64,000 nt of DNA from Sorangium aterium. Lineage in GTDB: Bacteria > Myxococcota_A > Polyangia > Polyangiales > Polyangiaceae. The stretch is taken from NCBI RefSeq assembly GCF_028368935.1, contig NZ_JAQNDK010000001.1, positions 868,001-932,000 on the forward strand, given 5' to 3'. Each line of letters begins with the position of its first letter. The first letter of the stretch is position 1. Both the position numbers and the translations under genes were made by a program. A model generated the notes under the pieces. The model ran no database searches. It saw nothing but the letters and a program-made list of their open reading frames with translations, and was not told where the DNA came from. Below, one piece after another: positions 1 to 64,000 of this stretch.

Positions 1-399
1 AACGCCGAGAGCGAGAATGCTTCGCTCCTGCTGTCGCTCTCGATGCGGGAGACACACGACGTCGTGATCTGCGGCCACGTCCGGTGCGCGGCGCTCGAGG
101 TGCTCCTCGACGGGGAACGCGATCGGCAGGCCTTCAGGCTCCTGTCGCAGGTGCCCGCGGCGCGCGCCACGATCGACCTCGTGCGCCACAACTACGTCGG
201 CCTCCACCGCGACGCCCTCCGCGAGGTGACGGCCCAGGAGAACGTGCTGACCCAGCTCGATCACCTGCTCACCTACCCGCTCCTGGCGCAGGGAGGCGGG
301 CCGCGCGTCCACGCCTGGCTATACGACGAGCGCGACACGTCGCTCTGGGCCTACTCCTTCGAGGAGTCGCAGTTCGCGCACCAGATCTCGCTCCGGTGA
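1..399 (+). CDS. Beta-class carbonic anhydrase, C-terminal part (5' truncated by window)
   Basis: The reading frame is open from base 1, so the true start lies outside the window. The frame contains VVICGHVRCAAL (about residues 22-33 of the visible part). This matches the GHSxCGA zinc-site motif of beta-carbonic anhydrases, with the His and second Cys zinc ligands kept; the usual Gly after the Cys is Ala. The final third, with RVHAWLYDERDTSLWAYSF, corresponds to the family's conserved C-terminal HGWxYD segment. The family interconverts CO2 and bicarbonate in the cytoplasm. About 110 residues follow the zinc motif, normal for this family. It is convergent with the helicase gene on the minus strand. 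The assignment rests on the motif and on C-terminal architecture; the N-terminal CxDSR motif cannot be seen. Confidence 0.8.
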   Translation, partial: NAESENASLLLSLSMRETHDVVICGHVRCAALEVLLDGERDRQAFRLLSQVPAARATIDLVRHNYVGLHRDALREVTAQENVLTQLDHLLTYPLLAQGGGPRVHAWLYDERDTSLWAYSFEESQFAHQISLR

Positions 400-485
400 G
401 GAAGAGCGCGGGTCGGAGAGCGCACGTCGGGCGGCACGAGTCAGAGCGCGCGACTCGGGATAGGGCGAATTCTGCCGGAATGACG

Positions 486-555
486 GAACCGCCAAGGCGC
501 CATAAGACGCCAAGATTTTGTGTTTTCTTGGCGTCTTATGGCGCCTTGGCGGTTC
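486..555. repeat. Perfect 30-bp inverted repeat between convergent genes
   Basis: Bases 486-515 and 526-555 are exact reverse complements, with a 10-base T-rich loop (516-525). The arms contain the CGCCAAG/CTTGGCG units of a widespread intergenic palindrome. The element sits between the convergent carbonic anhydrase (stop 399) and helicase (stop 587) genes, so it can act as a bidirectional terminator. It is longer and more perfect than an ordinary terminator, so a mobile REP-like element is also possible. Confidence 0.75.
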
Positions 556-586
556 AAACGACCCCGCCTTCAGTCAAAGCACTCCG

Positions 587-3500
587 TCACGGACTCGGAG
601 GGCTTGAGTCCGAGAGCTCGCCGTCCCCGCCCTCGCCGCCGTCCGGCCCCCGGAGCTGCGCCGAGAGCAGGCCGACGAGCTCCTGCGTCGAGAGCTTGCC
701 GGCGGCGTCCTTGCCGCCGAGCACCTGGGCCACGAGCGAGCGCTTCTCCGCGTGCAGCGACAGCATCTTCTCCTCGATCGTCCCGAGCGCCACCAGGCGA
801 TAGATGGTGACCGGCCGCCGCTGACCCAGGCGGTGCGCCCGATCCGACGCCTGATCCTCGACCGCGGGGTTCCACCAGGGGTCGAGGTGGATCACGTTGG
901 TGGCCGCCGTGAGGTTGATGCCGAAGCCCCCCGCCTTGAGCGAGATCAGAAAGAGCGGCGCCGACCCCTCCTGGAACTCGCGCACCCGCTCGGCCCGGGC
1001 CTTCCGGGGCGTCTCGCCGTCGAGGTAGACGTACGCGACGCCGCGCGCCTCGAGCGCCTCGCGCACCAGCGCGAGGTGCGACGTGAACTGGCTGAACACG
1101 AGCGCGCGCTGCCCCTCCGCGCACAGCTCGTCGACGAGCCCGAGGAAGCGCGCGAGCTTGGACGAGTCGAGCGCCGAGCGCGCGTCGTAGAGGCGCGGGT
1201 GCGAGGCGAGCAGCCTGAGGCGCGTGAGCGCCGCCAGCACCTCGACGCGCCGCTCCTGCTCGCGCCGGACCGCCCGGCTCGTCTCGAGGTCGGACAGCGC
1301 CGCGAGGCGCGCGTCCTCGTACAGCTGCCACTCGGCGCCCGAGAGCACGACCGGCACGCGCACCTCGGTGCGCGCCGGCAGCTCGGCCTCCACCTGCGCC
1401 TTGGTCCGCCGGAGGAGGAACGGGGCGAGCACGCGCCCGAGCGCGGGCCCGGCGGCGGGGTCGATCTGCCGCTCGATCGGCATGGCGTAGCGGTCGCGGA
1501 ACGCGTCCCATCCGCCGAGGAGGCCGGGGAAGACGAGCGCGAAGAGGCTCCAGAGCTCGCCGAGGTGGTTCTCGATCGGCGTGCCCGAGAGCGCGAACCT
1601 GAAGTCCGCCTGGAGCGCCCTCGCGGCGCGGAAGCGCTGGGTGGTCGCGTTCTTCAGGCTCTGCGCCTCGTCGAAGACGACCGTGGCGAAGCGCCGCGCC
1701 GCGAGGCGCGCGGCGTCGCGCACGAGCAGGCCGTAGCTGAGCACCATCACGTCGCCCGGGCCGAGCCGCGCGAGCGCGCCGTCGCGATCGGCCTCGTCCG
1801 CGTAGACCGTGAGGCGGAGGGAGGGCGCGAAGCGCCGCGCCTCGTCCTGCCAGTTGAAGGCCACCGAGGTGGGCGCGACGACGAGCGCCGGCCCGCGCTC
1901 GCCGCGCTCGAGCAGGACGGCGAGCGCCTGCACCGTCTTGCCGAGGCCCATGTCGTCGGCGAGCACGCCCCCCGCGCCCCAGGCCGCGAGCCGCACGAGC
2001 CAGCGGTACCCGTCGAGCTGGTAAGGGCGGAGCTCGGCCACGAGCGCCGCCGGCGCGATGGGGCAGAGCTCGCCGGCGGCCACGACCCGCTCCACGAGCT
2101 GCCGGAAGGCGCCGTCCGCCTCGAGCGCGGCGCCGGCCCGCTCGAGCTCCCACAGCACCATGGCGGCCGAGGGGCCCACCGAGAGGCCGTGCCGGGCGTC
2201 GTGGACGTGATCGGCCAGGCGCTCGAGGTGAGCGCGCAGGGCCTCGCCCAGCTCCACGTAGGTGGTGGCCTCGACCTGCACGTAGCGCTCGTGGCGGCGC
2301 GCCGAGTCGAGGAGCCGGGCCAGCTCCACGCGCTCTCCCGCGACGCTCAGCCCGCCGAGGACGCCGAACCACTCGCGCCGCTTCTCGAGGACGACCTTGA
2401 GCGCGCGGGGGCCGCCGTCGCCCACGACCCGCAGGGGCTCGCTGACCCACTCGAGCTCCGGGGGCGGCTCGCGCCGCGCGCAGGCTGCGAGCAGATCGAG
2501 CGCGCCCTGCGCGCTGGCGAAGCGGTAGTGGAACGGGCGGTCCTCGAACGGCTCGGCCCCGGCGAGCGGGAGCTCGGCGGCGAGCGCGGCGGCGAAGTCC
2601 TCTTCCCGGCGCAGGTCGCGCACCGCGTGCAGGGCCCGGTCGCCGCGCCGCACGTGGACGTCGCGCGCGCCCGCGCCCGGCACGAGCGGCGGGGCGTCGG
2701 CGAGCGGCCGCACGCGCAGCTCGACCTCCACCGCGCCGCGCGGCTGGGCCGTGAGCCGCAGCACCGGGAGCAGCTCCGGCGGGACCGACTCGCCCATCAC
2801 GCTGCGCGGCATGGCCACGGGCACGCGCAGCGCCCACCGCGAGAGCGCGGCGAGCAGCGCACCGTGGCTCTCGGGCGGGAAGACGTCGCCCTCGCGCGCG
2901 AGCACGTCGAGCAGCGCCCGGATCTCGGCCTTGACGTCGAGCAGCGTGAGCCGCCGCGCGCCCTTGTCCCAGTCCCAGAGGAACAGCACCTCCTCGGGCC
3001 GGGCGCGGCGCGCGCGATCGAGCAGAGCAGGGGGCAGCGCCGTGCCCTCAACGCCGGCGCTCACCCGCACGGCGCCGTGGCGCTCCTCGGCCACGACGCC
3101 CACCGGCGCGCGCTCGATCCTCACGGCCACATCGGGCGCCTCGTCGAGGAAGAGGCGCGGGTGGCCGATGAGCGCGTCGAGCAGCGCCCGCGAGGCGAAG
3201 GCGTTGCCCTCGGGCAGGAGCGACGCGATGCGGGCGTCCTCGGCGGAGAGCTTGCCGCCGTGCTCCAGGAGCAGGCGCTTCTTGCCGAGCCGCGCCCCGG
3301 CGCCGCGCTGCCCCTTCTTGCCCAGCCGGTGGATCCAGGGCGCGACCACCACGCCGGCCGCCTCGACGACGTCGAGCCGGAAGGCGAGCTCGACGCCGCC
3401 GCGCGCCCCGGGGCCCTCGTCGAGGGCCCTGTCGAGCGCCTGCAAGGCCCGCTCCCAGGCCGGGCGGCCGAGCTCGTCGAGCGCCTGGAAGAAGGCCTCG

Positions 3501-4171
3501 CTCGGGGGCTGGCGGAGCCAGAGCAGCGCGGCGTCGATGGCCGCGAGCACGTGGACGCAACCGCCCGCGCCGCAATCGCACTCGGCGCGGAGGGCCCCGG
3601 GCGCGAGGATCAGCCGCGCCTCCGGCCTGACGAAGCCGGCGCCCGCGCGGTGCGCCTCGAAGGGCCGCGGATCGTCGAGGCGAAAGCCGGGGAGCGCGGC
3701 GTCGAAACGCAGCGCGGCGGCCCGAAGCGCCCGCTCGGGGCGCGGGGCCGCCGCGTCCGGCACGCGCGCGCGCAGCTCGCAGAGCCGCTCGTGCGCCGAC
3801 AGGGCCCTCGGCTCCTCGGGCGCCCGCAGCAGCGACGGCGCCGCGGCGCGCGCGAGCGCGGCGTCGTCGCGCTCGTCCTCCAGGAAGCGAGCCACGAGGG
3901 GCGGCAACACGTCGCGCAGGCGCGAGGGCGCGAGCCACACGAGCGCGCTCGCGAGCTCCTCGGCGCTCGCGAGGTCGATGAGGCGCCGCCGCGCGCCGAG
4001 GAGCTGCAGCTCGGGCCAGAGCGTGGGGTCGACGCGCGGCGCCACCGCCTCGAGGCTCAGCCGGGCCAGGTGCGCGACGCCGTGCTGCGCGAGCCACGCG
4101 AAGAGGGCCGCGCGGGTCTCGAAGGGCGCCGCCGGCGCTGCGGGAGGGACGGCCTGGGTGTCGCCTGGCAT
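587..4171 (-). CDS. SNF2/Rad54-family DEAD/H-box helicase with SWIM zinc finger (HepA-like)
   Basis: A 1194-aa ATP-dependent DNA translocase. The N-terminal half carries a SWIM-type zinc finger at about residues 185-215 (CDCGAGGCVH). The C-terminal half is a full SNF2 motor: LRPYQLDGYRWL, then Walker A DDMGLGKT (about 737-744), motif Ia VVAPTSVAFNW, Walker B DEAQ (about 832), motif III LSGTPIEN, and the helicase-C domain with FSQFTSHL and SDRAHRLGQ (about 1109-1117). Length and order fit the large bacterial SNF2-SWIM family, thought to remodel protein-DNA complexes or help RNA polymerase recycling. The ATG at 4171 lies 37 bases downstream of the DoxX gene on the same strand, so the two may share a transcript. 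Strong assignment for the fold; the substrate is unknown. Confidence 0.93.
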   Translation of the reverse strand: MPGDTQAVPPAAPAAPFETRAALFAWLAQHGVAHLARLSLEAVAPRVDPTLWPELQLLGARRRLIDLASAEELASALVWLAPSRLRDVLPPLVARFLEDERDDAALARAAAPSLLRAPEEPRALSAHERLCELRARVPDAAAPRPERALRAAALRFDAALPGFRLDDPRPFEAHRAGAGFVRPEARLILAPGALRAECDCGAGGCVHVLAAIDAALLWLRQPPSEAFFQALDELGRPAWERALQALDRALDEGPGARGGVELAFRLDVVEAAGVVVAPWIHRLGKKGQRGAGARLGKKRLLLEHGGKLSAEDARIASLLPEGNAFASRALLDALIGHPRLFLDEAPDVAVRIERAPVGVVAEERHGAVRVSAGVEGTALPPALLDRARRARPEEVLFLWDWDKGARRLTLLDVKAEIRALLDVLAREGDVFPPESHGALLAALSRWALRVPVAMPRSVMGESVPPELLPVLRLTAQPRGAVEVELRVRPLADAPPLVPGAGARDVHVRRGDRALHAVRDLRREEDFAAALAAELPLAGAEPFEDRPFHYRFASAQGALDLLAACARREPPPELEWVSEPLRVVGDGGPRALKVVLEKRREWFGVLGGLSVAGERVELARLLDSARRHERYVQVEATTYVELGEALRAHLERLADHVHDARHGLSVGPSAAMVLWELERAGAALEADGAFRQLVERVVAAGELCPIAPAALVAELRPYQLDGYRWLVRLAAWGAGGVLADDMGLGKTVQALAVLLERGERGPALVVAPTSVAFNWQDEARRFAPSLRLTVYADEADRDGALARLGPGDVMVLSYGLLVRDAARLAARRFATVVFDEAQSLKNATTQRFRAARALQADFRFALSGTPIENHLGELWSLFALVFPGLLGGWDAFRDRYAMPIERQIDPAAGPALGRVLAPFLLRRTKAQVEAELPARTEVRVPVVLSGAEWQLYEDARLAALSDLETSRAVRREQERRVEVLAALTRLRLLASHPRLYDARSALDSSKLARFLGLVDELCAEGQRALVFSQFTSHLALVREALEARGVAYVYLDGETPRKARAERVREFQEGSAPLFLISLKAGGFGINLTAATNVIHLDPWWNPAVEDQASDRAHRLGQRRPVTIYRLVALGTIEEKMLSLHAEKRSLVAQVLGGKDAAGKLSTQELVGLLSAQLRGPDGGEGGDGELSDSSPPSP

Positions 4172-4208
4172 GACAGGCGGCGTAACGTCGTCGGTGCGAG
4201 GGCGCGGT

Positions 4209-4757
4209 TCAAGGGGTTCTGGCGCGCTGGCCCCCGCGGGCGAGCGCGCCGAAGGGCACGGCGGGCGCGGCCGCGAGCAGCAGCGCCCCGCCCGCGGCCG
4301 TGTAAACCGAGTAGGAGAGCACCGCCTCGAGGCCGCGCCCCGAGAAGGTCATCGCCAGCGCGAACGCGAGCAGCAGCATCCCGCTCGCGAACGCGAGCGC
4401 CCGCGTCCACACGCCCGCGAGCAGGCCGACCCCGAGCGCCGTCTCCAGCGCGGTCGCCGACCAGGCGAGCGCCGGGACCATCCAGGCCGGCGCCCACGGG
4501 TTGATCGCGCCGGTGTACGCGACGAAGCGGCCCCACTCGCCCCAGGCCACGTTGCCGGTGCCCGGCGGGCCCCACAGGCCGAAGCGGTCGGCGACCGCCG
4601 ACAGGAACGCGGCGGCGAGGCCCAGCCGGAGCAGCAGCGCGCTCGCCCAGGCGAAGCGTGGCGAAGCCCACGGCGGGGCGAGGCCTAGCCCGTGGGCGGC
4701 GGCGAGAGCGTCGGCTGCAGGATCGGCGGGGCGCGGGGCGGAATGCGAGATCGTCAT
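4209..4757 (-). CDS. DoxX-family integral membrane protein
   Basis: A 182-aa protein with about four hydrophobic segments: LLLRLGLAAAFLSAVADRFGL, a helix after NPWAPAWMVP, ALAFASGMLLLAFALAMTF, and a final AAGGALLLAAA stretch. The early RLxLAxxFLxxxxDRFGLWG pattern is typical of DoxX/DoxD-like proteins, inner-membrane proteins linked to quinone or thiol redox. The start chosen is ATG 4757, because upstream codons would run into the divergent MocR promoter. Only 76 bases separate it from the MocR start at 4834; DoxX genes are often controlled by a divergent MocR regulator, so it is a likely target. Confidence 0.82.
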   Translation of the reverse strand: MTISHSAPRPADPAADALAAAHGLGLAPPWASPRFAWASALLLRLGLAAAFLSAVADRFGLWGPPGTGNVAWGEWGRFVAYTGAINPWAPAWMVPALAWSATALETALGVGLLAGVWTRALAFASGMLLLAFALAMTFSGRGLEAVLSYSVYTAAGGALLLAAAPAVPFGALARGGQRARTP

Positions 4758-4791
4758 GGCTCCTCTTTCGCCCCGGAAGCTGGCTCCGGGG

Positions 4792-4834
4792 TGGTCCAGT
4801 GAGGAGGTCCATTTCTGGCATGATGGCTGGACCA
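4792..4834. promoter_or_regulatory. Candidate MocR operator in the doxX/mocR intergenic space
   Basis: The 76-base divergent spacer contains TGGTCCA (4792-4798), AGGTCCA (4805-4811) and TGGACCA (4828-4834). These are a direct repeat plus an inverted copy, the last overlapping the MocR start codon. MocR/PdxR proteins bind such mixed direct and inverted repeats next to their own genes. The match is by eye and the site is inferred. Confidence 0.5.
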
Positions 4835-6312
4835 TGCGCCCGTGGACCTTCCCCGTCTCGCTCGACCCGGGCTCGGCGGAGCCGCTGTTCCTGCAGATCG
4901 CCCGGCGGATCGCCGCGGACATCGGCCGCGGGAGGCTCCGGCCCGGCGCGGTGCTGCCCGGGTCGCGCACGCTGGCGAAGACGCTCGGGGTGCACCGCAA
5001 CACCGTGCTGGCCGCGTACGACGAGCTCGAGGCCGAGGGCTGGCTCAGCTCCGCCGAGCGCAGCACGCGCGTCTCCGCGGCGCTGCCGCCGCGCCCGCGC
5101 GGGGTGGCAGCGCCCCGGGGCGAGCTCGGCTACGACCTCCCTGCCCGCCCGGCGTGGCGCACCTTCGCGCCGGATCCGGCGCGCCGGGGCGTGCTCCACT
5201 TCGGGGCGGGGCTGCCCGACCTCCGCCTGGCGCCCGCCGACGAGCTGGCCAGGGCGTACCGGGCGGCCGCGCGGGCAGGCGGCCGGACCGCGCTCGGGTA
5301 CAGCGATCCCCGGGGCGACGTGCACCTCCGGCGCGCGCTCGCTTCGCTGCTGCGGGAGACGCGCGGGCTCGCGTGCGACGAGGACCACCTCCTCGTCACG
5401 GCGGGCAGCCAGGGCGCGATCGACCTCGTCGCGCGCCGCCTCCTCGGGCCGGGCGACGCGGTCGCGGTCGAGGACCCTGGCTACCCGCCGGCCTGGGACG
5501 CGCTGGCGTCGACAGGCGCCGAGCTCCTGCCCGTCGGCGTCGACGGCGATGGATTGCGCGTCGACGCGCTGGAGGCGCTCGCCGCGCGGCGGCGGGTGCG
5601 GCTCCTGTACCTGACGCCGCACCACCAGTTCCCGACCACGGTCACGCTCTCGACGGCGCGGCGGCTCCAGCTGCTCGACGTCGCGCGCGCGCGGCGGATC
5701 GCCGTCCTCGAGGACGACTACGATTTCGAGTTCCACTACGACGGCCGCCCGGTCCTGCCGCTCGCGGCCACGGACATGGGCGCGGTGATCTACGTCGGCA
5801 CGCTGTCGAAGATCCTCGCGCCCGGGCTGCGCCTCGGGTGGGTGGCCGGGCCGCGGCCGCTCGTCGAGGCGCTCGCCGCGCAGCGCATGCGCGCCGACCG
5901 GCACGGCAGCCCGGCGCTCGAGCGGGCCGTCGCCGCGCTGATCGAGGACGGGCTCCTCTCGCGCCACGCGCGCAAGATGCGGCGCGTGTACGAGGCGCGG
6001 CGGAATGCGCTCGCGGAGGCGCTCCGGGCCGAGCTGGGCGGCGCCGCGGAGCTCGCCGTCCCGGCCGGCGGGATGAGCCTCTGGGTCTCGTTCCCCGAGG
6101 GCGTGGACGCCGAGGTCGCGGCGCGCGCCGCCCCCCGGCACGGGGTGGGGTTCTACCCCGGCGCGCGCTTCAGCTTCCGCGGGGGCGAAGCGCGCGCCGC
6201 GCGGCTCGGGTTCGCGTCGCTCGATGAACGCGAGCTGCGCGAGGCGACGCGCCGGCTCTGCGCCGCCCTGCGTGCCCGGCCCGACATCCAGCGCGGCCGT
6301 ACGACCTTGTGA
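4834..6312 (+). CDS. MocR/PdxR-type transcriptional regulator (GntR wHTH + aminotransferase domain)
   Basis: A 492-aa fusion. The N-terminal GntR winged helix (about residues 12-75) has PLFLQIARRIAADIGRGRL, LPGSRTLAKTLGVHRNTV and AYDELEAEGWL. A fold-type-I aminotransferase-like domain follows, with YSDPRGDVHLRRALA, the EDDYDFEFHYDGRP segment and the PLP-lysine region VGTLSKILAPGLRLGW. Such proteins sense pyridoxal phosphate or an amine ligand and usually control a divergent gene. ATG 4834 is chosen because translation from here begins directly with the wHTH. The divergent DoxX gene is the obvious target. The specific ligand cannot be read from sequence. Confidence 0.9.
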   Translation: MRPWTFPVSLDPGSAEPLFLQIARRIAADIGRGRLRPGAVLPGSRTLAKTLGVHRNTVLAAYDELEAEGWLSSAERSTRVSAALPPRPRGVAAPRGELGYDLPARPAWRTFAPDPARRGVLHFGAGLPDLRLAPADELARAYRAAARAGGRTALGYSDPRGDVHLRRALASLLRETRGLACDEDHLLVTAGSQGAIDLVARRLLGPGDAVAVEDPGYPPAWDALASTGAELLPVGVDGDGLRVDALEALAARRRVRLLYLTPHHQFPTTVTLSTARRLQLLDVARARRIAVLEDDYDFEFHYDGRPVLPLAATDMGAVIYVGTLSKILAPGLRLGWVAGPRPLVEALAAQRMRADRHGSPALERAVAALIEDGLLSRHARKMRRVYEARRNALAEALRAELGGAAELAVPAGGMSLWVSFPEGVDAEVAARAAPRHGVGFYPGARFSFRGGEARAARLGFASLDERELREATRRLCAALRARPDIQRGRTTL

Positions 6313-6478
6313 GTACACATCCCCGATTGGCACTCTGCTGGAGGTGCGCTGTCCGGGATTCCCAGGGTCCCATGTTCGCGATACGCTCTGGGGATGCCCC
6401 GGTCCCTGACCCCAGCGCGTCGCCCGAGAGGGACACCGACGTGGCTGGGACGCAGAGGCGGCACGGAGGTGCTCGATC

Positions 6479-7699
6479 GTGTTCCATCCTTCCTCGTTCG
6501 ATTCACAACCTGACTCCCAGAGGAGAGACAGCGCGCGCGCGAAAGGAGCGCTCGCTGATCGACCGGCAGACTCCCGCCCCGCCTCGTCGCGCCGCTCCGT
6601 ACGGCTGCGAGGCCGCCTCATCGACGGGCGTTACCAGGTCGATCAGCTGCTCGGGCGCGGCGCGATGGGCGAGGTCTGGCGCGCGCACGACGGCGTCCGG
6701 CGCGCCGATGTCGCGCTGAAGTTCCTCACGGTGGCGCGCGGCGGGCGCAACGTCGACGCGATCGAGCGGTTCCGCCTGGAGGCGCGGGTCGCGGCGCAGC
6801 TCGGACAGAAGACCCGCGGCGTCGTCGCCGTGCTCGACGCCGGCGAGGACCCCGCGGCGGGCCCGTACATCGTGATGGAGCACGTGTGCGGCAGGTCGCT
6901 GCGTCAGCTGCTGGAGGAGCGAGGCACGATCCCCGCCGTCGAGCTCGCGTCGTTGCTCCGCCAGCTCGGAGAGGCGCTGTCGATGGCGCACGGCCTCGGC
7001 GTCGTGCACCGGGACATCAAGCCGTCGAACATCCTGCTCGTCGAGGGGAGCGACGGCCATCTCTGCGCCAAGATCACCGACTTCGGGATCGCCAAGTGGG
7101 TCGGCCAGGATCGGCCGGCCGATTTCCGCCGCCGCACCGCGGACGGCGTGGTGCTGGGCACGCCGGCCTACCTGAGCCCGGAGCACACGTGTGAGGGTCT
7201 TGGCGGCCCGCAGCTCGACATGTGGTCGCTCGCGGTCGTCGCGCACGAGGCGCTGACCGGGCGGCAGCCGTTCCCGGGCCGCAACCTGGCCGCGGTGCTC
7301 GCGGCCATCCTTGTCAGCGGGCGCCCCCCGCTGGCCACGTTGTGCCCGGGAGCGCCGCCCGCCCTGGAGGCGTGGTTCGCGCGCGCCTTCGCCATCAGCC
7401 CATCGGAGCGGTTCCCCAGCGTCCAGGCGATGATCTCCGCCTTCGAGGCCGCGGCAGGGGTGCCGGTGGCGCCGCCGGCCGCGGCGCGGGGGCGGCGCTG
7501 GCGCGTCGCTGTGGCCGGGGTCGCGGTGGCGCTCGGCCTCGCGGTGCCCGCGGCGCTGCTCTGGGAGCGGTCCGGGAGCGACGGCGCGCGCCGCGCGGAT
7601 GAGGTGGTCCGCGACGCGGCGCGCGCTGCCGCCCGCGTCGCCGACGCCGCGCAGGCAATGACAGCGCGCCTCCTGGAACGCCAGCGCACAGCGCCCTGA
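6479..7699 (+). CDS. Eukaryotic-type Ser/Thr protein kinase with one C-terminal TM segment
   Basis: About 406 aa. The kinase domain spans about residues 48-315: Gly-loop LLGRGAMGEVW, ATP lysine in VALKFL, catalytic VVHRDIKPSN (about 174-183), metal-binding DFGIAK (about 200), and LGTPAYLSPEH as the APE equivalent. All catalytic residues are present, so it should be active. A hydrophobic helix at about 340-364 (VAVAGVAVALGLAVPAALLW) is followed by a short Ala/Arg-rich tail, with no recognisable sensor domain. The GTG start at 6479 has GGAGG nine bases upstream. An 80-base piece of its juxtamembrane region is duplicated at 14610-14689. Confidence 0.9.
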   Translation: MFHPSSFDSQPDSQRRDSARAKGALADRPADSRPASSRRSVRLRGRLIDGRYQVDQLLGRGAMGEVWRAHDGVRRADVALKFLTVARGGRNVDAIERFRLEARVAAQLGQKTRGVVAVLDAGEDPAAGPYIVMEHVCGRSLRQLLEERGTIPAVELASLLRQLGEALSMAHGLGVVHRDIKPSNILLVEGSDGHLCAKITDFGIAKWVGQDRPADFRRRTADGVVLGTPAYLSPEHTCEGLGGPQLDMWSLAVVAHEALTGRQPFPGRNLAAVLAAILVSGRPPLATLCPGAPPALEAWFARAFAISPSERFPSVQAMISAFEAAAGVPVAPPAAARGRRWRVAVAGVAVALGLAVPAALLWERSGSDGARRADEVVRDAARAAARVADAAQAMTARLLERQRTAP

Positions 7700-7843
7700 T
7701 CGCGGATTTCGCGCCGCGTCCGCCTCGTCAGGACGCGGGCGGAGCCGTCCAGGAACTAAGTCAAGCCCAGGCTCGATGGGGGCCCGCGATGAACAGGCCG
7801 ACCCAGACGTCGCGCGGTGGTGGTGATCGGGCGGCCGAGCAGC

Positions 7844-8218
7844 TCAGCGCTCGCTCGCGTGCGCGATGGTCTCGATCATGCGCGGGATGGCCACGGAGAT
7901 GAGGATCCCCAGGTTCGCCCGCTTGTTGTCCACCAGCATGCCCTGGAGCAGATTCCCGTGGTTGAGCACCACCACGGTGTGGTTGCCCGCCATGTCGAGC
8001 AGGTAATACCGCCCTAACGGAGGGAAGTTCGAGTCGCGCAGCGAGCTGTCCAGCTCCTCGGTGATGCGGGTGAAGAGGGCCACCGCCACCGGTTGCTGGT
8101 TGAAGCCGGCGAGCGACAGGCCCGCCGAACGTTCCCAGATGTCGGTGGCCAGCAGCCCGTCGCGGAGGATGTTGCGGAGATCATGGACTGCGGCCTCGAG
8201 GACTTTGGTATCGATCAT
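7844..8218 (-). CDS. Small Roadblock/LC7-like protein, last gene of the ParA operon
   Basis: 124 aa from ATG 8218. The pattern is an N-terminal helix (MIDTKVLEAAVHDLRNIL), a beta meander, a central amphipathic helix (QPVAVALFTRITEELDSSL), then RYYLLDMAGNHTVVVLNHGNLLQGMLVD and a final helix. This alternation and the length fit Roadblock/LC7 proteins such as MglB, small dimeric regulators of GTPase and polarity systems. It follows the previous gene by 52 bases on the same strand and closes the TPR-PATAN-ParA-Roadblock operon. The fold is an inference from the pattern; no catalytic residues are expected. Confidence 0.55.
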   Translation of the reverse strand: MIDTKVLEAAVHDLRNILRDGLLATDIWERSAGLSLAGFNQQPVAVALFTRITEELDSSLRDSNFPPLGRYYLLDMAGNHTVVVLNHGNLLQGMLVDNKRANLGILISVAIPRMIETIAHASER

Positions 8219-8270
8219 CGTGCTTCCGTCGCTCCTGGGCGCGCGCGCCCGCATTGAAAACCCGGATGTA

Positions 8271-8843
8271 CTACAGCCCGCGCAAGGTCGTCGCGAGCGC
8301 CTCCTTCAGCTGCTCGAACGACCGCGTGGAGAGAGCCTCGTCGCCCACGGTGCCGAGGCAGAAGCCACCGCGCGCCGTGCGCGCCTCGACCCAGGACATC
8401 ATCTGCGCGCCCAGCCAGAGCGCGCCCGCCGTGGCGTCGACGCCGGGGATGCTGCGGACGCCGACCAGCGCCGAGAGCAGCGGCCCCACGAGGGACACGT
8501 GCGCCTCGGAGATGCCGTGCGCCGCCAGCGTGAGGCCGTTGTCGTCGGCCACGAAGGCGCCCACGCACGCGTGGTGATCGAGCGTCCAGGCGACGAGCGC
8601 GTCGAGCCGATCGGCCGGGTTGTCGGAGGTCTGAACGAGGCGCGGCACCTCCTTCACCTCCTTGGGCACGTCCTTGGGCGCGGCCTTCGCCGGCACGGGC
8701 GCCGCCTTCGCCGGCGCGCCGGCGCGCGGTGCCCCCATGGCGCTCACGAGCGCCGCGGGCTCCCGCGACCGCGTCGCGCTCACCCGCGCGAGGAGCGAGC
8801 TCACCCGCTGCGCGTCAGTCCACGAGACGGATCGGACCGTCAT
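8271..8843 (-). CDS. Roadblock/LC7-like protein with Ala/Pro/Lys-rich N-terminal extension
   Basis: 190 aa. The first ~75 residues are Ala/Pro/Lys-rich and probably disordered (APAKAAPVPAKAAPKDVPK). They lead into a compact domain (about 78-190) with RLDALVAWTLDHHACVGAFV, ADDNGLTLAAHGISEAHVSL, GALWLGAQMMSW and a C-terminal helix. The meander around VADDNGL resembles Roadblock/LC7 proteins, where a helix precedes a strand carrying a D-x-x-G turn. The ATG at 8843 lies inside the 3' end of the ParA gene (29-base overlap), so translational coupling and joint function are likely. The Lys-rich linker could bind DNA or tether the ParA partner. Fold assignment is tentative. Confidence 0.55.
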   Translation of the reverse strand: MTVRSVSWTDAQRVSSLLARVSATRSREPAALVSAMGAPRAGAPAKAAPVPAKAAPKDVPKEVKEVPRLVQTSDNPADRLDALVAWTLDHHACVGAFVADDNGLTLAAHGISEAHVSLVGPLLSALVGVRSIPGVDATAGALWLGAQMMSWVEARTARGGFCLGTVGDEALSTRSFEQLKEALATTLRGL

Positions 8844-9618
8844 CCTCGCCTCCTGCGTTGGAGCCCAGGCGCTCCTCGATCTCGGCCACCAGCTTGTCGA
8901 ACACCGCGGAGACCGCGGGCGGGCGGCGGCTCAGCAGGCCGAGCGGCACGCCCGCGCGGCTCGCCTGGAGGAACGTGCTGTCGCGCGGGACCGCGGTGTC
9001 GAAGACCTGATCGCGGTAGAGGGACCACAGCTCCTCCAGCGAGGCCAGCATCACCGGCTCGCGGAACGAGCTCATGGTGCCGACCACGCCGAGGAGGGAG
9101 CAGGCGGAGCCGATGTCGCGGAGCCGCGCCAGGAGCTCGAGCAACCGGGGCATGGCCCGCAGCGCGAGCGGCTCGCACTGCGCGACGGCGATGACGCTGT
9201 CCACCTCCTCCAGCGTGAGGCGCGACATCCCGCCGAGCCCGGCCGGCGTATCGAAGAGGACGAGGTCGAAGTCGCGCTGGCTCTGCTCCAGGATGCGCCC
9301 CACGATGTTCGCCTCGCGCGCGTTGATGGCGAAGCGATCCTCATCGAGCGCGTCGACGGGGCCCATGGGCAAAAGACAGAGCTCCGGGAGCCGGGTCTTC
9401 ACCAGACCCTCGAGCGGGGGGCCGCCGCGCGCGAGGCTCGCGGCCAGGCCGGGGCGGTCGCTGACGCCGTCGAGCGACATGCCGATGGCGCCCTGCAGAT
9501 CCGTGTCGACGAGCAGGGTCCGCGCGCCTCGGCGCGCGAAGGCGAAGGCGCAGTTGAGCGCCACGGTGGTCTTTCCGACTCCGCCCTTGAGGCTGGCGAA
9601 TGCGATGGATCGGGTCAT
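8815..9618 (-). CDS. ParA/MinD-family ATPase
   Basis: 267 aa. The deviant Walker A KGGVGKTT (about residues 11-18), LLVDTDLQG (about 36-44) and LVLFDTPAGLGG (Walker B) are diagnostic of the ParA/MinD/Soj group, which forms ATP sandwich dimers on DNA or membrane and positions cellular cargo. There is no N-terminal helix-turn-helix, so it is a small orphan-type ParA rather than a plasmid partition protein, and no C-terminal amphipathic MinD membrane helix is obvious. Its ATG overlaps the stop of the PATAN gene by four bases and its 3' end overlaps the next start. Its partners are therefore probably the PATAN and Roadblock-like products. Confidence 0.9.
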   Translation of the reverse strand: MTRSIAFASLKGGVGKTTVALNCAFAFARRGARTLLVDTDLQGAIGMSLDGVSDRPGLAASLARGGPPLEGLVKTRLPELCLLPMGPVDALDEDRFAINAREANIVGRILEQSQRDFDLVLFDTPAGLGGMSRLTLEEVDSVIAVAQCEPLALRAMPRLLELLARLRDIGSACSLLGVVGTMSSFREPVMLASLEELWSLYRDQVFDTAVPRDSTFLQASRAGVPLGLLSRRPPAVSAVFDKLVAEIEERLGSNAGGEDDGPIRLVD

Positions 9619-10490
9619 CTTGGGTATCCGAGCTTGCGTAGCTGTTCCAGGTTAGCGCGCACGAGGCTGGATGCGGGATCGAGCGTCGAGAGGTCGATGA
9701 GGACGCAGGCCGCCTCGCTGTAGCTGCGTTCCATCAAGAGGCGCCGCGCGTCGGCGTTGAGCTGCTTGATGCGGGCCGCGCGCTGCTCCGGCGAGATGAG
9801 CGCGATCTCGATCCGCCTCGACGAGATCGGCGGCGGCGCCTCCACGCTACCTTCGTCGATCCGGCGCAACGAGTCGAGCACCAGCTCCGCCAGATCCTTG
9901 AAGATGGTGCGCTCCTTCGTCGAGCCGACGGCGGGGGTGACGCGCACCCGCATCTCGGGGCGGATGAGCCGCGCGAACGCCTCCTCGCCCACGCCGAGGC
10001 CGTCGAACGCCGTCCACACCTGGCCGCGCCGCACCTCGATCAGACCCACGTCGGCGCTGGCGTTGCTGACCACGAGGACGTGCGACTCGCCGGACATGCA
10101 GATCATCTGCAAGAAGTCGACGGGCACGAAGTTCATCCCGATCGGCGCCGACTGGGCGCCCGCGGCGTGCGCCATGAGGATGAGCGTCTCCTCGGCGATG
10201 GGCCACGTCACCCGCGTGGTGCCCGCCGCTCCCGGGACCTCCACGCCATCGTTGACGGCGAGCACCAGCCGCGCCGTGCGGCGGAGGAGCTGCGCGACGG
10301 CGTCCTCCGGCCCACCCGGGAGCGACGGCGCGTAGATGATCAGCTCCGCGCTCTGCACGCCGTCGAGGGCTTGATCGAGCTCCTCCCAGGTCGCGGCGCC
10401 GAGGGCGCTCACCGGCGCCTGCCCGGCGATGACGCGGATGCACCGCATGCGCTCGCGCAGATCGGGAACAGCGACCACGACGATGGCCAT
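9615..10490 (-). CDS. Pseudo-receiver + PATAN/DUF4388 domain protein
   Basis: 291 aa. Residues 1-105 alternate beta strands and helices like a response-regulator receiver (VVVAVPDLRERMRCI, SAELIIYAPS, ARLVLAVNDG), but without a convincing phospho-acceptor Asp/Lys set. Residues about 118-190 match a PATAN (DUF4388) domain: MNFVPVDFLQMICMSGESHVLVV, then VGLIEVRRGQVWTAFDGLGVGEEAFARLI. PATAN domains are signalling adaptors frequent in deltaproteobacteria. The C-terminus (about 240-291) forms a TPR-like helical hairpin. The start ATG 10490 overlaps the upstream TGA by one base (TGATG), and the stop overlaps the ParA start, so the genes are translationally coupled. Confidence 0.75.
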   Translation of the reverse strand: MAIVVVAVPDLRERMRCIRVIAGQAPVSALGAATWEELDQALDGVQSAELIIYAPSLPGGPEDAVAQLLRRTARLVLAVNDGVEVPGAAGTTRVTWPIAEETLILMAHAAGAQSAPIGMNFVPVDFLQMICMSGESHVLVVSNASADVGLIEVRRGQVWTAFDGLGVGEEAFARLIRPEMRVRVTPAVGSTKERTIFKDLAELVLDSLRRIDEGSVEAPPPISSRRIEIALISPEQRAARIKQLNADARRLLMERSYSEAACVLIDLSTLDPASSLVRANLEQLRKLGYPR

Positions 10491-11254
10491 CAGCCTCCGG
10501 TGTCGCGCCGCACCCGGCGCAGCATGACCGACGACGCCGTATCGCCCGGGCGCATGCGCGCGCACGCCTCGAACGCCTCGACCGCAGCGTCGTAGCGGCG
10601 CTGCACGAACGCGGCGGTACCGCGGGCGAACGCCTCGCGGTAGAGCCGATCCTCCTCGGTCTCGTACACCCGTGGCGTGAACGGCGCGCTCGCGGGGGGA
10701 GTCGGCGCGCTCGCGGGAGGAGTTCGCACGCTCGCGGGGGGAGCCTCCGGCGGTCGCCGCTCCAGGCCGCGCTCCGGCACCGTCGGCGGCCCCGGATCGG
10801 CGCCGGCCTCGGACGGCAGCGTGTCCAGCTGCGGCCGGAAGGAGACCGACGGCCGGTCGCTGAACGGCGACGCCACCTCCCTCCCCGTGTAGAGGCCGAC
10901 CAGCACCTGCAGCGTGCGGAGCCGCCCGAGCGGGCACATTTGAATGATGTCGTCGAACGTCGAGGAGCCGTCGATGTACCGCGCCACCAAGAGCGCGTCG
11001 GGCGAGCGGCCCGCCGACACCGGGATGGGCCCCGCCACCTGATCGAGGCCGCCGAGCCGCTTGGCGTAGGCGCCGGCGAGGAACTCTTTGATCCGCTCGA
11101 TGCTCGCCTGCAGCTCGCGATCGCCGGGCGACTCCGCGCGCGCCCGGTACAGCACCGCCAGCGCCTCCTCGTAGCGCTTCTCACGGACCAGCCGCACAAT
11201 CTCCGCCCGCATGGGCGCGCTCTTCGGGACCGCGCGGCTCTCGGGCTCCACCAT
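10490..11254 (-). CDS. TPR-containing adaptor, first gene of the ParA operon
   Basis: 254 aa from ATG 11254. An N-terminal TPR-like hairpin (EIVRLVREKRYEEALAVLYR) is followed by a segment (about 75-115: LLVARYIDGSSTFDDIIQMC, then RLRTLQVLVGLYTGREV) that reads like the winged-helix tail often attached to PATAN/DUF4388 proteins. A Pro-rich linker with repeated PPAS units (about 150-180) leads to a second TPR unit (AAFVQRRYDAAVEAFEACARMRPGD). Such proteins act as scaffolds. It opens the operon that continues without a gap into the PATAN gene. Longer upstream in-frame starts exist but would translate low-complexity sequence without domain character. Confidence 0.65.
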   Translation of the reverse strand: MVEPESRAVPKSAPMRAEIVRLVREKRYEEALAVLYRARAESPGDRELQASIERIKEFLAGAYAKRLGGLDQVAGPIPVSAGRSPDALLVARYIDGSSTFDDIIQMCPLGRLRTLQVLVGLYTGREVASPFSDRPSVSFRPQLDTLPSEAGADPGPPTVPERGLERRPPEAPPASVRTPPASAPTPPASAPFTPRVYETEEDRLYREAFARGTAAFVQRRYDAAVEAFEACARMRPGDTASSVMLRRVRRDTGG

Positions 11255-11938
11255 CAGCGCTGAGTCGAGTTGGTCTTTCACGGCACAATGGCAAGTTACA
11301 TGCCTCGACCGCCGGCATTCAAGCTGTTTGGCTGCACCTTCACGGCGGCCGTCCCCGGTCAGCGTCGTCGATACCGGCTCGCCATCGTTCAGGTACGCGC
11401 GTGTGGGACCAGCCAGCACCCGCCAGAACATCGGGGGCTGCAACATGGGTCCCATGAAGGCCGGGGAGACAGGGGACGAGGCAATGACAGCCGCCCGCCT
11501 CCGCATTCGGTCCATTGAGTCGCCACGCGCTCTCGGGCGTTCCGACGGGTCAATCGTCAGCCAATCGCGGACGTCGCAAGCCGTATCCCACCCCAACGCC
11601 GGTTCGCCCACCGGCCGCCGTTTCAAATTTGAATGGTGATCACAAGATAGTGGGTGCAACTTACGTTGGGCTTGCGCTACAGTGGATGCACCGGCTGGAC
11701 GCACCCCGCAACGTTGCATAAACGTCTGAGGTGGTTGTTGGAAAATTCCAGTAATCAAGCTCGGCATGCAGCGCGAGGGGGAAGCGCAGGATTTCAACCG
11801 AGGTGAGGTCCAGCAGCAGCGTCCATTTCGGTGCGCCGTGGTTTGTCTTGAAGCCACTCGAGGCGCTCACGGCGCTTGGTTCAGGTAAACAGAGGGATTG
11901 TTCAACCAACTGACACACAGCCGAAAAGGAGATCGCTC
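11255..11938. other. 684-base divergent intergenic region
   Basis: Divergent promoter space between the TPR operon (minus) and the haem-oxygenase-like gene (plus). It is less GC-rich than its surroundings around 11620-11760. A short minus-strand open frame (11661-11918) has a plausible-looking stretch (KWTLLLDLTSVEILRF), but no family is recognisable and it lacks a clear ribosome binding site, so it is not called a gene. Confidence 0.4.
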
Positions 11939-12712
11939 ATGCGGCAGGTCTTGCGGCACATTTTCGAGAAGAAGCAGGCATACGCTCGTCTACCCCTGTT
12001 CGAGCGCATGCGAGACGAACGGCTCGATCCGAGCGAGCGGCTCGCCTTCTATCCATGCATGGCGTACTTCATCCTGAGCTTCGGTGATCTGAACAAATTC
12101 GTACTACGGGAGGAGCACGCGGCGGACGAATACCAAGAGATGGTCAACGCCCACACGCGCGAGGACGACCATCACTGGCCCTGGTACCTGGAGGATCTGT
12201 CCAAGCTCGGCTACGACGTCGAGGGCCGGACCACGGACCTGCTGCACTTCCTCTGGGGTGAGGAGACGATGCAGAATCGGGTCCTCACCGCGCGGCTCAC
12301 CGCGCTCATCAAGGGCACGACGGGCCTCGAGCGGCTCGTCATCATCGAGGCGATCGAGGAGACCGGCAACGTGCTCTTCGGGGCGATGCTCCCGCTGGCG
12401 GAGACCCTGGAGAAGCGCCTCGGCACGCAGCTGCGCTACTGCGGCTCGTTCCACTTCGAGCGCGAGTCGGGCCACGCGGTGAACGCCGACCACGCCGAGC
12501 TCGCGCGCATCCCGCTCGACGCGGAGACGCGCGCGCGGTACATCGCGCTCGCGGACGAGGTGTTCACGATATTCGAGCCGTGGACCCACGAGCTCTTGCG
12601 CTATGCCCTCGCGCACCCCATGAGCGTCCCCGTGGCCGACCCCGAAACGGACGGCGTGAGCCAGGTGATGACCCGGTCGTCGGTGCTCACCGCGAGAAGC
12701 ACCGCCGCGTGA
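11939..12712 (+). CDS. Haem-oxygenase-like (TENA/HDO-type) protein, function unknown
   Basis: 257 aa. The start ATG 11939 is fixed by the strong ribosome site AAAAGGAGAT eight bases upstream. The protein is almost all helical and has an E...H...ED..H spacing: EEHAADEYQEMVNAHTREDD followed by HHWPWYLEDLSKLGYD, then IIEAIEETGNVLFGAM and FHFERESGH. Carboxylate/His clusters placed this way resemble haem-oxygenase-like di-iron enzymes and 'iron-containing redox enzyme' families. The metal site is an inference from spacing. It stands alone between two unrelated genes, with nothing nearby to reveal its substrate. Confidence 0.5.
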   Translation: MRQVLRHIFEKKQAYARLPLFERMRDERLDPSERLAFYPCMAYFILSFGDLNKFVLREEHAADEYQEMVNAHTREDDHHWPWYLEDLSKLGYDVEGRTTDLLHFLWGEETMQNRVLTARLTALIKGTTGLERLVIIEAIEETGNVLFGAMLPLAETLEKRLGTQLRYCGSFHFERESGHAVNADHAELARIPLDAETRARYIALADEVFTIFEPWTHELLRYALAHPMSVPVADPETDGVSQVMTRSSVLTARSTAA

Positions 12713-13021
12713 AGCACCGCGGTTGAAGCCTCTCGGGTCGCGGTGGCACCGCGCCCTCCACAGCACCCATCCCTCCGGTGCTTGCCGCGCGCCGAGCGCG
12801 CTGCGCAAGATGCTCAATCCAATCTTGCACCGATGGTGATCGCCGTTGAAACGGCGAGGGAGCGCACTCACAGACCGTTGCCGCTCGCACGGATGTCGGG
12901 TGCGCGCCGAAGCGCCCTTGAGGCCTCCGGGAAAGCGGAGACATCGGAGATCGGGCATCAACTGGACTTCTCGTCCTCCGTGCGGTAGGGCTGTGCAAAA
13001 GGACGCCAGGAGTGTAACCGG
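12713..13021. other. 309-base intergenic region
   Basis: No supported gene. A single GTTGAAAC string near 12845 looks like a CRISPR repeat end but is not repeated. AGGAG at about 13007-13011 can serve the RCC1 lipoprotein start. Confidence 0.35.
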
Positions 13022-14515
13022 ATGCTTGAGATGAAGAGGACCCCCCAGACGCGACCCACCTTCTGCTCCTTTCTCGTCGTCGCCGCCACCCTCGCTGCGG
13101 GGGCAGGATGCGCCGCTCCCGACCGGCATTTCTCGGACAACGGCGCGGGTGGCGGAACGGGCGGCGGTCCGAGCGATGCGCAGGGTGGCGGAGGCGACGG
13201 CGCGTCGGGCGGGGGCGGCGGGGACACCTCCGGCGCGGGCGGCGGGGGCGCGTCCGGCGCTGGGACGTCCGGCGGCGGGGGCGGGGGCGGCGGGGGTGAT
13301 CCTGGATGCCAGATCCCGGCAGACAGCCCCACGCTCGCCGACGCCGTCATGGTGGCTGCGGGCGGCAACCATACGTGCGCGATCCGGCATGACGGCTCTC
13401 TCACCTGCTGGGGGGACAACTCGTTCGGCCAGCTGGGTGTTCCGCAGGCGGTGGCGGTCTCCTCGAGCACGCCGGTGAGAGTGCAATTTCCCGCGTCGCT
13501 CGGCACGGCGACGATCACGCAGATCGCGTTGACCGAGCAGGCGACCTTCGCCATCGACAGCCAGCTCCGACTCTGGGCCTGGGGAAACAACGAGACCGGC
13601 ATCCTCGCGAATGGCTCCAAGGACGCGATGGCCCACGACGCCCCGGCGATCGTCAATGACGGTACGGCCCCGCTGCTCGTGCGCAAGATCGCGCCCGAGT
13701 GGTACTCGGCGTGCGCGCTCACCTCGACCAGCAGCATTTACTGCTGGGGGGCCAACCTGTTCTCGAGCCTCGGGCCGGAGGCGACCGGCGAGGAGAGCCT
13801 CGTCCCGGTGAAAGCGTTCAACTTCACCGCGACGGCCGGTCCGAGGGCCGTCCTCGCACCGGGCATCGGCTCGATAGGCAGCTGCTTCTCGACCGGTGCC
13901 GCGGAAGACGGGCTGCGTTGCTGGGGCGCGATGGGCGGCGGATATATCCTCACGAACACCCCGGCCGGCTCCGAGGGCGGCGCGAACTACAGCGCGCACA
14001 CGCCGCTCATCGCGGCGGGAGCGACGCTGCCCCTCTCCGAGATCTCCTACGGCACGAACTTCGGCTGTGCGCGCGATGACGTGGGAGGCCTCTTCTGCTG
14101 GGGGACGAACAACAGCTCAGGTCAGCACGGCGCCGAGGCTCCCCCGGCCGGGACGGCGGCTGCGATCCCGGGTGTCTGGGGTCCGATGTCCACCGGCTAC
14201 GTCTTCGTCTGCGCGATCGACGACCAAAGGCAGCTCCGCTGCCGTGGCAGCAACGAGCAAGGGCAGCTCGGTCGCAGCACGCCGACGAGGGCCGATAACA
14301 CGCGGATGGAGCCCGTCGTGCTCGGCGACGGCACGGCCCTCGCCAAGGTCGTCGCGGTGAGCGCCGGCTTCTTCCACACGTGCGCGATCGTCGAGGGGGC
14401 GTGCGGCCCCACGGGCCCTGGCCAGGTCCTGTGCTGGGGCAAAGGCACCCTGGGTCAGCTCGGCGACGGCGCCGCGACGAGCTCCGCGATCCCCGTCGAG
14501 GTGAAGGCGCCCTGA
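13022..14515 (+). CDS. RCC1-repeat (beta-propeller) lipoprotein
   Basis: 497 aa. A lipoprotein signal peptide ends in LAAGAGC (about residues 25-31), so the mature protein should be acylated and surface- or periplasm-anchored. A Gly-rich linker (about 42-95) follows, then six to seven RCC1 repeats recognisable by HTCAIRHDGSLTCWGDNSFG, CALTSTSSIYCWGAN, FGCARDDVGGLFCWG, FVCAIDDQRQLRCRG and HTCAIVEG. Each repeat has a C-x(n)-C-W-G pattern suggesting intra-blade disulfides. RCC1 propellers are protein-interaction or carbohydrate-interaction modules; extracellular Cys-paired forms are abundant in myxobacteria, function unknown. ATG 13031 is an alternative start. Confidence 0.85.
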   Translation: MLEMKRTPQTRPTFCSFLVVAATLAAGAGCAAPDRHFSDNGAGGGTGGGPSDAQGGGGDGASGGGGGDTSGAGGGGASGAGTSGGGGGGGGGDPGCQIPADSPTLADAVMVAAGGNHTCAIRHDGSLTCWGDNSFGQLGVPQAVAVSSSTPVRVQFPASLGTATITQIALTEQATFAIDSQLRLWAWGNNETGILANGSKDAMAHDAPAIVNDGTAPLLVRKIAPEWYSACALTSTSSIYCWGANLFSSLGPEATGEESLVPVKAFNFTATAGPRAVLAPGIGSIGSCFSTGAAEDGLRCWGAMGGGYILTNTPAGSEGGANYSAHTPLIAAGATLPLSEISYGTNFGCARDDVGGLFCWGTNNSSGQHGAEAPPAGTAAAIPGVWGPMSTGYVFVCAIDDQRQLRCRGSNEQGQLGRSTPTRADNTRMEPVVLGDGTALAKVVAVSAGFFHTCAIVEGACGPTGPGQVLCWGKGTLGQLGDGAATSSAIPVEVKAP

Positions 14516-14609
14516 GCGCGACGCCCCCGGCAGTGTGCGAGTACTCACGTTCGACGATTGTCGGGACATCGACATCGGGCTCGCTTGGCAAACCGACGCG
14601 GCGACTTTC

Positions 14610-14743
14610 CGATGATCTCCGCCTTCGAGGCCGCGGCAGGGGTGCCGGTGGCGCCGCCGGCAGCGGCGCGGGGGCGGCGCTGGCGCGTCAGGGCGGGCGG
14701 GGCCGTCCAGGAACTCTAGCGCGCCGTCCAGGAACTCTAGCGC
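14610..14743 (+). pseudogene. Deletion-scarred copy of kinase gene 3' region, with 21-bp tandem duplication
   Basis: Bases 14610-14689 match 7428-7507 (kinase gene, juxtamembrane coding region) at 79 of 80 positions. The copy then jumps to the equivalent of 7726-7756, just downstream of the kinase stop. The junction lies at the four bases CGTC shared by both sides, the signature of a deletion through microhomology. A 21-bp unit is then tandemly duplicated (14702-14722 and 14723-14743), and the second copy contains the stop codon of the Uma2 gene. The fragment has no start and is not functional as a kinase. Confidence 0.85.
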
Positions 14744-15327
14744 ACCCAGAGGACCGAGAGATCGAGCTCGATCGCCTCGAAGGGCTCGACGCGGACGCGA
14801 GCGGCGTCGCGGTGGACGACGGCGGGCCCCCAACCCCGACCCGAGGCGAGCGAGAAGACCTCCAACGTCCGCGCGATCGGGTCGACAAGCCACGCGTGCC
14901 GCACGCCCTCGCGCGCGTAGATCGGCATCTTCTCGTCGCGGTCCACGTCCTCGGTCGAAGGGCTCAGCACCTCGCAGACCCAATCCGGGGCGAGCGGGAA
15001 GAAAGCCGTCGTGGGCAGTTCGGGCATGCGTTCTCGACGCCAGCCAGCGATGTCCGGTACGACCGCCTCCACCTCGCCCGGCTGCGCTGGGTCCGGAAAG
15101 CGCAGTTCGGGCTCGTCCAGGATCCACCAGCCGCCAGGACCCCCCCTCCCTGCATCGAACGGACCGCCGAGCTCGATGCCGAGGCGGGACGATGCGCGGG
15201 CATGAGGCGGCGCCGGCCTGGGGAACACGTGCAAGGTGCCCGCGATGAGCTCCGCCACCTTGTTCGGCGGGACGGCTTCGAGGTCGGCGTACGTCGCGCG
15301 GCGCTGCTTGGCGGCGGGCTGGCCCAT
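14737..15327 (-). CDS. Uma2-family (DUF820) PD-(D/E)XK putative endonuclease
   Basis: 196 aa. The pattern is that of Uma2 proteins: N-terminal YADLEAVPPNKVAELIAGTL, then ELRFP (first acidic residue), VVPDIAGWRRERMPELP with the catalytic PDI aspartate, DWVCEVLSPST with the E-x-L-S-P active strand, and DRDEKMPIYAREGVRHAWLV. Uma2 proteins are restriction-endonuclease-fold proteins, abundant in cyanobacteria and myxobacteria, with unclear roles. The expected K after ExLSPST is supplied by DRDEKMPIYA. Its stop codon lies within the duplicated 21-bp unit of the kinase-derived scar. Confidence 0.88.
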   Translation of the reverse strand: MGQPAAKQRRATYADLEAVPPNKVAELIAGTLHVFPRPAPPHARASSRLGIELGGPFDAGRGGPGGWWILDEPELRFPDPAQPGEVEAVVPDIAGWRRERMPELPTTAFFPLAPDWVCEVLSPSTEDVDRDEKMPIYAREGVRHAWLVDPIARTLEVFSLASGRGWGPAVVHRDAARVRVEPFEAIELDLSVLWVR

Positions 15328-15734
15328 GGCGGAAGCCTGCCCGGGGACGCGCGGCGCGGCAAGGCAACGACGAGCAGGGGTCCGGCGGCGCGCCGGCCGG
15401 GGCGCTCATCGACGCGGGGGCACCACGGCGACCACCAGGGCCAACCCGAGCGCGTGCGTGTGCGGGTCCGGCGGCTCGCTGCTCTTGCACCTGCAAATCA
15501 TCGAACAGTCCACGAGCGCCCCCTATCGCCGGTGAGAGCGAAGCTGGAGCACGGTGAGCGAGAGGACCTGCTCGAGTTTGAAGAAGCGCGCCCTGGACAA
15601 GCATCATAATTTGGCCGGGCAGACATTCCAGCTCATCGACGAGGCGCACGCAGCGGTTCGGGAGCAGCCGCGATAGCCGCCCTGGCGCAGCGCGATGCTT
15701 GACGAGCGTCAGACGCCTCGCCTACCGTTCGGGC
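15328..15734. other. 407-base intergenic region with a possible coding remnant
   Basis: No intact gene. On the plus strand, 15554-15676 reads LKKRALDKHHNLAGQTFQLI and ends at a TAG; its composition is protein-like, unlike the surrounding frames, so it may be the 3' end of a lost gene. No family is recognised. Confidence 0.3.
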
Positions 15735-16082
15735 ATGTCCGCTTTTGGTCCCGCCTTGTTCGTTCGACGCACCGACGGCAAGGATCTCGACGAGAGGGAG
15801 CAACAGGCCGTCGTCGAGATGGTGCGTCAGGCCACGCGAAAGCTCGGCGTGACGGACGAGCACGACGAGGCGATCGAGCCTCGCCGCCGCGACTACGGGG
15901 AGACCGAGGCCGGCGCTCTCTGCGTGCTCCTTTATTCATCCTACAGCTACTACGGCATGCCCGAAGAGGTCATGGCGGACCAGAACGAGACATGGAAAGA
16001 GCTCGGAATGAAGATCGCTCGCGAGGTCGAGGCGGCCGCGCCGAGCACCTATCGGTTCGACTGCTACACCATCGAGGACTGA
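15735..16082 (+). CDS. Small acidic hypothetical protein
   Basis: 115 aa from ATG 15735 (MSAFGPALFVRRTDG). It looks cytoplasmic: no signal peptide or membrane helix, acidic, with the ordered segments QQAVVEMVRQATRKLGV, ALCVLLYSSYSYYGM and WKELGMKIAREVEAAA. No known family is recognised. Size, acidity and position ahead of two other orphan genes would suit an immunity or antitoxin-like role, but nothing in the sequence demonstrates it. Confidence 0.55.
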   Translation: MSAFGPALFVRRTDGKDLDEREQQAVVEMVRQATRKLGVTDEHDEAIEPRRRDYGETEAGALCVLLYSSYSYYGMPEEVMADQNETWKELGMKIAREVEAAAPSTYRFDCYTIED

Positions 16083-16218
16083 CCTCCTCGGCGCCCGGAG
16101 ACCGATGGTTGCGTCGAAGCGTCTCCTTCGACGTCGGGTCAACTCGGCATCACGTCGAGGTTGATCGTCCTCGGATTTTCGAGACGCGGAGCTCGGAGCC
16201 GGGTAGGCTCGCGACCCC

Positions 16219-16869
16219 ATGGCCTGGTTCTACGTCGTCCACGGCTCCATCCGCTTTCCGACAGCAGATGGCCCACCGGCCTGGCACGACGCTCCCATCC
16301 CCACCTGGAAAGGAAAGGGCAAGCTCGAGGTCGGCAAAGCGCTCGAGTGGACCGCACGCGAGGCCCTTGTCGACCCGAGCGCTCCGGCGGGGGAGCGCGC
16401 GGCGTACTTCTTCGATGCCGTCGCTGACGGCTCCGTCGTGACGTTCCGCGGCTTCATCCATCGCGACGACGCGGACACGGTCATGGCGGTGCTCGGCGTC
16501 GCCGCGGAGCTCGAGGCCAAAGGCGAGGTGCTCTTGCATCATGTGTTCGATCGAGACTCGGGGGTGCGGGTCACGGTTGCGAAGGGCCGGATGACCGTGC
16601 GCGAGGGAGACGTGAAGATGCCGAGTCACGTCATCGAGGAGGTCGAGCAAGAGAGCATGTCGCGCGCGCGGCGGCTCGAGGCTGGCGAAAAGCCCCCGCC
16701 TGCGAAGGCGAAGGCTGCGACAAAGAAGACGCCGAAGGCGAACGCTGCGACGAAGGCAACGAAGGCTGCGACGAAAGCGACAAAGGCGGTGAAGGCTGCG
16801 ACGAAGGCGGTGAAGGCTGCGACGAAGGCGACGAAGGCTGCGACGAAGACGAAGGACAATCGTTCCTGA
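16219..16869 (+). CDS. Hypothetical protein with histone-H1-like Lys/Ala/Thr repeat tail
   Basis: 216 aa. Residues 1-150 form an ordered domain (MAWFYVVHGSIRFPTADG through VTVAKGRMTVREGDVKMP) of unrecognised family. Residues about 152-216 are a basic tail of repeated KATKAA and KAVKAA units, resembling histone H1 C-termini and the AlgP-type bacterial proteins. Such tails bind nucleic acid non-specifically or act as flexible positive tethers. The repeats are mirrored in DNA by near-tandem units of gctgcgacgaag (16700-16855), so copy number is probably variable. No signal peptide. Function unknown. Confidence 0.6.
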   Translation: MAWFYVVHGSIRFPTADGPPAWHDAPIPTWKGKGKLEVGKALEWTAREALVDPSAPAGERAAYFFDAVADGSVVTFRGFIHRDDADTVMAVLGVAAELEAKGEVLLHHVFDRDSGVRVTVAKGRMTVREGDVKMPSHVIEEVEQESMSRARRLEAGEKPPPAKAKAATKKTPKANAATKATKAATKATKAVKAATKAVKAATKATKAATKTKDNRS

Positions 16870-16923
16870 AGCCGAGGTGAGCCGTACGCTCTCCGAACGG
16901 CGGCCCTTGCGCCACATCGAGGC

Positions 16924-18294
16924 ATGGTCTACGGGGCGGGCGCCATGGCAAACCGCCCCGCCCGCTCCTCCGCCACGATCGATTGGCCGAAGAGCGTCGA
17001 GCCCACCGAACCCGCGTTCCTGAACCTTCGTTTTGCGGCGGTGGCCGACGGGATCTCTCGACCCGAGGTCGAGTCGAGCGTGCTCCACCTGCTCGACGAG
17101 CTGTCGCGGCACGGTGGCCAGTCGGGCGGCGCGTCGTTTCTCTGGTCCAGTGGTCACGACGTGGAGTGCTCCGTGGAGGGCCTCGTCCTTCCGCCAAAGG
17201 CGAGCACGTGGCTTCGCACGCGACTCCAGAGCCAATGGCGCAAAGCGCTCGTCGAGCTTCGACTGCATCAGGAGCTCGCGCCCGTGCGCGCCAACCAGCC
17301 CTCGCGAGGCGTCGCCGCGGAAGAGCATGCCGCGGGAGCGACCGAGGCGTCGGCGCTCGGCGCCTTCGAGCCGCTGACCCTTCGCCATCCCGACACGCAC
17401 GAGGTGCTCGTGCTTCCTTGCATCGAGATCATGGTGGTGGCAGCCGGGGAAAACGCGACCGTGCGCTCCGCGGTCCGCGAATTCGGCGCGCGCTGGCTCG
17501 CGCGATTCCCTGACACGGCCCTCCTCTCGAAGGGGGGAGATCACAAGGCATATCGGGTATCGAGCGTCGCCCAGGCCCAGGCGTCGTGGTGCTCCCATTT
17601 CGACGCGAAAAATCGGCGGGTCGGGGGCGTGCATTCGCTCGCCGCCGGGGGAAATGTGCGCTCGCCCGAGCCCCCGACGCTCGTCGGGGAGCTCATGCCC
17701 GAAGGCGCCGCGGCGCGCGGGTGCCTTCCGATCGCGTGGGCATCGCGCCCTTCCGAGCTCGCGACCCTCGTGGACGAGCTCTGCGGAGGCCTCGAGCTCA
17801 CCTCCGGTTGGTGTGGCATTTCGCAGTACGTCGGCCCCGACGGAGACGCGCAGCGATGGCTCGAGGACCAATGGGGGCCCCTGCGTGAACGAGGGCTCCC
17901 GAGTCATGCTTCGTGGATCCGCGATTTCCCGGGGATCACCGTGGGAGAGCCGTTCGTGTACTCGATCTGGGGCAATCAACCGTATCTGCTCCACGTCGGG
18001 TGGATCACGCTGCTCGGGCGTGATTTCGCGAGACGGATGAACCAGGAGCTCGCCTCGCTCGCGTCGGCCGTGGAGATGGCGTCTCTCCCGGGCGGCGTCG
18101 TTCGAATCCGCACCGGGGACGCGCCGAACGCGGGTGGCACCATCGACGACGGCCGCGAGCTTCGTGTCCGTGAGCGCGTCGGACGCGCGCTGCGATCGCT
18201 GCGCCTTCCGGATGATGATCTCGAGCACTTCGGCGTCCGGGCGCTCTCCGAAAGAGAGAACCGCGCCTATTATTTGCGCTTCTTCGGCGCGTGA
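16924..18294 (+). CDS. DUF3396-like hypothetical protein (possible immunity-family relative)
   Basis: 456 aa, ATG at 16924 or 16945. Residues about 25-230 are one module. The second half (about 240-455), with ELATLVDELCGGLELTSGWCG followed by ISQYVGPDGD, SHASWIRDFPGITV and WITLLGRDFARRM, resembles DUF3396 proteins, some of which are linked to type VI secretion immunity. The resemblance is by eye and weak. No signal peptide or membrane helix. It follows two other orphan genes on the same strand with gaps of 54-136 bases, suggesting one accessory transcript. No toxin or VgrG/PAAR gene is visible nearby. Confidence 0.45.
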   Translation: MVYGAGAMANRPARSSATIDWPKSVEPTEPAFLNLRFAAVADGISRPEVESSVLHLLDELSRHGGQSGGASFLWSSGHDVECSVEGLVLPPKASTWLRTRLQSQWRKALVELRLHQELAPVRANQPSRGVAAEEHAAGATEASALGAFEPLTLRHPDTHEVLVLPCIEIMVVAAGENATVRSAVREFGARWLARFPDTALLSKGGDHKAYRVSSVAQAQASWCSHFDAKNRRVGGVHSLAAGGNVRSPEPPTLVGELMPEGAAARGCLPIAWASRPSELATLVDELCGGLELTSGWCGISQYVGPDGDAQRWLEDQWGPLRERGLPSHASWIRDFPGITVGEPFVYSIWGNQPYLLHVGWITLLGRDFARRMNQELASLASAVEMASLPGGVVRIRTGDAPNAGGTIDDGRELRVRERVGRALRSLRLPDDDLEHFGVRALSERENRAYYLRFFGA

Positions 18295-18376
18295 GGCCCC
18301 TTCGGGGAACACGTCGGCCTCGCCCGGGGATCCCTGCCATCGCAAGCAGGCTCCGAGGCCGGTTGTGCGCTCGCGG

Positions 18377-19615
18377 CTAGTCGGCGAGCTGCCTGGCCCA
18401 CGCGATGTAGACATCGTAGCGGGGGGGATACGCGACCGTGGACGGCTGGGCGGCGCGGCGCTGGAAGAGCTCCAGGGCGTGCGCGGCGAGGCCACGGCTG
18501 ATCTCCGCCGCCTCCGACGCGGTGACGGCCGGCGGACCGGGCTCGTTCTTGAGGCGCCGCTCCGCGAAGGGGTGCGCGCCTTCGGCGACCTGGCGGAACA
18601 CCTTGGCGGCCTTCCACGAGGCGATGGCGCAGAGATCGTCCACGTGGCTGTCCGCCCGCACCCAGGGCGAGCGCAGGTGCCCCGAGGCGTCGGCGATGGC
18701 GCGCAGGCGCAGCAGCGTGCGCTCGGCCTCGGCCGGCTCGTTCGAGGCGAGCAGGGCCTCGTAGCGCAGCGGCAAGAGATGCGGGATCGCCACGCCATAC
18801 GCCAGCAGGATGTCGAGCATCGGCAGCGCCTCCGGGTAGGCGGCGCGCGAGACCAGGCGCGTCACCCAGCGCTCGATCACGCCCATGGCGCCCTCGCGCC
18901 AGAGCCCCACGCCCTGACGACACACGGGCACCACGCGCTGCACGAGCAGGCGATGGATACCCAGCACCTTCGTCGGGTTCTCGCGCAGGGCATCGCGCAG
19001 CCAGTAGAGCGCCTCCAGGCGCTCGAGGGGCATGGCGCTGGCCAGGAATTCGAGCGGTATCTTCACGAGCTCCACGGTCGAGAGCGCGCTCTTCTTCGCG
19101 AAGGCCTCGTGCTGCGCCGCCGGGATCGCGCCGCGGATGAACGGGTGCTCGCCGTGGATCGACTCGGCGAAGGAGGCAGAGCATCGACACGCGAGGGCCT
19201 CCAGCGCATCCGGCAGGGACGCCTCGAGCGTGCGCAGCGCCGACGCCACGGCGTCCGCCTCGAGCAGGCGCTGCATCGGGGCCCACACCGCGCCATCGAA
19301 GTCGGAGAGCGTGGGCAGCAGGACCTCGAGCGCTCGCGCGCGCTCGTCCGGCAGGGTCTGCACCCAGAGCCGGCCGCACAGGCGCTTCCACTCGGACGCG
19401 TGCTCCTCGAGCACACCGCGGCTCGTCGTCAGACGGATCCTCGGCCCGTCGAGGCTCGCCTCGTACGGAGGCGCCGCGTCGCCGGGCGCGAAGCTCTCGC
19501 CGAACGCGGAGATCAGGCTGTGGATGGCATCGACCGGCGACGGCGCGGGAGGCACGACCTGGTGTATATCCGCGGCCGCCGCGGGCCGCCAGCGTGGCCC
19601 TCCTCGTCGAAGCAC
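18377..19615 (-). CDS. Helical hypothetical protein
   Basis: About 412 aa from a GTG at 19615; the first 25 residues are Arg/Ala-rich and the real start may be further in. The rest is largely alpha-helical, with repeated helical pairs in the C-terminal half (LPMLDILLAYGVAIPHLLPL, ALLASNEPAEAERTLLRLRA, SWKAAKVFRQVAEGA) that resemble TPR/HEAT-type solenoids. No catalytic motif, signal peptide or membrane segment is visible. It is convergent with the DUF3396-like gene (82-base gap). Confidence 0.55.
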   Translation of the reverse strand: MLRRGGPRWRPAAAADIHQVVPPAPSPVDAIHSLISAFGESFAPGDAAPPYEASLDGPRIRLTTSRGVLEEHASEWKRLCGRLWVQTLPDERARALEVLLPTLSDFDGAVWAPMQRLLEADAVASALRTLEASLPDALEALACRCSASFAESIHGEHPFIRGAIPAAQHEAFAKKSALSTVELVKIPLEFLASAMPLERLEALYWLRDALRENPTKVLGIHRLLVQRVVPVCRQGVGLWREGAMGVIERWVTRLVSRAAYPEALPMLDILLAYGVAIPHLLPLRYEALLASNEPAEAERTLLRLRAIADASGHLRSPWVRADSHVDDLCAIASWKAAKVFRQVAEGAHPFAERRLKNEPGPPAVTASEAAEISRGLAAHALELFQRRAAQPSTVAYPPRYDVYIAWARQLAD

Positions 19616-19722
19616 CTCGGTGAGATCGGACAGCGCCTCGCGGCGAAGGCCACCTGCGCGGCGGACTCCCGGATGGGGAGCTCGGGATGGATCACCCCAT
19701 CACCGCACGCATCGAGGACCTG

Positions 19723-20448
19723 TCAGCAGAGATATGCGTAGAAATTCCCGAGGGCGCGAAGCGGCTCCACCATTTCCTGCTTGCCGTCCGCCAGAGCCGA
19801 TTGCCTCCAGCGAATCGCTCGGTCGAGCATGGCTGCAATCCTCCGCTCCAGCTCGGGATCCCTCATGAGCGGCGCCCAGAGACGCATGCCTGCACCGTCG
19901 ACACCTGCGCCACCGTAGGCGACCCAGCTGGCGGGATTCTCCCGCCTGAACTGGAGCAGAAACCTGTGAGCCGAGCCGTCAGAGAATTCCAGACTATTGA
20001 TCGTGCCCGATCGCCACGTGACCAGCTCAGCCACGTCGAGCCCGCTCATCACGGTCGAGCGCCAGGTCGCTCCCAGGTCACTCGAGCTCCTGACGGCCTC
20101 GGGCACGAGCCCGTCACCCACGCCGAGCTCCACCGACGGCAGCACCCCCACGAAAGCCCAGGTGCCGAACAGTGCGCCGCGACGGTGGGAGCCTCGGAGG
20201 AGCCCCCCACAGTCGCAACGAATCGTCCACCGCCCATCGTCCAACCGCACCGGCTTACCGAGGAGCGATGCCAGCGGCAGCCCACAGGCGTCGCACGCCG
20301 TAGGAGGTCGCCAACCGTGGACCCCCTTGCGCACACCGAACGGAAGCCGCGAGAAACAGTTGTCGCAAAGGCTCATGCCTTCCAGCTGGATGCTTCCCGC
20401 CGTGAACGGGCACTCGATGTGCGCATTGTGCAAGGCGGTGGCTGTCAC
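19723..20448 (-). CDS. Hypothetical protein with N-terminal zinc-ribbon-like Cys pairs
   Basis: 241 aa from GTG 20448. The first 85 residues hold paired cysteines: C13, CDNC (about 28-31), CDAC (about 52-55) and CDCG (about 78-80), the arrangement of one or two zinc ribbons. The rest is a mixed alpha/beta domain (VPEAVRSSSDLGATWRST, HRFLLQFRRENPASWVAYGG) ending in a helical tail. No family recognised. The Cys spacing suggests metal binding; DNA or protein binding is inference. Confidence 0.5.
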   Translation of the reverse strand: MTATALHNAHIECPFTAGSIQLEGMSLCDNCFSRLPFGVRKGVHGWRPPTACDACGLPLASLLGKPVRLDDGRWTIRCDCGGLLRGSHRRGALFGTWAFVGVLPSVELGVGDGLVPEAVRSSSDLGATWRSTVMSGLDVAELVTWRSGTINSLEFSDGSAHRFLLQFRRENPASWVAYGGAGVDGAGMRLWAPLMRDPELERRIAAMLDRAIRWRQSALADGKQEMVEPLRALGNFYAYLC

Positions 20449-20560
20449 GCGTTCCAGGTGCCCACTCCTTTACCGAACCCGGTCACTGGACCGGGGACCA
20501 GGAAATCCACCCCACAGCCTGCGGGCACCCCGACGGCGCCGCAGGAGGCCTGCGACCACC

Positions 20561-21040
20561 TCAGGTCTTGTCCGTTCCGCCTGACGGATCCATCAAGTCG
20601 TCCACGAACCGGCGCATCAGGCGCACCAGGTCGCTGAAGTCTTCCTCACTCCACTTGGCGAGGATAGGGGCCGCAATCCTCTGACGGGCGGCGTCCAAGG
20701 CGTCGGTCATCTGCCGCCCCTTGTCGGTGATCACCGCCTCATGGATGCGACGATCGGCCGGGCTCGGTCGACGTTCGATCAGCCCCAGGCTCTCGAGCTT
20801 TGCGACCTGGCGGCTGACGGTCGTGTAATCGCGCCCGGCTCGGTCCGAAAGCTCGACCACGCCGATCGGCCCGAAGCGCTCGATCCCCACCAGCAGCGGA
20901 AAGAGGGCTCGATCCAGGGAGATGCCTGCCTCCGCGAGCAGCGCCTGATCGCGCTGCGGCTGATTCATGAGCGCGACCAGATCGACCATGGCTCCGTGGA
21001 GCTCGCGGAGCTTCTTTTTTATAATCCGTGTATTTTGCAC
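20561..21040 (-). CDS. MarR-family transcriptional regulator
   Basis: 159 aa if the GTG at 21040 is used; it has AAGGG five bases upstream and gives the usual family length. In-frame ATGs at 21079 and 20989 are alternatives, but the first lies inside the palindromic operator. The winged helix is clear: IGVVELSDRAGRDYTTVSRQ (recognition helix), VAKLESLGLIERRPSPADRR (wing), then VITDKGRQM and the C-terminal dimerisation helices. It is divergent from the FAD monooxygenase and probably represses it and itself through the 21072-21090 palindrome, being released by an aromatic or xenobiotic ligand. This is the usual MarR-monooxygenase logic. Confidence 0.88.
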   Translation of the reverse strand: MQNTRIIKKKLRELHGAMVDLVALMNQPQRDQALLAEAGISLDRALFPLLVGIERFGPIGVVELSDRAGRDYTTVSRQVAKLESLGLIERRPSPADRRIHEAVITDKGRQMTDALDAARQRIAAPILAKWSEEDFSDLVRLMRRFVDDLMDPSGGTDKT

Positions 21041-21048
21041 AAATTCCC

Positions 21049-21090
21049 TTGACGCTCCGGGAGGCGCGACTATATGCATAGTACACATAT
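21049..21090 (+). promoter_or_regulatory. Promoter and MarR operator upstream of the FAD monooxygenase
   Basis: TTGACG (21049-21054) and TATATG (21071-21076), 16 bases apart, form a sigma70-like promoter for the plus-strand gene. The -10 lies within an imperfect palindrome at 21072-21090 with half-sites ATATG and CATAT and inner TA/TA, about the size of a MarR operator. A repressor bound here would block RNA polymerase directly. Confidence 0.55.
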
Positions 21091-21123
21091 CCGAGACGCA
21101 GTCCAACAAAAACGGAGGTCTCA

Positions 21124-22629
21124 GTGGAGTCTAATTTTTCGACGGATGTCCTGATCGTCGGCGCAGGTGCTGCTGGGTTGACCCTCGCCATCGAGCTCGC
21201 CCGTCGGGGCGTCGCGTTCCGGCTCATCGACAGGCTGGACCGGCCATTTCCCGGCTCGCGCGGCAAAGGGATCCAGCCGCGCAGCCAGGAGGTGTTCGAG
21301 GATCTGGGCATCCTCGACCGCGTCGTCGCGATCGGCGGTCTGTACCCACCCCCGCGGGAGTATCGCGATGACGGAGGCTACGAGGAGTCGCAGATCATGG
21401 ATCCTCAGGACCCGACGCCTGGCGAGCCCTATCGCCTGGCGCTCCTCGTGCCTCAATTCCTGACCGAAGCCGCGATGCGCGAGCGTCTGGCGGAGCTCGG
21501 GAAGTACCCGGAGTTCGGCCGCGAGCTGAAGAGCTTCGAGCAGGATGGCGAGGGCGTCGACGCCCGCATCTCCGGCCCGACGGGTGAGGAGACCGTCCGC
21601 GTCCGCTATCTCGTCGGAGCGGACGGCGGCCGCAGCGTCGTACGGCAGGCGCTCGCGATCGGCTTTCCCGGCAAGACGATGGGGGTGCGCGCGGTCGTCG
21701 CCGACGTCGTCCTGGATGGGCTCAGCAGGGCCGCCTGGCATCGCTTCAACCATGGGTCGATGGAGAAGCAGATGTCGCTGTGCCCGCTCGCCGGCACCGA
21801 CATGTTCCAGTTGCAGGCGCCGATCCCGCTGGAGGGCGATGTGGATCTCTCCGCGGAAGGCCTCACAGCGATGGTCACGGGCCGCACGGGCCGAGGCGAC
21901 ATCGTGATCCGCTCGGTCTCCTGGGCCTCCGCCTACACCATGAACGCGCGCCTCGCCGACCGTTACCGGGACGGACGCGTCTTCCTCACCGGCGACGCCG
22001 CGCATATCCACCCGCCGACGGGTGGACAGGGCCTCAACACGAGCGTGCAGGATGCCTACAACCTCGGCTGGAAGCTCGCCGCCGTCCTGGCAGGTGCTCC
22101 GGAGGCGCTGCTCGCGACCTACGAGGAGGAGCGGCGGCCGATCGCCGCGGAGGTGCTCGGCCTGTCGACGAAGCTGCTGGAGGCGGCCAAGCGAGGCGAC
22201 ATGCGCCGCGGTCGCGAGGTGCATCAGCTCGATCTCGGGTATCCGGAATCGTCGCTGGCGATGGAAAAGCCGAAACGCAGCGGCGGCATCCTCGCGGGCA
22301 ACCGAGCGCCGGACGCGCCCGTCCGCGGCGCGGCGGGGATGCCGACACGGCTCTTCAAGCTCTTCCAGGGTCCGCATTGGACCTTGCTGGGTTACGGCGT
22401 GGACCGGCTCTCGCCCGTCGAGCCGCGTCCCGGACTCCACATCCACGCCGTCGGGCCGCGCGGCGACATCGTCGATGAGGGCGGCCATCTCCGCGCTGCT
22501 TATGGCGTGTCGCTCGGCGACTGGGTGCTCGTCCGGCCGGACGGATATATCGGCGCCATCGTGTCGTCCGATCATGCACCGGCCCTGGAAGCCTACCTTG
22601 CCAGCGTCGGCCTCCCCTCACGGGGATGA
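21124..22629 (+). CDS. FAD-dependent aromatic monooxygenase (PheA/TfdB, polyketide-hydroxylase type)
   Basis: 501 aa. GTG start 21124 with GGAGG five bases upstream. The group A flavoprotein hydroxylase fingerprints are complete: dinucleotide site VLIVGAGAAGLTLAIELARR (GxGxxG at 13-18), the DG motif YLVGADGGRS (about 163-172), and the GD motif VFLTGDAAHIHPPTGGQGLN (about 288-307) followed by DAYNLGWKLA. A C-terminal thioredoxin-like domain (LHIHAVGPRGDIVD, WVLVRPDGYIGAIV) is typical of phenol hydroxylases and rifampicin monooxygenase relatives. It uses NAD(P)H and O2 to hydroxylate aromatic rings or inactivate aromatic antibiotics. The divergent MarR suggests inducible detoxification; substrate unknown. 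Confidence 0.93.
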   Translation: MESNFSTDVLIVGAGAAGLTLAIELARRGVAFRLIDRLDRPFPGSRGKGIQPRSQEVFEDLGILDRVVAIGGLYPPPREYRDDGGYEESQIMDPQDPTPGEPYRLALLVPQFLTEAAMRERLAELGKYPEFGRELKSFEQDGEGVDARISGPTGEETVRVRYLVGADGGRSVVRQALAIGFPGKTMGVRAVVADVVLDGLSRAAWHRFNHGSMEKQMSLCPLAGTDMFQLQAPIPLEGDVDLSAEGLTAMVTGRTGRGDIVIRSVSWASAYTMNARLADRYRDGRVFLTGDAAHIHPPTGGQGLNTSVQDAYNLGWKLAAVLAGAPEALLATYEEERRPIAAEVLGLSTKLLEAAKRGDMRRGREVHQLDLGYPESSLAMEKPKRSGGILAGNRAPDAPVRGAAGMPTRLFKLFQGPHWTLLGYGVDRLSPVEPRPGLHIHAVGPRGDIVDEGGHLRAAYGVSLGDWVLVRPDGYIGAIVSSDHAPALEAYLASVGLPSRG

Positions 22630-22672
22630 CACGTCGGGGCCGTTCAACGAGCCAGCGGCGCGGCCCTCCGCG

Positions 22673-23560
22673 TCAGGGGAGACGGAACATCGACCAGGGC
22701 ACCTGGACGCCGGTACCACCGTTCTGGCCGATCAGGTTCGCGGTCTCCGTTCCGGGGTCCAGCGTGATCGACGAGATGTAGCGATCCCCCGTGACCATCA
22801 CCGGGCCCTTGATCAGGTTGTTCTGCGCGTCGTACCCGGTCACGCCGAAGAAGCTCTCGTTCTCGACGTCCGAGTACACCCAGAAGGTGAGCTCCCCGCA
22901 GCGCACGATCGGGCACGGCGTGGTGAGGCAGGTGATCTTCCAGCCCGCGGGCGGCGTGGGCAACTCGTCTGTCGCGCTCGCGACGCTGGGAACACATACG
23001 ACGCATTCCAGGCTCCCCTCTGCGCCGGAGCAGTCGTGGTCCAGCGCGCAGGCGTTTCCGCACGCCCCGCAGTCCTTGGCCGTGTCCAGCGACGCGCAGT
23101 AGGCGGGCTGCCCGCCGCTGGCGGGGCATGTCGTCTGCTGCGGTTCGCATACGACGCTACAGGTGCCCTCGGCGCACACCTGCGGCGTCGCGCACGCGTC
23201 GTCGCAGGTGCCGCAGTGCTCCGGATCGGTCGCGAGGTTCGTGCAGATCGTCGTGCCTCCCTGGGAGCACGCGTCCGGGCTCGTCGGCGGGCAAACGCAC
23301 GCGCTGTCCGAGCACGCCTGGCCATCGCCGCACTTCACCCCGCACCCTCCGCAGTTGTTCACGTCGCTCGTTGTGTCGGCGCAGTAGGTGCTCGCGACCG
23401 GCGGGCACGCCGTCGGCTGCGACATGGGACAGCTGAGGCTCCCTCCGGAGGAAGACTGAGCGCTCGTCCCGCCGTCGCCGTCGTCTCCGCACGCTCCGAG
23501 GACCACCGCCGCCAGCACGATCGAAGCACCCATCACGAGGCCATTCCGGCATGTACGCAT
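22673..23560 (-). CDS. Cys-rich lipoprotein
   Basis: 295 aa, start ATG 23560 behind GGGAGG. A lipoprotein signal ends in VVLGAC (Cys about 24). The mature region has a run of short Cys-rich repeats (STYCADTTSDVNNCGGCGVK, CSQGGTTICTNLATDPEHCG, YCASLDTAKDCGACGNAC), each of the form C-x(2-3)-D-x(n)-NCG-x-C. These are common in secreted myxobacterial proteins and presumably form disulfide knots. A C-terminal beta-rich domain (about 195-295) is of unknown family. Role unknown. Confidence 0.75.
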   Translation of the reverse strand: MRTCRNGLVMGASIVLAAVVLGACGDDGDGGTSAQSSSGGSLSCPMSQPTACPPVASTYCADTTSDVNNCGGCGVKCGDGQACSDSACVCPPTSPDACSQGGTTICTNLATDPEHCGTCDDACATPQVCAEGTCSVVCEPQQTTCPASGGQPAYCASLDTAKDCGACGNACALDHDCSGAEGSLECVVCVPSVASATDELPTPPAGWKITCLTTPCPIVRCGELTFWVYSDVENESFFGVTGYDAQNNLIKGPVMVTGDRYISSITLDPGTETANLIGQNGGTGVQVPWSMFRLP

Positions 23561-23705
23561 CGCGGCAAACCTCCCGTTATCGGATCAAGCTACAAGGGGT
23601 GCTCGCTGCACCACAAGACGACCGGCCGCCAGGAACCCGGCCGGCTCATTGCCTGAGAGCCACCTCACGTGCGCGAGCGACGCCTCGCCGTCCCCGAGCT
23701 CCTCT

Positions 23706-24371
23706 CTACCCGAGAAGCGGCTGGAACACGTCGGGCAGCACGCCGCGCTCCGCGGCGCTCCGGAGCGCGTCGCGGCAAGCGGCGCACGCCGGCGCGTGCT
23801 CGCGGTAGCTCGGCGTGAGGCCATCCGTGCGGAAGATGCCGGCAGCGGCGGCCTCCGTGTCCGGGTGGACGTGGAACTGGACGGGCACGCCGAGCGCGTA
23901 GAGGGGCGCGCCGTCGCTCCGCAACACGTAGAGCGAATAGGGCGTGTCATCGCGCGTGCGCCACCTGTCGATGGAGAAGAGATACGGCGCCTCGCTCGCG
24001 GCGCCGGCGTGCCGGCGAAGAAAGCACAGGTCGCCCGCGTAGGAGACGAGCTCGTCGAGGTCCGTCGCCACCGCGACGGGGATCGGGCGCTCCAGCCATC
24101 GCTCGAGCGCGAGCCACACGGCCCCGAGGACCGCCGGATCGGCCGCGGCGTGCTCGTCCACCACGAACGCGCGGTCCACGGCGCTCGCCTCCGAGGGGCC
24201 GCGCACGCCATAGATCGACGCCAGCGCCGAGAGCGCGATCTCGGCGTCGAGCGGCGCGCCGCCTCGCTCCTCGTCGCACGCCGCCGCGAAGGCCGCGGCG
24301 TCGATCCGGGTCGCGAGCCCCGCGCGGCGCAGGCTCGCGAGCGCTTCCTCGGCGCGGAGGGGGGTCGTCAT
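23706..24371 (-). CDS. Hypothetical cytoplasmic protein
   Basis: 221 aa from ATG 24371. The N-terminal half is helical (AEEALASLRRAGLATRIDAA); the central part is a mixed domain (DLDELVSYAGDLCFLRRHAG, YSLYVLRSDGAPLYALGVPV); the C-terminus has a CxxC pair in HAPACAACRDALR. No family recognised and no signal peptide. The CxxC with HVHPD upstream could bind a metal, but that is speculation. Confidence 0.5.
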   Translation of the reverse strand: MTTPLRAEEALASLRRAGLATRIDAAAFAAACDEERGGAPLDAEIALSALASIYGVRGPSEASAVDRAFVVDEHAAADPAVLGAVWLALERWLERPIPVAVATDLDELVSYAGDLCFLRRHAGAASEAPYLFSIDRWRTRDDTPYSLYVLRSDGAPLYALGVPVQFHVHPDTEAAAAGIFRTDGLTPSYREHAPACAACRDALRSAAERGVLPDVFQPLLG

Positions 24372-24510
24372 GTGCTCATGTCATCCATCGATATCCTCCG
24401 TCCAATGCCGCCGCGGGATCGCGGCGCATCCCCGCGGCCGCCTCGTTCGATGATGCGATGATGCACGATCCCGCCGTGGAAGGATACTCCCGCGCCGGCC
24501 CGGGTCCGTT

Positions 24511-24612
24511 CAGGGCTGCAGCGCTCTGCTGTGGATCTCGCGGACGCTGACCTTCCCCTCGACCGTGTCGAACCGGACCTCGCTCCCCGTCAGCGCCTGC
24601 TGGGCCGGGGCT
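24511..24612 (-). pseudogene. 3'-end fragment of a paralogue of the lipoprotein at 27685-28370
   Basis: The minus strand reads PAQQALTGSEVRFDTVEGKV then SVREIHSRALQP and a stop. It is nearly the same as the last 33 residues of the gene at 27685 (PAQQVLTGLDLRYDTVEGKI, RVLEIHCRALQP, stop). Similarity ends abruptly upstream of 24612 and there is no start, so this is the broken tail of a second copy. The rest of 24372-24728 shows no gene. Confidence 0.75.
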
Positions 24613-24728
24613 CGGACCGGTGGCGCGCTGGGAATCGACGGATCGTCCACGTCATCATGCCCCTTGACTGAGCCCTTGGTCAGCCCGCGAGGAGCGATTC
24701 GAAGGATATCTAGCCCGGCAATGAAGCG

Positions 24729-25472
24729 ATGCTATCCTTCTTGATGCGCTCTCTCCGCCCGCTCCTCCTGCCGGTTCTGCTCCTGTTCGGTGGGATTCTC
24801 CTGCTCGCCTTGACGCTGCTCGGCAGCTCTCCACGGAGCGCGCCCGCCGGTGCCAGCGAGGATGTCGCGCCCACGCGCGGGCTCGAGGAGATCCGCTATC
24901 TGGCTCTCGGCGACTCATTCACGGCAGGGACGGGGAACCAGCCGGCCGACGCGTTCCCCTCGCGCCTCGCCGAGCTCTGGCGCGCGCAGGGCCGCCGGGT
25001 GACCCTCAAGAACGTGGCGGTCAACGGCTACACCACGGAAGACGTGCAAGAGCGGGAGATCCCGGAGGTGGCACCATTTCGCCCCACGCTGGTGACGCTC
25101 GCGGTGGGCGCCAACGACTACGTGCGCCGCTGGAGCGCGGACGTCTACCGATCGCGCGTGCGGGTGCTCCTCCGAGCGATCATCGACGCTGGCGTCGGGC
25201 CGAATCGGATCGTGGCGCTCCCGCAGCCCGACTGGTCGCTCTCTCCGGCCGCCGCTTCGTTCGGAGATCCGCGGCAGATCGGCGCGGACATCGTCGCCTT
25301 CAACACCATCCTGCGCGACGAGGCACGAGCCACGGGCGCGCGCTACGTGGACCTGTATCCGCTCATGCACAGGCAGGCGGAGGCGAAGATGCTCGCCGGC
25401 GACGGCCTGCACCCCTCGGCGCGCGCGCACGCCGAGTGGGCGACGGCGCTCTACGAACAGGTAGAGCCCTGA
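24729..25472 (+). CDS. Membrane-anchored or secreted SGNH/GDSL hydrolase
   Basis: 247 aa (ATG 24729; ATG 24744 also possible). A long hydrophobic N-terminal segment (LLLPVLLLFGGILLLALTLL) acts as signal anchor. The SGNH blocks follow: ALGDSFTAGTG (block I, nucleophile Ser), VNGYTTEDV (II), VTLAVGANDYVRR (III, Asn) and GDGLHPSARAHAEWA (block V, Asp-His). All catalytic residues are present, so it should be an active esterase, lipase or deacetylase outside the cytoplasmic membrane. It is convergent with the hydrolase-cytochrome fusion gene (12-base gap). Confidence 0.88.
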   Translation: MLSFLMRSLRPLLLPVLLLFGGILLLALTLLGSSPRSAPAGASEDVAPTRGLEEIRYLALGDSFTAGTGNQPADAFPSRLAELWRAQGRRVTLKNVAVNGYTTEDVQEREIPEVAPFRPTLVTLAVGANDYVRRWSADVYRSRVRVLLRAIIDAGVGPNRIVALPQPDWSLSPAAASFGDPRQIGADIVAFNTILRDEARATGARYVDLYPLMHRQAEAKMLAGDGLHPSARAHAEWATALYEQVEP

Positions 25473-25484
25473 GGTTGCGGGCCG

Positions 25485-27254
25485 CTACTTCTTCTCGTTC
25501 TTCTCGTGGTTCACCATGTCGAGGAGCTGCCCCGCGACGGCCTCATCCACCCGGAGCGGCACGACCCCGAAGCTCTCAGCCACCGCGTCCTGCTCGAACA
25601 AGAAGCGCCGCAACACCTCGCTCGGATAGTCCTCGAGCGGCAGCGCGTACGCCCCGTACGGCGTGCCGTCGAGCGCCAGCGCGTGGTGCGCCCGCGCGTC
25701 GACGCCACGGAAGCTGTGGCACTTGACGCACCCTTGTTCGCCGATCAGCGCCTCGCGCACTCCACCGGTGAGCGAGCGGAACGGCGCGAGCGGATCCTTC
25801 TCCACCCAGTGGAAGCTCGCCGCATCGAGCCCGAATGCCGCGTAGGTCTTGTTCCCCAGGTCCGCCGGCAGCGGCGCCCGGAAGTGCAGGAACGCGCCGA
25901 GCGGCCGGATCATCATCGGCATCGGCTCCTCGCCCTCGATCCACGAGTAGGCGCGCTTCAGCCGGTAGAAGTCGACGAGGCGGTAGAGATTGTCCTCGTC
26001 GTCGATTCCGACCACGATGACCGCCTGCGCCTTCTTCAGCGCCTCGCGCGAGAAGTACTGTCGCTCGCCCCGGAGGTTCGAGACCACCAGCCAGTCGCCT
26101 TCGCCCACCTCGGACTTCGGCCGCTCGGCCAGGTAGGCGAGCAGATCGATGGCCTGATAGGTCCTGCCGGGCAAGGCGTAGCGCTCGAGCCCCCCCTTGC
26201 CCAGAAGGCCGCTTATCGTCTCCCGCAGCGCGGCGTCGACCGGGTAGGTCGTGATGGCCCGGGGATCCTTGCGGAGCTCCGACAGGTCGAGCGGCGGCCG
26301 CGTACCCCAGCGGCGGAGCACGCCGAAGGGGTTGTCGATGGGGAGCTCCTTGAGGCCCGAGGCGACGAAGGGGAACACCAGATCGCCGACCATGTCTCCC
26401 CTTCCGCCCCAGTGCAAGATGCTGTGCGCGTCGCGCCTGGGGACGACGAACGTGTCGACGTCGGGCGCGCCCGCATCATGGAGCGCGCGCGCGAAGGGTC
26501 GACCGAGACGCACCCAGCCGACGTCGTCCTCGCCGCCGAACAGCATCAAGAACGGCGGCGCATCGGACCGCGCATACGTGATGGGCGACGACTCGCTGCG
26601 ATCTTCGACCGAGTCCGCGAAGAACGCCGCGTCGGGGTGCCCCGCGAGCGCCGCCTCGCCGAGGTCGTACGTGCCACGCAACAGGATGACCCCATCGACG
26701 CGCTTGGGATCCATGCCGGCCCCCTCGAGGAGCCGCCGATCGAGCGCAAGGAGGGACGCCATCCACGCGCCGGTGCCGCGACCAGCGAGGATCAGGCGCG
26801 TCGGGTTGCGCGCGTCGGTCACCTCTTGCAGGACCCGGGCGACGTCCGCGGCGCACGCGCGCAGCGTGTAGCCCTTGTGGATGTTAAACGAGACGGCGGC
26901 GGCGGCGACCCCGTTGCGCTGTAGGGAGTCGCCGACGTTCGCAGCGAAGGAGAGCCGCTCGTCGGGCTGCGAGGGCTCGTTCCCCTGCAAGAGAACGACC
27001 AGCGGGCCGCGCTTGCTCGCGCGCGGCGGCGCGTAGAGATCGACGCTGACGTTCGGCCCCTCAGGCCCCAGCCGCTGCACCCAGGCGTACGTCACCGTGG
27101 CTACGGAGCGGGCTCCAGCTCCTGCGCGCCGCCTGAGGAGCTGCGTGCCGAGGACGATGAGCACCGCGAGGAGCCCGACGCCCACCCATTGTCCCGTTCG
27201 ACCCAGCCATTCTCGCGTCCGACCCAGCCATTCTCGCGTTCGAATACCCATCAT
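25485..27254 (-). CDS. Alpha/beta-hydrolase fold fused to a C-terminal c-type haem motif
   Basis: 589 aa. N-terminal signal anchor (WVGVGLLAVLIVLGTQLL) preceded by a 7-residue tandem repeat REWLGRT. Residues about 60-290 form an alpha/beta-hydrolase domain (PLVVLLQGNEPSQPDERLSF, LILAGRGTGAWMASLLAL, LFGGEDDVGWVRLG, DAHSILHWGG). The nucleophile elbow reads G-R-G-T-G, where G-x-S-x-G is expected, so the catalytic Ser is apparently lost. A middle region (about 300-490) is of unknown family. Near the C-terminus QGCVKCHSFRG (about residue 508) is a covalent haem-binding CxxCH, followed by further cytochrome-like helices. It is probably an extracytoplasmic redox or binding protein rather than an esterase. 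Confidence 0.75.
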   Translation of the reverse strand: MMGIRTREWLGRTREWLGRTGQWVGVGLLAVLIVLGTQLLRRRAGAGARSVATVTYAWVQRLGPEGPNVSVDLYAPPRASKRGPLVVLLQGNEPSQPDERLSFAANVGDSLQRNGVAAAAVSFNIHKGYTLRACAADVARVLQEVTDARNPTRLILAGRGTGAWMASLLALDRRLLEGAGMDPKRVDGVILLRGTYDLGEAALAGHPDAAFFADSVEDRSESSPITYARSDAPPFLMLFGGEDDVGWVRLGRPFARALHDAGAPDVDTFVVPRRDAHSILHWGGRGDMVGDLVFPFVASGLKELPIDNPFGVLRRWGTRPPLDLSELRKDPRAITTYPVDAALRETISGLLGKGGLERYALPGRTYQAIDLLAYLAERPKSEVGEGDWLVVSNLRGERQYFSREALKKAQAVIVVGIDDEDNLYRLVDFYRLKRAYSWIEGEEPMPMMIRPLGAFLHFRAPLPADLGNKTYAAFGLDAASFHWVEKDPLAPFRSLTGGVREALIGEQGCVKCHSFRGVDARAHHALALDGTPYGAYALPLEDYPSEVLRRFLFEQDAVAESFGVVPLRVDEAVAGQLLDMVNHEKNEKK

Positions 27255-27684
27255 CGCTCCGCTCTTGAGCCCGACGCTGAGCCCGTCAAGCGGCAGGTTC
27301 GTCGGTCGCCTCCCAGCGACACAGAGGTGGCCAGCGTGAAAGGGCGCGACTTCGAAGGGGACAGTCGTACGAGCTGGGCATCGAGCGCGTGCCCCCAGAG
27401 CCCTTCAACCATCTCAAGGCCGGCGACAGGGCGGTCTACGTCATTGCTGTGACACGTCGGTCGAGGTGTCGATCGTGAATGTCGCCGGCTGCGCCGCCTT
27501 CGACGGAACCCCGGGGCCCTCGTGGAATACCTTGGTGATGAAGGCTGCGATGGTCGCGCCACGTCGTCGTCGACGTGTGTTCCCTCGGCCTCGTGGGACG
27601 CCGCGGGCGGAACGGCGCGCGGCGGCGATCGGGGTGGCCGGCGGAGAGGCCCCGGGGCGGCTCGCCGCGACGGCGCCGGCCCCC
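27255..27684. other. Intergenic region with possible decayed coding sequence
   Basis: No intact gene. On the plus strand, protein-like pieces in different frames follow one another between about 27335 and 27560 (SYELGIERVPPEPFNHLKAG, then DTSVEVSIVNVAGCAAFDGT). This suggests an old gene broken by frameshifts. No family is recognised. Confidence 0.3.
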
Positions 27685-28370
27685 TCAGGGCTGCAGCGCT
27701 CTACAGTGGATCTCCAGGACCCGGATCTTCCCCTCGACCGTGTCGTACCTGAGATCCAGCCCCGTCAGCACCTGCTGGGCCGGGCAGCTCAGGGTCACGT
27801 TGTTCCCGGCGTACCCGATCGCATAGCTCGTGTGGGAAGCCGAGGCGAGGTCGAGGGCCGTATTGGCCGCGTTCCTTGGAGCGTAGTTGATGCGCACGTC
27901 CTTCACATAGGTGTTGGCGCCGTCCACCTTGAGCCGCAGACCCGTGGGGTAGTTGGCGACCGGGATGGCGGCGCTGAGCCCGCCGGCGCGGAAGCCGCCC
28001 GGCCACGAGAAGATGGTCTCCGGGTCGATCGCGCCGGTCCGCGGGAGATCGGGCAGCAGGAGGTCGAACTCCGGCACACGCCGGACATCCTGGCGATGAA
28101 CTCGTCAGGCTCGGTGAGGGGCTCCTGGAAGGCGGTGAGTTCGGTCAACATGAATCCAGCGCCATCATCGATGTGGCAGTGGATATACTCCCAGGCCGAG
28201 AGGTTGGCGTTCAGGCCCGAGTCCCAGCGCACGTTGACCGCGGCGTTGCTGACGGTCCAGGTCTCCGAGAGGGACGGGGCGTCCTCCATGAGCTCAGGGT
28301 CGGCCGCCTCGACGGCGCAGCCGGCGGCGAACAGGGCGACGAGGGGGAACGCAGAGCGAACGATGCGCAT
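27685..28370 (-). pseudogene. Frameshifted small lipoprotein gene
   Basis: Two overlapping frames make one protein. The 5' part from ATG 28370 has a lipoprotein signal (VALFAAGC, Cys about 18) and runs to EFIARMSGV. The 3' part continues as PEFDLLLPDLPRTGAIDPET to the stop at 27685, ending in LEIHCRALQP. The frame change falls at about 28068-28085, and the two halves differ by one register. Joined, they give about 225 residues of a secreted beta-rich protein of unknown family. The 3' end is duplicated at 24511-24612. Either a genuine pseudogene or a one-base sequencing error. Confidence 0.75.
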
Positions 28371-28648
28371 GACGAGATCTCCTCAGCTCTCTCGAGCTCT
28401 CTTGTTGTCGAACCGGAGGCAGCCAGCCGCGCAGCGCGCCAGGAGCGGCGCGGCCGCGGCGGCCTCGCGGGGGAGCCCCATCGCAAGCGCCTTGCCAGCG
28501 CGCGGCGCTCGCGACCTGGCGTCGCCCGCCGAGGGCCATTCCCACCGATCACCTGGGAGCGACGCGCCCTTCACGGCCGTCGCGATGCTCGCGGCGGGAC
28601 GGCTTTGCGCCGCGCAGGCGCCCTGCCTGCCACAGGCCGGCTGTCCCC

Positions 28649-28668
28649 TGTCACACCGCCCTGTGACA
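28649..28668. promoter_or_regulatory. Perfect 7-bp inverted repeat TGTCACA-N6-TGTGACA
   Basis: TGTCACA (28649-28655) and TGTGACA (28662-28668) are exact inverted copies separated by six bases, about 280 bases upstream of the frameshifted lipoprotein start. The size suits a dimeric regulator, for example a sigma54 activator's enhancer site. Assignment is by symmetry only. Confidence 0.35.
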
Positions 28669-28740
28669 CCCCTGTGGCAGGGGCCGTATCAGCGCCCCGC
28701 CCGCGTCAGGTCGCGGCGCTCGCGGCGCGGCCCGTGTCAT

Positions 28741-28796
28741 CAGGCCGCGGCGCATCGCATGCCCGCGTCAGGCCGCGGCGCATCGCATGCCCGCGT
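28741..28796. repeat. 28-bp tandem repeat, two perfect copies plus a partial third
   Basis: Units 28741-28768 and 28769-28796 are identical, and a third begins at 28797 and diverges after about 13 bases, running into the kinase stop region. A related partial unit lies at about 28706-28727. The unit has no coding sense; it sits just beyond the 3' end of the kinase gene at 28810. The rest of 28371-28809 holds no gene. Confidence 0.8.
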
Positions 28797-28809
28797 CAGG
28801 CCGCGGCGC

Positions 28810-30294
28810 TCACGGCGCCACCCGGCGCAGCGCACCGCCCTCGCCCCGGAGCGGCGCACGTTCGCTCTCCCCCTCCCCGCCCTCCCCGGCAAGCCCCTCG
28901 GCGAACGCGCCGGTCACGAACACGCCCGCCCCGGTCGCGGCGGGCGCCCAGCCGCGCAGCGCCTCGGGCTCGGCCGCGTGCAGCGCGAGGCGCGGGAGGA
29001 CCTCGGGGCTCGCGCCGGCCCGCGCGCCGAGCTCCGCCCAGAGCTCGAGGGCCCAGCCGAGCGCCCGCTCCGGCGCGCGATCGAACGGCGCGGGCAGCGC
29101 GGCCAGCAGCGCGTCGGCGCTCTCGACCACGAGCGTCGCCCCGAGCCGGACGAGCGCCGCGCGCGCCGCCTGGACCAGGCGCTCCACGTCGGCGAGCGCC
29201 TCGTCGCCCGCGTCGTCCGGCGCCGAGAGCCGGGCCTCGACGAGCAGCGCCGCGCATGGTCCCCCCGGCGCGCGCTGCCCCTGCGCGCAGGCGCCCGCGA
29301 GGCGAGCGTCGGCCGGTGAGCGCGCCGCGGGCGCCGCGCTCTTTCGGCCCGGCGCGCCGACCGCCCGGCGCAGGGCGGCGAGCAGCTCGGGCACGCCCGC
29401 GTACCGGTCCGCCGGCTCCTTGGCGAGGCAGCGGCGCACCACCGCGTCGAACGCCGCCGACACGGGCGCGCGGTCGCTCGGGCAGGGCGGCGGCGAACGC
29501 AGGTGCATCTCCTCGGTCTCGACCGCATCGGCGCCCTGGAACGGCAGCTCCCCCGTCACGAGCTGGTAGGCGAGCAGGCCCACCGCGTAGATGTCCGTGC
29601 GCGCATCCACCGCGCCGCCGAGGATCTGCTCCGGGGCCATCGTGAGCGGCGTGCCGAGGATCAGGCTGCTGCTCTTGCCGCCGCGCGCGCGATCGACGTC
29701 GCGCGGGCGGAGGAGCTTGGCGATGCCGAAGTCGACGAGCTTCACGCCCGGCGCGCCGGGCCCGCGCTCACCAGGGCAGACCATGACGTTCTGGGCCTTC
29801 ACGTCGCGGTGCACGACGCCGATCGCGTGCGCGGCGGCGAGCGCGCCGCCGACCTCCTCGAGCAGGGCGGCCGCCTCGGACGGCGAGAAGGCGCCCCGCG
29901 CGCGCAGCTCGGCCGCGAGGCTCCGGCCCTCGACCCACTCCATCGCGATGTACGGCCGGCCGTCGTCCAGGGCGCCCACGCCGCGGACCTCGACGATCGC
30001 CGGGTGCTTGAGCCGCGCGAGCACCTCCGCCTCCCGCTGGAAGCGCCGGAGGATCGCCGGCAGGAGCGACAGGCCGCGGCGGAGGACCTTCAGGGCGACC
30101 GGCGCGCCGCCCCCGACCGGGACGGCGCGGTGCACGACGCCGAAGCCGCCCCCGAGCCGCACGTCGTCGAGCACGTAACCGCCGACCACCGCGCCGGCCG
30201 GGAGCGCGTCGCCGGCGGCGCTCGCCTCGAGCTCCAGCGGTCGGCCCGAGATGGCGGCTGTCTCGTCCTGGTTGAGCTCGGCAGGCGGCCGCAT
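28810..30294 (-). CDS. Ser/Thr protein kinase with degenerate nucleotide-cyclase-like C-terminal domain
   Basis: 494 aa. Kinase domain about residues 38-300: RLGGGFGVVH glycine loop, VALKVL lysine, VVHRDVKAQN (about 158-167), VDFGIAK, LGTPLTMAPEQ. All catalytic residues are present. Residues about 345-480 resemble the degenerate class III cyclase homology domain found in myxobacterial kinase-ATPases (CAALLVEARLSAPDD, RLGATLVVESADALLAALP, WALELWAELG, PRLALHAAEPEAL), without the metal-binding Asp pair. No membrane segment. It is divergent from the giant kinase at 30324 with only 29 bases between start codons, so the two promoters must overlap. Confidence 0.88.
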   Translation of the reverse strand: MRPPAELNQDETAAISGRPLELEASAAGDALPAGAVVGGYVLDDVRLGGGFGVVHRAVPVGGGAPVALKVLRRGLSLLPAILRRFQREAEVLARLKHPAIVEVRGVGALDDGRPYIAMEWVEGRSLAAELRARGAFSPSEAAALLEEVGGALAAAHAIGVVHRDVKAQNVMVCPGERGPGAPGVKLVDFGIAKLLRPRDVDRARGGKSSSLILGTPLTMAPEQILGGAVDARTDIYAVGLLAYQLVTGELPFQGADAVETEEMHLRSPPPCPSDRAPVSAAFDAVVRRCLAKEPADRYAGVPELLAALRRAVGAPGRKSAAPAARSPADARLAGACAQGQRAPGGPCAALLVEARLSAPDDAGDEALADVERLVQAARAALVRLGATLVVESADALLAALPAPFDRAPERALGWALELWAELGARAGASPEVLPRLALHAAEPEALRGWAPAATGAGVFVTGAFAEGLAGEGGEGESERAPLRGEGGALRRVAP

Positions 30295-30323
30295 GGCACC
30301 CTACCCCAGTATACTCGCGCCCC

Positions 30324-33300
30324 ATGCGCTGCTCCGAGTGCCATCGCCGCCTCCCAGGGCGGGCCGGCGCCGCGTGCCCGGCGCACCCCCTGGCCCCATC
30401 GTCGGTGACGAGCGCCGACGAGCGAGAGGACGAGGCGCTCGATCGGGATCCGTCGCTGCTGGTCCCCGGGCTCCGCATCGAAGGCTTCCGTATCGAGCGG
30501 CTGCTCGGGCAAGGGGGGTTCGCGCGCGTCTACGGGGCGACGCGCGAGGCCGACGGCCGCTCCGTGGCGCTCAAGGTGGCGCGCCGGCAGGACGACGGCC
30601 GGATCGCGCGCGAGGCGGCGGCGCTCGCCCGCCTCGATCCGCCGCTGGTCCCCGCGCTGCTCGGCCGCGGGCGCTCGGGAGAGCTCGGTCCGTTCCTCGT
30701 GCTGGAGCGGCTCGAGGGCTGCTCGCTCGCGCGGCGCCTCGCGGACCTGCCGGGCGCCGGCGCGATGCCGATCGCGCAGGCGTCGGCGATCGTGCGCGCG
30801 CTCTCGGCCGCGCTGGACGCGGTGCACGACGCCGGGCTTGTGCACCGCGATCTCAAGCCCGAGAACGTGTGGCTGCGGCCGGGCGGGGAGGTCGCGCTGA
30901 TCGACTTCGGCCTGGCCGCGCAGGCGCGCGCGGACGGCGATGCGCGCGCGGCGCTCGGCCCCGATCTGACGCAGACCGGGGCGATCCTCGGGACGGCGGC
31001 GTACATGGCGCCGGAGCAGTGCCTCGGCGCGCGCGCCGTCGACGCGCGCGCCGACATCTACGCGCTCGGCGCGATGATCTTCGAGCTGCTCACCGGACGT
31101 CCGCCGTTCGTCGGCGAGGCGGCCGAGGTGCGCCAGGCCCACGTGGCCCGCCGCCCCGAACCACCGTCGTCGATCGCGCAGCTGCCGGAGGGCGCCGACG
31201 AGGCGGTCCTCCGGTGCCTCGCGAAGGATCCAGAGGCCCGCCCGGCCCGCGCGAGCGACGTGGCGCGCGCTCTCGCGGCGTCGCTCGAGGCGCGCGTCGC
31301 CCCGTCCCGAGGGCGCGCGGCATCCTCCGGCGCACCCGCAGGCCGATCCGACGCGTCATCAGGCCGATCCGACGCGTCCCAAGGCCGATCCGACGCGCCC
31401 GAAGGTCGATCCGACACGTCCCCAGGCCGATCGGACATGGCCGAGGGCCGCTCCGACACGCCCCAAGGCCGATCGGACATGGCCCAAGGCCGATCCGGCG
31501 CGCCCCAAAGCCGATCCGACGCGCCCGCTCCCACCGCCGGCCCGCACCGCGCGGTGGCGCTGCTCGCCCTGCGCACGCGGGAGCGCGCGGACGCGCTCGT
31601 CGACATCGCCCGGGCCGAAGGCGGCATCCTGGCGCGCTTTCGCGGGGAGCGCATGGTGCTCGCCTTCCCCGCCGCCGAAGCGCCAGGCGACGGCGTGCGC
31701 GCGGCGGCGCGGGTGGCCCGGCGCCTCGCCGAGGCCGGCGCAGCGGAGCCGCCCCTCGCGGTCCACCTGGCCCCGCTCCGGGTGCGCGCGGGCACGCACG
31801 GCGTCACGCTCGCGGGCGCTGCGCTCGAGAACGCGGAGACCTGGGGGGCCGGTCCGGGCGACGCGGACGCCATGCCGCCGGCGCTCCTCACGGCCGAAGC
31901 GCGGCGCGCGCTCGCCGACAGCCCGCACGTTACCCCGCCCCCTCCGCGCGAGGTGGCCCCCGAGCCGCGCAACGCGCCCCCCGACGAGCCCGGCGAGACC
32001 TCCCTGCGCGGCCGCGACGCGGCGCTCCGCGCGGCCCTCACCGCCGCGCAGGAGGCGCTCGCCGGCGGAGGGCCGGCGCTCGTCACGGCGCTCGGCGCGG
32101 AAGGGCACGGCAAGAGCCGGTTCCTCGCAGCGCTCGCGGCGGCGCTCCACGCCGGCGGCGCGGCCGTGCACGCCGCGGCGGCGCTCCGGCCGGAGGCGGC
32201 CGAGCACGGCGCGACGTTCGTCGCGCTCCTGCGCGCGTCCCTGGATCTCCCGGCCAGCGGCGAGCGCGACGCGAATGCCCGGGAGGCGCTCGTCCAGCGG
32301 CTCGGCGCGGCGGAGGCCGCGCGCGCCTGGCCAGCCGTCGGGCTCGCCCTTGGGCAGCTCGCCCCCGCAGACCCGGCCGCCGCGCCGCTCCTGGAGGCGC
32401 CGGGCGCGCGACGCCACGCCGAGGCGCGCGCGCTCGCGGCCGCCCTCGCGGCCGCCGCGCCGATCGCGCTGCTGCTCGACGACGCCGACCGCGCCGACGC
32501 GTCCGCGCTCGACGCGATCGAGCTCGCCACGGCCGAGGGCAGCGCGGCGCGCCTCGCGATCGTGCTCGCCGCGCGGCCCTCGATCGCGTCGCTCCGTCCG
32601 GGGCTCGGGGAGCGCGCCGCCCGCCGGGTGACCCTCGACCTCGGCCCGCTCGACGCCGAGGCCGCGGGCGCGCTGCTCCAGGATCACCTCCGCCCCGTCG
32701 AGTTCGTCCCCCGCGCCGTGCTCGATCGCCTCCACGCGCTGGCGCGCGGCGTCCCGCGCGACCTGGTGGAGGTGGCGTGCGCCCTGCGCGTCGGCGGCGC
32801 GATCCAGCGCGCCCGGGGCGGCGAGGGCTGGACGCTCGCTCCGGACGAGCTGCTCTCCCTGTCCGCCGCGCCGCTCGGCGAGCGCCTCGCCGCGCGCGCG
32901 CTCGCGGCCCTGCCGCCGCCGCTCGTGGACCTGCTCGAGCGCGCGGCGATCCTCGGCGACGACCTCTCCCCGGCCGAGCTCGAGGCCGCCCTGCGCGCGC
33001 TGGATCGCGCCGCCGACACGCGGTCGGCCGGCGCCGGCGCCGGCGCGCTGGACCCCGGCGTCGGCCTCGCGCGCCTCGCCCGGGCCGGCGTGCTCGTCGC
33101 GCTCTCGGCGTCGCCGCCGCGCTACGCCTTCCGGCACCCGCTCCTGCGCGAGGCCGTCGAGGCGCGCATCCCGCCCGCCCGCCGCCGCGCGCTGCACGCC
33201 GCCGTCCTCCGGGGCCTCCTCGGCGCGCCGCGCGCCGCCGGGGCGCGCGCCCGGATCGCGCGGCACGCGGCCGCCGCGGGAGACCTGGCCGCGGCGGCGG

Positions 33301-34562
33301 CGGCGCACGCCGAGCTCGCGGACGAGGCGCTCGCCCGGCACGACGTCGTCGAGGCCGAGCAGCGCTTCACCGCGGCCCTGCGCCTCGTCGGCCTCCTCGA
33401 GCGCGACGACCCCGAGGCCCGCGGCCGCGCGCTCGCGGGCCGAGGCCGGGCGCGCTACCGCCTGCAGCGCTTCGAGGAGTCGCTCGCCGATCTGCGCGCG
33501 GCCCGCGCGCTGGCCGAGGCCGCGGGCGACAGGGGCCGCGCGGGCGAGCTCCTCCTCGAGGAGGCGACCGCGCTCGACTGGCTCGAGGACTTCCCCGCGT
33601 CCGCGGCGATCGCGGCGCGCGCCGCCGAGCTGTGCGCCGGCCTCGGCGACGCGCGCCTCGACGCGCGCTGCCTGCTCGCGGGCGGCCGCTCGGACTGCCG
33701 CGACCAGCGCGTCGACGAGGGGATCCCCAAGCTGGAGCGGGCCGCCCGCGGCGCGCTCGCCGTCGGCGACCACGAGACGCACGTCATCGCCCGGCTGGTG
33801 CTCGTCGCGTCGCTCTCGGTGGCCCGCCGGCTCGACGAGGCCGAGCGCCACGCCGAGGCCGTCGTCGAGGCCTGCCTGCGCGCCGGCGACGCCTTCCACC
33901 TGTGCACCGCGTACATCAACCGCGTCTTCATGTGGGTGAAGCGGCGGGAGGAAGGGCGCGCTGTCGCGGACCAGCGGGAGGCCGTCCGCCTCGCCCGCGA
34001 GCTCGGCCACGCCCAGCTCGAGCGCTGGGCCACGCTGAACCTGGCGGAGCTGCGGTACTGGCTGGGCGCGCCCGACGAGGCCCTCCCGCTCGCGCGCCGC
34101 AGCCTCGAGCTCCAGCGGCGGTATTTCAACAAGCGCCCTTCGCCGGACGATGTCCTCCTCCTCGCCCGGATCCACCTCGCCCGCGGCGAGCACGACGAGG
34201 CGGCCCGCCACCTGGCCGAGGCCCGCGCGAGCCTCCCCAAGCCCAGCCTCACCCCCTGCGCCCGGACGCTGGCACGCCTGGTGCAGCAGGCCCTGGACGA
34301 CCGGGCGGCCGGTCGGTTCGACGCTGCGGCATGGCGCGCGCTCGTGGAGGAGGCGCGGCATACCGCGATCCTTCATGAGCACGCCGAGGCGCTGCACAGC
34401 GCGGCCCTCTCGGCCCTCCGGGCGGGCGCGGCCGGCGAGGCGCTGGCGCTCGTGCGGGACGCAAGGGCGGACTCGGCGGGCTTCTGGGAGCAGCGGTTCG
34501 ACGAGATCGAGCGCGCGCTCCTCTCGCCGGGCCTCTCGCCGGGATCGAGCGGCGAAGCGTGA
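30324..34562 (+). CDS. 1412-aa Ser/Thr kinase with cyclase-like, AAA/STAND ATPase and TPR regions
   Basis: Order of parts: zinc-ribbon-like N-terminus (CSECHRRLPGRAGAACPAH); kinase domain about 52-310 with LLGQGGFARVYG, VALKVA, LVHRDLKPEN (about 173-182), IDFGLA and LGTAAYMAPEQ; a linker of about nine heptads of the type GRSDASQ (about 338-400); a degenerate class III cyclase-like domain (about 410-510); an ATPase with Walker A GAEGHGKS (about 590-597) and Walker B IALLLDDADRAD; and a long TPR solenoid (about 960-1390). This is the myxobacterial kinase-cyclase homology-ATPase-TPR architecture, related to LuxR/STAND regulators, and probably a large cytoplasmic signalling hub. All kinase residues are intact. 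Confidence 0.9.
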   Translation: MRCSECHRRLPGRAGAACPAHPLAPSSVTSADEREDEALDRDPSLLVPGLRIEGFRIERLLGQGGFARVYGATREADGRSVALKVARRQDDGRIAREAAALARLDPPLVPALLGRGRSGELGPFLVLERLEGCSLARRLADLPGAGAMPIAQASAIVRALSAALDAVHDAGLVHRDLKPENVWLRPGGEVALIDFGLAAQARADGDARAALGPDLTQTGAILGTAAYMAPEQCLGARAVDARADIYALGAMIFELLTGRPPFVGEAAEVRQAHVARRPEPPSSIAQLPEGADEAVLRCLAKDPEARPARASDVARALAASLEARVAPSRGRAASSGAPAGRSDASSGRSDASQGRSDAPEGRSDTSPGRSDMAEGRSDTPQGRSDMAQGRSGAPQSRSDAPAPTAGPHRAVALLALRTRERADALVDIARAEGGILARFRGERMVLAFPAAEAPGDGVRAAARVARRLAEAGAAEPPLAVHLAPLRVRAGTHGVTLAGAALENAETWGAGPGDADAMPPALLTAEARRALADSPHVTPPPPREVAPEPRNAPPDEPGETSLRGRDAALRAALTAAQEALAGGGPALVTALGAEGHGKSRFLAALAAALHAGGAAVHAAAALRPEAAEHGATFVALLRASLDLPASGERDANAREALVQRLGAAEAARAWPAVGLALGQLAPADPAAAPLLEAPGARRHAEARALAAALAAAAPIALLLDDADRADASALDAIELATAEGSAARLAIVLAARPSIASLRPGLGERAARRVTLDLGPLDAEAAGALLQDHLRPVEFVPRAVLDRLHALARGVPRDLVEVACALRVGGAIQRARGGEGWTLAPDELLSLSAAPLGERLAARALAALPPPLVDLLERAAILGDDLSPAELEAALRALDRAADTRSAGAGAGALDPGVGLARLARAGVLVALSASPPRYAFRHPLLREAVEARIPPARRRALHAAVLRGLLGAPRAAGARARIARHAAAAGDLAAAAAAHAELADEALARHDVVEAEQRFTAALRLVGLLERDDPEARGRALAGRGRARYRLQRFEESLADLRAARALAEAAGDRGRAGELLLEEATALDWLEDFPASAAIAARAAELCAGLGDARLDARCLLAGGRSDCRDQRVDEGIPKLERAARGALAVGDHETHVIARLVLVASLSVARRLDEAERHAEAVVEACLRAGDAFHLCTAYINRVFMWVKRREEGRAVADQREAVRLARELGHAQLERWATLNLAELRYWLGAPDEALPLARRSLELQRRYFNKRPSPDDVLLLARIHLARGEHDEAARHLAEARASLPKPSLTPCARTLARLVQQALDDRAAGRFDAAAWRALVEEARHTAILHEHAEALHSAALSALRAGAAGEALALVRDARADSAGFWEQRFDEIERALLSPGLSPGSSGEA

Positions 34563-34608
34563 ACCGATGATCCGGCTCGCCAGGACGAGAAAGGAACCCG
34601 ATCGCGTG

Positions 34609-36357
34609 ATGATCTCCCGGATCCCTGGGCTGCTTGTGTTCTGTCTCGGGCTCTCTTGCGCCGGCGCGGGCTGCGCCGGCGTCGGCGTCGGCGTCGGCGA
34701 CGACGCCTCGCCGCTCGACGGGCCGCCGCAAGCGGCGCCGGCGGGGAGCGGCAGCTCGTCGAGCGCGTCGGCCTCCGGGCCGGCCAGCGGCGGGTCGGCC
34801 AGCGGCGGGTCGGCCAGCACCAGCGCTGCGGTGGCGGCGTTCGCGGACGCGGTGCAGGGCGTCTGGGGCAACGGCCTCTCCGCCGAGGCGCTCACCCGCA
34901 ACGCGCTGATCACGAACCCGCGTGCCAACCCCGTCATGGTGTCCGTCCCGCTCGCGACCGACAGCTACGCCGACGCAGGCCCCTATCCCGTGCTCCAACG
35001 CCAGCTCCGCCACGAGCCCACGCGCGAGGTGATGGGCTATCTCGTCGCCTGCGCCCTCGAGGTGGGCCAGAGCGTGTCGTACACCGACACGTCGACAGGC
35101 GAGGAATTCACGTTCGACGGCAAGATCGGTATCTGCCCGGCCTGGGCCGCGGGCCCGGTGGGGGTGAAGTGCCAGCAGCTCGTCTCGGCGTGCATGCTCT
35201 CGCTCGTGAACGCCATGGGCCGCTCGATCACCGTCTCGATGCGGGGCCAGGCCTTCCCGGAGCACCGGCCGGGGCTCCTCACGCCGGCGCCCTCCGTCCG
35301 CGTGGTGACGAGCACGGAGGACGGGGACACCATTCCGAGCTTCAGGCGGTGCAGGATCGATTCCCAGGGCGCGTCGCGCAGCTGTGGATGGACGGCCGAG
35401 CACGTGGGCTCCTGCACCCCGGGATCGACCGTGTTCATCGCGACCGGCGAAGCGCCCCTGACCGACTGCGCCGACGACGCAGCGAGCGCCGTCGGGCTGC
35501 CCGCCAGCGATATGGTGCTTCGCGTCTGCAGCGGTATCCGCGGCTGCGAGGCCGGCTCACCCGATCGAATCGACTCGAGCGAGGTGCGCTGCGGCAGGCG
35601 CGCCGAGCCCGCGCTCCGCTTCGTCTGCCCTTCCAGCGCCTACTTCAGCCTCATGAGCGGCCCGCGGACGAGCGGCCGCGCCGGCCTCCCCGCGCCGGCC
35701 GGGAGCGGCGCCGCGGCGCTCCAGACGAACCGGCGCTTCAGCGTGGGGAGCCGCCCGCGCCCGAGCCCCCCGCCGCCGCCCGGCGCCATCTCCGTGGTCG
35801 AGGCGACGTTCCGCGCGGCGGTGTATCCGGCGGCGGAGGCCGACGTCTTCGGCTGGCGCGAGGGCGCGTTCTACGGGAATCTTTGGGGCAATGAGCCCCT
35901 CCATCCCCGTCTCAAGACGGGGATGAACGAGGTGAAAGAGAACGGCGAATTCAACCCTGCTCCGACCCCCGAGGAGTTCTCCGGGCAGGCCATCTATCGG
36001 CACGCCTTCGCCTGCACGGGTGAATACTGGACCGATCACGCCGCGTACGTGGCGGAACGCCTCTGCGCCGGCGCCGAGGGCGAGATGGACTGCGTCGCGA
36101 CCTCGGTCGGCGCCTGCGGCGAATCGTACGCTGTCACGAGCTGTCCGCCGCTCCACCAATGCTCCGTCGACGACGGGGGGCTCGTGGACGGCGACAGGGA
36201 CTTCCAGCAGTGCGATGGAGGCGGGGGCACATGGCCCCACCCGATCACGGTGTTTCTCAACCACCCGTCGGATGTCGTCCGGAACTCGCCGTTCTCCCCG
36301 TTCGCGCCGTTGTTGCCCGGCGGCGTGTTGTCCGGCGATGCGGCGCGCTGTCCCTGA
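34609..36357 (+). CDS. Large Cys-containing lipoprotein of unknown family
   Basis: 582 aa from ATG 34609, which starts directly with a signal peptide (MISRIPGLLVFCLGL) ending in the lipobox CAGAGC; ATG 34567 lies upstream in frame. A Ser/Gly/Ala linker (about 35-70) precedes a region rich in paired cysteines (CALEVG, GICPAWA, CQQLVSACM, CGWTAEHVGSC, VCSGIRGC, RCGRRAEP), indicating a disulfide-stabilised extracytoplasmic protein. The C-terminal third contains ATFRAAVYPAAEADVFGWRE and another Cys cluster. It lies 46 bases after the giant kinase on the same strand, so the two may be co-transcribed. No enzyme motif recognised. Confidence 0.65.
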   Translation: MISRIPGLLVFCLGLSCAGAGCAGVGVGVGDDASPLDGPPQAAPAGSGSSSSASASGPASGGSASGGSASTSAAVAAFADAVQGVWGNGLSAEALTRNALITNPRANPVMVSVPLATDSYADAGPYPVLQRQLRHEPTREVMGYLVACALEVGQSVSYTDTSTGEEFTFDGKIGICPAWAAGPVGVKCQQLVSACMLSLVNAMGRSITVSMRGQAFPEHRPGLLTPAPSVRVVTSTEDGDTIPSFRRCRIDSQGASRSCGWTAEHVGSCTPGSTVFIATGEAPLTDCADDAASAVGLPASDMVLRVCSGIRGCEAGSPDRIDSSEVRCGRRAEPALRFVCPSSAYFSLMSGPRTSGRAGLPAPAGSGAAALQTNRRFSVGSRPRPSPPPPPGAISVVEATFRAAVYPAAEADVFGWREGAFYGNLWGNEPLHPRLKTGMNEVKENGEFNPAPTPEEFSGQAIYRHAFACTGEYWTDHAAYVAERLCAGAEGEMDCVATSVGACGESYAVTSCPPLHQCSVDDGGLVDGDRDFQQCDGGGGTWPHPITVFLNHPSDVVRNSPFSPFAPLLPGGVLSGDAARCP

Positions 36358-36372
36358 GCGGCGGCCGTGCGC

Positions 36373-37806
36373 TCACCCGCCCCTGTAGTCGCCTGGCTCG
36401 ATGCCATAGCGGGCGATCCACCGGTGGATCTGCGTCCTCCCCTTGCCCATCGCCCGCGCCACCGCGCTGACGTTCCCGCGGTGCTCGCGGAAGAGGCGGA
36501 TCAGCGCCTCCCGCCGGCGGTCCTCCTCGTCGGAGCGCTGCGGCTCGCCGGGCTGGGGGGCCTCGGGCTTCGGGGCCTCGGGCGCGGGGCCGCCGCGCGG
36601 GAGGACCGCGGGCGGCGGCAGGTGATCGAGCTCCACCCGCCCGCCGCCCGCGAGCACGATCGCGGTCGCCAGGCACTTCTCCAGCTCGCGGACGTTGAGC
36701 CGCCACTCGCGCAGGAGGAGCGCGCGCGCCGCCTCGCAGCCGAGCGAGATCGACGCGGCCCGGTCCGGGGCGGCGCGGCGGAGCAGCGCGGCGATGAGCA
36801 GGCCGAGGTCCTCCCGGCGCCTGCGCAGGGGCGGCAGCTCGAGCACGAAGCCCGAGAGGCGCGCGAAGAGATCGCCCCGGAAGTCGCCGCGCTCCACCAT
36901 CGCCGGGAGGTCCCGGTGCGTGGCCACGACCACGCGGAGGTCGACCTTCACGGGGCGCGTCGCGCCCACCGCGACGACCTCCGACTCCTGCAGCACGCGC
37001 AGGAACGCGGTCTGCGACGCCGCGGGCAGGTCGCCGATCTCGTCGAGGAAGAGGGTGCCGCGGTCGGCCGCGCGGATGAGCCCGGGCCGGTCCTCGGCCG
37101 CGCCGGAGAAGGCGCCCTTCTTGTGGCCGAACAGCTCGGACTCGATGAGGCTCTCGGGCAGCGCGCCGCAGTTGATGGCGACGAACGGGCCGGGCCGCCC
37201 CGAGAGCGCGTGGACGGCGCGCGCGACGACCTCCTTGCCGGTGCCGCTCTCGCCCTGGAGGACGACGGGGATCGGCGCGGGCGCGACGGCCCGGAGGGAG
37301 GCAAAGCGCTCGGACAGCTCGGGGGAGAAGGTGGCGAGGCCGAACGGCTGATCCGCCGCCTGGGTCGCGCCGCCCGCAGGCTCGTCGGGCGCGGCGGCCT
37401 CGCGGAACAGGAAGAACGTGTGGCCGAGCTCGATCAGGTCCCCTTCGGCCAGGAGCGCGCTCCGCTGCGGCACGCCGTTCACGAACGTGCCGTTCGTCGA
37501 GCCGAGATCCTCCAGGCGGAGCCGGCCGCCCTCGCGCGTGATCCGCGCGTGCCGCGACGACACCCAGCCGTCCTCGAGGCGCACGTCGAGGATCGCCCGA
37601 TCGCCCTCGATCCGCCGGCCGATCGAGCGCGCAGGGCCCCGCCCGAACGCGACCTCGTCGACCCCGTCGAGCGCGAGCCGCGCGGGCGGATCCATCGGCC
37701 GCTGGCACTGCAGCACGAGGAAGAGGAACGGCCGAGGCTCGTGACCAGCGTCGGCGCGCCGCCGGGTGCGGACCAGCGTCGTCGGATCCTCCCGCGCGGC
37801 GCTCAT
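36373..37806 (-). CDS. FHA-domain sigma54-dependent transcriptional activator
   Basis: 477 aa. FHA domain about residues 45-130 with the phosphothreonine-binding signature (SSRHARI, LEDLGSTNGTFVNG). The AAA+ domain about 160-390 has Walker A GESGTGKE (about 186-193), the sigma54-contacting loop as GAFSGA (Ser for the usual Thr, about 232), Walker B LFLDEIGDLP and RDLFARLSGFVLELPPLR. A Pro-rich linker precedes a Fis-type helix-turn-helix (GNVSAVARAMGKGRTQIHRW, about 440-465). FHA-type activators are typical of myxobacteria and respond to Ser/Thr kinases, making the kinases at 28810 and 30324 attractive partners. Convergent with the preceding lipoprotein. Confidence 0.95.
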   Translation of the reverse strand: MSAAREDPTTLVRTRRRADAGHEPRPFLFLVLQCQRPMDPPARLALDGVDEVAFGRGPARSIGRRIEGDRAILDVRLEDGWVSSRHARITREGGRLRLEDLGSTNGTFVNGVPQRSALLAEGDLIELGHTFFLFREAAAPDEPAGGATQAADQPFGLATFSPELSERFASLRAVAPAPIPVVLQGESGTGKEVVARAVHALSGRPGPFVAINCGALPESLIESELFGHKKGAFSGAAEDRPGLIRAADRGTLFLDEIGDLPAASQTAFLRVLQESEVVAVGATRPVKVDLRVVVATHRDLPAMVERGDFRGDLFARLSGFVLELPPLRRRREDLGLLIAALLRRAAPDRAASISLGCEAARALLLREWRLNVRELEKCLATAIVLAGGGRVELDHLPPPAVLPRGGPAPEAPKPEAPQPGEPQRSDEEDRRREALIRLFREHRGNVSAVARAMGKGRTQIHRWIARYGIEPGDYRGG

Positions 37807-37928
37807 CCTGCCCCTCTCCTCCCCCGGGCGGGCGCGCGCGGAGGAGGCGCCGGGATGTCGAGCTGGGCCTTCATGCTGCGGGCGTACGATCTATCACGCC
37901 CGCCGACCTGAAGCGCGCCGCGCGGCGA

Positions 37929-39050
37929 TCAGCGATAGGGCCCGCGCGGCTCGGGGGCCGCGAGCGCGGAGACGATCGCGATCGCGCGCTCGATCCGGTC
38001 GCGCCGCGTCTCGAGGTGGCCGAAGACGAGCGTGACCGCGGCGTCATCGCCCGTGACCGACGCCGGGCGGAGCGCGGCGATCTCGCGCCGCAGCTCGTCG
38101 CCGAGGCGCTGAGCCACCCGGTCGGGCGCTTCCGCCAGGAGCTCGTAGGCCCGCGGCAGCGCGTCGTCGCCGGACGGATCGAGCGCGCCCCGGGGCGGGC
38201 CGCGCCTGGGCCGGCGCCTCAGGGTGAAACGTTCTGAAGGCGACGCGGCGCGGGCCGCGCGGACGCGGGTGCCGAACGCGCCCTTCCCCCCTACCCGGCC
38301 GAACTCGACGGTGAAGAGCCTCCCGCGGTGCTCGAGCTCGATGGTCATCCCGCCCGCGGACGAGGCGGTGCCCGCGCCGGACAGGAGGCGCCCGCCGAGC
38401 CCCTGCGAGAGCGCCCGCAGCTCCTTGGTGAGCCCGCGGCCGCGGTCCGCGACGAGCGCGGCGGCGCGGATGGCGCTCGCGAGCTTCTCCGCGTCGTCCT
38501 CCAGCCCGGCGCGGACGGCGGTGAGCCGGTGCGACTCGAGCGTGACCTGGTAGTCGGCGGCCGCGCGGAGCGCCTCGCGCAGCGGCGCCGTGAGCCACCA
38601 GCGCGCGAGCGCCGGGATGCTGGCCTTGACGACGAAGGCGCCGTCCAGCGCCGGATCGCCGACGTCCACCTGCCGCGCCCGGAATGCCCCGCCGCTCCCC
38701 CGGCGCAGCCGCTGCTCGTGGACGCGGAGCCTGAGGCCCGACGGGTTCCGCGCCGTGCCGGTGATGCGGGTGTGGTAGCGCGCGACGGACACGTCGTCGT
38801 GATCGATGTCGTGGTCGACGAGCAGCGAGACGTTCTCACACACCACGGAGATCTGCATCCGTGGGTCTCCCTGCGGATCCGGCCCTGACGTGAACTTGCC
38901 GCCGACCAGGGCCGCGGCGCGCTGCCAGCTCGGCCGGGCGAGCCGCCAGCGGGCCTCCGCGGCCCGCTTCGCCTCCTGCCGCGCTTCCGCGAAGCACCTC
39001 ACGAGCCCCGTGATTCCGGAGAGGATCATCAGGACAACGATCGGCTCCAT
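37929..39050 (-). CDS. Membrane-anchored hypothetical protein
   Basis: 373 aa from ATG 39050; an N-terminal hydrophobic helix (MEPIVVLMILSGITGLV) anchors it. The rest is a cytoplasmic-looking alpha/beta protein with charged helices (RCFAEARQEAKRAAEARWRL, DDAEKLASAIRAAALVADRG) and strands (MQISVVCENVSLLVDHDIDH, MTIELEHRGRLFTVEFGRVG). No catalytic motif or known domain recognised. An extension upstream to 39626 would lack coding character. Confidence 0.6.
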   Translation of the reverse strand: MEPIVVLMILSGITGLVRCFAEARQEAKRAAEARWRLARPSWQRAAALVGGKFTSGPDPQGDPRMQISVVCENVSLLVDHDIDHDDVSVARYHTRITGTARNPSGLRLRVHEQRLRRGSGGAFRARQVDVGDPALDGAFVVKASIPALARWWLTAPLREALRAAADYQVTLESHRLTAVRAGLEDDAEKLASAIRAAALVADRGRGLTKELRALSQGLGGRLLSGAGTASSAGGMTIELEHRGRLFTVEFGRVGGKGAFGTRVRAARAASPSERFTLRRRPRRGPPRGALDPSGDDALPRAYELLAEAPDRVAQRLGDELRREIAALRPASVTGDDAAVTLVFGHLETRRDRIERAIAIVSALAAPEPRGPYR

Positions 39051-39415
39051 CCTCCGCGATCCTACCCTCCCCGCCCGGGGCGCGCCCGGGCGTGGCGGCG
39101 AGCACAGCCGCTGGCAGCGCGGCCGTCCCCGGGCAGAGCGCGTGGCGCAGCTCGCGTTGGTCGGGGGATGAGGAAGTCCAATGCAGGAAGGGAGAGGAAG
39201 TCCAGTGTGGGATAAGGAAGTCCAGTGTGGAGAGGAGAAAGAAGGCCCAACTCCTCCGGAGATGTCAAGTCCCAACTGCGAGAGCTGCCCTGGGCCGACA
39301 GAACATGATGCCGCGCAATCCGGCCTCTCTGAAAAAGTAACACCATATCGACAACTTACCCATGAATCGACGGGCCAGCCTTCACTCAACAGCCTTCTTG
39401 GATTGACATCCTGGT

Positions 39416-39429
39416 TGTGAGCGTTCACA
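39416..39429. promoter_or_regulatory. TGTGA-GCGT-TCACA palindrome (copy 1 of 5)
   Basis: A perfect 5-bp inverted repeat with four-base spacer, about 290 bases upstream of the GH10 xylanase start. The same motif recurs at 47889, 48195, 57887 and 59843, always in intergenic DNA of the polysaccharide-degradation locus. Confidence 0.5.
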
Positions 39430-39662
39430 TTGATGCCCGTCGGTATTCTTTTGCTTCGCTTCGAAAGGGCGGTCATGCGCACCGAGACCTTCGTCAGCCG
39501 ATCGATCTCGGCATCGGTTGGGTTCGCTCGGTCATCGTGTTGGTGAGCCCGCGAACGTCGCGGTCGCGCCTCAGCAGCGCTGGGCGCGAGGTCTCGTCTC
39601 CACGGCGACCCGCACGCCCGCCCCATGAAGAAGCGACATCATAGTAACAACTTATGGTTGCG

Positions 39663-39707
39663 CCCAAGGGGCCGCTTCACGCCACGGCCTACGACATGCC
39701 CCTTGGG
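39663..39707. promoter_or_regulatory. Inverted repeat in the xylanase leader
   Basis: CCCAAGGGG (39663-39671) and CCCCTTGGG (39699-39707) are exact inverse copies, 27 bases apart, immediately before the ribosome site AGGAGA (39711-39716) of the xylanase. It could fold in the mRNA leader or be an operator. Inferred from symmetry. Confidence 0.4.
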
Positions 39708-39721
39708 TACAGGAGAACCTC

Positions 39722-41230
39722 ATGAGAATGCGATTTGAACGATGGCCCCTGCTAGCCACGCTCGCGCTCGGCGCCTGCATCTCCGCCGAGCCGATCGACG
39801 AAGACGGCTACGAGCTCGACGATCTCGCCGAAGGCATCACCATCGATACCGCGGCGACCTACACGATCACGGGCGTCCAGAGCGGAAAATGCGTCGAAGT
39901 GGCTGGAGGCAGCACCGCTGACGCAGCGGCCCTGCAGATCGCCAGCTGCAACGGCTCGACGCGCCAGCAGTTCCGCATGGAATCGGCAGGCGGCGGCTAC
40001 TATCGCATCCGCAACGTCAACAGCAACCGTTGCATGGACGTCGCCGGCGCCTCCACGAGCGACGGCGCCCGCATCCAGCAATACTCCTGCTGGACCGGGG
40101 AAAACCAGCAGTGGTCGTTCACCGACGTCTCCAGCGGCGTCGTGCGCCTCACCGCACGCAACAGCGGCAAGTCCCTCGACGTCTACGGACGCGGCACCGC
40201 CGACGGCACCGCCTTGGTCCAATGGGCGTCGAACGGCGGGACCAACCAGCAGTTCCGGATCACACCGGTGGGCTCGGGCAGCAGCAGCAGCAGCGGCACC
40301 GGCGGCAGCGGCGGCACCGGCGGCAGCGGGGGCGCCGGCGGCAGCGGCGGAGCCGGAGGAGGAGGCGGCGGCGGCAAGTTCGTCGGTAACATCACCACCG
40401 GCGGGCAGGTGCGATCGGATCTGTCCCGATACTGGAACCAGATCAGCCCGGAGAACGAGGGCAAGTGGGGCTCCGTCGAGCCCACGCGGGACGTCATGAA
40501 CTGGGCCGGCATGGACCGGGTCCGCGATTACGCTCGTCAGAAGGGCATTCCCTACAAGGGCCACACGCTGATCTGGGGCGCCCAGCAGCCGAGCTGGATT
40601 GGCGGTCTGTCGCAGAGCGAGCAGCGCGCCGAGGTAGAAGAGTGGATCCAGGCGTTCTGCCAGCGCTACCCGGACGTCGCCATCATCGACGTCGTGAACG
40701 AGCCGCCCCCGCACACCACGCCGGTGTACATGAACGCCCTCGGCGGCGCGGGCTCGAGCGGCTACGACTGGATCGTGCAAGCGTTCAAGTGGGCGCGGCA
40801 GTACTGCCCGAACGCCAAGCTGCTGCTCAACGACTACAACAACATCGAGTACAGCGGCGACAACCAGAACACGCTCAACATCGTGAATCGGATCCGGGCG
40901 GCAGGGGCTCCCATCGATGGCATCGGAGCTCAAGCTCACGACGCGCACAAGCTCAACACCAGCACCGTCAAGGGCTTCCTCGACAAACTCGCCGGCACCG
41001 GTCTACCGGTCTACATCACCGAGTACGACATCAACCTGGCGAACGACACGCAGCAGCTCAACGTGATGCAGAGCCAGTTCCCCATGTTCTACGACCATCC
41101 GAGCGTGAAAGGCATCACGCTGTGGGGGTACATCAGCGGCCAAACGTGGGTGACCAACTCAGGGCTCATGAGCAGCAGCGGCCAGATGCGGCCCGCCATG
41201 TCCTGGCTCATGAGCTACCTGGGACGCTGA
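39722..41230 (+). CDS. GH10 endo-1,4-beta-xylanase with N-terminal ricin-type CBM13, lipoprotein
   Basis: 502 aa, ATG 39722 with AGGAGA upstream. Lipobox LALGAC (Cys about 19). A CBM13/ricin-B module spans about residues 42-182, with three sub-repeats marked by QQF, QQW and QQF (for example NQQWSF). A Gly/Ser linker (about 183-215) is followed by the GH10 barrel: NQISPENEGKWGSVEP, GHTLIWGAQQPSW, the acid/base in VVNEPPPH (Glu 327) and the nucleophile in YITEYDI (Glu 434), then GITLWGY. Both catalytic glutamates are present. It cleaves xylan backbone at the cell surface. The barrel starts slightly short of the canonical N-terminus, as in the second GH10 at 54225. Its CBM13 is almost identical to that of the next gene. 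Confidence 0.95.
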   Translation: MRMRFERWPLLATLALGACISAEPIDEDGYELDDLAEGITIDTAATYTITGVQSGKCVEVAGGSTADAAALQIASCNGSTRQQFRMESAGGGYYRIRNVNSNRCMDVAGASTSDGARIQQYSCWTGENQQWSFTDVSSGVVRLTARNSGKSLDVYGRGTADGTALVQWASNGGTNQQFRITPVGSGSSSSSGTGGSGGTGGSGGAGGSGGAGGGGGGGKFVGNITTGGQVRSDLSRYWNQISPENEGKWGSVEPTRDVMNWAGMDRVRDYARQKGIPYKGHTLIWGAQQPSWIGGLSQSEQRAEVEEWIQAFCQRYPDVAIIDVVNEPPPHTTPVYMNALGGAGSSGYDWIVQAFKWARQYCPNAKLLLNDYNNIEYSGDNQNTLNIVNRIRAAGAPIDGIGAQAHDAHKLNTSTVKGFLDKLAGTGLPVYITEYDINLANDTQQLNVMQSQFPMFYDHPSVKGITLWGYISGQTWVTNSGLMSSSGQMRPAMSWLMSYLGR

Positions 41231-41415
41231 CGCTGAGCGCGCTGACGCGCGGTTCACGGAGCTCCGCGCGCCCTGGGATCGCTGCGCAGGCTCGTCCGCT
41301 CGGTCGCGGGTCGACGGAGTCGACCCGTAGGGCCAGAGCTTGCGCAGCCGATCCCGGGTGCCTTCCAACGTGTCTTACCTCCCGCTTCGTATACCTTTGA
41401 ACAGAGGGGATGATG

Positions 41416-43023
41416 ATGAGAATCCGATTCAGGCGATGGCCGCTGCTCGCGACGCTCGCCGCCACGGCCGCGTGCGTCTCCGCCGAGCCGATCGATGAAG
41501 ACGGTCACGAGTTCGACGCCCTGGCCGAAGGCGTCACCATCGATACCGCGGCGACCTACACGCTCACCGGCGTCCAGAGCGGAAAATGCGTCGAAGTGGC
41601 TGGAGGCAGCACCGCTGACGCAGCGGCCCTGCAGATCGCCAGCTGCAACGGCTCGACGCGCCAACAGTTCCGCATGGAATCAGCAGGCGGCGGCTACTAT
41701 CGCATCCGCAACGTCAACAGCAACCGTTGCATGGACGTCGCCGGCGCCTCCACAAGCGACGGCGCCCGCATCCAGCAATACTCCTGCTGGACCGGGGAAA
41801 ACCAGCAGTGGTCGTTCACCGACGTCTCCAGCGGCGTCGTGCGCCTCACCGCACGCAACAGCGGCAAGTCCCTGGACGTCTACGGACGCGGCACCGCCGA
41901 CGGCACCGCCTTGGTTCAGTGGGCATCGAACGGCGGGACCAACCAGCAGTTCCGGATCACACCCGTGAGCTCGGGCAGCAGCAGCAGCAGCAGCAGCGGC
42001 GGCGGCACCGGCGGAGCCGGCGGCAGCGGCGGAACCGGCGGAACCGGCGGCAGCGGCGGCAGCGGGGGCGGCGAAGGTTGCGGCTTGCCGACCACCTTCC
42101 GCTGGCAGTCGAGCGGCATGCTGGTGAGCCCGAAGTCCGACGCGACTCACAATATCGTGTCCATCAAAGATCCGACGGTCTCCTTCTTCAACGACCGATG
42201 GCACATCTACGCCACCACGGCGAACACCGCCGGGAACTGGCAGATGACTTATCTGAACTTCACCGACTGGTCCCAGGCCGCATCCGCGCCGCAATACTAC
42301 ATGGATCGCACGCCCGGCTTCAGCGGCTATCGGTGCGCGCCGCAGATGTTCTTCTTCAGGCCTCAGAACAAGTGGTACCTCATCTATCAATCGCAGCCGC
42401 CGCAGTTCTCCACGACCAGCGACCCGAGCCGCCCGGACAGCTGGACCAGACCCCAGAACTTCTTCGCGTCCACGCCCGCTGGCATGCCCAGCCTGCCCAT
42501 CGATTACTGGGCGATCTGCGACAGCGCCAATTGTTACCTCTTCTTCACCGGCGACGACGGTCGGATGTACCGCAGCCAGACCACCCTGCAGAATTTCCCG
42601 AACGGGTTCGGCCCGGTCTCGGTCGCCCTTCAGGACTCGAATCGTAACAATCTGTTCGAGGGGAGCTCCACGTACAAGATCAAGGGCATGAACAAGTACT
42701 TGACCGTGATCGAGGCCATCGGCCCGACGGGCGCCAGGTTCTATCGCTCGTTCACCGCGGATCGCCTCGACGGCGCGTGGACCCCGCTCGCGCACACCTG
42801 GAACGCGCCGTTCGCAGGTCAAAACAACGTGACCTACGCGTCAGGCGTGGCTGACTGGAGCGACGACGTCAGCCATGGCGAGCTGGTGCGCGATGGCAAC
42901 GACGAAACCGCGACGCTCGACACCTGCAATCTGCAGTTCCTGTATCAAGGACGCAACCCGAGCTCGGGCGGCGAATACTCGCAGCTCCCGTACCGCCTCG
43001 GCCTGTTGAAGGCAGTTCGCTAG
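41416..43023 (+). CDS. GH62 alpha-L-arabinofuranosidase with N-terminal CBM13, lipoprotein
   Basis: 535 aa. Of three tandem ATGs (41410, 41413, 41416) the last matches the start of the neighbouring xylanase (MRIRFRRWPLL). Lipobox ATAAC. CBM13 about residues 40-182, linker to about 215, then GH62: TFRWQSSGMLVSPKSD, SIKDPTVSFFNDRWHIYATT (Asp base), MDRTPGFSGYRCAPQMFFFR, WYLIYQSQPPQFST, the IDYWAICD segment, and NLFEGSSTYKI with the likely acid Glu. GH62 removes arabinose side chains from arabinoxylan, assisting the GH10 enzyme upstream. A 15-bp hairpin follows eight bases after the stop. Confidence 0.94.
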   Translation: MRIRFRRWPLLATLAATAACVSAEPIDEDGHEFDALAEGVTIDTAATYTLTGVQSGKCVEVAGGSTADAAALQIASCNGSTRQQFRMESAGGGYYRIRNVNSNRCMDVAGASTSDGARIQQYSCWTGENQQWSFTDVSSGVVRLTARNSGKSLDVYGRGTADGTALVQWASNGGTNQQFRITPVSSGSSSSSSSGGGTGGAGGSGGTGGTGGSGGSGGGEGCGLPTTFRWQSSGMLVSPKSDATHNIVSIKDPTVSFFNDRWHIYATTANTAGNWQMTYLNFTDWSQAASAPQYYMDRTPGFSGYRCAPQMFFFRPQNKWYLIYQSQPPQFSTTSDPSRPDSWTRPQNFFASTPAGMPSLPIDYWAICDSANCYLFFTGDDGRMYRSQTTLQNFPNGFGPVSVALQDSNRNNLFEGSSTYKIKGMNKYLTVIEAIGPTGARFYRSFTADRLDGAWTPLAHTWNAPFAGQNNVTYASGVADWSDDVSHGELVRDGNDETATLDTCNLQFLYQGRNPSSGGEYSQLPYRLGLLKAVR

Positions 43024-43030
43024 CGGGCCG

Positions 43031-43063
43031 AACCTGTTGGAGCTCATCGAGCTCCAACAGGTT
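43031..43063 (+). terminator. Hairpin after the GH62 gene
   Basis: A perfect 15-bp inverted repeat (43031-43045 and 43049-43063, three-base loop) starting seven bases after the GH62 stop codon. There is no T tract, so it may act with Rho or as a 3' stabiliser. The following 43064-43302 shows no gene. Confidence 0.75.
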
Positions 43064-43302
43064 GCTCCGCCTCCTCGATCAGCTTGCTGGGCCGCCTCGA
43101 GGTTCTGGCTCGCCGCTGCGCGCCGGGTGTCGAACAGGTCTCTCCTGGCGCCCAGGGTGCGCGCGGTGTCCTCGACGCGGTGTGGGCGAGCGCGTGCTCA
43201 ACAGCTGTCCGCAGCCGGAGCACGGCGCGTCCCGGGCCGCACTGCACCTCAGGACGCCGACGAGATCATGGGCCGAGCGAGGCCGTCGGGCCCCGACGCG
43301 CC

Positions 43303-44136
43303 CTACTTGCTCACCGACACCACGTCCAGGCGCAGCATCTGGCCGGTGGTCGGCGCCGTGTCGTACGGCGGCAGCCCCTCGAAATAGTCTTTGGTCCAAT
43401 TGGCGATCTGGCGTTCGTTGCCGTCGTTCATCACCACCTTGACCATGGCGCCGCCGTTGACCTGGATCGTCGCCTCGTAGTCCTCCTTGTGAATGTCGTG
43501 AGCGCGGTACTGATAATTGTTCAGCCAGTACGTCTGGCGCGGCTCGCTCACCTCAATCGAATATTGCTGGTAGTTGATGGAGTCGCTGGGGCCAACGCTG
43601 CCGCCTATCATGAACGGCTTCTTGGGCATCTCGCCCCCCTCGATGTCCGTCGGCTCCCAGATCCCGCGCACCCGCAGCTTGACCGAGTACGTCGTGCCCG
43701 GATCGCCGCCGAAGATCACCTGCTTCTCGATGCGCTGGGTGTTGGGCGGATGATTGCACGTCGCCATGGAGGCCAGCGGCAAGGGCGTCGACGGGGCGCA
43801 CGGGGCATCGACGAACAGCTTGTCCAACCCGCTCGCATAACTTGCGAGATCTGGAGCGGCGTCGCCGCCACCCGAGCCACCGCCGCCGCCCGAGCCGCCG
43901 CCGCCGCCCGAGTCGCCGCCGCCCGAGCCACCGCTGCCGCCGGAGCCGCCGGAGCCACCCGAGCCACCGCCGCCGCCCGAGCCCGACGCGGCGTCATGCG
44001 TACCGGAATCGCCCGGCGCTGCTCCCCCGGTTCCCCCGGCTCCCCCCGCGCCGCCCGTCTCGGTGCTGCTGCATCCGGCGACCGTAAGCAGCAGCGCAAG
44101 CAGAGCCATCGCCGGCGTTGCGCAGATACTCCGCAT
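43303..44136 (-). CDS. Gly-rich-linker lipoprotein of unknown family
   Basis: 277 aa from ATG 44136, chosen because it opens directly into a signal peptide (ALLALLLTVAGC lipobox). A very long Gly/Ser linker of GGSGGSGG type occupies about 25-90. The mature domain (about 95-277) is beta-rich, with TYSVKLRVRGIWEPTDIEGG, NYQQYSIEVSEPRQTYWLNN and ATIQVNGGAMVKVVMNDGNE, and resembles a carbohydrate-binding or jelly-roll domain by pattern only. It lies between the GH62 gene and the DUF1552 gene, so a role in polysaccharide binding is plausible but unproven. Confidence 0.6.
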   Translation of the reverse strand: MRSICATPAMALLALLLTVAGCSSTETGGAGGAGGTGGAAPGDSGTHDAASGSGGGGGSGGSGGSGGSGGSGGGDSGGGGGSGGGGGSGGGDAAPDLASYASGLDKLFVDAPCAPSTPLPLASMATCNHPPNTQRIEKQVIFGGDPGTTYSVKLRVRGIWEPTDIEGGEMPKKPFMIGGSVGPSDSINYQQYSIEVSEPRQTYWLNNYQYRAHDIHKEDYEATIQVNGGAMVKVVMNDGNERQIANWTKDYFEGLPPYDTAPTTGQMLRLDVVSVSK

Positions 44137-44326
44137 CCCCACGGTATCGGGGCTCGGACCGGGGTCATCGATGGCGGTGCGGTTCGCGCAGACGAGCCGC
44201 GCTGTAGCGAACGATGAAATCGAGTTCATAGAACCAGTATCCTACGTTGGGGACGATAACGTTGGGGACGATACGTCGGCGCGGGCAGGTCGGCGAGCGC
44301 CTCTTCCAGGCGCCGCGACGCCGCGC

Positions 44327-45703
44327 TCAGACCTGGATGCCCGCGAGCGGTGACGTGACCCGCCCCGCGTCGATGCCGATCTCCGTCACGTTCACGCTCA
44401 TGACCTGGGCGACCGTCAGGAGCGCCTTGCTCAGGTTGTCGCCGGGGAAGTTGCGATGCTCGTCGCCGCGCAGCCGCCCTCCGGCTTTCCCGGCGAAGAG
44501 CACCGGCCATTCCGTCCTCGTGTGCACCTTGCCCCACGCGGTGTCGGACGTGACGTACACGAGCGAGCTGTCGAGCAGGTTCGAGCTGCCGTGCGGCGTG
44601 TTCTTGAGCTTCGTCAAGAACTCGTTCAGGCAGCGCATCGTGTAGATCACGCCCTTGTCGACGCGAGGCTGACTCGATTGGTCCCCGGCATCTCCGTGGC
44701 AGATGGTGTCGTGGAAGTCGTCGTTCATGTCCTGCGCGAGGTGCCGGTAGTAGACGTGCGCGGCGGGCAGCGAGAACATGAACGAGAGCACGCGGGTCCT
44801 CTCGCACGCGAGCGCGAGCGCCGAGAGCTCGACCATGGCGGCGTTCACCGCAGGGGGCGCCTCGCTCTGCGAATCCTTGCCGACGGTGGGGACCGTCGGG
44901 CTCTTGCACGCCGCCGTCGGACCGCCGCCGGACGACATGGTCTCGAGGCGCTGCTCGATGGCGCGGATCGACTCGAGGTGCTCGTCGATACGATGCCTGT
45001 CGGCCGCCCCGAGCCGCTGCTTCAGGCTCGCGCCGTCCTGCTGGATGGAGTCGAGCACGCTCTTCCGCACGTTCGCGATCTTCGTGGCCTGTTCCGCGCC
45101 GTCGTCGGTGGGCTCGGGCAAGCCGCTCATGAACAATCGATTGAACACGGCCTTCGGATCGTACTCCGGGTTGTTGCGCGCGTTCGGCCCCTTGTGCGAG
45201 ACGGTATGCAGCGAGTCCGGAGGGCCGCCCGGCGTCGCCGGCGTCACCCCCACCTCGAGGGAGCGGTACGGCGCCCCCGCCGAGATGGCGTCCGCGACGA
45301 CCTGGTCGATGGACGCGGCCCGCACGGCGTTCCCGCTGAGCGGCGCGCCGGTCGTGGCGCCCGCCGACCCCGTGGGATGCTCGGATCCGGAGACCACGAG
45401 CTTGTTCTCGAGGCCGCTGATCACCGTGAGGTACGACTTGAGGTCCGCGAGGGGCTGGAGCTGGGGGCTGAGGTCCCAGGCCTGACCGGAGCCCGTGCGC
45501 GTCGGCTTCCAGCGACCGGGAAGCGTGCCGTTCCCGAAGAACCAGGTGACGTAGAGCGGCGAGACCGGGGTCTTCGTCTGAGCGAGCGCCGTGCCGCTCT
45601 CGTTCAGCATGATCTCGAGCAGGGGGAGCGGGATCGTGACGGCGGCGCCCGTCGCCAGAATCCCCCGGAGAACAGTTCGTCGGTTCAAGGCTTTGTTCGT
45701 CAT
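44327..45703 (-). CDS. DUF1552 protein with Tat signal
   Basis: 458 aa from ATG 45703. The N-terminus NRRTVLRGILATGAAVTIPL is a twin-arginine signal, so the protein is exported folded. DUF1552 follows: LYVTWFFGNGTLPGRWKPT, LKSYLTVISGLENKLV, RSLEVGV, DQVVADAI, FNRLFMSGLPEP, HLESIRAIEQRLE, FMFSLPAAHVYYRHL, DDFHDTICHGDAGD and LLDSSLVYVTSD. DUF1552 genes are nearly always next to DUF1592-family cytochrome genes, as here (14-base gap to 45718-47412), in myxobacteria and planctomycetes. The pair is presumed to work outside the membrane in polymer oxidation or uptake, mechanism unknown. Confidence 0.9.
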   Translation of the reverse strand: MTNKALNRRTVLRGILATGAAVTIPLPLLEIMLNESGTALAQTKTPVSPLYVTWFFGNGTLPGRWKPTRTGSGQAWDLSPQLQPLADLKSYLTVISGLENKLVVSGSEHPTGSAGATTGAPLSGNAVRAASIDQVVADAISAGAPYRSLEVGVTPATPGGPPDSLHTVSHKGPNARNNPEYDPKAVFNRLFMSGLPEPTDDGAEQATKIANVRKSVLDSIQQDGASLKQRLGAADRHRIDEHLESIRAIEQRLETMSSGGGPTAACKSPTVPTVGKDSQSEAPPAVNAAMVELSALALACERTRVLSFMFSLPAAHVYYRHLAQDMNDDFHDTICHGDAGDQSSQPRVDKGVIYTMRCLNEFLTKLKNTPHGSSNLLDSSLVYVTSDTAWGKVHTRTEWPVLFAGKAGGRLRGDEHRNFPGDNLSKALLTVAQVMSVNVTEIGIDAGRVTSPLAGIQV

Positions 45704-45717
45704 TGGGGTACCTGCGA

Positions 45718-47412
45718 TCAGGGTTGGGGGGCGACGGACGAGAAAGCGTCGTTGGTCACGACGTCGAGGACCAGCTCGCGCAGCTTGTACCCCGACCCTT
45801 CGAACGAGGCGGTCAGCGCGTTCAGCACGCTCGCGTCCACCTTCCTCTCCTCGTGACCCGCTGCATACGTGTAGTACTTGCGGACGAGGCATTCCGCGAC
45901 GGAGGCGTCCGCGCTGAGGGTCAGGCCGAGCGCACGCGCGTCGGCGACCGGCTGCCCGTCGAACTCGCCGCTCGGGTCGATCGGCAGGCCGTGGTCGGTC
46001 GTGCGGAAGCGGCCGATCGCGTCGAAGGTCTCGAGCGGCAGGCCCAGCGGGTCCATGTACGAGTGGCAGCCGGCGCAGGCGGGCTTGGTCCGGTGGTTCT
46101 CGAGCCGCTGACGCTTCGTGAGGGGCTTGTCCGCGGGCGGCTCCGGGAGCTCGAGAGCGACGTCGCCGGGCGGCGGCGGGATGGGCGTGCACATGAGGGC
46201 GTCGCGCATGAACTTGCCGCGCAGGGTGGGAGAGCCCTCCTTCTGGTTCGCGAACTGCGAGAGGAAGCCCGCTTTGCTGAGGATCCCGATGCGCGGGCCG
46301 TCCGCGGGCAACGCGCGGACCTCGAAGGCGCCCGAGCCGAGGCCGGCGGTGTCGAGACCGTAGAGCTGGGCGAGGTCGCTGTTGACGACGACCTTCGTGG
46401 TCGAGAACAGGTCGAGCGCGCTCGCTTGATCGTCGAACGCGAGCACCTCCCAGGTGCCTCGCATGTCGCGGACCATCGCCGCTTGCAGCGCGGGGTTGTA
46501 CTCCGGAAAGAGCCCCGAGTCCTTTGCCTGGGTGCCGATCCGATCGAGCCGCATGTACTCCTCGGCGAAGGCGCCGACCGCCTCGCGCCCGGCAGGCGTC
46601 TCGAGCAGCCGCGTCGCCGCCGCGCGGATCCCCTCCACCGTTCCGAGCGCCCCGCTCGCGGCCTCGTCGAGCAGCTCCTGGTCCGGCAGGCTGTTCCACA
46701 AAAGGAACGCGAGCCGGGACGCCATCTCGTAGCCCGTCAAGCGAAGCGACCCGTCGGCGCTCGGCGCCCCGAGCTCCGGGCGATACAGGAAGTTCGGAGA
46801 GGTGAAGAGGGCCACGGTCGCCCAGCGGGCCCCCTCGACGGGGCTCTCGAGCTCGGTCGCGGCCTTCGCGGCGACGGCCGCGAGCCGGTCGAGCTCGGCG
46901 GCCTCGAGCGGGCGGCGCCACGCTCGAAGCCCGAGCGTCTGGAGGAAGCCACGCACGCAAGCGTCGTTCTCCGCGCCGCTGGGCGCGCAGCCGATGAACT
47001 GGTCCCGCTTCGCGCGATCCGCGAACACCGCGTCGACGGCGCTCTCGATGGCCGCGTGGTACTGCTCGACGCCTCGCTCCGAGGTCACGACGGTCGATGC
47101 GCCGATGACCGCAAAATTCCCGTTCCAGCTGTCGGCGTCGAGCTGATTGATATCGACCTCGACGCCCAACATGTCGTGCACGGCGTTGCGGAACTGCGTT
47201 CTCGTCAAACGGCGCAGCATCCCGGCCGCGGGCTGGAACGGCGGCGGGTCCGAGTCCGAGCCCGGCGACGTTCCATCTCCCCCGCTCGAGGATGCCCCAG
47301 CGCCCTCCGTCGGGTCACCCAGCGCGCCCGTGCACGCGGCCGCGAACGCGAGCGCGCAAACGGCGGCGATCTCTTTTGAGGAACGGAGCTCGTGCCACGA
47401 CGGCTTCTTCAT
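45718..47412 (-). CDS. DUF1592/DUF1588/DUF1595 family protein with c-type haem motif, lipoprotein
   Basis: 564 aa from ATG 47412. Lipoprotein-type signal (ALAFAAAC). The order is that of the family: DUF1587-like (LRRLTRTQFRNAVHDMLGVE), DUF1595 (LRAWRRPLEAAELDRLA), DUF1592 (LFTSPNFLYRPELG, LTGYEMASRLAFLLWNSLPD), DUF1588 (GILSKAGFLSQFANQKEGSP, RGKFMRDALMCTPIPPPPGD) with the haem motif CAGCHSYMDPLG (about residue 460), and DUF1585 (YYTYAAGHEE) at the end. These proteins belong to the planctomycete cytochrome group. Followed by DUF1552 on the same strand, so the two form an operon. Confidence 0.92.
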   Translation of the reverse strand: MKKPSWHELRSSKEIAAVCALAFAAACTGALGDPTEGAGASSSGGDGTSPGSDSDPPPFQPAAGMLRRLTRTQFRNAVHDMLGVEVDINQLDADSWNGNFAVIGASTVVTSERGVEQYHAAIESAVDAVFADRAKRDQFIGCAPSGAENDACVRGFLQTLGLRAWRRPLEAAELDRLAAVAAKAATELESPVEGARWATVALFTSPNFLYRPELGAPSADGSLRLTGYEMASRLAFLLWNSLPDQELLDEAASGALGTVEGIRAAATRLLETPAGREAVGAFAEEYMRLDRIGTQAKDSGLFPEYNPALQAAMVRDMRGTWEVLAFDDQASALDLFSTTKVVVNSDLAQLYGLDTAGLGSGAFEVRALPADGPRIGILSKAGFLSQFANQKEGSPTLRGKFMRDALMCTPIPPPPGDVALELPEPPADKPLTKRQRLENHRTKPACAGCHSYMDPLGLPLETFDAIGRFRTTDHGLPIDPSGEFDGQPVADARALGLTLSADASVAECLVRKYYTYAAGHEERKVDASVLNALTASFEGSGYKLRELVLDVVTNDAFSSVAPQP

Positions 47413-47888
47413 CTTGCTCTCCGATAATGCAAGGGGATGACGACGCGCGGTAACCCACATCTCGCGACCATGCCTCGGAGCAGGTGCTCGCATCGCCGAG
47501 CCAAGCTCGCCCGGCATGACGGAACCTGGAGCACCTGAGACCGGACCGGGCCGCTGTGATGACACTGCTGCGCCCGAGGAGGGGCTGAGGCATGGCCCGC
47601 CGCAACCTAGGTTACGCCGCCCCCGAAGTTGCCATCCGGCCGCCTCGCCGGGCTCCCGAGAAAATTCCAGCTGACAGCACCTAGGGCATCACGACAGCCG
47701 TCGAATCAGCAAAGCTTGTCGTGGCCTCTGGTGAATCGCCTCTGGCGAAACGCCAAGCACCATCGATCGGCAATCGCTTCCGCGACGGCCGAACGAACGG
47801 AATCGACACCGGAACCGATCAGAAGACGAAGGTCTCGGCGCGCATGACGCCCACCGAGGGCGAAGCGAAAGGATACCCCTGAGCCGAA

Positions 47889-47902
47889 TGTGAACGATCA
47901 CA
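47889..47902. promoter_or_regulatory. TGTGA-ACGA-TCACA palindrome (copy 2 of 5)
   Basis: Extends to a 7-bp arm (AATGTGA/TCACATT, 47887-47904), the most symmetric of the five copies. It lies about 480 bases upstream of the DUF1592 gene start and 370 bases before the broken small-protein gene. Confidence 0.5.
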
Positions 47903-48194
47903 TTTCAGGAGTCAACGCCAATCGACCGGCACGCGGGCCCCCTCGATCCCGAGCTGGGACGACGCTGGCGGGGCCCTCCAGAGCCGCACGCATCCTGGTC
48001 GAGACCGCGCCGGTGCTGCGCAACAGCACCATCCAGGCTCCGTGGAACCTACAGCCTCGCAGAAGCCAGGCTCGTAGGACAGCTCACGCATGGCGGCGAC
48101 CGGCCACCGCCACGCGTCGCCGCCCGCGTCGCCGGCACGCGTCGCTCAAGGCCGAGCATGGCTGCGCGGCGGTCAATTTTGATTGACCCAGCCA

Positions 48195-48208
48195 TGTGAA
48201 CGATCACA
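48195..48208. promoter_or_regulatory. TGTGA-ACGA-TCACA palindrome (copy 3 of 5)
   Basis: Located 63 bases before ATG 48271, a position suited to direct promoter control of the small exported protein gene and perhaps the Gfo/Idh gene beyond. Confidence 0.5.
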
Positions 48209-48270
48209 ATCTGTGTACGAGCTGCGATCATGCGGCCGAGCTTGCCCCTTCCCTGATCAGGAGACGTCGG

Positions 48271-48545
48271 ATGTGGATGAGCGTGAAGCTGGTGGGTGCC
48301 GTGATGGTGAGCGTCGGCACTGGCTTTGCATGCGGCTTTGCAGGCGGCTTTGCGGGCGCAGCATGGGCCGCGGGCGGGACGGCGGACGTCCCTGCATCGG
48401 TTGCCGACGGGAAGGATTTCGGCTGCAGCGCCAAAGGACAGCAAGCCTGTCCGATGCAGGGGCTGGATCAAGGCGGTTCTGTACAAGGCAGAGTACGCCG
48501 CGAAACACGGTGACGCCGCGCTCCGAGGCGCCGCGCCCTGCTCTC
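48271..48545 (+). pseudogene. Frameshifted small exported protein
   Basis: ATG 48271 has AGGAGA six bases upstream and encodes a signal peptide (MWMSVKLVGAVMVSVGTGFA, then CGFAGGFAGAAWAA) and a short mature part ending in CSAKGQQACPMQG. At about 48462 the frame switches: the original continues LDQGGSV to a stop at 48513, whereas the +1 register gives WIKAVLYKAEYAAKHGDAAL, which restores a CPMQGW-type helical sequence. That second register then runs on without a stop toward the Gfo/Idh gene. I infer a frameshifted, C-terminally truncated gene. If the shift is an error, the protein is longer. Confidence 0.5.
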
Positions 48546-48679
48546 GCCCTCTCCGCTCCTCGCGCTGGGCGCGCGCGCTCCTTCCAGTTCCAGGCCCTGG
48601 CCCTACCCGTCGGGTCGATTCACGTCGAGCGTTCATAGACGCGCCGTCGGCCACCCGCGTCGCGCGCTGCAAGGTGCCC

Positions 48680-49720
48680 ATGTCCACATCTGCACAAGAT
48701 CCGAAGTCGAGCGAATCCATCACCCCCGTGCGCTGGGGCGTCCTCGGGGCGAGCAACTTCGCGTTGAAGGTCAGCCTGCCCAGCATGAAGCGAGGGCCCC
48801 TGACCCAGATCGCCGCGCTGGCATCGCGCGACATCGACAAGGCGCGCGCCGCCGCGCAGCCTCTCGGGATCCCGAAGGCGTACGGCAGCTACGATGAGCT
48901 GCTCGACGATCCGGAGATCGAGGCCGTCTACAACCCGCTGCCCAACCACCTGCACGTGAAGTGGTCGGCGCGCGCCGCCCGCGCCGGCAAGCACGTCCTG
49001 TGCGAGAAGCCGATAGCGCTCAGCGCCAAGGACGCCGCGGCGCTGGTCGACGTGCAGCACGAGACGGGCAAGCGGATCGCCGAAGCGTTCATGATCCGCT
49101 ACCACCCGCAGTGGCAGCAGGCCAGGGAGTGGGTGCGAAGCGGCCGGATCGGCGAGCTGGTCAGCGTCCAGGCGGCGTTCTCGTATTTCAACCGCGACGC
49201 CACCAACATCCGCAACAGGGAACAGGTCGGGGGCGGCGCGCTCTACGATATCGGCTGCTATGCGGTGAACACGTCGCGCTTGCTGTTCGGGCGCGAGCCC
49301 GTGCGGGCGATGGTGCTCGTCGAGCGCGATCCCGAGTTCGGCACCGATCGCTTGACCTCGGGCCTTCTCGACTACGGCGGCGCGCACCTGACCTTCACGT
49401 GCAGCACGCAGGCGGTGGCCTACCAGCGCGTGAACGCGCTCGGGACCAAGGGCCGAATCGAGATCGAGATCCCGTTCAACGCCCCCGCCGACCAGCCGTG
49501 CAAGATCTTCCTCGATGACGGCTCGACGCTGAACTGCAGCTCGGCCAAGGTCACCTCGTTCCCCGTCGTCGACCAGTACCACCTGCAGAGCGAGGCGTTC
49601 TCGCGCGCCATCCGCACGGGCGGCCCCGTCGAGAATTCGATCGAGGTCGCGGTCGGCAACATGCGGGTCATCGACGCGCTCTTCCGCTCCGCCGAGAGCA
49701 GGCGCTGGGAGAAGATCTAG
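48680..49720 (+). CDS. Gfo/Idh/MocA-family NAD(P)-dependent oxidoreductase
   Basis: 346 aa from ATG 48680. N-terminal Rossmann fold VRWGVLGASNFALKVSLPSM, then VYNPLPNHLHVKWSARAARA and the signature GKHVLCEKPIALSAKDAAAL with the catalytic Lys of EKP. The C-terminal domain has EAFMIRYHPQWQQAREWVRS, GGGALYDIGCYAVNTSRLLF (D-x-G-x-Y active-site segment) and DQYHLQSEAFSRAI. It resembles xylose or trans-dihydrodiol dehydrogenases of the family. In a xylan-degradation locus, oxidation of xylose, arabinose or another released sugar is the likely role; no signal peptide, so it is cytoplasmic. Confidence 0.92.
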   Translation: MSTSAQDPKSSESITPVRWGVLGASNFALKVSLPSMKRGPLTQIAALASRDIDKARAAAQPLGIPKAYGSYDELLDDPEIEAVYNPLPNHLHVKWSARAARAGKHVLCEKPIALSAKDAAALVDVQHETGKRIAEAFMIRYHPQWQQAREWVRSGRIGELVSVQAAFSYFNRDATNIRNREQVGGGALYDIGCYAVNTSRLLFGREPVRAMVLVERDPEFGTDRLTSGLLDYGGAHLTFTCSTQAVAYQRVNALGTKGRIEIEIPFNAPADQPCKIFLDDGSTLNCSSAKVTSFPVVDQYHLQSEAFSRAIRTGGPVENSIEVAVGNMRVIDALFRSAESRRWEKI

Positions 49721-49819
49721 CTCCGCGCGTCAGAAATCCCGCCAGAGACACCGGTCGATGACGAGCGGGCCGCCGAGGGTGTGATTGACTGACTACGGAT
49801 CTCGACGCGCTGGGTCCGG

Positions 49820-50455
49820 TCACTCCTTGAACGGCGCCGCCAGGATGACGTCGTAGAAATTGGGGGCATGGAAGCCCGGGACCAGGCGCTCGGCGATGTC
49901 GGCCGTGAAGTTGTAGAAGGCCGTCTCGGGCTTGCTGGCGAGCATATCAGCGATCGCCTGCGGAAATGCGCGCTTGAAATCGAGACGCGGGTACGCGTGG
50001 AGCACCTCATCCACCTCGTCCGCGGAGAGCTCCTTCAAGTCCTTGCCGGTGATGTCCATGATGGTTCCGACGTGGAGCAGCGCCACCTCGGGCCGCTTGT
50101 AGGGCGGGACCCCCCTCACGGTGTGCAGCGCAATCGCGTCCCACACGACGCCGATCGCCTCCTCGGGCACGCCGTGCTGCTTCAGGAACTCGCTCGCCGC
50201 GTTTGCGCCCTCGACCTCGTACCGCTCCGGGCCCCGGAACCTCTCGGCCAGGCCGAGGTCATGGAGCGCCGCCCCGAGGTAGAACAGCTCGAGATCGAGC
50301 TCGAGCCCGCGCCGCTTCGCGAGGAGCGCGCCGAAGATGTACGTGCGCATGACGTGGTTGAAGAGGAAGGGCGCCGACATGTCCCGCGCGAGCTCGGTCG
50401 CTTCCGCGGCCAGGTGGCTGTCAGGGATGCGGATGCCAGCGATCTCGTTCTTCAC
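49820..50455 (-). CDS. HD-domain hydrolase (cyanamide-hydratase-like)
   Basis: 211 aa from GTG 50455, supported by GGAGAGAGGACC just upstream. The HD motif is visible: NHVMRTYIFGALLA (first His), YLGAALHDLGL (HD pair), FLKQHGVPEEAIGVVWDAIA then LHT (third His), and VALLHVGTIMDITG (Asp). It matches HD proteins annotated as cyanamide hydratase-like or DJ-1-linked phosphohydrolases, which bind one or two metals. Substrate unknown. It stands between the Gfo/Idh gene (convergent) and the GH16 gene, with no obvious link to polysaccharide use. Confidence 0.82.
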   Translation of the reverse strand: MKNEIAGIRIPDSHLAAEATELARDMSAPFLFNHVMRTYIFGALLAKRRGLELDLELFYLGAALHDLGLAERFRGPERYEVEGANAASEFLKQHGVPEEAIGVVWDAIALHTVRGVPPYKRPEVALLHVGTIMDITGKDLKELSADEVDEVLHAYPRLDFKRAFPQAIADMLASKPETAFYNFTADIAERLVPGFHAPNFYDVILAAPFKE

Positions 50456-50873
50456 GGTCCTCTCTCCTTCGTGGGGCGCCGAGCCCGGAGGGAGTCTTCG
50501 GCCTAGCGCCCGGCCGGGCACAGGACCTGTGCCCTCGGGCTGATGTTCTTCAGGCCGGCTAGATTCCACCCGTCGGCGTGTCAGGATCGGCTATTCAGCT
50601 CCGCGGCATTCTGCCGCTCTTCTTGCCGAACAACCTGCGGGCGACCAGGCGTGGCCACCATCGGAAGGATCCGCCAGCTTGGGTCAACGACACACCCGAT
50701 GTGCGTTGACCAGGTCCTCCCGTGCCTTGCCGGGAAGAATGGAAATACAGAGAAGGGTCCGCCGCGTTGAACTCTCGCCCCGGATCCCCGGCCGGACTCC
50801 TGGAGGGTGGGACTCGCCGCGCCCCGCGGCGCCCGGCCGTCACGGCCGCGGCGCCTTCGAGCATCCTGCGAGG
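50456..50873. other. 418-base intergenic region
   Basis: No gene supported. The minus strand has a weakly protein-like stretch near 50600-50720 (FRWWPRLVARRLFGKKSGR) without start or recognisable family. Confidence 0.3.
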
Positions 50874-52061
50874 TCAGCCGCGGGGCCGGCGCCGTCGCAT
50901 CGCCAGGGCGGAAAGCCCCAGGGCGAGCGCTGCGGCCCACGAGCTCGTCGTGGCGCTGGCTCCGGCGACGACGCACCCGCAGCCTCCGTCGGAGGACTCG
51001 TCGTCCGGCATCGTTCCGTCGCTCCCACCTCCCTCGCCCGTCGCGCCGGCGCCCACGGAGGCGCTGACCCCCGTCGTGGCCCCGACCTCGCCGCTGCCGG
51101 AGGAGCTGGCTGTGGCCCCCGCCCCGCCCTCGCCGCTGCCGGAGGAGCTCGCCGTCGTCGCAGCCCCGCCCTCGCCGCTGCCGGAGGAGCTGGCCGTCGT
51201 CTCCGCCCCGCCCGCGCCGCTGCTGGAGGCGCTGGCTGTCGCCCCCGCCCCGCCCGCGCCCGCGCCGGTGCCCGTCCCGGTGTCCTCATCGCGGGGCACA
51301 GCGCCGGTGAACCCGGTCTGCCCCTCCCGTGTCAGCGACAGCACCAGCGTGCCGTCCTTCACCGTCACGTTCTGCGGGTCGAAGTCCACGCGGTTCCCGT
51401 CGAACGTCCAGTCCCCTTTGCTCCATCGCGTGCTGTCCAGGGAGTTGAAGTCGTCCTGCCACGCGAGCTCGAAGTTCCCGTTGTTGTAACGATAGTACTT
51501 GATCCAGTTGACGAACTGGTGCTGGGGGAGGGCGGAATCGTCGAACGCTCCGACCCATTCGGTGGCGTCGGAGGACCACGTGTTGAAGCGAAACGACTGG
51601 GGATTCTTCAGGGAGGTCACCTGCGCCCCCGTCGTTCTCTTGATCTCTCGCCCATCGATGCTCCACGCCACGTAGTCCGGCGTCCACTCCAGCGCGTAGG
51701 TGTGATAGGCGTCCGCGAGGGAGACGCCCGCGTTGTGCACCTGCTCCGACGTCACCCTCGTGCCCATCCCGGTGATGATGTTGGACTGCCAGCTCCGGGC
51801 GTTGTCCTTCCCGAAGACCTCGATGTCGATCTCCTCCCAGAACGCGCCGGACATCTCGGAGCCGTTCTTGTAGGTGAAGAAGGTCGACAGGATGCCGCTC
51901 CCGCGCGACATGCGCATGCGCATCTCGATGCGACCCTGAAGATAGCTCTGGGACGAGTAGACCTCTGCGCCCTTGTAGGGCTTCGCGGCCGCGGTCGAGC
52001 TGAAAGCGAGCGCCAGCGAGGCGGCGGCGAGCATTGAACCTGAGCGAACTCTCGTGAACAT
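50874..52061 (-). CDS. Circularly permuted GH16 beta-1,3-1,4-glucanase (lichenase) with MYXO-CTERM tail
   Basis: 395 aa; ATG 52061 has GGAGG seven bases upstream. After a signal peptide the mature protein begins with what is normally the middle of a lichenase (AEVYSSQSYLQGRIEMRMRM, SGILSTFFTYKNGSE), the active site EEIDIEVFG (Glu 77 and Glu 81), then SNIITGMG, YHTYALEWTPDYVAWSIDG and NWIKYYRYNNG. The normal N-terminal strand comes last: FELAWQDDFNSLDSTRWSKG, DWTFDGNRVDF, LVLSLTREGQTGFTGAVPRD. This order and wording match the naturally permuted Fibrobacter succinogenes glucanase. A Ser/Gly linker with ASSSGSGEGGA repeats leads to a MYXO-CTERM tail (GCGCVVAG, hydrophobic helix, RRRRPRG). Confidence 0.93.
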   Translation of the reverse strand: MFTRVRSGSMLAAASLALAFSSTAAAKPYKGAEVYSSQSYLQGRIEMRMRMSRGSGILSTFFTYKNGSEMSGAFWEEIDIEVFGKDNARSWQSNIITGMGTRVTSEQVHNAGVSLADAYHTYALEWTPDYVAWSIDGREIKRTTGAQVTSLKNPQSFRFNTWSSDATEWVGAFDDSALPQHQFVNWIKYYRYNNGNFELAWQDDFNSLDSTRWSKGDWTFDGNRVDFDPQNVTVKDGTLVLSLTREGQTGFTGAVPRDEDTGTGTGAGAGGAGATASASSSGAGGAETTASSSGSGEGGAATTASSSGSGEGGAGATASSSGSGEVGATTGVSASVGAGATGEGGGSDGTMPDDESSDGGCGCVVAGASATTSSWAAALALGLSALAMRRRRPRG

Positions 52062-52091
52062 GATCAAACCTCCAATGATTGCACCAGACCG

Positions 52092-53843
52092 TCAATTCGC
52101 GGCGGCCCCGCTCCGCCCGGCTTCTCGGGCACGACGCCGCCGCGCGGCGACCGCGCCCAGCGCGATCAAGGCTGCGAGCGCGCCCGCGGGGGAGCTGGGC
52201 CCGGATTGGACCCGGAAGGCGCACCCGCCCTCGTCGCCGCTGGCGCCGCCAGCGGTCGCACCGCCAGCGCCGCCCGTGCCGCTCCCCGCCGTGGCTCCGC
52301 TGCCCGCCGTGGCTCCGCTGCCGGTGGTCGCTGCGCTGCCGCTGCTCACACCCCCGCCCGCTCCGCCGCTGCCCGTCGCTCCCCCTTCACCCACGTCCGG
52401 AGCGCCCCCGGCGCCAGCGCCCCCGGCGCCCGTCGGATCGGGATCCGGGGCGTCGAGCGGAGTGAACTTCCACCAGTTGACATTGAACAGGAAACCGCTC
52501 CCACCGGTGAACTTCAGGTACAGATCGTGTATCCCTGTCGCGCCGTCGACGGCACAGGACGTGGTGACCCAGGTCTGCCAGCCGCCGGTACCCTCGACCA
52601 TGCAGGTCCCCACCAGCGTGCCGGTCGCGCTGTCGAGGCGCAGCTCGATGCTGCCGCCAGCGTTCGCCGAGGCCACCCTCGCGTCGAAGGACACCGCGCC
52701 GGTGCCAAAATCGACGCCCTTCACCTTGATGTAGTCGCCGTTTTCAATCGACCCGACGTTCATTCCCCCCTCGCCGCATACCTCGGTCTCCACCCCGGAT
52801 TCCCAGGCGATGGTCTCCGCCTCCGTCATGACATACGGATTCAGGTTGCCGACGCCGGGCGGGCCCTCCTTGCTCATCTTGATCGTCGGGAATGTGCCGT
52901 CGGCGTTGAACGTGAACCGCTCGACGGCGGCAGAGCGGTGATACCCGCCACCGCCCGGCAAGGCGCCGTTGTGATAGAAGAAGTAGGAGCTCCCCTTGAA
53001 GTCGATGACGCCCGCGTGGTTGGTGAAGCTGCTGCCCTCCGTGGGCATGATGACCCCCCGGTAAGTCCATGGGCCGGTGGGCTTGCTGCTCGTCGAGTAG
53101 GCGATGTACTCCGAGATAGGGCCCCCCGCGTACACGAGGTAATACAGCCCATCACGCTTGTAGAGCCACGGACCTTCTTCGTACTTGGTCTTGTGGCGAC
53201 CATCGTCATTCCCGGTGCGCTGCCCGAAGCTCTCCGCCGTCATGGGCACGCGAACGACGTCTCCCTGGTAGGAGATCATGTCTTCGTTCAGCTTCACGTA
53301 GCACACGCTCGGGTTTCCCCAGTACAGATAAGCCTGGCCGTCGTCGTCGATGAACGGCGTCGGATCGATGTCTCCGCAATCCGCGGTGATCAACGGCCGC
53401 CCCACGGCGTCTTTGAACGGACCGGTGGGGCTGTCCGACACGGCCACGCCGATGGTCATCCTGTTCAGCGAGCGGCTCGTGACAGGAACGTAGTAGTAGA
53501 ATTTCCCGTTCCTGTGGATGGCCTGGCCTGCCCACGCGTCTCCCTTTGCCCAGCTGAAATCGCTGAATTTCAGCGGCGACCCGTGATCCGTCCAGTTCAC
53601 CATATCCTTGGAGGAATACACCCTCCATTCGTTCATCCCGAACCAGTCCGTGGCGCTGTCTTCGTCGTGTCCGGTGTAGAGGTACACCGTGTCACCGTGG
53701 ACCATGGGAGCCGGATCCGCGGTATAATTGGTCTGCACGACGGGATTGTCCGCCAGGGAGACGGACGGAAGCGCGGTCGCGCCGCAAAGCAACAACGCCG
53801 CCCCGAAGAGCTTACGTTGGAAGGGTATCGTGTTCGTGGCCAT
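52092..53843 (-). CDS. GH43 glycosidase with CBM6 and MYXO-CTERM tail
   Basis: 583 aa from ATG 53843. Signal peptide to SLADNP. The GH43 five-blade propeller (about 35-335) has YTADPAPMVHGDTVYLYTGH (base Asp 43), DIDPTPFIDDDGQAYLYWGN (pKa-modulating Asp about 160) and KYEEGPWLYKRDGLYYLVYA (acid Glu 223). CBM6 (about 350-475) has AETIAWESGVETEV, ENGDYIKVKGVDFG and WKFTP. A Gly/Ala/Ser linker with ATTGSGATAGS repeats precedes a MYXO-CTERM tail (GGCAFRVQSG, helix, RRRRAREAG). GH43-CBM6 enzymes are beta-xylosidases, arabinofuranosidases or arabinoxylan arabinofuranohydrolases; the last fits best here. It lies 30 bases upstream of the GH16 gene on the same strand. Confidence 0.93.
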   Translation of the reverse strand: MATNTIPFQRKLFGAALLLCGATALPSVSLADNPVVQTNYTADPAPMVHGDTVYLYTGHDEDSATDWFGMNEWRVYSSKDMVNWTDHGSPLKFSDFSWAKGDAWAGQAIHRNGKFYYYVPVTSRSLNRMTIGVAVSDSPTGPFKDAVGRPLITADCGDIDPTPFIDDDGQAYLYWGNPSVCYVKLNEDMISYQGDVVRVPMTAESFGQRTGNDDGRHKTKYEEGPWLYKRDGLYYLVYAGGPISEYIAYSTSSKPTGPWTYRGVIMPTEGSSFTNHAGVIDFKGSSYFFYHNGALPGGGGYHRSAAVERFTFNADGTFPTIKMSKEGPPGVGNLNPYVMTEAETIAWESGVETEVCGEGGMNVGSIENGDYIKVKGVDFGTGAVSFDARVASANAGGSIELRLDSATGTLVGTCMVEGTGGWQTWVTTSCAVDGATGIHDLYLKFTGGSGFLFNVNWWKFTPLDAPDPDPTGAGGAGAGGAPDVGEGGATGSGGAGGGVSSGSAATTGSGATAGSGATAGSGTGGAGGATAGGASGDEGGCAFRVQSGPSSPAGALAALIALGAVAARRRRAREAGRSGAAAN

Positions 53844-54080
53844 TCTTGAATCCTTGCTGCTCTCCTGAAGGATGTCAGGCATTGCCGATGTCGTGGGTCG
53901 CTCGGTTCATGGCGCCCCGGCGCCTCCCGCCGAGTGGTTCGTCGTAGAGACAGCCGGCTGGGCGAGCTGGCAGCGATCGTCTCCCGCAGAAGGTGAACAT
54001 CGGCGGCAGACGACGCTCCAGCTCTCCAGCCCGGCTACTCTCCGACGACGCGCACCGAGCGCCGTCGTTGAACCCTCAGC

Positions 54081-54221
54081 TCAGAACTGCGTAAGGAAAT
54101 CCCAGACGTCGTGAGGATTCCAGGTCATGATCGCGAAGATCCGCGATTTGCCGATGCACAGGCTGGCGTCGGCCTGCTCGAGTCCGTTGTACGAGCGGAG
54201 ATCAACGCTCGAGCGTGACAT
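54081..54221 (-). pseudogene. Internal-deletion remnant of a CE1-type esterase
   Basis: The minus strand encodes 46 residues from ATG 54221: LRSYNGLEQADASLCIGKSR, then IFAIMTWNPHDVWDFLTQF and a stop. The first half resembles the segment before the nucleophile in the esterase at 60051 (LCIDKARVFA), and the second half the extreme C-terminus of such esterases (His followed by a helix ending DFL). The core between them is missing, so this looks like a gene shrunk by deletion. The rest of 53844-54224 has no gene. Confidence 0.5.
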
Positions 54222-54224
54222 CAA

Positions 54225-55439
54225 TCACCCGCGATCCAGGAAGTCCATCAGCCACTGCATGGCCGGCCGCATCCTGCCGTCATCATACTGGATGCCGGTG
54301 TTGTCCCGCCAGGTGGTGCCGACGATGTAACCCCACAAGGTGATGCCCTGGACCGAGGGGTGGTTCCAGTACATCGTGAACTGCTCCTCCATGATCTGCT
54401 TCTGCCTGTTGTCGTTCGCCTCGCCGATGTCGTACTCGGTGATGTACACAGGCTTGCCCAGCGAGGCGAGCTGGTCAATGAAGCCCTTGACGGTGTTGGT
54501 GTTGATCTTGTACGCGTCGTGGGCCTGCGCGCCGATGGCGTCGACCGGGGCGCCCGCTGCGATGACCGCCCTCGCGATCTTCATGAAGTTGTTGTGGTCG
54601 TTCTGATACTCGATGTTGTTGTAGTCGTTGAGGATCAGCTTCGCGTTCGGGCAGAACTCGCGGGCCCACTTGAAGGAGTTGACGATCCAGTCCCAGCCGC
54701 TGGCGCCGTCTCCGCCGATGCCGTTCTTGTAGGACGGCGTGGTGTGGGGCGGCGGCTCATTGACCACGTCGATGTACTTCGTCTTGGGGTAGCGCTCGCA
54801 GAACGACTTCATCCAGTCCCGCACGGCCGCCTGCTGCTCGTTGCCGGGGAGGCTCCCGACCCAGCTGGGCTGCTGGGAGCCCCACACGAAGACGTGGTGC
54901 TTGAAGATGATGTTGTTGTCCTGCGCGTACTTGTAGATCCTGTCGAGCTTGCTCCAGTCCTTGTTCCCGCGGCTCTTCTCGACCTCGCCCCACTTCCCCT
55001 CGTTCTCAGGCGTGATCTGGTTCCAGTACTTCGCGAAGCCGTCGCGCACGGCGCCGCGCGTCGTGATGTTGCCGACGAACTTGCCCGTGGGCTCGGAGCC
55101 GCCGGCTCCGGTGGACGCGCTGGTGGACGCGCTGGTGGACACGCTGGTCGAGGCGTCCGCACCGCCGCCACCTTCGTTTGATCCGCCGGTGCTGGCGCTG
55201 GTCGTGGCGCCGCTCGTCGTGGCGCCGCTCGTCGTGGCGCCGCTCGTCGTGGCGCCGCTCGTCGTGGCGCCGCTCGTCGTGCCGTTGCTGGTCGTGCCGG
55301 CGCTGGTCGTGCTGCCAGCTCCTCCCGCGCCGCCCGTGCCATCGCCTTCGCCCGCATCGGAGCATCCAGCGAGAGTCGCGAGCCCGAGCGCGATCCACGT
55401 CGTACCGCGCAGCCATCGAGAAGAACGGTTCTTATTCAT
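54225..55439 (-). CDS. GH10 endo-1,4-beta-xylanase, lipoprotein with TTSGA-repeat linker
   Basis: 404 aa from ATG 55439. Lipobox LATLAGC. The linker (about 30-115) has a run of five TTSGA repeats mirrored by 15-bp tandem DNA repeats (about 55204-55275), then STSASTS. GH10 catalytic domain about 120-404: NQITPENEGKWGEVEK, HHVFVWGSQQPSWVG, acid/base in VVNEPPPH (Glu 228), nucleophile in YITEYDI (Glu 335), GITLWGYIVG. It is a paralogue of the xylanase at 39722 but without CBM13. Both catalytic residues intact. Located upstream of the GH43 and GH16 genes on the same strand, with the esterase remnant in between. Confidence 0.94.
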   Translation of the reverse strand: MNKNRSSRWLRGTTWIALGLATLAGCSDAGEGDGTGGAGGAGSTTSAGTTSNGTTSGATTSGATTSGATTSGATTSGATTSASTGGSNEGGGGADASTSVSTSASTSASTGAGGSEPTGKFVGNITTRGAVRDGFAKYWNQITPENEGKWGEVEKSRGNKDWSKLDRIYKYAQDNNIIFKHHVFVWGSQQPSWVGSLPGNEQQAAVRDWMKSFCERYPKTKYIDVVNEPPPHTTPSYKNGIGGDGASGWDWIVNSFKWAREFCPNAKLILNDYNNIEYQNDHNNFMKIARAVIAAGAPVDAIGAQAHDAYKINTNTVKGFIDQLASLGKPVYITEYDIGEANDNRQKQIMEEQFTMYWNHPSVQGITLWGYIVGTTWRDNTGIQYDDGRMRPAMQWLMDFLDRG

Positions 55440-55543
55440 GTTGGATTTCCGCAAGTTGAACAATTGAAGATGGGGATGCTTTTTTGAGCAGAGAGCCGAC
55501 AGGCAGCGGATCGAGCTCCGAAACGTCTGGATTCTTTGCTTCT

Positions 55544-57496
55544 TCAGGCGATGATCGGGGCGACGAGCCCACCTTCGAGGCTCTCATCGCCGAAGTCGTC
55601 GAGCGGGCCCCCCTGGCCGTTGGTGCACCCGACCGCCGCGCCGATCGTGTTGAGCAGCTTGTTGTTGGTGATCTTGACGTCGACGAACTGGCCGGTCTTC
55701 AGGTAGCCCGCGGCGCCGCCGGCGAGGATGTACGGGACCTTCCGGTACCCGTGGTACTTGTCGGCGTTGTCATTGAGCCACACCGCCACGCCGTGATCGA
55801 GGAGCGTCCCCGAGCCGAGCTCGTACGACGAGAGCCGATCGAGCAGGTACTTGAAGAGCCGCGCGTGGATCCGGTCGATCTGGTGGTGCAGCTCCTGAGC
55901 GCCCTCGATCGGCGGGCCCGAGGTCCCGTCGCTGTCGATGCGGTGGGAGATCTTGTGGTAGCTCTTCTGCCGCACGCCGTGGATCGTGTACTCGGTCCCG
56001 TCGTTGCCGTCACCCACCTGGAGCGTCGCCACGCGCGTGACGCCGCACGCCATCGCGAGCGCGATGATGTCCATCTGCATCCGCGTGACGGCCTCCACGT
56101 TCTCGGATTTGCCGACGTTCGGCGAGATCGCCTCCATCTCGTCGACCTGCATCTCCGGGAGCTTGCACGCGAGCGCGACCTCGAGGTCGCGGATGCTGTC
56201 GAAGTGGAGCTGTAGCCGCTCGCGATCGCTCTTGCTGATGTCCTTCCGGCTCATGAGCGCCTTCATCTCCCCGCGCACCAGGTCGTTCACGCTGGTCCGA
56301 CGCTCGACCAGCGACTGCTGGACCTCGGTGTCCACGTCGGCGAGGCCGAAGAGCTTCTGGTACGCGTTGGCCGGGTTGCGCTCGGCGGCGCGCAGCTGCT
56401 TCGGCCCGCGGTACGAGAGCACCTCGTTGATGTAGCCGGCCATCCTGCCCGCGTAGAGCGTCAGCGGCTCGACGCCCGCCGGGTTGAGCTCGGTCGCGAT
56501 GCGGTTGTCGATCGACTCACCCATCGCCAGCGACTCGTTGCCCGCCGGCTGGTCCGACACGCGCGCGGCCGTGAGGCACTGGTTGCCGCCGCCGGAGTGG
56601 CCGCACCCGTTGCCCTTGAACGCGAAATCCACGCCGCGCAGCATGATGAGCTTGCTCGCGTGGTCCTTGAGCTCGCTGACAGCGCGGTCGCTGTCCTTCT
56701 CCATCGACGCGGCGGTCAGCGGGCCTGTCGCGCTGGGCCAGAACATCTCGGGCTCGTCGTTCGTCGTCTGCGCCACGCCGTTCGCCTGGCGCATGAAGAT
56801 CGCGAAGGGCGGCACGTCGCCCGTACCGGCCGAGGCGCGCCGCGAGGCGAAGGTCTCCAGGAACGGGAGCGCCACCGTGACGCCAAAGAAATGGGGCGAC
56901 TGCAGAAACGCCTCGAGCGCCGCGCGCACGCCGGCGGCGAACGGCTCCTCGCCCTCGAAGAGCTCCTTGCCGCGGTGGAACAGCGCGAGGTACGCACCCC
57001 GCTCGTCGTCCGTGATGGGGCGCCGGAAAGCCCGCTCGCCGAACCGCTCGACGAACGCCTGCGCCCGCGCCTCCGGCTCGGCCGGCAGGTCCGCGGGCAC
57101 GAGCCGGCCGAGCTTGCCCTGGTCGGCGGTCACCATCGCCGCGAGCTCCTCCGCGGCGCGCTGGTAGTCGCTCCAGAGGCCGGGTGTCACCAGCAGCGCA
57201 GCCTCGTTGTTGTCGAACACGCCGCCGAGCGGATCGCTCGTGAAGGACGCCGAGAGACCGGGCCTGTCGTCGAGGCGCAGGAGGTCGCGCACCGTGTTCT
57301 CCCACTGCGCGTGGCTCAGCCGCGGGAACATGCTCCGCTCGGCGACCTGCGACGCCGCCGCGCCGCCCGGCGACGGGCCGTCGCCCTCGTCCTGGGCGCC
57401 CAGGGAGCCCGTGCACCCCGCGAGCAGGAGCGCCGTACCGCACAGCGCCCGCCTCCAGCGTGACAGGAGGGTCATCGAAAAAGACGGTCGGGTCAT
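55544..57496 (-). CDS. In-frame chimera of DUF1592-type N-terminus and DUF1552 protein
   Basis: 650 aa from ATG 57496. Lipoprotein signal (ALCGTALLLAGC). Residues about 45-203 are the beginning of a DUF1592-family protein (LSHAQWENTVRDLLRLDDRP, GERAFRRPITDDERGAYLAL, LQSPHFF). At about residue 203 (DNA 56880-56890), instead of the usual LYRTELGE, the sequence becomes GVTVALPFLETFASRRA, the end of a DUF1552 Tat signal. A complete DUF1552 domain then follows (FAIFMRQANGVAQT, LIMLRGVDF, AYQKLFG, HFDSIRDLEVALACKLPEM, RVATLQVGDGNDG, LLDHGVAVWLNDNADK). The rest of DUF1592/1588 and its haem site are missing. Two formerly adjacent genes seem to have been joined by a deletion that kept the frame. Confidence 0.88.
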   Translation of the reverse strand: MTRPSFSMTLLSRWRRALCGTALLLAGCTGSLGAQDEGDGPSPGGAAASQVAERSMFPRLSHAQWENTVRDLLRLDDRPGLSASFTSDPLGGVFDNNEAALLVTPGLWSDYQRAAEELAAMVTADQGKLGRLVPADLPAEPEARAQAFVERFGERAFRRPITDDERGAYLALFHRGKELFEGEEPFAAGVRAALEAFLQSPHFFGVTVALPFLETFASRRASAGTGDVPPFAIFMRQANGVAQTTNDEPEMFWPSATGPLTAASMEKDSDRAVSELKDHASKLIMLRGVDFAFKGNGCGHSGGGNQCLTAARVSDQPAGNESLAMGESIDNRIATELNPAGVEPLTLYAGRMAGYINEVLSYRGPKQLRAAERNPANAYQKLFGLADVDTEVQQSLVERRTSVNDLVRGEMKALMSRKDISKSDRERLQLHFDSIRDLEVALACKLPEMQVDEMEAISPNVGKSENVEAVTRMQMDIIALAMACGVTRVATLQVGDGNDGTEYTIHGVRQKSYHKISHRIDSDGTSGPPIEGAQELHHQIDRIHARLFKYLLDRLSSYELGSGTLLDHGVAVWLNDNADKYHGYRKVPYILAGGAAGYLKTGQFVDVKITNNKLLNTIGAAVGCTNGQGGPLDDFGDESLEGGLVAPIIA

Positions 57497-58069
57497 CCCT
57501 CTCTCCCTCTCCTGGTCAAGCGCTGGCGACCGAGCGGCCAGCTCAGCGTGGCTGTCAGTGCGCCTACCATCCAACGGAAATCGTCCTGTTCACTCCGTCA
57601 TCGAGCGCGGGTCGATCTTGCCTGTTGCATGCGGTCCGCAACCGTTCAACGCTGGACGATTCAACCACGACGAGAACTCGTGAGCTGACTCACGAACAGG
57701 ATCACGAGAGATCGCGCGGTCTCGAGGGGGCAGCCCGACAGCCGGCGACCTGCGGTGCGCCGATCCGCCGCCCGCGGCGCGCCGCCGAGCGAACGGCACA
57801 GGCGCCGAGATCCATCGAAGGACGAAGGTCTCGGTCCGCACGACGACCCACCCAAGGCGAAGGAAAAGGATACTGCTCCGGGGCAATGTGAGCGATCACA
57901 TGATCGATGTCAAACCCAATCGACCCGCCCGCGGCTGTCCTCCGGCCCGAGGAAGGACGCTGACACGGACGTGGGGCCGTGAGAACTGGAACTTTCCGGC
58001 GGCGGCGCGCATGCGGAGAGCGCCGCCACTTACTCCGAGCGACGTGAAGGCGCGCGAGGAGCGCGGAGG
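57497..58069. other. 573-base intergenic region with block shared with 47825-47935
   Basis: No gene. Holds the second copy (57821-57930) of the upstream block seen before the DUF1592 gene at 47412, including the TGTGA-N4-TCACA palindrome. Here too the nearest minus-strand gene is of DUF1592 type. Confidence 0.5.
57887..57900. promoter_or_regulatory. TGTGA-GCGA-TCACA palindrome (copy 4 of 5)
   Basis: About 390 bases upstream of the chimera gene start at 57496. The motif starts 66 bases after the shared gacgaaggtctcgg string, against 64 bases in the 47.8-kb copy. Confidence 0.5.
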
Positions 58070-59203
58070 CTACTGACGGTCGAAGAAGTCGAAGACGTCG
58101 GGCAGCACGAGCGGAACCATCCCTGGATGGTCCGCGTCGACTTCCTTGTACGTGATCGTGTAACCGCCAGCCATCATCCAGTCGCGCAGCGCGTGGCTCC
58201 CTGTGAGGGAAGGCGTGCCGCGGGTCCCCTCCGTCACGAAGATGGGCACATTGCGCAGCCGGTCCCACGGATAGCCCGACTCCTGGACGAAGGGTCCGGA
58301 CATGGGCGCCAGCGCCTTCCAGTAGTCGGCGTACTTCGCGCCGATGTACCAGGTGCCGCCGCTCCCCATCGAGTGTCCGGTGAGGAACATCGAGCTGCGA
58401 TCGATCGGGTACTCGTGCAGCACCAGCTCCAGGACGTTGATGACGTCCTTCTCGCTGAGCTCCTGGTCGCGTTCTCGCTCGGGCGTACGCATGGCCAGGA
58501 GCTTCTCCGCCTCCTCGGGTTGCCCGAACACGGCCGGCAGCCGCAGGAAGTTGCCGTAGGCGCCCTGATAGCCGAGCGGCGAGACCAGGAGCACGCCATG
58601 CTGGTCGGCCAGATTCACCATCTGCTTGTTGTTCTGATCCAGGTACGAGCTCTCGTCGTTCGAAGCGCCGTGCAAGAACATCACGAGGGGCAACTTCGAC
58701 GTGCCGTCCCAGCGATTCGGGACGCAGACGCGGTAAGGAACGTCGGCGCCCGCCTCTGGAAAGCGGTACGTCCTGCGCTGGTCGCCTTTGGCGCGCCACT
58801 GCGGAGAGCTGGGATCGGCGACGGACTCGGCGAGCGCTCGCGCCTCGAGCACCTGAGTGCGCGGATCGAGCGTGGTCCCGAACGAGATGGTCACCGGCTC
58901 GAATTCGTCTGAACCGCCCGCCCCGCCCGTCCCTGCGGCGCCGCCTTCGCCGCCGGCCGCCGTCGTCCCGCCGCTGGGCGCCTCGCCGCCCGTGCCGGCG
59001 CCCGCTTGACCTCCCGCGCTGGCCGAGGCGTCCCCAGGAGCCCCCCCGCCGGGGCCGCTGGAGGCGGCGTCCGGCGCGCTGGCGCCGCCGCCACCTTGGC
59101 CGGTGGAGGCGGCGCCGCTGCCGGCATCATCGCTCCCGCAAGCGGCGAGCGACAGCGCGCAACCGATGCAGGCCAGTGACGAGAGGAATCGACGTGTCGT
59201 CAT
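58070..59203 (-). CDS. Alpha/beta-hydrolase (CE1/PHB-depolymerase-like esterase), lipoprotein
   Basis: 377 aa from ATG 59203 (GGAG seven bases upstream; an in-frame GTG at 59209 is too close to it). Lipobox ALSLAAC. Gly/Ala/Ser linker about 25-100. The hydrolase has VPYRVCVPNRWDGTSKLPLV, MFLHGASNDE (oxyanion strand), the nucleophile elbow LTGHSMGSGG (Ser 278), IFVTEGTRGTP and the catalytic His in VDADHPGMVP. It resembles CE1-like esterases of plant-wall degraders (feruloyl or acetyl-xylan esterase) and PHB depolymerases. The locus favours removal of acyl groups from xylan. Confidence 0.85.
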   Translation of the reverse strand: MTTRRFLSSLACIGCALSLAACGSDDAGSGAASTGQGGGGASAPDAASSGPGGGAPGDASASAGGQAGAGTGGEAPSGGTTAAGGEGGAAGTGGAGGSDEFEPVTISFGTTLDPRTQVLEARALAESVADPSSPQWRAKGDQRRTYRFPEAGADVPYRVCVPNRWDGTSKLPLVMFLHGASNDESSYLDQNNKQMVNLADQHGVLLVSPLGYQGAYGNFLRLPAVFGQPEEAEKLLAMRTPERERDQELSEKDVINVLELVLHEYPIDRSSMFLTGHSMGSGGTWYIGAKYADYWKALAPMSGPFVQESGYPWDRLRNVPIFVTEGTRGTPSLTGSHALRDWMMAGGYTITYKEVDADHPGMVPLVLPDVFDFFDRQ

Positions 59204-59695
59204 GCTCACTCCGGGGTCGAGATCAGCCCGTTCTGGGCGGGCTGCTCAGCGATCGTGGTTCTCCGAGGCCTCTTGGCGCGCGACTCGATGGCTCGTTCAC
59301 CGATCGCAGAAAAATGCACTGACATCAACCAAGTCCACGTCACGAGCGAGCTGCCGGCGCCCGCACAGCCCGGCGGCCCCCAGCGCGACGCGTTGAGCCG
59401 TGCCACTGGGCCACCGATTCGCGCATAGCGGCCCGTGTGCCTGCTCAAATACGATGTCAGCAGTCTTGCGCGATCACGCGATGCGCGCGCATGTCGCAGG
59501 TGAGGCCTCGCGCCCGGCGCGAAACGAGCGATGCCGCCGCGACCTCATTCTTCCTCGCGCCCGGGACGATCGAGCGAAAAGAGCCAGCGCAGAGGCCCGA
59601 TTCGGAGCCTAGGACGAACGGCACAGTGCGCAGTGCGGCCCCTCCAAGGCAAAGCAGCAGGACCCCCGAGCGCGCACCGTGGACGATCGCATTCT

Positions 59696-59719
59696 GGGCG
59701 TCAAACAAAATTGACGCCC
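59696..59719. promoter_or_regulatory. Inverted repeat GGGCGTCAA-N6-TTGACGCCC
   Basis: Perfect 9-bp arms (59696-59704 and 59711-59719) with an A-rich spacer. A candidate operator or small hairpin in the divergent esterase promoter region. Confidence 0.45.
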
Positions 59720-59842
59720 TCCACTGGCCCGCGGCCGGTGCCCTGTTTGACGCGCCGCTTCGTCGGAGGAGCCACGCCAGCCATGTCCTCCCTCGGGCTC
59801 GAGGATACCCGCGGTCCCGTCGACAGGAGTTGACATCGATGA

Positions 59843-59856
59843 TGTGAACGATCACA
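59843..59856. promoter_or_regulatory. TGTGA-ACGA-TCACA palindrome (copy 5 of 5)
   Basis: About 195 bases before ATG 60051. Identical core to the copies at 47889 and 48195. Confidence 0.5.
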
Positions 59857-60050
59857 ATGAACACCTTGCCGCGAGGGCGGCGAGCGAAAATCCAGCGAGA
59901 CGGCTTGTTTACATCAAAGTCGCGCAAGCTCGCTGAATCCTAGCTCCGCCGTCGGACTCGGATCCTTCAATCAACTGGAAACAACCTCACCCTGCGGGCG
60001 CGCCTCGTAGAACACCGCCGGTGAGGGAAAAATCGCGCCTGGGTATTCGA

Positions 60051-61136
60051 ATGACGAACCAACCTACACTCGTTCGAGCCACATTGTTCGCAGCGCTGGC
60101 CGGCTCTTGCGCCCTCTCGGCTTGCGGAGGTAGCGTCGATGGCGGCGCGAGCTCGTCAGGCGACGACCCCAACCCCGGGACGGGCGGGGCCGCCGTCTCA
60201 GTCAGCAGCGGCAGCACCACGACCGGCGGCACAACGACCAGCGGCGGCACAACGACCGGCGACGGCGGCGCGTCCGCGGGTGGAGCGGGCGGTGAAGGAG
60301 GAACGAGCGGAAGCGGTGGTTCGCCAGGAACCGGTGGCTCGGGCGGATCGATGGGAGGCAAGGTGCCCCCGGAGCCGAGCACGGGTTGCGGCAAGGCCAA
60401 TCCGCAGACGGGCAGCGCGCAGAGCCCGCTCACCGTGTCGGGTCACCAGTACTACGTGAAGCTGCCGACCGGCTACGACGCCAGCAAGCCGTACCCGGTG
60501 ATGATCATGTTCAACCCGACGAACAACCCGATCAACTGGGCAGAGCAGAACGCGGGCTTCGAGGCGACCGGCCCCAAGGAGGCCTGGATCCGCGTCTACC
60601 CTCACCCGGCCAACCCCAGCTCGGGCTGGGGGGCCAACGATGTCGCATTCTTCCAGCCGCTCTACGATCAGATCACGGCCAACCTCTGCATCGACAAGGC
60701 CCGCGTGTTCGCGGCGGGCGAGAGCTCGGGCGGCGATTTCTCCAGCATCCTCGGCTGCGAGCACGCGGACAAGCTGCGCGCGGTGGGCCCGTGCGCCACC
60801 AAGAACGTATCCCAGTACCCGCTCAACGCCGATACCCGAAAGTGTACCGGGCAAGTCACGGCGGTCGTCATCCACGGAAAGCGCGACTCGGTGGTCGGGA
60901 CGGACAACGGCCCGAAGACGCGCGACTTCTATAACGATCTGAACCACTGCCAGGCGAGCACGACGCCGGTCGAGGGGTACACGGACGATCTCTCGAACTG
61001 CGTCATGGCTCAGGGCTGTGACGAGGACTATCCGGTCTATTGGTGTCAGCACGGAGACCCGAACTACAGCAACACCAACCACGGCTGGCCCGCGTTCGCG
61101 CCCAAGTTCCTCTGGAGCCTGTTCTCGACCTACTGA
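60051..61136 (+). CDS. CE1/PHB-depolymerase-like esterase, lipoprotein
   Basis: 361 aa from ATG 60051 (a GTG at 60021 is in frame but adds no signal features). Lipobox CALSAC. Thr/Gly/Ser linker about 30-110. Catalytic domain about 118-361: YVKLPTGYDASKPYPVMIMF, WIRVYPHPANPSSGWGANDV, LCIDKARVFAAGESSGGDFS with nucleophile Ser 225, VVIHGKRDSVVGTDNG (Asp region) and the His in NTNHGWPAFAPKFLW. The usual G-x-S-x-G is G-E-S-S-G. Paired cysteines suggest a secreted disulfide-bonded enzyme. Probably a feruloyl or acetyl esterase of the xylan locus; a polyester depolymerase role cannot be excluded. Confidence 0.85.
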   Translation: MTNQPTLVRATLFAALAGSCALSACGGSVDGGASSSGDDPNPGTGGAAVSVSSGSTTTGGTTTSGGTTTGDGGASAGGAGGEGGTSGSGGSPGTGGSGGSMGGKVPPEPSTGCGKANPQTGSAQSPLTVSGHQYYVKLPTGYDASKPYPVMIMFNPTNNPINWAEQNAGFEATGPKEAWIRVYPHPANPSSGWGANDVAFFQPLYDQITANLCIDKARVFAAGESSGGDFSSILGCEHADKLRAVGPCATKNVSQYPLNADTRKCTGQVTAVVIHGKRDSVVGTDNGPKTRDFYNDLNHCQASTTPVEGYTDDLSNCVMAQGCDEDYPVYWCQHGDPNYSNTNHGWPAFAPKFLWSLFSTY

Positions 61137-61258
61137 GGACATGATCGGCCCGGCGACGGCCGGCGCATGATGCCTGCATCAACCGGCCGGGGAGCGTGGC
61201 GGATGACCCGCGATCGCCCGTGCCACCGACGAGCAGCAGTTGGCGAGGTGGTTTCCGT

Positions 61259-62497
61259 ATGCGTAGATCTGGTTTCGGGCTGACCGTTCTTTTCACCGTG
61301 GGCGTGGCGACGGGGCTGACCGCTTGCTCGTCGGATGCGGATCCCGTCGACACCGGTGCTGGTGGTTCTTCCGGCACATCCACGAGCGGCGGCTCCACCA
61401 CCTCGGGCACCTCGGGCGCGACGTCGGGCGGAGGAGCCGTCGGGAGCGGAGGCGCGGGCACGGCCGCGAGCACGAGCGCGAGCAGCTCCAGTGGCGCGGG
61501 CGGCGACTCGGCCGGTGTCGGTGCCGCCGGTTCGACGGGCGCTGGCGACGGCGGCTCGACGGGCACCGGCGACGGCGGCTCGACGGGCACCGGCGACGGC
61601 GGCTCGACGGGCACCGGCGACGGCGGCTCGACGGGTGCTGGCGACGGCGGCTCGATGGACCCTGGCGGCGGCGGCTCGGTGGGCTGCGGCAAAGCCGTGA
61701 CGCGCCCCGACCCTCGCGCGCAGCAGACGCTGACGGTCGGTGGGGTGACGCGCTACTTCCTGATTCACGTCCCGGAGAACTACGACCCGAGCAAGCCGCT
61801 GCCGCTGGTCTTCGGTATCCATGGCCTGAACATGAACAACGTGTGGGCTGCGCACGACAACAGCGGATTTCAGCTCATCCAGGAGACCAACAACCAGGCG
61901 CTGCTCATCTACCCGCAGGGCTTGCCGGCGGACGGGCAATCCAGGCCTCCGAGCACCCAGTCGCAGTGGGGTACTGCAGACTCCAACTGGGGCGGTCCGC
62001 CGCCCAGCGCCAACAGGGCGCGCCTGGACGCCGACCTGGCGTTCTTCGACGCCATGCTCGAGCATGCCAAGGCGAGCTACTGCGTGGACACGAAGCGCGT
62101 CTTCGCGGTCGGGTTCAGCCAAGGTGGCTTCATGACGAACACGCTCGGCTGTGAGCGGTCGTCCGTGTTCCGCGGTCTCGCCCCGGTCGCCGGATGGGGT
62201 CCCAATGCATCGCAGCCCACGTGCAGCGACGCCAGCGCCGCGCACGCGCTGATTCAAACGCAAGGCGACACCGACACGACCGTGTCCCCCCAGCTGGGGC
62301 AGTCGACCCGCGACTTCTGGCGGGGCCGGAACGGCTGCCAGGCGACCACGATGCGGTCGAGCTTCGGCGACTCGTGCGTCGAGTATCAGGGCTGCAAGGA
62401 GGGCCAGCCGCTCGTGTACTGCACGCACCCCGGCGGTCACTCCGTACCGTCCGGCGCGGGCGGGCGAGCCTGGCGCTTCTTCCAGTCGCTCAAGTGA
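61259..62497 (+). CDS. CE1/PHB-depolymerase-like esterase, lipoprotein with DGGSTGTG repeats
   Basis: 412 aa from ATG 61259, which begins the signal peptide (GLTVLFTVGVATGLTAC lipobox). The linker (about 25-140) holds four to five DGGSTGTG repeats, mirrored by 24-bp tandem DNA repeats (about 61545-61665). Catalytic domain: RYFLIHVPENYDPSKPLPLV, FGIHGLNMNN, LLIYPQGLPADGQ, YCVDTKRVFAVGFSQGGFMT (nucleophile Ser 287), LIQTQGDTDTTVSP (Asp) and THPGGHSVP (His). It is a paralogue of the esterase just upstream (122-base gap), probably part of the same transcript. Substrate most likely acylated xylan. Confidence 0.86.
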   Translation: MRRSGFGLTVLFTVGVATGLTACSSDADPVDTGAGGSSGTSTSGGSTTSGTSGATSGGGAVGSGGAGTAASTSASSSSGAGGDSAGVGAAGSTGAGDGGSTGTGDGGSTGTGDGGSTGTGDGGSTGAGDGGSMDPGGGGSVGCGKAVTRPDPRAQQTLTVGGVTRYFLIHVPENYDPSKPLPLVFGIHGLNMNNVWAAHDNSGFQLIQETNNQALLIYPQGLPADGQSRPPSTQSQWGTADSNWGGPPPSANRARLDADLAFFDAMLEHAKASYCVDTKRVFAVGFSQGGFMTNTLGCERSSVFRGLAPVAGWGPNASQPTCSDASAAHALIQTQGDTDTTVSPQLGQSTRDFWRGRNGCQATTMRSSFGDSCVEYQGCKEGQPLVYCTHPGGHSVPSGAGGRAWRFFQSLK

Positions 62498-62672
62498 ACC
62501 TCGCACGCCGTGTGGGGTCAACGCGGCCTCCCGCAGGCTGTGGAGCGAACGCGGTCCCCTCGAGGCATGGATTCCTCGACGTTCTGATGGACACGACAGT
62601 TCCTGGATGATGGTTGCATTGTAACTACTCTGAATAACTGCTTTGTCACCCGAGCTTGATCAGGAGGCAATG

Positions 62673-64000
62673 ATGACCCCACCGTCTTTTTCGATGACCG
62701 GCTTGCCGCGCAGCAGGAGGGCGCTCGGCGCGGGGCTCTGCGTCACGGCGCTCCTGCTCGCGGGATGCACGGGCTCCCTGGGCGATTCGGACGGCGGCGG
62801 CGGCCCCGCGCCGGACGGCAGCGACCCACCCACCGGCGGGGTGGCGCGCGGCATCGACATGCCAGGGGCGCCGCAGTTCCACCGGTTCGTGCGTCTCACG
62901 AACTCGCAGTGGGCGCGCAGCGTGCAGGTGGTTCTGAATCTCGCCGATCCTTCGTCGCTGTCCGACGGGTTCGAGAAGCCTGTCTCGGGCATCACGGACT
63001 TCACGAACAACGAGCACCTGCTGAGCGTGAACCAGCGCTCGTGGAGCGACTACCAATCGGCGGCGGAGGCGCTCGCCGAGGAGGTGACGGATTCGGATGC
63101 GGCGCTCGCCAGGGTCTACCCGGATAAGGACGAGACCGGCTTCATCGAAACCGTGGGGCGCCGTGCGTATCGCCGTCCGCTGACGGACGACGAGATCGCC
63201 AGGTACTCCGAGCTTTTCGAGACCGGCGCGGCGATGTCCGGCACGAAGAGCACGTTCGCCAAGGGCGCGCAGCTCGTGATCCGGACGATGCTCCAGTCGC
63301 CGCACTTCCTCTACCGCACGGAGCTCGGCGAAGATCGCAAGCCGCTCGATGGTTACGAGATCGCGGCGAAGCTCTCGCTGTGGCTGCGCGACGCCGCGCC
63401 CAGCGACGAGCTGCTCGACGAGGCGCCCACGCTCACGACGCCGGAAGCGATCGCCGCGGTCGCCAAGACCATGCTGGAGGAGCCCACCGCGGTCAAGGGC
63501 ATGCGGTACTTCCACAGCGAGCTGCTCCACTTCGATCGCTACGCCACGATCAGCAAGCTCGGCGTGCCGAGCTACAACGAATCGTTGAACGCGGAGTACG
63601 AGGAGAGCGCGTACCTGTTCTTCGACAAGATCTTCACCGAGGGTCTCGGAGTCAAGGAGATCCTCACGTCCACCAAGGGCTTCGTGGGGCCGGGGATGGC
63701 GAGCCTCTACGGCCTGGCGCCGAGCGGGAGCCGCATGGTGGAGCAAGACCTCGGTCCCGATCGCGTCGGCTTCTTCTCGCAGCTCCCCTACCTGACGCTG
63801 AACGCCCTGAACGATGAGTCGGACTCGATCCACCGCGGCGTCAGCATCAACCTCGACATGCTGTGCGCGCCGCTCGGCGCGCCGGCCCCCAACATTCCGC
63901 CGGTCCCGCCGCTCGAGCCCGGGCAGACGAACCGTCAACGCATCACGCGGCTCACCTCCGGCTGCGGCGGCACGTGCCACAACCAGCTCATCAACCCCGT
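62673..64000 (+). CDS. DUF1592-family protein, 3' end cut by window, with CX3CH motif
   Basis: Open to the window end (442 codons visible). Of tandem ATGs at 62670 and 62673 the second has the better spacing from AGGAGG (62662-62667) and matches the start of the chimera at 57496 (both begin MT-PSFSMT and share TALLLAGCTGSLG). Family order: LTNSQWARSVQVVLNL, VGRRAYRRPLTDDEIARYSE, LQSPHFLYRTELGE, YEIAAKLSLWLRDAAPSDEL, GFFSQLPYLTLNALNDESDS, RGVSINLDMLCAPLGAPAPN. The haem-type motif reads CGGTCHN, with three rather than two residues between the cysteines. A DUF1552 gene may follow outside the window. Confidence 0.9.
   Translation, partial: MTPPSFSMTGLPRSRRALGAGLCVTALLLAGCTGSLGDSDGGGGPAPDGSDPPTGGVARGIDMPGAPQFHRFVRLTNSQWARSVQVVLNLADPSSLSDGFEKPVSGITDFTNNEHLLSVNQRSWSDYQSAAEALAEEVTDSDAALARVYPDKDETGFIETVGRRAYRRPLTDDEIARYSELFETGAAMSGTKSTFAKGAQLVIRTMLQSPHFLYRTELGEDRKPLDGYEIAAKLSLWLRDAAPSDELLDEAPTLTTPEAIAAVAKTMLEEPTAVKGMRYFHSELLHFDRYATISKLGVPSYNESLNAEYEESAYLFFDKIFTEGLGVKEILTSTKGFVGPGMASLYGLAPSGSRMVEQDLGPDRVGFFSQLPYLTLNALNDESDSIHRGVSINLDMLCAPLGAPAPNIPPVPPLEPGQTNRQRITRLTSGCGGTCHNQLINP

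Follow-up and report, generated by a model that had tools for sequence, protein, structure and literature searches.

The operon described here, five genes in a 64,000-nucleotide stretch of Sorangium aterium DNA (hereafter, the window) from a genome of 13.5 Mb, appears from its sequence to fall among the ParA/MinD positioning systems, the fold of its partner protein being new. The reading favored, with a probability of roughly 0.55, is that it encodes a ParA/MinD-type positioning switch in which a Roadblock protein stands in the place of ParB, MinE, or PomX. RB1, the Roadblock protein whose gene overlaps that of the ATPase, is most likely the ATPase-activating and cargo-linking partner of ParA, and the PATAN, TPR, and second Roadblock proteins most likely form a cargo or signal hub. 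The known companions of Roadblock domains are GTPases such as MglA and Rag. A conserved ParA-Roadblock pairing that includes single chains would provide a new class of ParA partners as well as a role for Roadblock domains beyond GTPases, and the comparisons below suggest that bacteria widely use this pairing, apparently so far undescribed, to position or switch a signaling complex.

Operon layout and predicted folds

The layout given in the first-pass annotation, five minus-strand genes between positions 7844 and 11254, proved exact in every overlap and in the single gap (Table 1). The start of the PATAN gene shares 1 base with the stop of the TPR gene, ParA begins 4 bases before the end of PATAN and RB1 29 bases before the end of ParA, and G5 begins 52 bases past the RB1 stop. 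All domain assignments were borne out as well, including two Roadblock domains beyond the reach of Pfam that were recognized from AlphaFold2 models and their matches to MglB, and genes for ParB, MglA, and a chemoreceptor are absent from the operon, as had been noted. With NCBIfam, all five proteins stayed without a hit above the cut-off. A role in anti-phage defense was ruled out, PADLOC yielding just a P-loop match on ParA.

Table 1. Features of the operon, with positions in the window
Feature	Positions	Strand	Description
TPR protein (P0001)	10490..11254	minus	254 aa; TPRs at both ends, separated by a conserved central block and then a Pro-rich linker
Pseudo-receiver + PATAN (DUF4388) + C-terminal TPR-like protein (P0002)	9615..10490	minus	291 aa
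ParA-type deviant Walker A ATPase (P0003)	8815..9618	minus	267 aa
RB1 (P0004), Roadblock protein	8271..8843	minus	190 aa
G5 (P0005), stand-alone Roadblock/MglB-like protein	7844..8218	minus	124 aa
ParA/RB1 coding overlap	8815..8843	minus	29 bases; encodes ParA ...DDGPIRLVD and RB1 MTVRSVSWTD

The TPR protein matches Pfam TPR_14 (5.7e-6) and TPR_19 (6.6e-6), both over the cut-off, and many Myxococcota loci have an orthologue of it upstream of the ParA gene. In P0002, the DUF4388/PATAN domain (PF14332) is recognized at 2.9e-6, with 27.8 bits against a cut-off of 25. Its receiver has lost the phospho-acceptor Asp, a Tyr occupying that column of the alignment; being degenerate, it would in Sorangium serve for docking rather than receive phosphate.

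Neither RB1 nor G5 reaches the gathering score of PF03259, which is reached in relatives of other module types (3.5e-14 and 1.7e-17). The sole Pfam match of RB1 is a weak one to LAMTOR5 (0.0031, under the cut-off), and G5 has none. According to their models, however, both proteins have the Roadblock/LC7 fold, and both the 124- and the 190-aa protein match MglB, a comparison that the first-pass annotation had named as a check. The AlphaFold2 model of G5 (pLDDT 83.6, topology a-b-b-a-b-b-b-a) superposes on 9jue (VIA Z 17.1, rmsd 1.7, 116 aligned) and on Myxococcus xanthus MglB (6hjm; VIA Z 16.0, rmsd 1.6, 115 aligned), and its best solved matches in Foldseek are Roadblock/LC7 proteins including MglB, with TM up to 0.84. 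In RB1, the Roadblock domain spans residues ~72-190 with pLDDT above 88 and resembles a Streptomyces Roadblock protein (3kye; VIA Z 13.3, rmsd 2.4, 111 aligned) and MglB (3t1r; VIA Z 12.8, rmsd 2.7, 115 aligned). Roadblock3, the Streptomyces Roadblock, and MglB are the nearest solved relatives of the two models. Because GAF domains reach a VIA Z of 12.1 against the RB1 model, the assignment of RB1 leans also on the Foldseek ranking, in which MglB comes first, on the Robl_LC7 match of the protein downstream of ParA in a related locus, L089 (0.0012, under the cut-off), and on a weak profile match between RB1 and the genome's own MglB (23 bits). Since Pfam and NCBIfam miss these Roadblock domains at the cut-offs used, the system is hidden from annotation. 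The idea that G5 is a broadly conserved core gene was rejected: its occurrence in 3 of the 284 Myxococcota genomes of one sample marks it as a lineage-specific accessory, with an identity of 92-95% within the genus.

The module in relatives

The order TPR-PATAN-ParA-RB1-G5, whose conservation the first-pass annotation had named as a check, extends past close strains: it is kept in five other Sorangium genomes or species and in one genome (G441, locus L206) from a different genus of the same family, and a genome of another family (G082) has TPR-ParA-RB1 with G5 divergent alongside. Neither of the outcomes named as speaking against the proposal, the lack of a Roadblock fold or an order limited to close strains, was observed. 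At the cut-offs used, the ParA recurs in 26 of 116 genomes of the order and in 39 of 333 of the phylum; the scan for ParA across named genomes also brings many generic ParAs among the matches listed. When loci were picked on ParA similarity alone, RB1 lay immediately downstream of ParA in 53 of 57 Myxococcota loci, the overlap between the two genes being usually about 26-35 bases in this phylum and 26, 29, or 32 bases, in the same frame, in most relatives. Chance adjacency is rejected by this pairing and by the conserved order. All RB1-linked, RB1-fused, and PATAN-fused ParAs form a single clade in a FastTree phylogeny (n=83, support 0.92), apart from this genome's other ParAs included in the tree. 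The ParAs of Gemmatimonadota are a sister group outside this clade, and in their loci a TPR gene stands upstream and RB1 was not found among the matches listed.

The composition of the module varies around this pair. Besides the arrangement of the window operon (type I), a second type has the order TPR-(PATAN)-ParA-RB1-RB2-V4R-like protein-about 100-aa protein. RB2, of about 192 aa, is termed Roadblock-like because its profile converged with Roadblock-type profiles, and the V4R-like member of one such locus (L058) matches Pfam V4R at 1.6e-7, above the cut-off. A small-TPR version of type II, an intact V4R-type paralogue, is present on another contig (C7) of the same genome. The third type consists of Robl_LC7, a relative of the ODP-family oxygen sensors (Pfam 4.3e-69), REC/PATAN/TPR, ParA, and RB1, and one of its representatives, L065, has a gene for a PAS-type kinase-like protein upstream. 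The phospho-acceptor Asp replaced in P0002 is present in L064 and L065, both relatives of type III, as well as in L051, P0006, and L138. Sensory proteins, namely V4R-like proteins, the ODP oxygen-sensor family, and histidine kinases, come and go between the loci of relatives. The type I ParAs are a clade (1.00) nested among the V4R types in the FastTree phylogeny, from which it follows that the window operon probably descends from a V4R-type module that would have lost RB2 and the V4R-like protein and gained G5.

Gene fusions in other genomes provide a link between PATAN, ParA, and Roadblock that does not depend on the window. Single chains of ParA and Roadblock are found in L127 and L128 by HMM profile, with Desulfobacterota-like metagenome-assembled genomes (MAGs) among the carriers, and in L135 and L138 with a weaker profile match and the expected sequence pattern; MAG-derived fusions may hold assembly errors, a concern that the four independent records lessen. 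PATAN is fused to ParA in L107 (Pfam) and L075 (HMM profile). In L138, a REC-PATAN-Robl_LC7 fusion with all three domains above the Pfam cut-off is a neighbor of both the ParA-Roadblock single chain and a histidine kinase, and the locus also carries an NtrC-type regulator. Finally, L066, L067, and L068 encode REC-PATAN-G5-type fusions with the G5 domain at the C-terminus, the former two adjoining a type II module. In loci of low GC content, the gene boundaries called are approximate. In Verrucomicrobiota, a bare ParA-RB1 pair is found amid metabolic and transport genes of the housekeeping kind, Rubritalea marina DSM 17716 being one strain that carries it; type IV pilus or motility neighbors were considered there as a hint to the cargo and rejected, as the neighbors scanned are metabolic or transport genes. 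The first-pass annotation placed the module in myxobacteria, but this Verrucomicrobiota pair and the fusions of Desulfobacterota-like MAGs show that its ParA-RB1 core is not confined to them.

The ATPase and its candidate partner

P0003 matches Pfam AAA_31/ParA (7.9e-23), and K11, G12, G13, G15, K16, T17, T18, D40, and D123 are invariant in an alignment of 23 homologues. Its deviant Walker A motif KGGxGKT with the signature Lys, together with the Walker A' Asp and the Walker B Asp, identifies it as a member of the ParA/MinD family, and the catalytic residues, the signature Lys11, Lys16, Asp40, and Asp123, are all kept. The nearest solved relative is Thermus thermophilus Soj (E 3.6e-20). P0003 also matches the BcsQ profile, and it scores far under the NCBIfam cut-off for MinD. 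Of two C-terminal basic residues of Soj that were inspected, ParA retains the Arg after TM but has another residue in place of that of PRNVR; this half retention makes nucleoid binding uncertain, which counts against the favored reading, and DNA binding by ParA is plausible. The C-terminus is acidic and polar (...GEDDGPIRLVD), with no obvious MinD-type amphipathic membrane-targeting helix in the alignment. None of the five proteins has a Pfam match to ParB, and the gene after parA, where ParABS systems have their cognate ParB, encodes the Roadblock protein RB1.

In the model, residues 1-23 of RB1 comprise a disordered tail with a W-x-D motif and a helix (residues 11-23), followed by a linker to about residue 71. 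Among 61 RB1 N-termini, W-x-[DENR] occurs in 30, as opposed to 4.7 on average after shuffling, with S-x-D in most of the others, and Lys or Arg is found within the first 25 residues in 60. The motif varies by module, W-x-D being typical of types I and II and of Verrucomicrobiota, where the net charge of the tail is small, and S-x-D of type III; these differences weigh against the favored reading. Conservation of the tail as a by-product of the gene overlap was rejected as a full explanation: the motif is kept in 10 of 10 RB1 genes without or with barely any overlap with ParA (mostly from Verrucomicrobiota) and is therefore not merely a shadow of the ParA C-terminus, and the helix lies outside the overlap. 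Within Sorangium, identity amounts to 92.8% in the helix past the overlap, 67.2% in the linker, and 94.3% in the Roadblock domain. Known ParA/MinD partners act via a short peptide at the N-terminus in which positive residues are essential and which is dimerized by the remainder of the protein (PMC13170346, PMC12462528, PMC10241942). RB1 has the corresponding layout, with an N-terminal peptide containing basic residue(s), a disordered linker, a C-terminal domain, and a gene adjacent to that of the ATPase. As known partners use just such a peptide, a function of RB1 as the activating, cargo-linking partner of ParA is the best explanation.

Proposed function, rival readings, and known systems

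In the proposed mechanism, ATP-bound ParA dimers would bind a cell-wide matrix, probably the nucleoid given that no membrane helix is evident in ParA. RB1, dimeric via its Roadblock domain, would present two N-terminal peptides to ParA and stimulate ATP hydrolysis in the manner of ParB and PomX. The Roadblock domain of RB1 and G5 might dock the pseudo-receiver/PATAN/TPR scaffold, itself the cargo or the link to it, and the outcome would be a complex for which ParA determines the place, or the state of assembly, along the cell. In relatives, phosphorylation of the receiver and ODP or V4R-like sensors may tune the ParA cycle, the receiver having possibly turned into a fixed docking domain in Sorangium. 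Motility, sensory, or envelope machinery is the putative cargo; no cargo gene was consistently linked to the module in the loci compared, another point against this mechanism. From the genes, we infer a positioning or polarity function, and the sensory subunits of relatives suggest that signaling features no less prominently than polarity. A broader proposal, made tentatively and at slightly less than even odds, is that the Roadblock proteins are the cognate ATPase-activating and cargo-adaptor partners of a ParA clade spanning several phyla, a Roadblock-ATPase switch parallel to the MglB and Rag Roadblock-GTPase switches, in which exchangeable sensors (ODP-family, V4R-like, or phosphorelay) would set positioning by environment. 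The subunits of the oxygen-sensor family and the V4R-like subunits in sister operons make signal steering of ParA positioning directly testable.

The rivals weighed (ALTERNATIVES) were a non-spatial ATPase signaling switch, an arm of the Mgl system, and a vestige. ParA might act as an ATP-dependent switch akin to relatives of FleN or BcsQ, with a Roadblock/PATAN sensory complex acting on an enzyme or a transcription regulator and position being incidental. The fit of ParA to the BcsQ profile, the partial conservation of its DNA-binding arginines, the PAS-type kinase, ODP, V4R-like, and phosphorylatable receiver proteins beside the core in relatives, and the NtrC-type regulator of L138 are in keeping with such a switch, but RB1 is laid out as a positioning partner, with tail, linker, and presumed dimerization domain, the output gene is not fixed, and Verrucomicrobiota have ParA-RB1 alone beside housekeeping genes, so that this reading, although the strongest of the three, is considered unlikely.

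The first-pass annotation cited the regulation of polarity GTPases by Roadblock proteins, but the overlapping genes, the fusions, and the activator-like tail point instead to an action of Roadblock on or with ParA itself. The operon has no Ras-like MglA encoded with a Roadblock gene, and the genome's own mglB (160 aa) and mglA (196 aa) are found together on a separate contig (C5). It is improbable that the operon Roadblocks are GTPase-activating proteins or scaffolds for this MglA, brought to the poles by ParA: the resemblance of G5 and RB1 to MglB, the canonical mglBA elsewhere in the genome, and a bipartite, Roadblock-containing GAP complex described as acting on MglA in M. xanthus (PMC9481161) would fit, but no GTPase gene was seen among the module loci read, the fusions link Roadblock to ParA or PATAN, and the score of RB1 against the MglB encoded in the same genome is just 23 bits. 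Least probable is a type I operon with little function left in Sorangium, a V4R-type module minus its sensor. Its ParAs do nest within the V4R type, its receiver is degenerate, and an intact V4R-type paralogue exists on C7, yet the five genes are intact, their order is kept in another genus too, and identity within the genus is high in G5 (92-95%) and in the RB1 domain (94%, vs 67% in the linker).

The literature searched contained no description that pairs Roadblock with either ParA or DUF4388; many subscription papers lie outside that scope, so this absence is not proof of novelty, and the description of the module as new agrees with the searched literature, in which no system matched it. 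Compact operons joining Roadblocks, a nucleotide switch, and signaling proteins are also represented by the actinobacterial conservons (Cvn), which comprise a kinase-like protein, an MglB-type Roadblock, a DUF protein, and a small GTPase (PMC13343842); there the switch is a GTPase instead of a ParA ATPase, and the remaining subunits differ. The MglA/MglB/RomR network shares with the operon MglB-fold Roadblock proteins in the same organisms, and its FrzS and SgmX use a pseudo-receiver and TPRs as the operon does (PMC11580455), but its switch is a Ras-like GTPase. Among ParA systems, the orphan ParA2 of Bdellovibrio (Bd2331) affects gliding reversals and has a non-ParB neighbor, Bd2329 (PMC7186360). 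ParABS, McdAB, ParC, and PpfA-TlpT have, like the operon, the partner gene right downstream of that of the ATPase and a disordered, charged N-terminus of the partner (PMC10241942), whereas here the partner domain is a Roadblock and the operon is devoid of ParB and chemoreceptor genes. In PomXYZ of M. xanthus, the ParA ATPase PomZ has the activators PomX and PomY. It shares with the operon a ParA/MinD ATPase with a non-ParB partner, action of that partner via a short N-terminal peptide (PMC13170346, PMC7993993), as proposed for RB1, and the character of an orphan positioning system in myxobacteria, positioning being deduced here from the genes. Descriptions of PomX and PomY make no mention of a Roadblock domain, nor of PATAN, pseudo-receiver, or sensor partners, and in the Sorangium operon, by contrast, the gene of the candidate partner overlaps that of its ATPase.

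Neighbouring genes and a second module

The divergent gene is kept beside the operon in genus-mates (e.g. L062, L063). The second ParA-Roadblock module of the source genome, of V4R type (L061), has the order small TPR-ParA-RB1-RB2-V4R, RB1 being a Roadblock protein and RB2 a Roadblock-like one.

Coordinates of features in the window and source genome (G000)
Feature	Position	Remark
Divergent gene, 257 aa	window 11939-12712	upstream of operon
216-aa protein	window 16219-16869	long C-terminal Lys/Ala/Thr-rich repeat tail (KAATKATKA)
V4R-type module (L061)	G000:C7:190000-202000	
Canonical mglB-mglA pair (L215)	G000:C5:1451392-1452326	

Related ParA loci

One conserved operon type, a candidate oxygen-responsive ParA system, is common to L064, L065, L069, L072, L076, L195, L196, L208 and L211-L213, and encodes a diiron metallo-beta-lactamase protein of the ODP family and a Roadblock that Pfam recognises, along with REC/PATAN/TPR, ParA and RB1. 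In Deltaproteobacteria/Desulfobacterota-like MAGs (L127, L128, L135, L138), ParA and Roadblock form a single polypeptide, near which a REC-PATAN-Roadblock protein and a histidine kinase are encoded. The Gemmatimonadota ParA group (L109-L126), sister of the RB1-linked clade, has a small TPR gene upstream of ParA; no RB1 was found downstream of ParA in these loci.

Canonical polarity pair

The mglB-mglA pair of the source genome, on contig C5, stands apart from the ParA-Roadblock operon.

Follow-up and report, generated by a model that had tools for sequence, protein, structure and literature searches.

A single open reading frame of Sorangium aterium, a soil bacterium that digests plant fibre, runs from the start of a DUF1592-family lipoprotein directly into a complete DUF1552 domain. 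Comparison with intact gene pairs strongly supports, as far as sequences can tell, that one deletion joined two adjacent genes, and we consider it likely that the fusion arose recently by a one-off mutation of a spare gene copy and is probably dispensable, and that it does not constitute a new kind of protein. The gene lies in a window of 64,000 nucleotides, that is the whole stretch of DNA analysed here, which covers C1:868001-932000 of the genome; its parts and the elements upstream of it are compiled in Table 1. The RBS-like sequence GGAGAGGGAGAGAGGG precedes its start codon.

Table 1. Features of the chimeric gene and its upstream region (positions refer to the window)
Feature	Position	Strand	Remarks
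Chimeric CDS	55544..57496	-	650 aa + stop; ATG at 57496, stop at 55544; open frame
Lipoprotein-type signal peptide, residues 1-28, lipobox LAGC (Cys28)	57413..57496	-	Sequence reading; intact orthologues start alike
PF07626 (DUF1587/PSD3), residues 59-123	57128..57322	-	Pfam E=2.9e-17
PF07637 (DUF1595/PSD5), residues 145-203	56888..57064	-	Pfam E=4.3e-17
Deletion junction CCCCATTTC / TTTGGCGTC	56887..56888	-	1,103 bp missing relative to 8/8 intact Sorangium pairs
Residues 204-226, remnant of the hydrophobic stretch of the DUF1552 signal (GVTVALPFLETF)	56819..56887	-	Predicted disordered; linker
PF07586 (DUF1552/HXXSHH), residues 233-548	55853..56800	-	Pfam E=2.5e-58
~150-bp dispersed upstream element	57784..57933	-	Common to other regulon genes
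Operator-like palindrome ATGTGATCGCTCACATT	57885..57901	-	389 bp upstream of the chimera ATG

The five-domain chain PF07626-PF07637-PF07631-PF07627-PF07624 is present in full in an intact relative within the window (45721-47565). The chimera retains PF07626 and PF07637 only: the Pfam search returned no PF07631 (DUF1592), PF07627 (DUF1588) or PF07624 (DUF1585) in it, and the junction cuts PF07637 at profile position 57 of 62. The observation and the coordinates of the original prediction are confirmed. It had taken residues 1-203 for the start of a DUF1592-type lipoprotein, which is correct at the level of the protein family, although the segment missing from the chimera includes the DUF1592 domain proper. 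The switch that was placed at the phrase LQSPHFF indeed occurs between residues 203 and 204 (LQSPHF/FGVTV), and the DUF1552 domain behind it is complete as claimed, the PF07586 match covering profile positions 3-306 of 307 with 198.5 bits as compared to a gathering cut-off of 30. Absent from the chimera is the twin-arginine start M-I-[ST]-RRRVLRGL, which is found in all eight intact Sorangium copies. The haem-type motif of DUF1588 has also disappeared, together with the deleted domain. The earlier statement that a haem domain is missing holds insofar as DUF1588 is lost; however, the motif in the chimera's clade is CX3CH and not CXXCH, and the designation 'haem domain' therefore needs caution. 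The CX3CH motif (CGxxCH) of DUF1588 was observed in about 27 myxobacterial proteins (e.g. L061:7196-8890 on the minus strand, L087:4286-5971 and the window gene at 62673), and other DUF1592-family proteins of the same genome contain CXXCH.

Relative to each of eight intact pairs, which come from six Sorangium genomes, the breakpoint is identical, i.e. blunt, at a codon boundary and with 0 bp of microhomology. An intact paralogous pair resides in the same genome at C1:218819-221886 and exhibits 87.7% (N half) and 89.5% (C half) DNA identity to the chimera. Its matches abut at consecutive bases of the chimera, whereas 1,103 bp separate the same matches in the paralogue. As both halves match one paralogous pair and the gap between the matches amounts to exactly 1,103 bp, the chimera is not a product of chance. 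The parent genes overlap by ATGA (where read), and a loss of 1,103 bp consequently deprived the first gene of its final ~64% along with the stop codon, and the second gene of its initial 11 codons. That is, the DUF1592, DUF1588 (with CX3CH) and DUF1585 domains were lost along with the start of the DUF1552 protein and its twin-arginine motif. The idea that a single deletion joined adjacent genes is thereby corroborated, since the same gap and breakpoint emerge with eight pairs, two of which are located in related clusters of other strains. Microhomology is absent, as neither side of the breakpoint has a base in common with the flank that was lost, and the vicinity contains no useful repeat; both were rejected as the cause of the deletion. 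The genome encodes a Ku gene, which makes blunt end joining possible, and the ends were probably rejoined by this route.

The original prediction also cited pairs of the same two families in the window, which were described correctly as separate genes but are not the parents: the pairs at 44-47 kb and 62 kb were rejected, as their identity to the chimera is far lower. Judged from the sequence comparison, the parents are a former DUF1592-family/DUF1552 pair at the chimera's own position. Separate acquisition of the signal peptide from the neighbour at 62.6 kb, which shows 77% DNA identity over 148 bp, was rejected as well, because the So ce26 copy at 12.5 Mb starts alike (MTPPSFSMTGLPRWRRALGAG).

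Six intact copies, including C1:218819, have flanking DNA in common and define a core locus, outside of which lie the copies at 3.30 Mb in So0157-2 and at 12.53 Mb in So ce26. The So0157-2 3.30-Mb locus comprises further genes of the chimera's cluster as well as the chimera's upstream DNA, and the latter is also present at the So ce26 12.53-Mb locus. Sharing cluster genes and upstream DNA with these off-core copies, the chimera derives, by its genomic context, from a second, accessory pair. In trees calculated for each half, the chimera falls into the same clade of copies, the nearest sister being weakly supported. The N- and C-part trees give slightly different sisters, again with weak support, and recombination between copies may therefore have preceded the deletion. 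Within So0157-2, the pairs at 3.30 Mb (accessory) and 7.23 Mb (core) are 95% identical over 3.06 kb and thus closer to each other than to the copies of other strains, which points to gene conversion or recent copying. A separate observation concerns the DUF1552 gene at C4:768691-769742, whose profile match falls into two stretches, positions 1-52 and positions 56-288, that lie in different open frames; this gene is possibly frameshifted.

A query of 90 residues spanning the junction produced a continuous match in this genome alone among six Sorangium genomes, and the junction was not found in the other five. Scanning 84,980 species genomes yielded 25 loci, and no fusion was among them. The search for the same junction in other genomes, as had been proposed originally, was also carried out in 317 genomes of the class and revealed no fusion across the junction apart from the one in the chimera's own genome; here, the best few candidates per genome were scored at E<=1e-35, and a diverged fusion could be missed. 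Four matches of this search that run over the junction all turned out to be intact pairs upon inspection; the possible further fusions in G239, G098 and G121 were rejected on this ground. Nor do DUF1552 proteins always come with this N-terminal region within the searched set, as the genes are separate in 8/8 other Sorangium pairs. With nothing found in its favour in this set, a standing architecture of DUF1552 proteins with a DUF1587/1595 N-terminus appears extremely improbable. A different concern is that the real genome possesses an intact pair from which 1,103 bp were dropped in assembly or sequencing. The highly similar paralogue in the genome would be compatible with such an artefact, and the junction was studied in the assembled sequence; however, the junction 37-mer occurs exclusively in loci covering this place and not in the paralogue, the missing segment is present nowhere else in the assembly, including the other contigs, above 89% identity, the breakpoints have no direct repeat able to collapse, the join is exact and in frame, and the assembly consists of 7 contigs (13.47 Mb). 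We regard this artefact as quite improbable, and misassembly as such is unlikely, given that the junction is unique, blunt and free of repeats.

For structure prediction, the halves were modelled apart, using residues 204-650 and the intact DUF1592 protein. The model of residues 204-650 (pLDDT 82, pTM 0.82) becomes ordered at about residue 227 and has a pLDDT of about 30 over its first 20 residues. Structure prediction at the joint, which had been suggested at the outset, thus places the junction in a disordered stretch (C half modelled alone), and since residues 204-226 are disordered in the model, the joint is predicted to represent a flexible linker. The DUF1552 half resembles the carrageenan sulfatase 9ihk (Z 17.4, rmsd 4.2, 280 residues) and PafA (5tj3; Z 17.0, rmsd 4.1, 284 residues), the best Foldseek E being 2.7e-6. 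DUF1552 is predicted to adopt the fold of the alkaline phosphatase/sulfatase superfamily; the predicted fold is alike, but the identity is about 9%. Behind its first predicted strand, the model has RQANG and lacks the usual Asp of the superfamily, and the fold likeness alone implies no activity. Sequence searches of solved structures yielded no convincing relative. Residues H311, S314, H315, H334, D338 and H379 (C-part numbering) are invariant in all 26 aligned rows including the chimera, which keeps the HxxSH motif; the last SHH position is Arg in 26/26 rows. The intact DUF1592 protein is modelled as an uninterrupted helical body that begins at residue 57 and reaches the C-terminus (pLDDT 87, pTM 0.85), for which a fold search gave no PDB match at E<=0.001. 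As the junction cuts through this body, the N-terminal DUF1587/1595 stub may fold poorly alone. The twin-arginine motif being gone and the lipobox being present, lipoprotein anchoring would replace Tat export, with altered chemistry. A literature search on DUF1552/DUF1592 retrieved almost nothing.

The chimera is embedded in a xylan-degradation cluster, which extends from 39722 to beyond 64000 of the window, encodes two GH10 proteins, GH62, GH43-CBM6, GH16 and esterase-like proteins and includes three DUF1592/DUF1552 loci. The ~150-bp element upstream of the chimera recurs 12 times in the genome, and its core is the palindrome ATGTGANCGNTCACAWT. Allowing one mismatch, this core has 62 strand-wise matches genome-wide (43 distinct sites) as compared to 0 for the reversed control, and the same contrast was seen in all six Sorangium genomes. 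Further sites in the window are located at 39.4, 47.9, 48.2 and 59.8 kb. Ten genes beside sites include three GH43 genes and genes for arabinofuranosidase B, an alpha-galactosidase-like protein, an aldose epimerase, a carbohydrate esterase and a sugar-binding protein; the palindrome thus precedes genes for hemicellulases and sugar uptake. A site is present no more than 3.5 kb upstream in 6 of 30 DUF1552 loci, where 0.34 would be expected (binomial p 9e-7, neighbouring loci not being fully independent). Two sites precede the intact accessory copy of So ce26, whereas the core-locus copies have none. The operator core ATGTGANCGNTCACAWT was not found in a literature search. The form TGnnAnCGnTnnCA presumably points to a LacI-family regulator, and the palindrome looks like a putative LacI-family operator of a sugar regulon. 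On the basis of these sites, the putative operator links part of the DUF1592/DUF1552 family to this regulon.

Pairwise comparison of the chimera with the closest intact relatives gave dN/dS values of 0.2-0.3 for both halves. In a three-taxon relative-rate test of the whole gene, the chimera branch yielded 0.25-0.31 as compared to 0.24-0.35 for its sisters, and the intervals of the difference include zero. Otherwise invariant columns are changed at 1/70 positions in the N part and 2/248 in the C part, which is similar in intact copies. By these measures, the chimera is without signs of decay, and its dN/dS being equal to that of its sisters, either the deletion is young relative to the branch or constraint on the protein persists. 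The probability that the frame was kept by chance is one in three, and the intact pair is retained elsewhere in the genome. Constraint on both halves would also be expected if the fusion were a functional, selected gene, namely one encoding a DUF1552 enzyme that is lipid-anchored and no longer coupled to the haem-type partner, and that is maintained because tethering to the membrane or absence of the partner confers a benefit. The frame that is intact over 650 codons, the conserved residues and the regulon operator that were kept, and the position of the joint, which should leave the DUF1552 domain undisturbed, are in line with this. However, a very recent deletion predicts equal constraint, the fusion occurs in one genome only, and its stub is cut from a continuous, confidently predicted structure. 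Moreover, the DUF1552 parent has a twin-arginine motif and so may need folding in the cytoplasm, which a Sec lipoprotein signal would bypass. On balance, selection of the fusion appears rather unlikely, and its more specific version, in which a selected, sulfatase-like DUF1552 enzyme anchored in the membrane would serve the hemicellulose regulon independently of the haem-type partner, is if anything slightly more doubtful.

We therefore return to a recent deletion in a spare gene copy as the preferred reading. The ancestral locus would have comprised a DUF1587-1595-1592-1588-1585 lipoprotein gene overlapping by ATGA with a twin-arginine DUF1552 gene. One 1,103-bp deletion, as indicated by the comparison and probably sealed by blunt end joining, would have left one open frame, which, judged by the conserved operator, would still be transcribed from the upstream region of the sugar regulon. 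Any protein made from it would be exported by means of the first gene's lipoprotein signal and would consist of a truncated helical DUF1587/1595 stub, a flexible linker of ~20 residues and the complete DUF1552 domain, without the haem-type domains. Owing to the intact pair at the other locus and many paralogues, the deletion was probably tolerated, and the DUF1552 half may still be active.

The event itself is ordinary, i.e. a small deletion affecting a gene pair that is redundant, in a genome with about thirty DUF1592/DUF1552 pairs, and its value is that of a natural experiment. With the haem-type half lost and DUF1552 kept in frame, the function of the fusion on xylan would tell whether DUF1552 needs its partner. 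Should the fusion be a selected enzyme, the halves of a widespread, uncharacterised pair could act apart. The predicted sulfatase/phosphatase fold and the common operator provide a concrete starting point for the function of the family, and as by-products, the regulon link and the DUF1552 fold assignment are more useful than the fusion itself.

In Planctomycetes and Verrucomicrobia, genes of the PSCyt3 type adjoin one family of unknown genes and are found near polysaccharide genes, their function being unknown according to the available part of PMC5615132. The domain vocabulary (PSD2-5, PSCyt3) is the same as that of the chimera; unlike the chimera, the genes described in this part are separate, and no fusion is reported there. 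The intact Sorangium pairs (C1:218819-221886, So ce26 at 12.53 Mb and So0157-2 at 3.30 and 7.23 Mb) share 74-85% protein identity with the N part and 79-91% with the C part of the chimera, and gene order, strand and breakpoint landmarks are the same; they differ in consisting of two genes and in possessing DUF1592, DUF1588 (CX3CH), DUF1585 and the twin-arginine start. Deletions between co-oriented neighbours are generally able to join the start of an upstream gene in frame to the body of the gene downstream. Observed here are two neighbouring genes that are separate in close relatives, one breakpoint and a single open frame. The chimera has the same layout as other fusions born by deletion, does not differ from them in principle and represents one more case.
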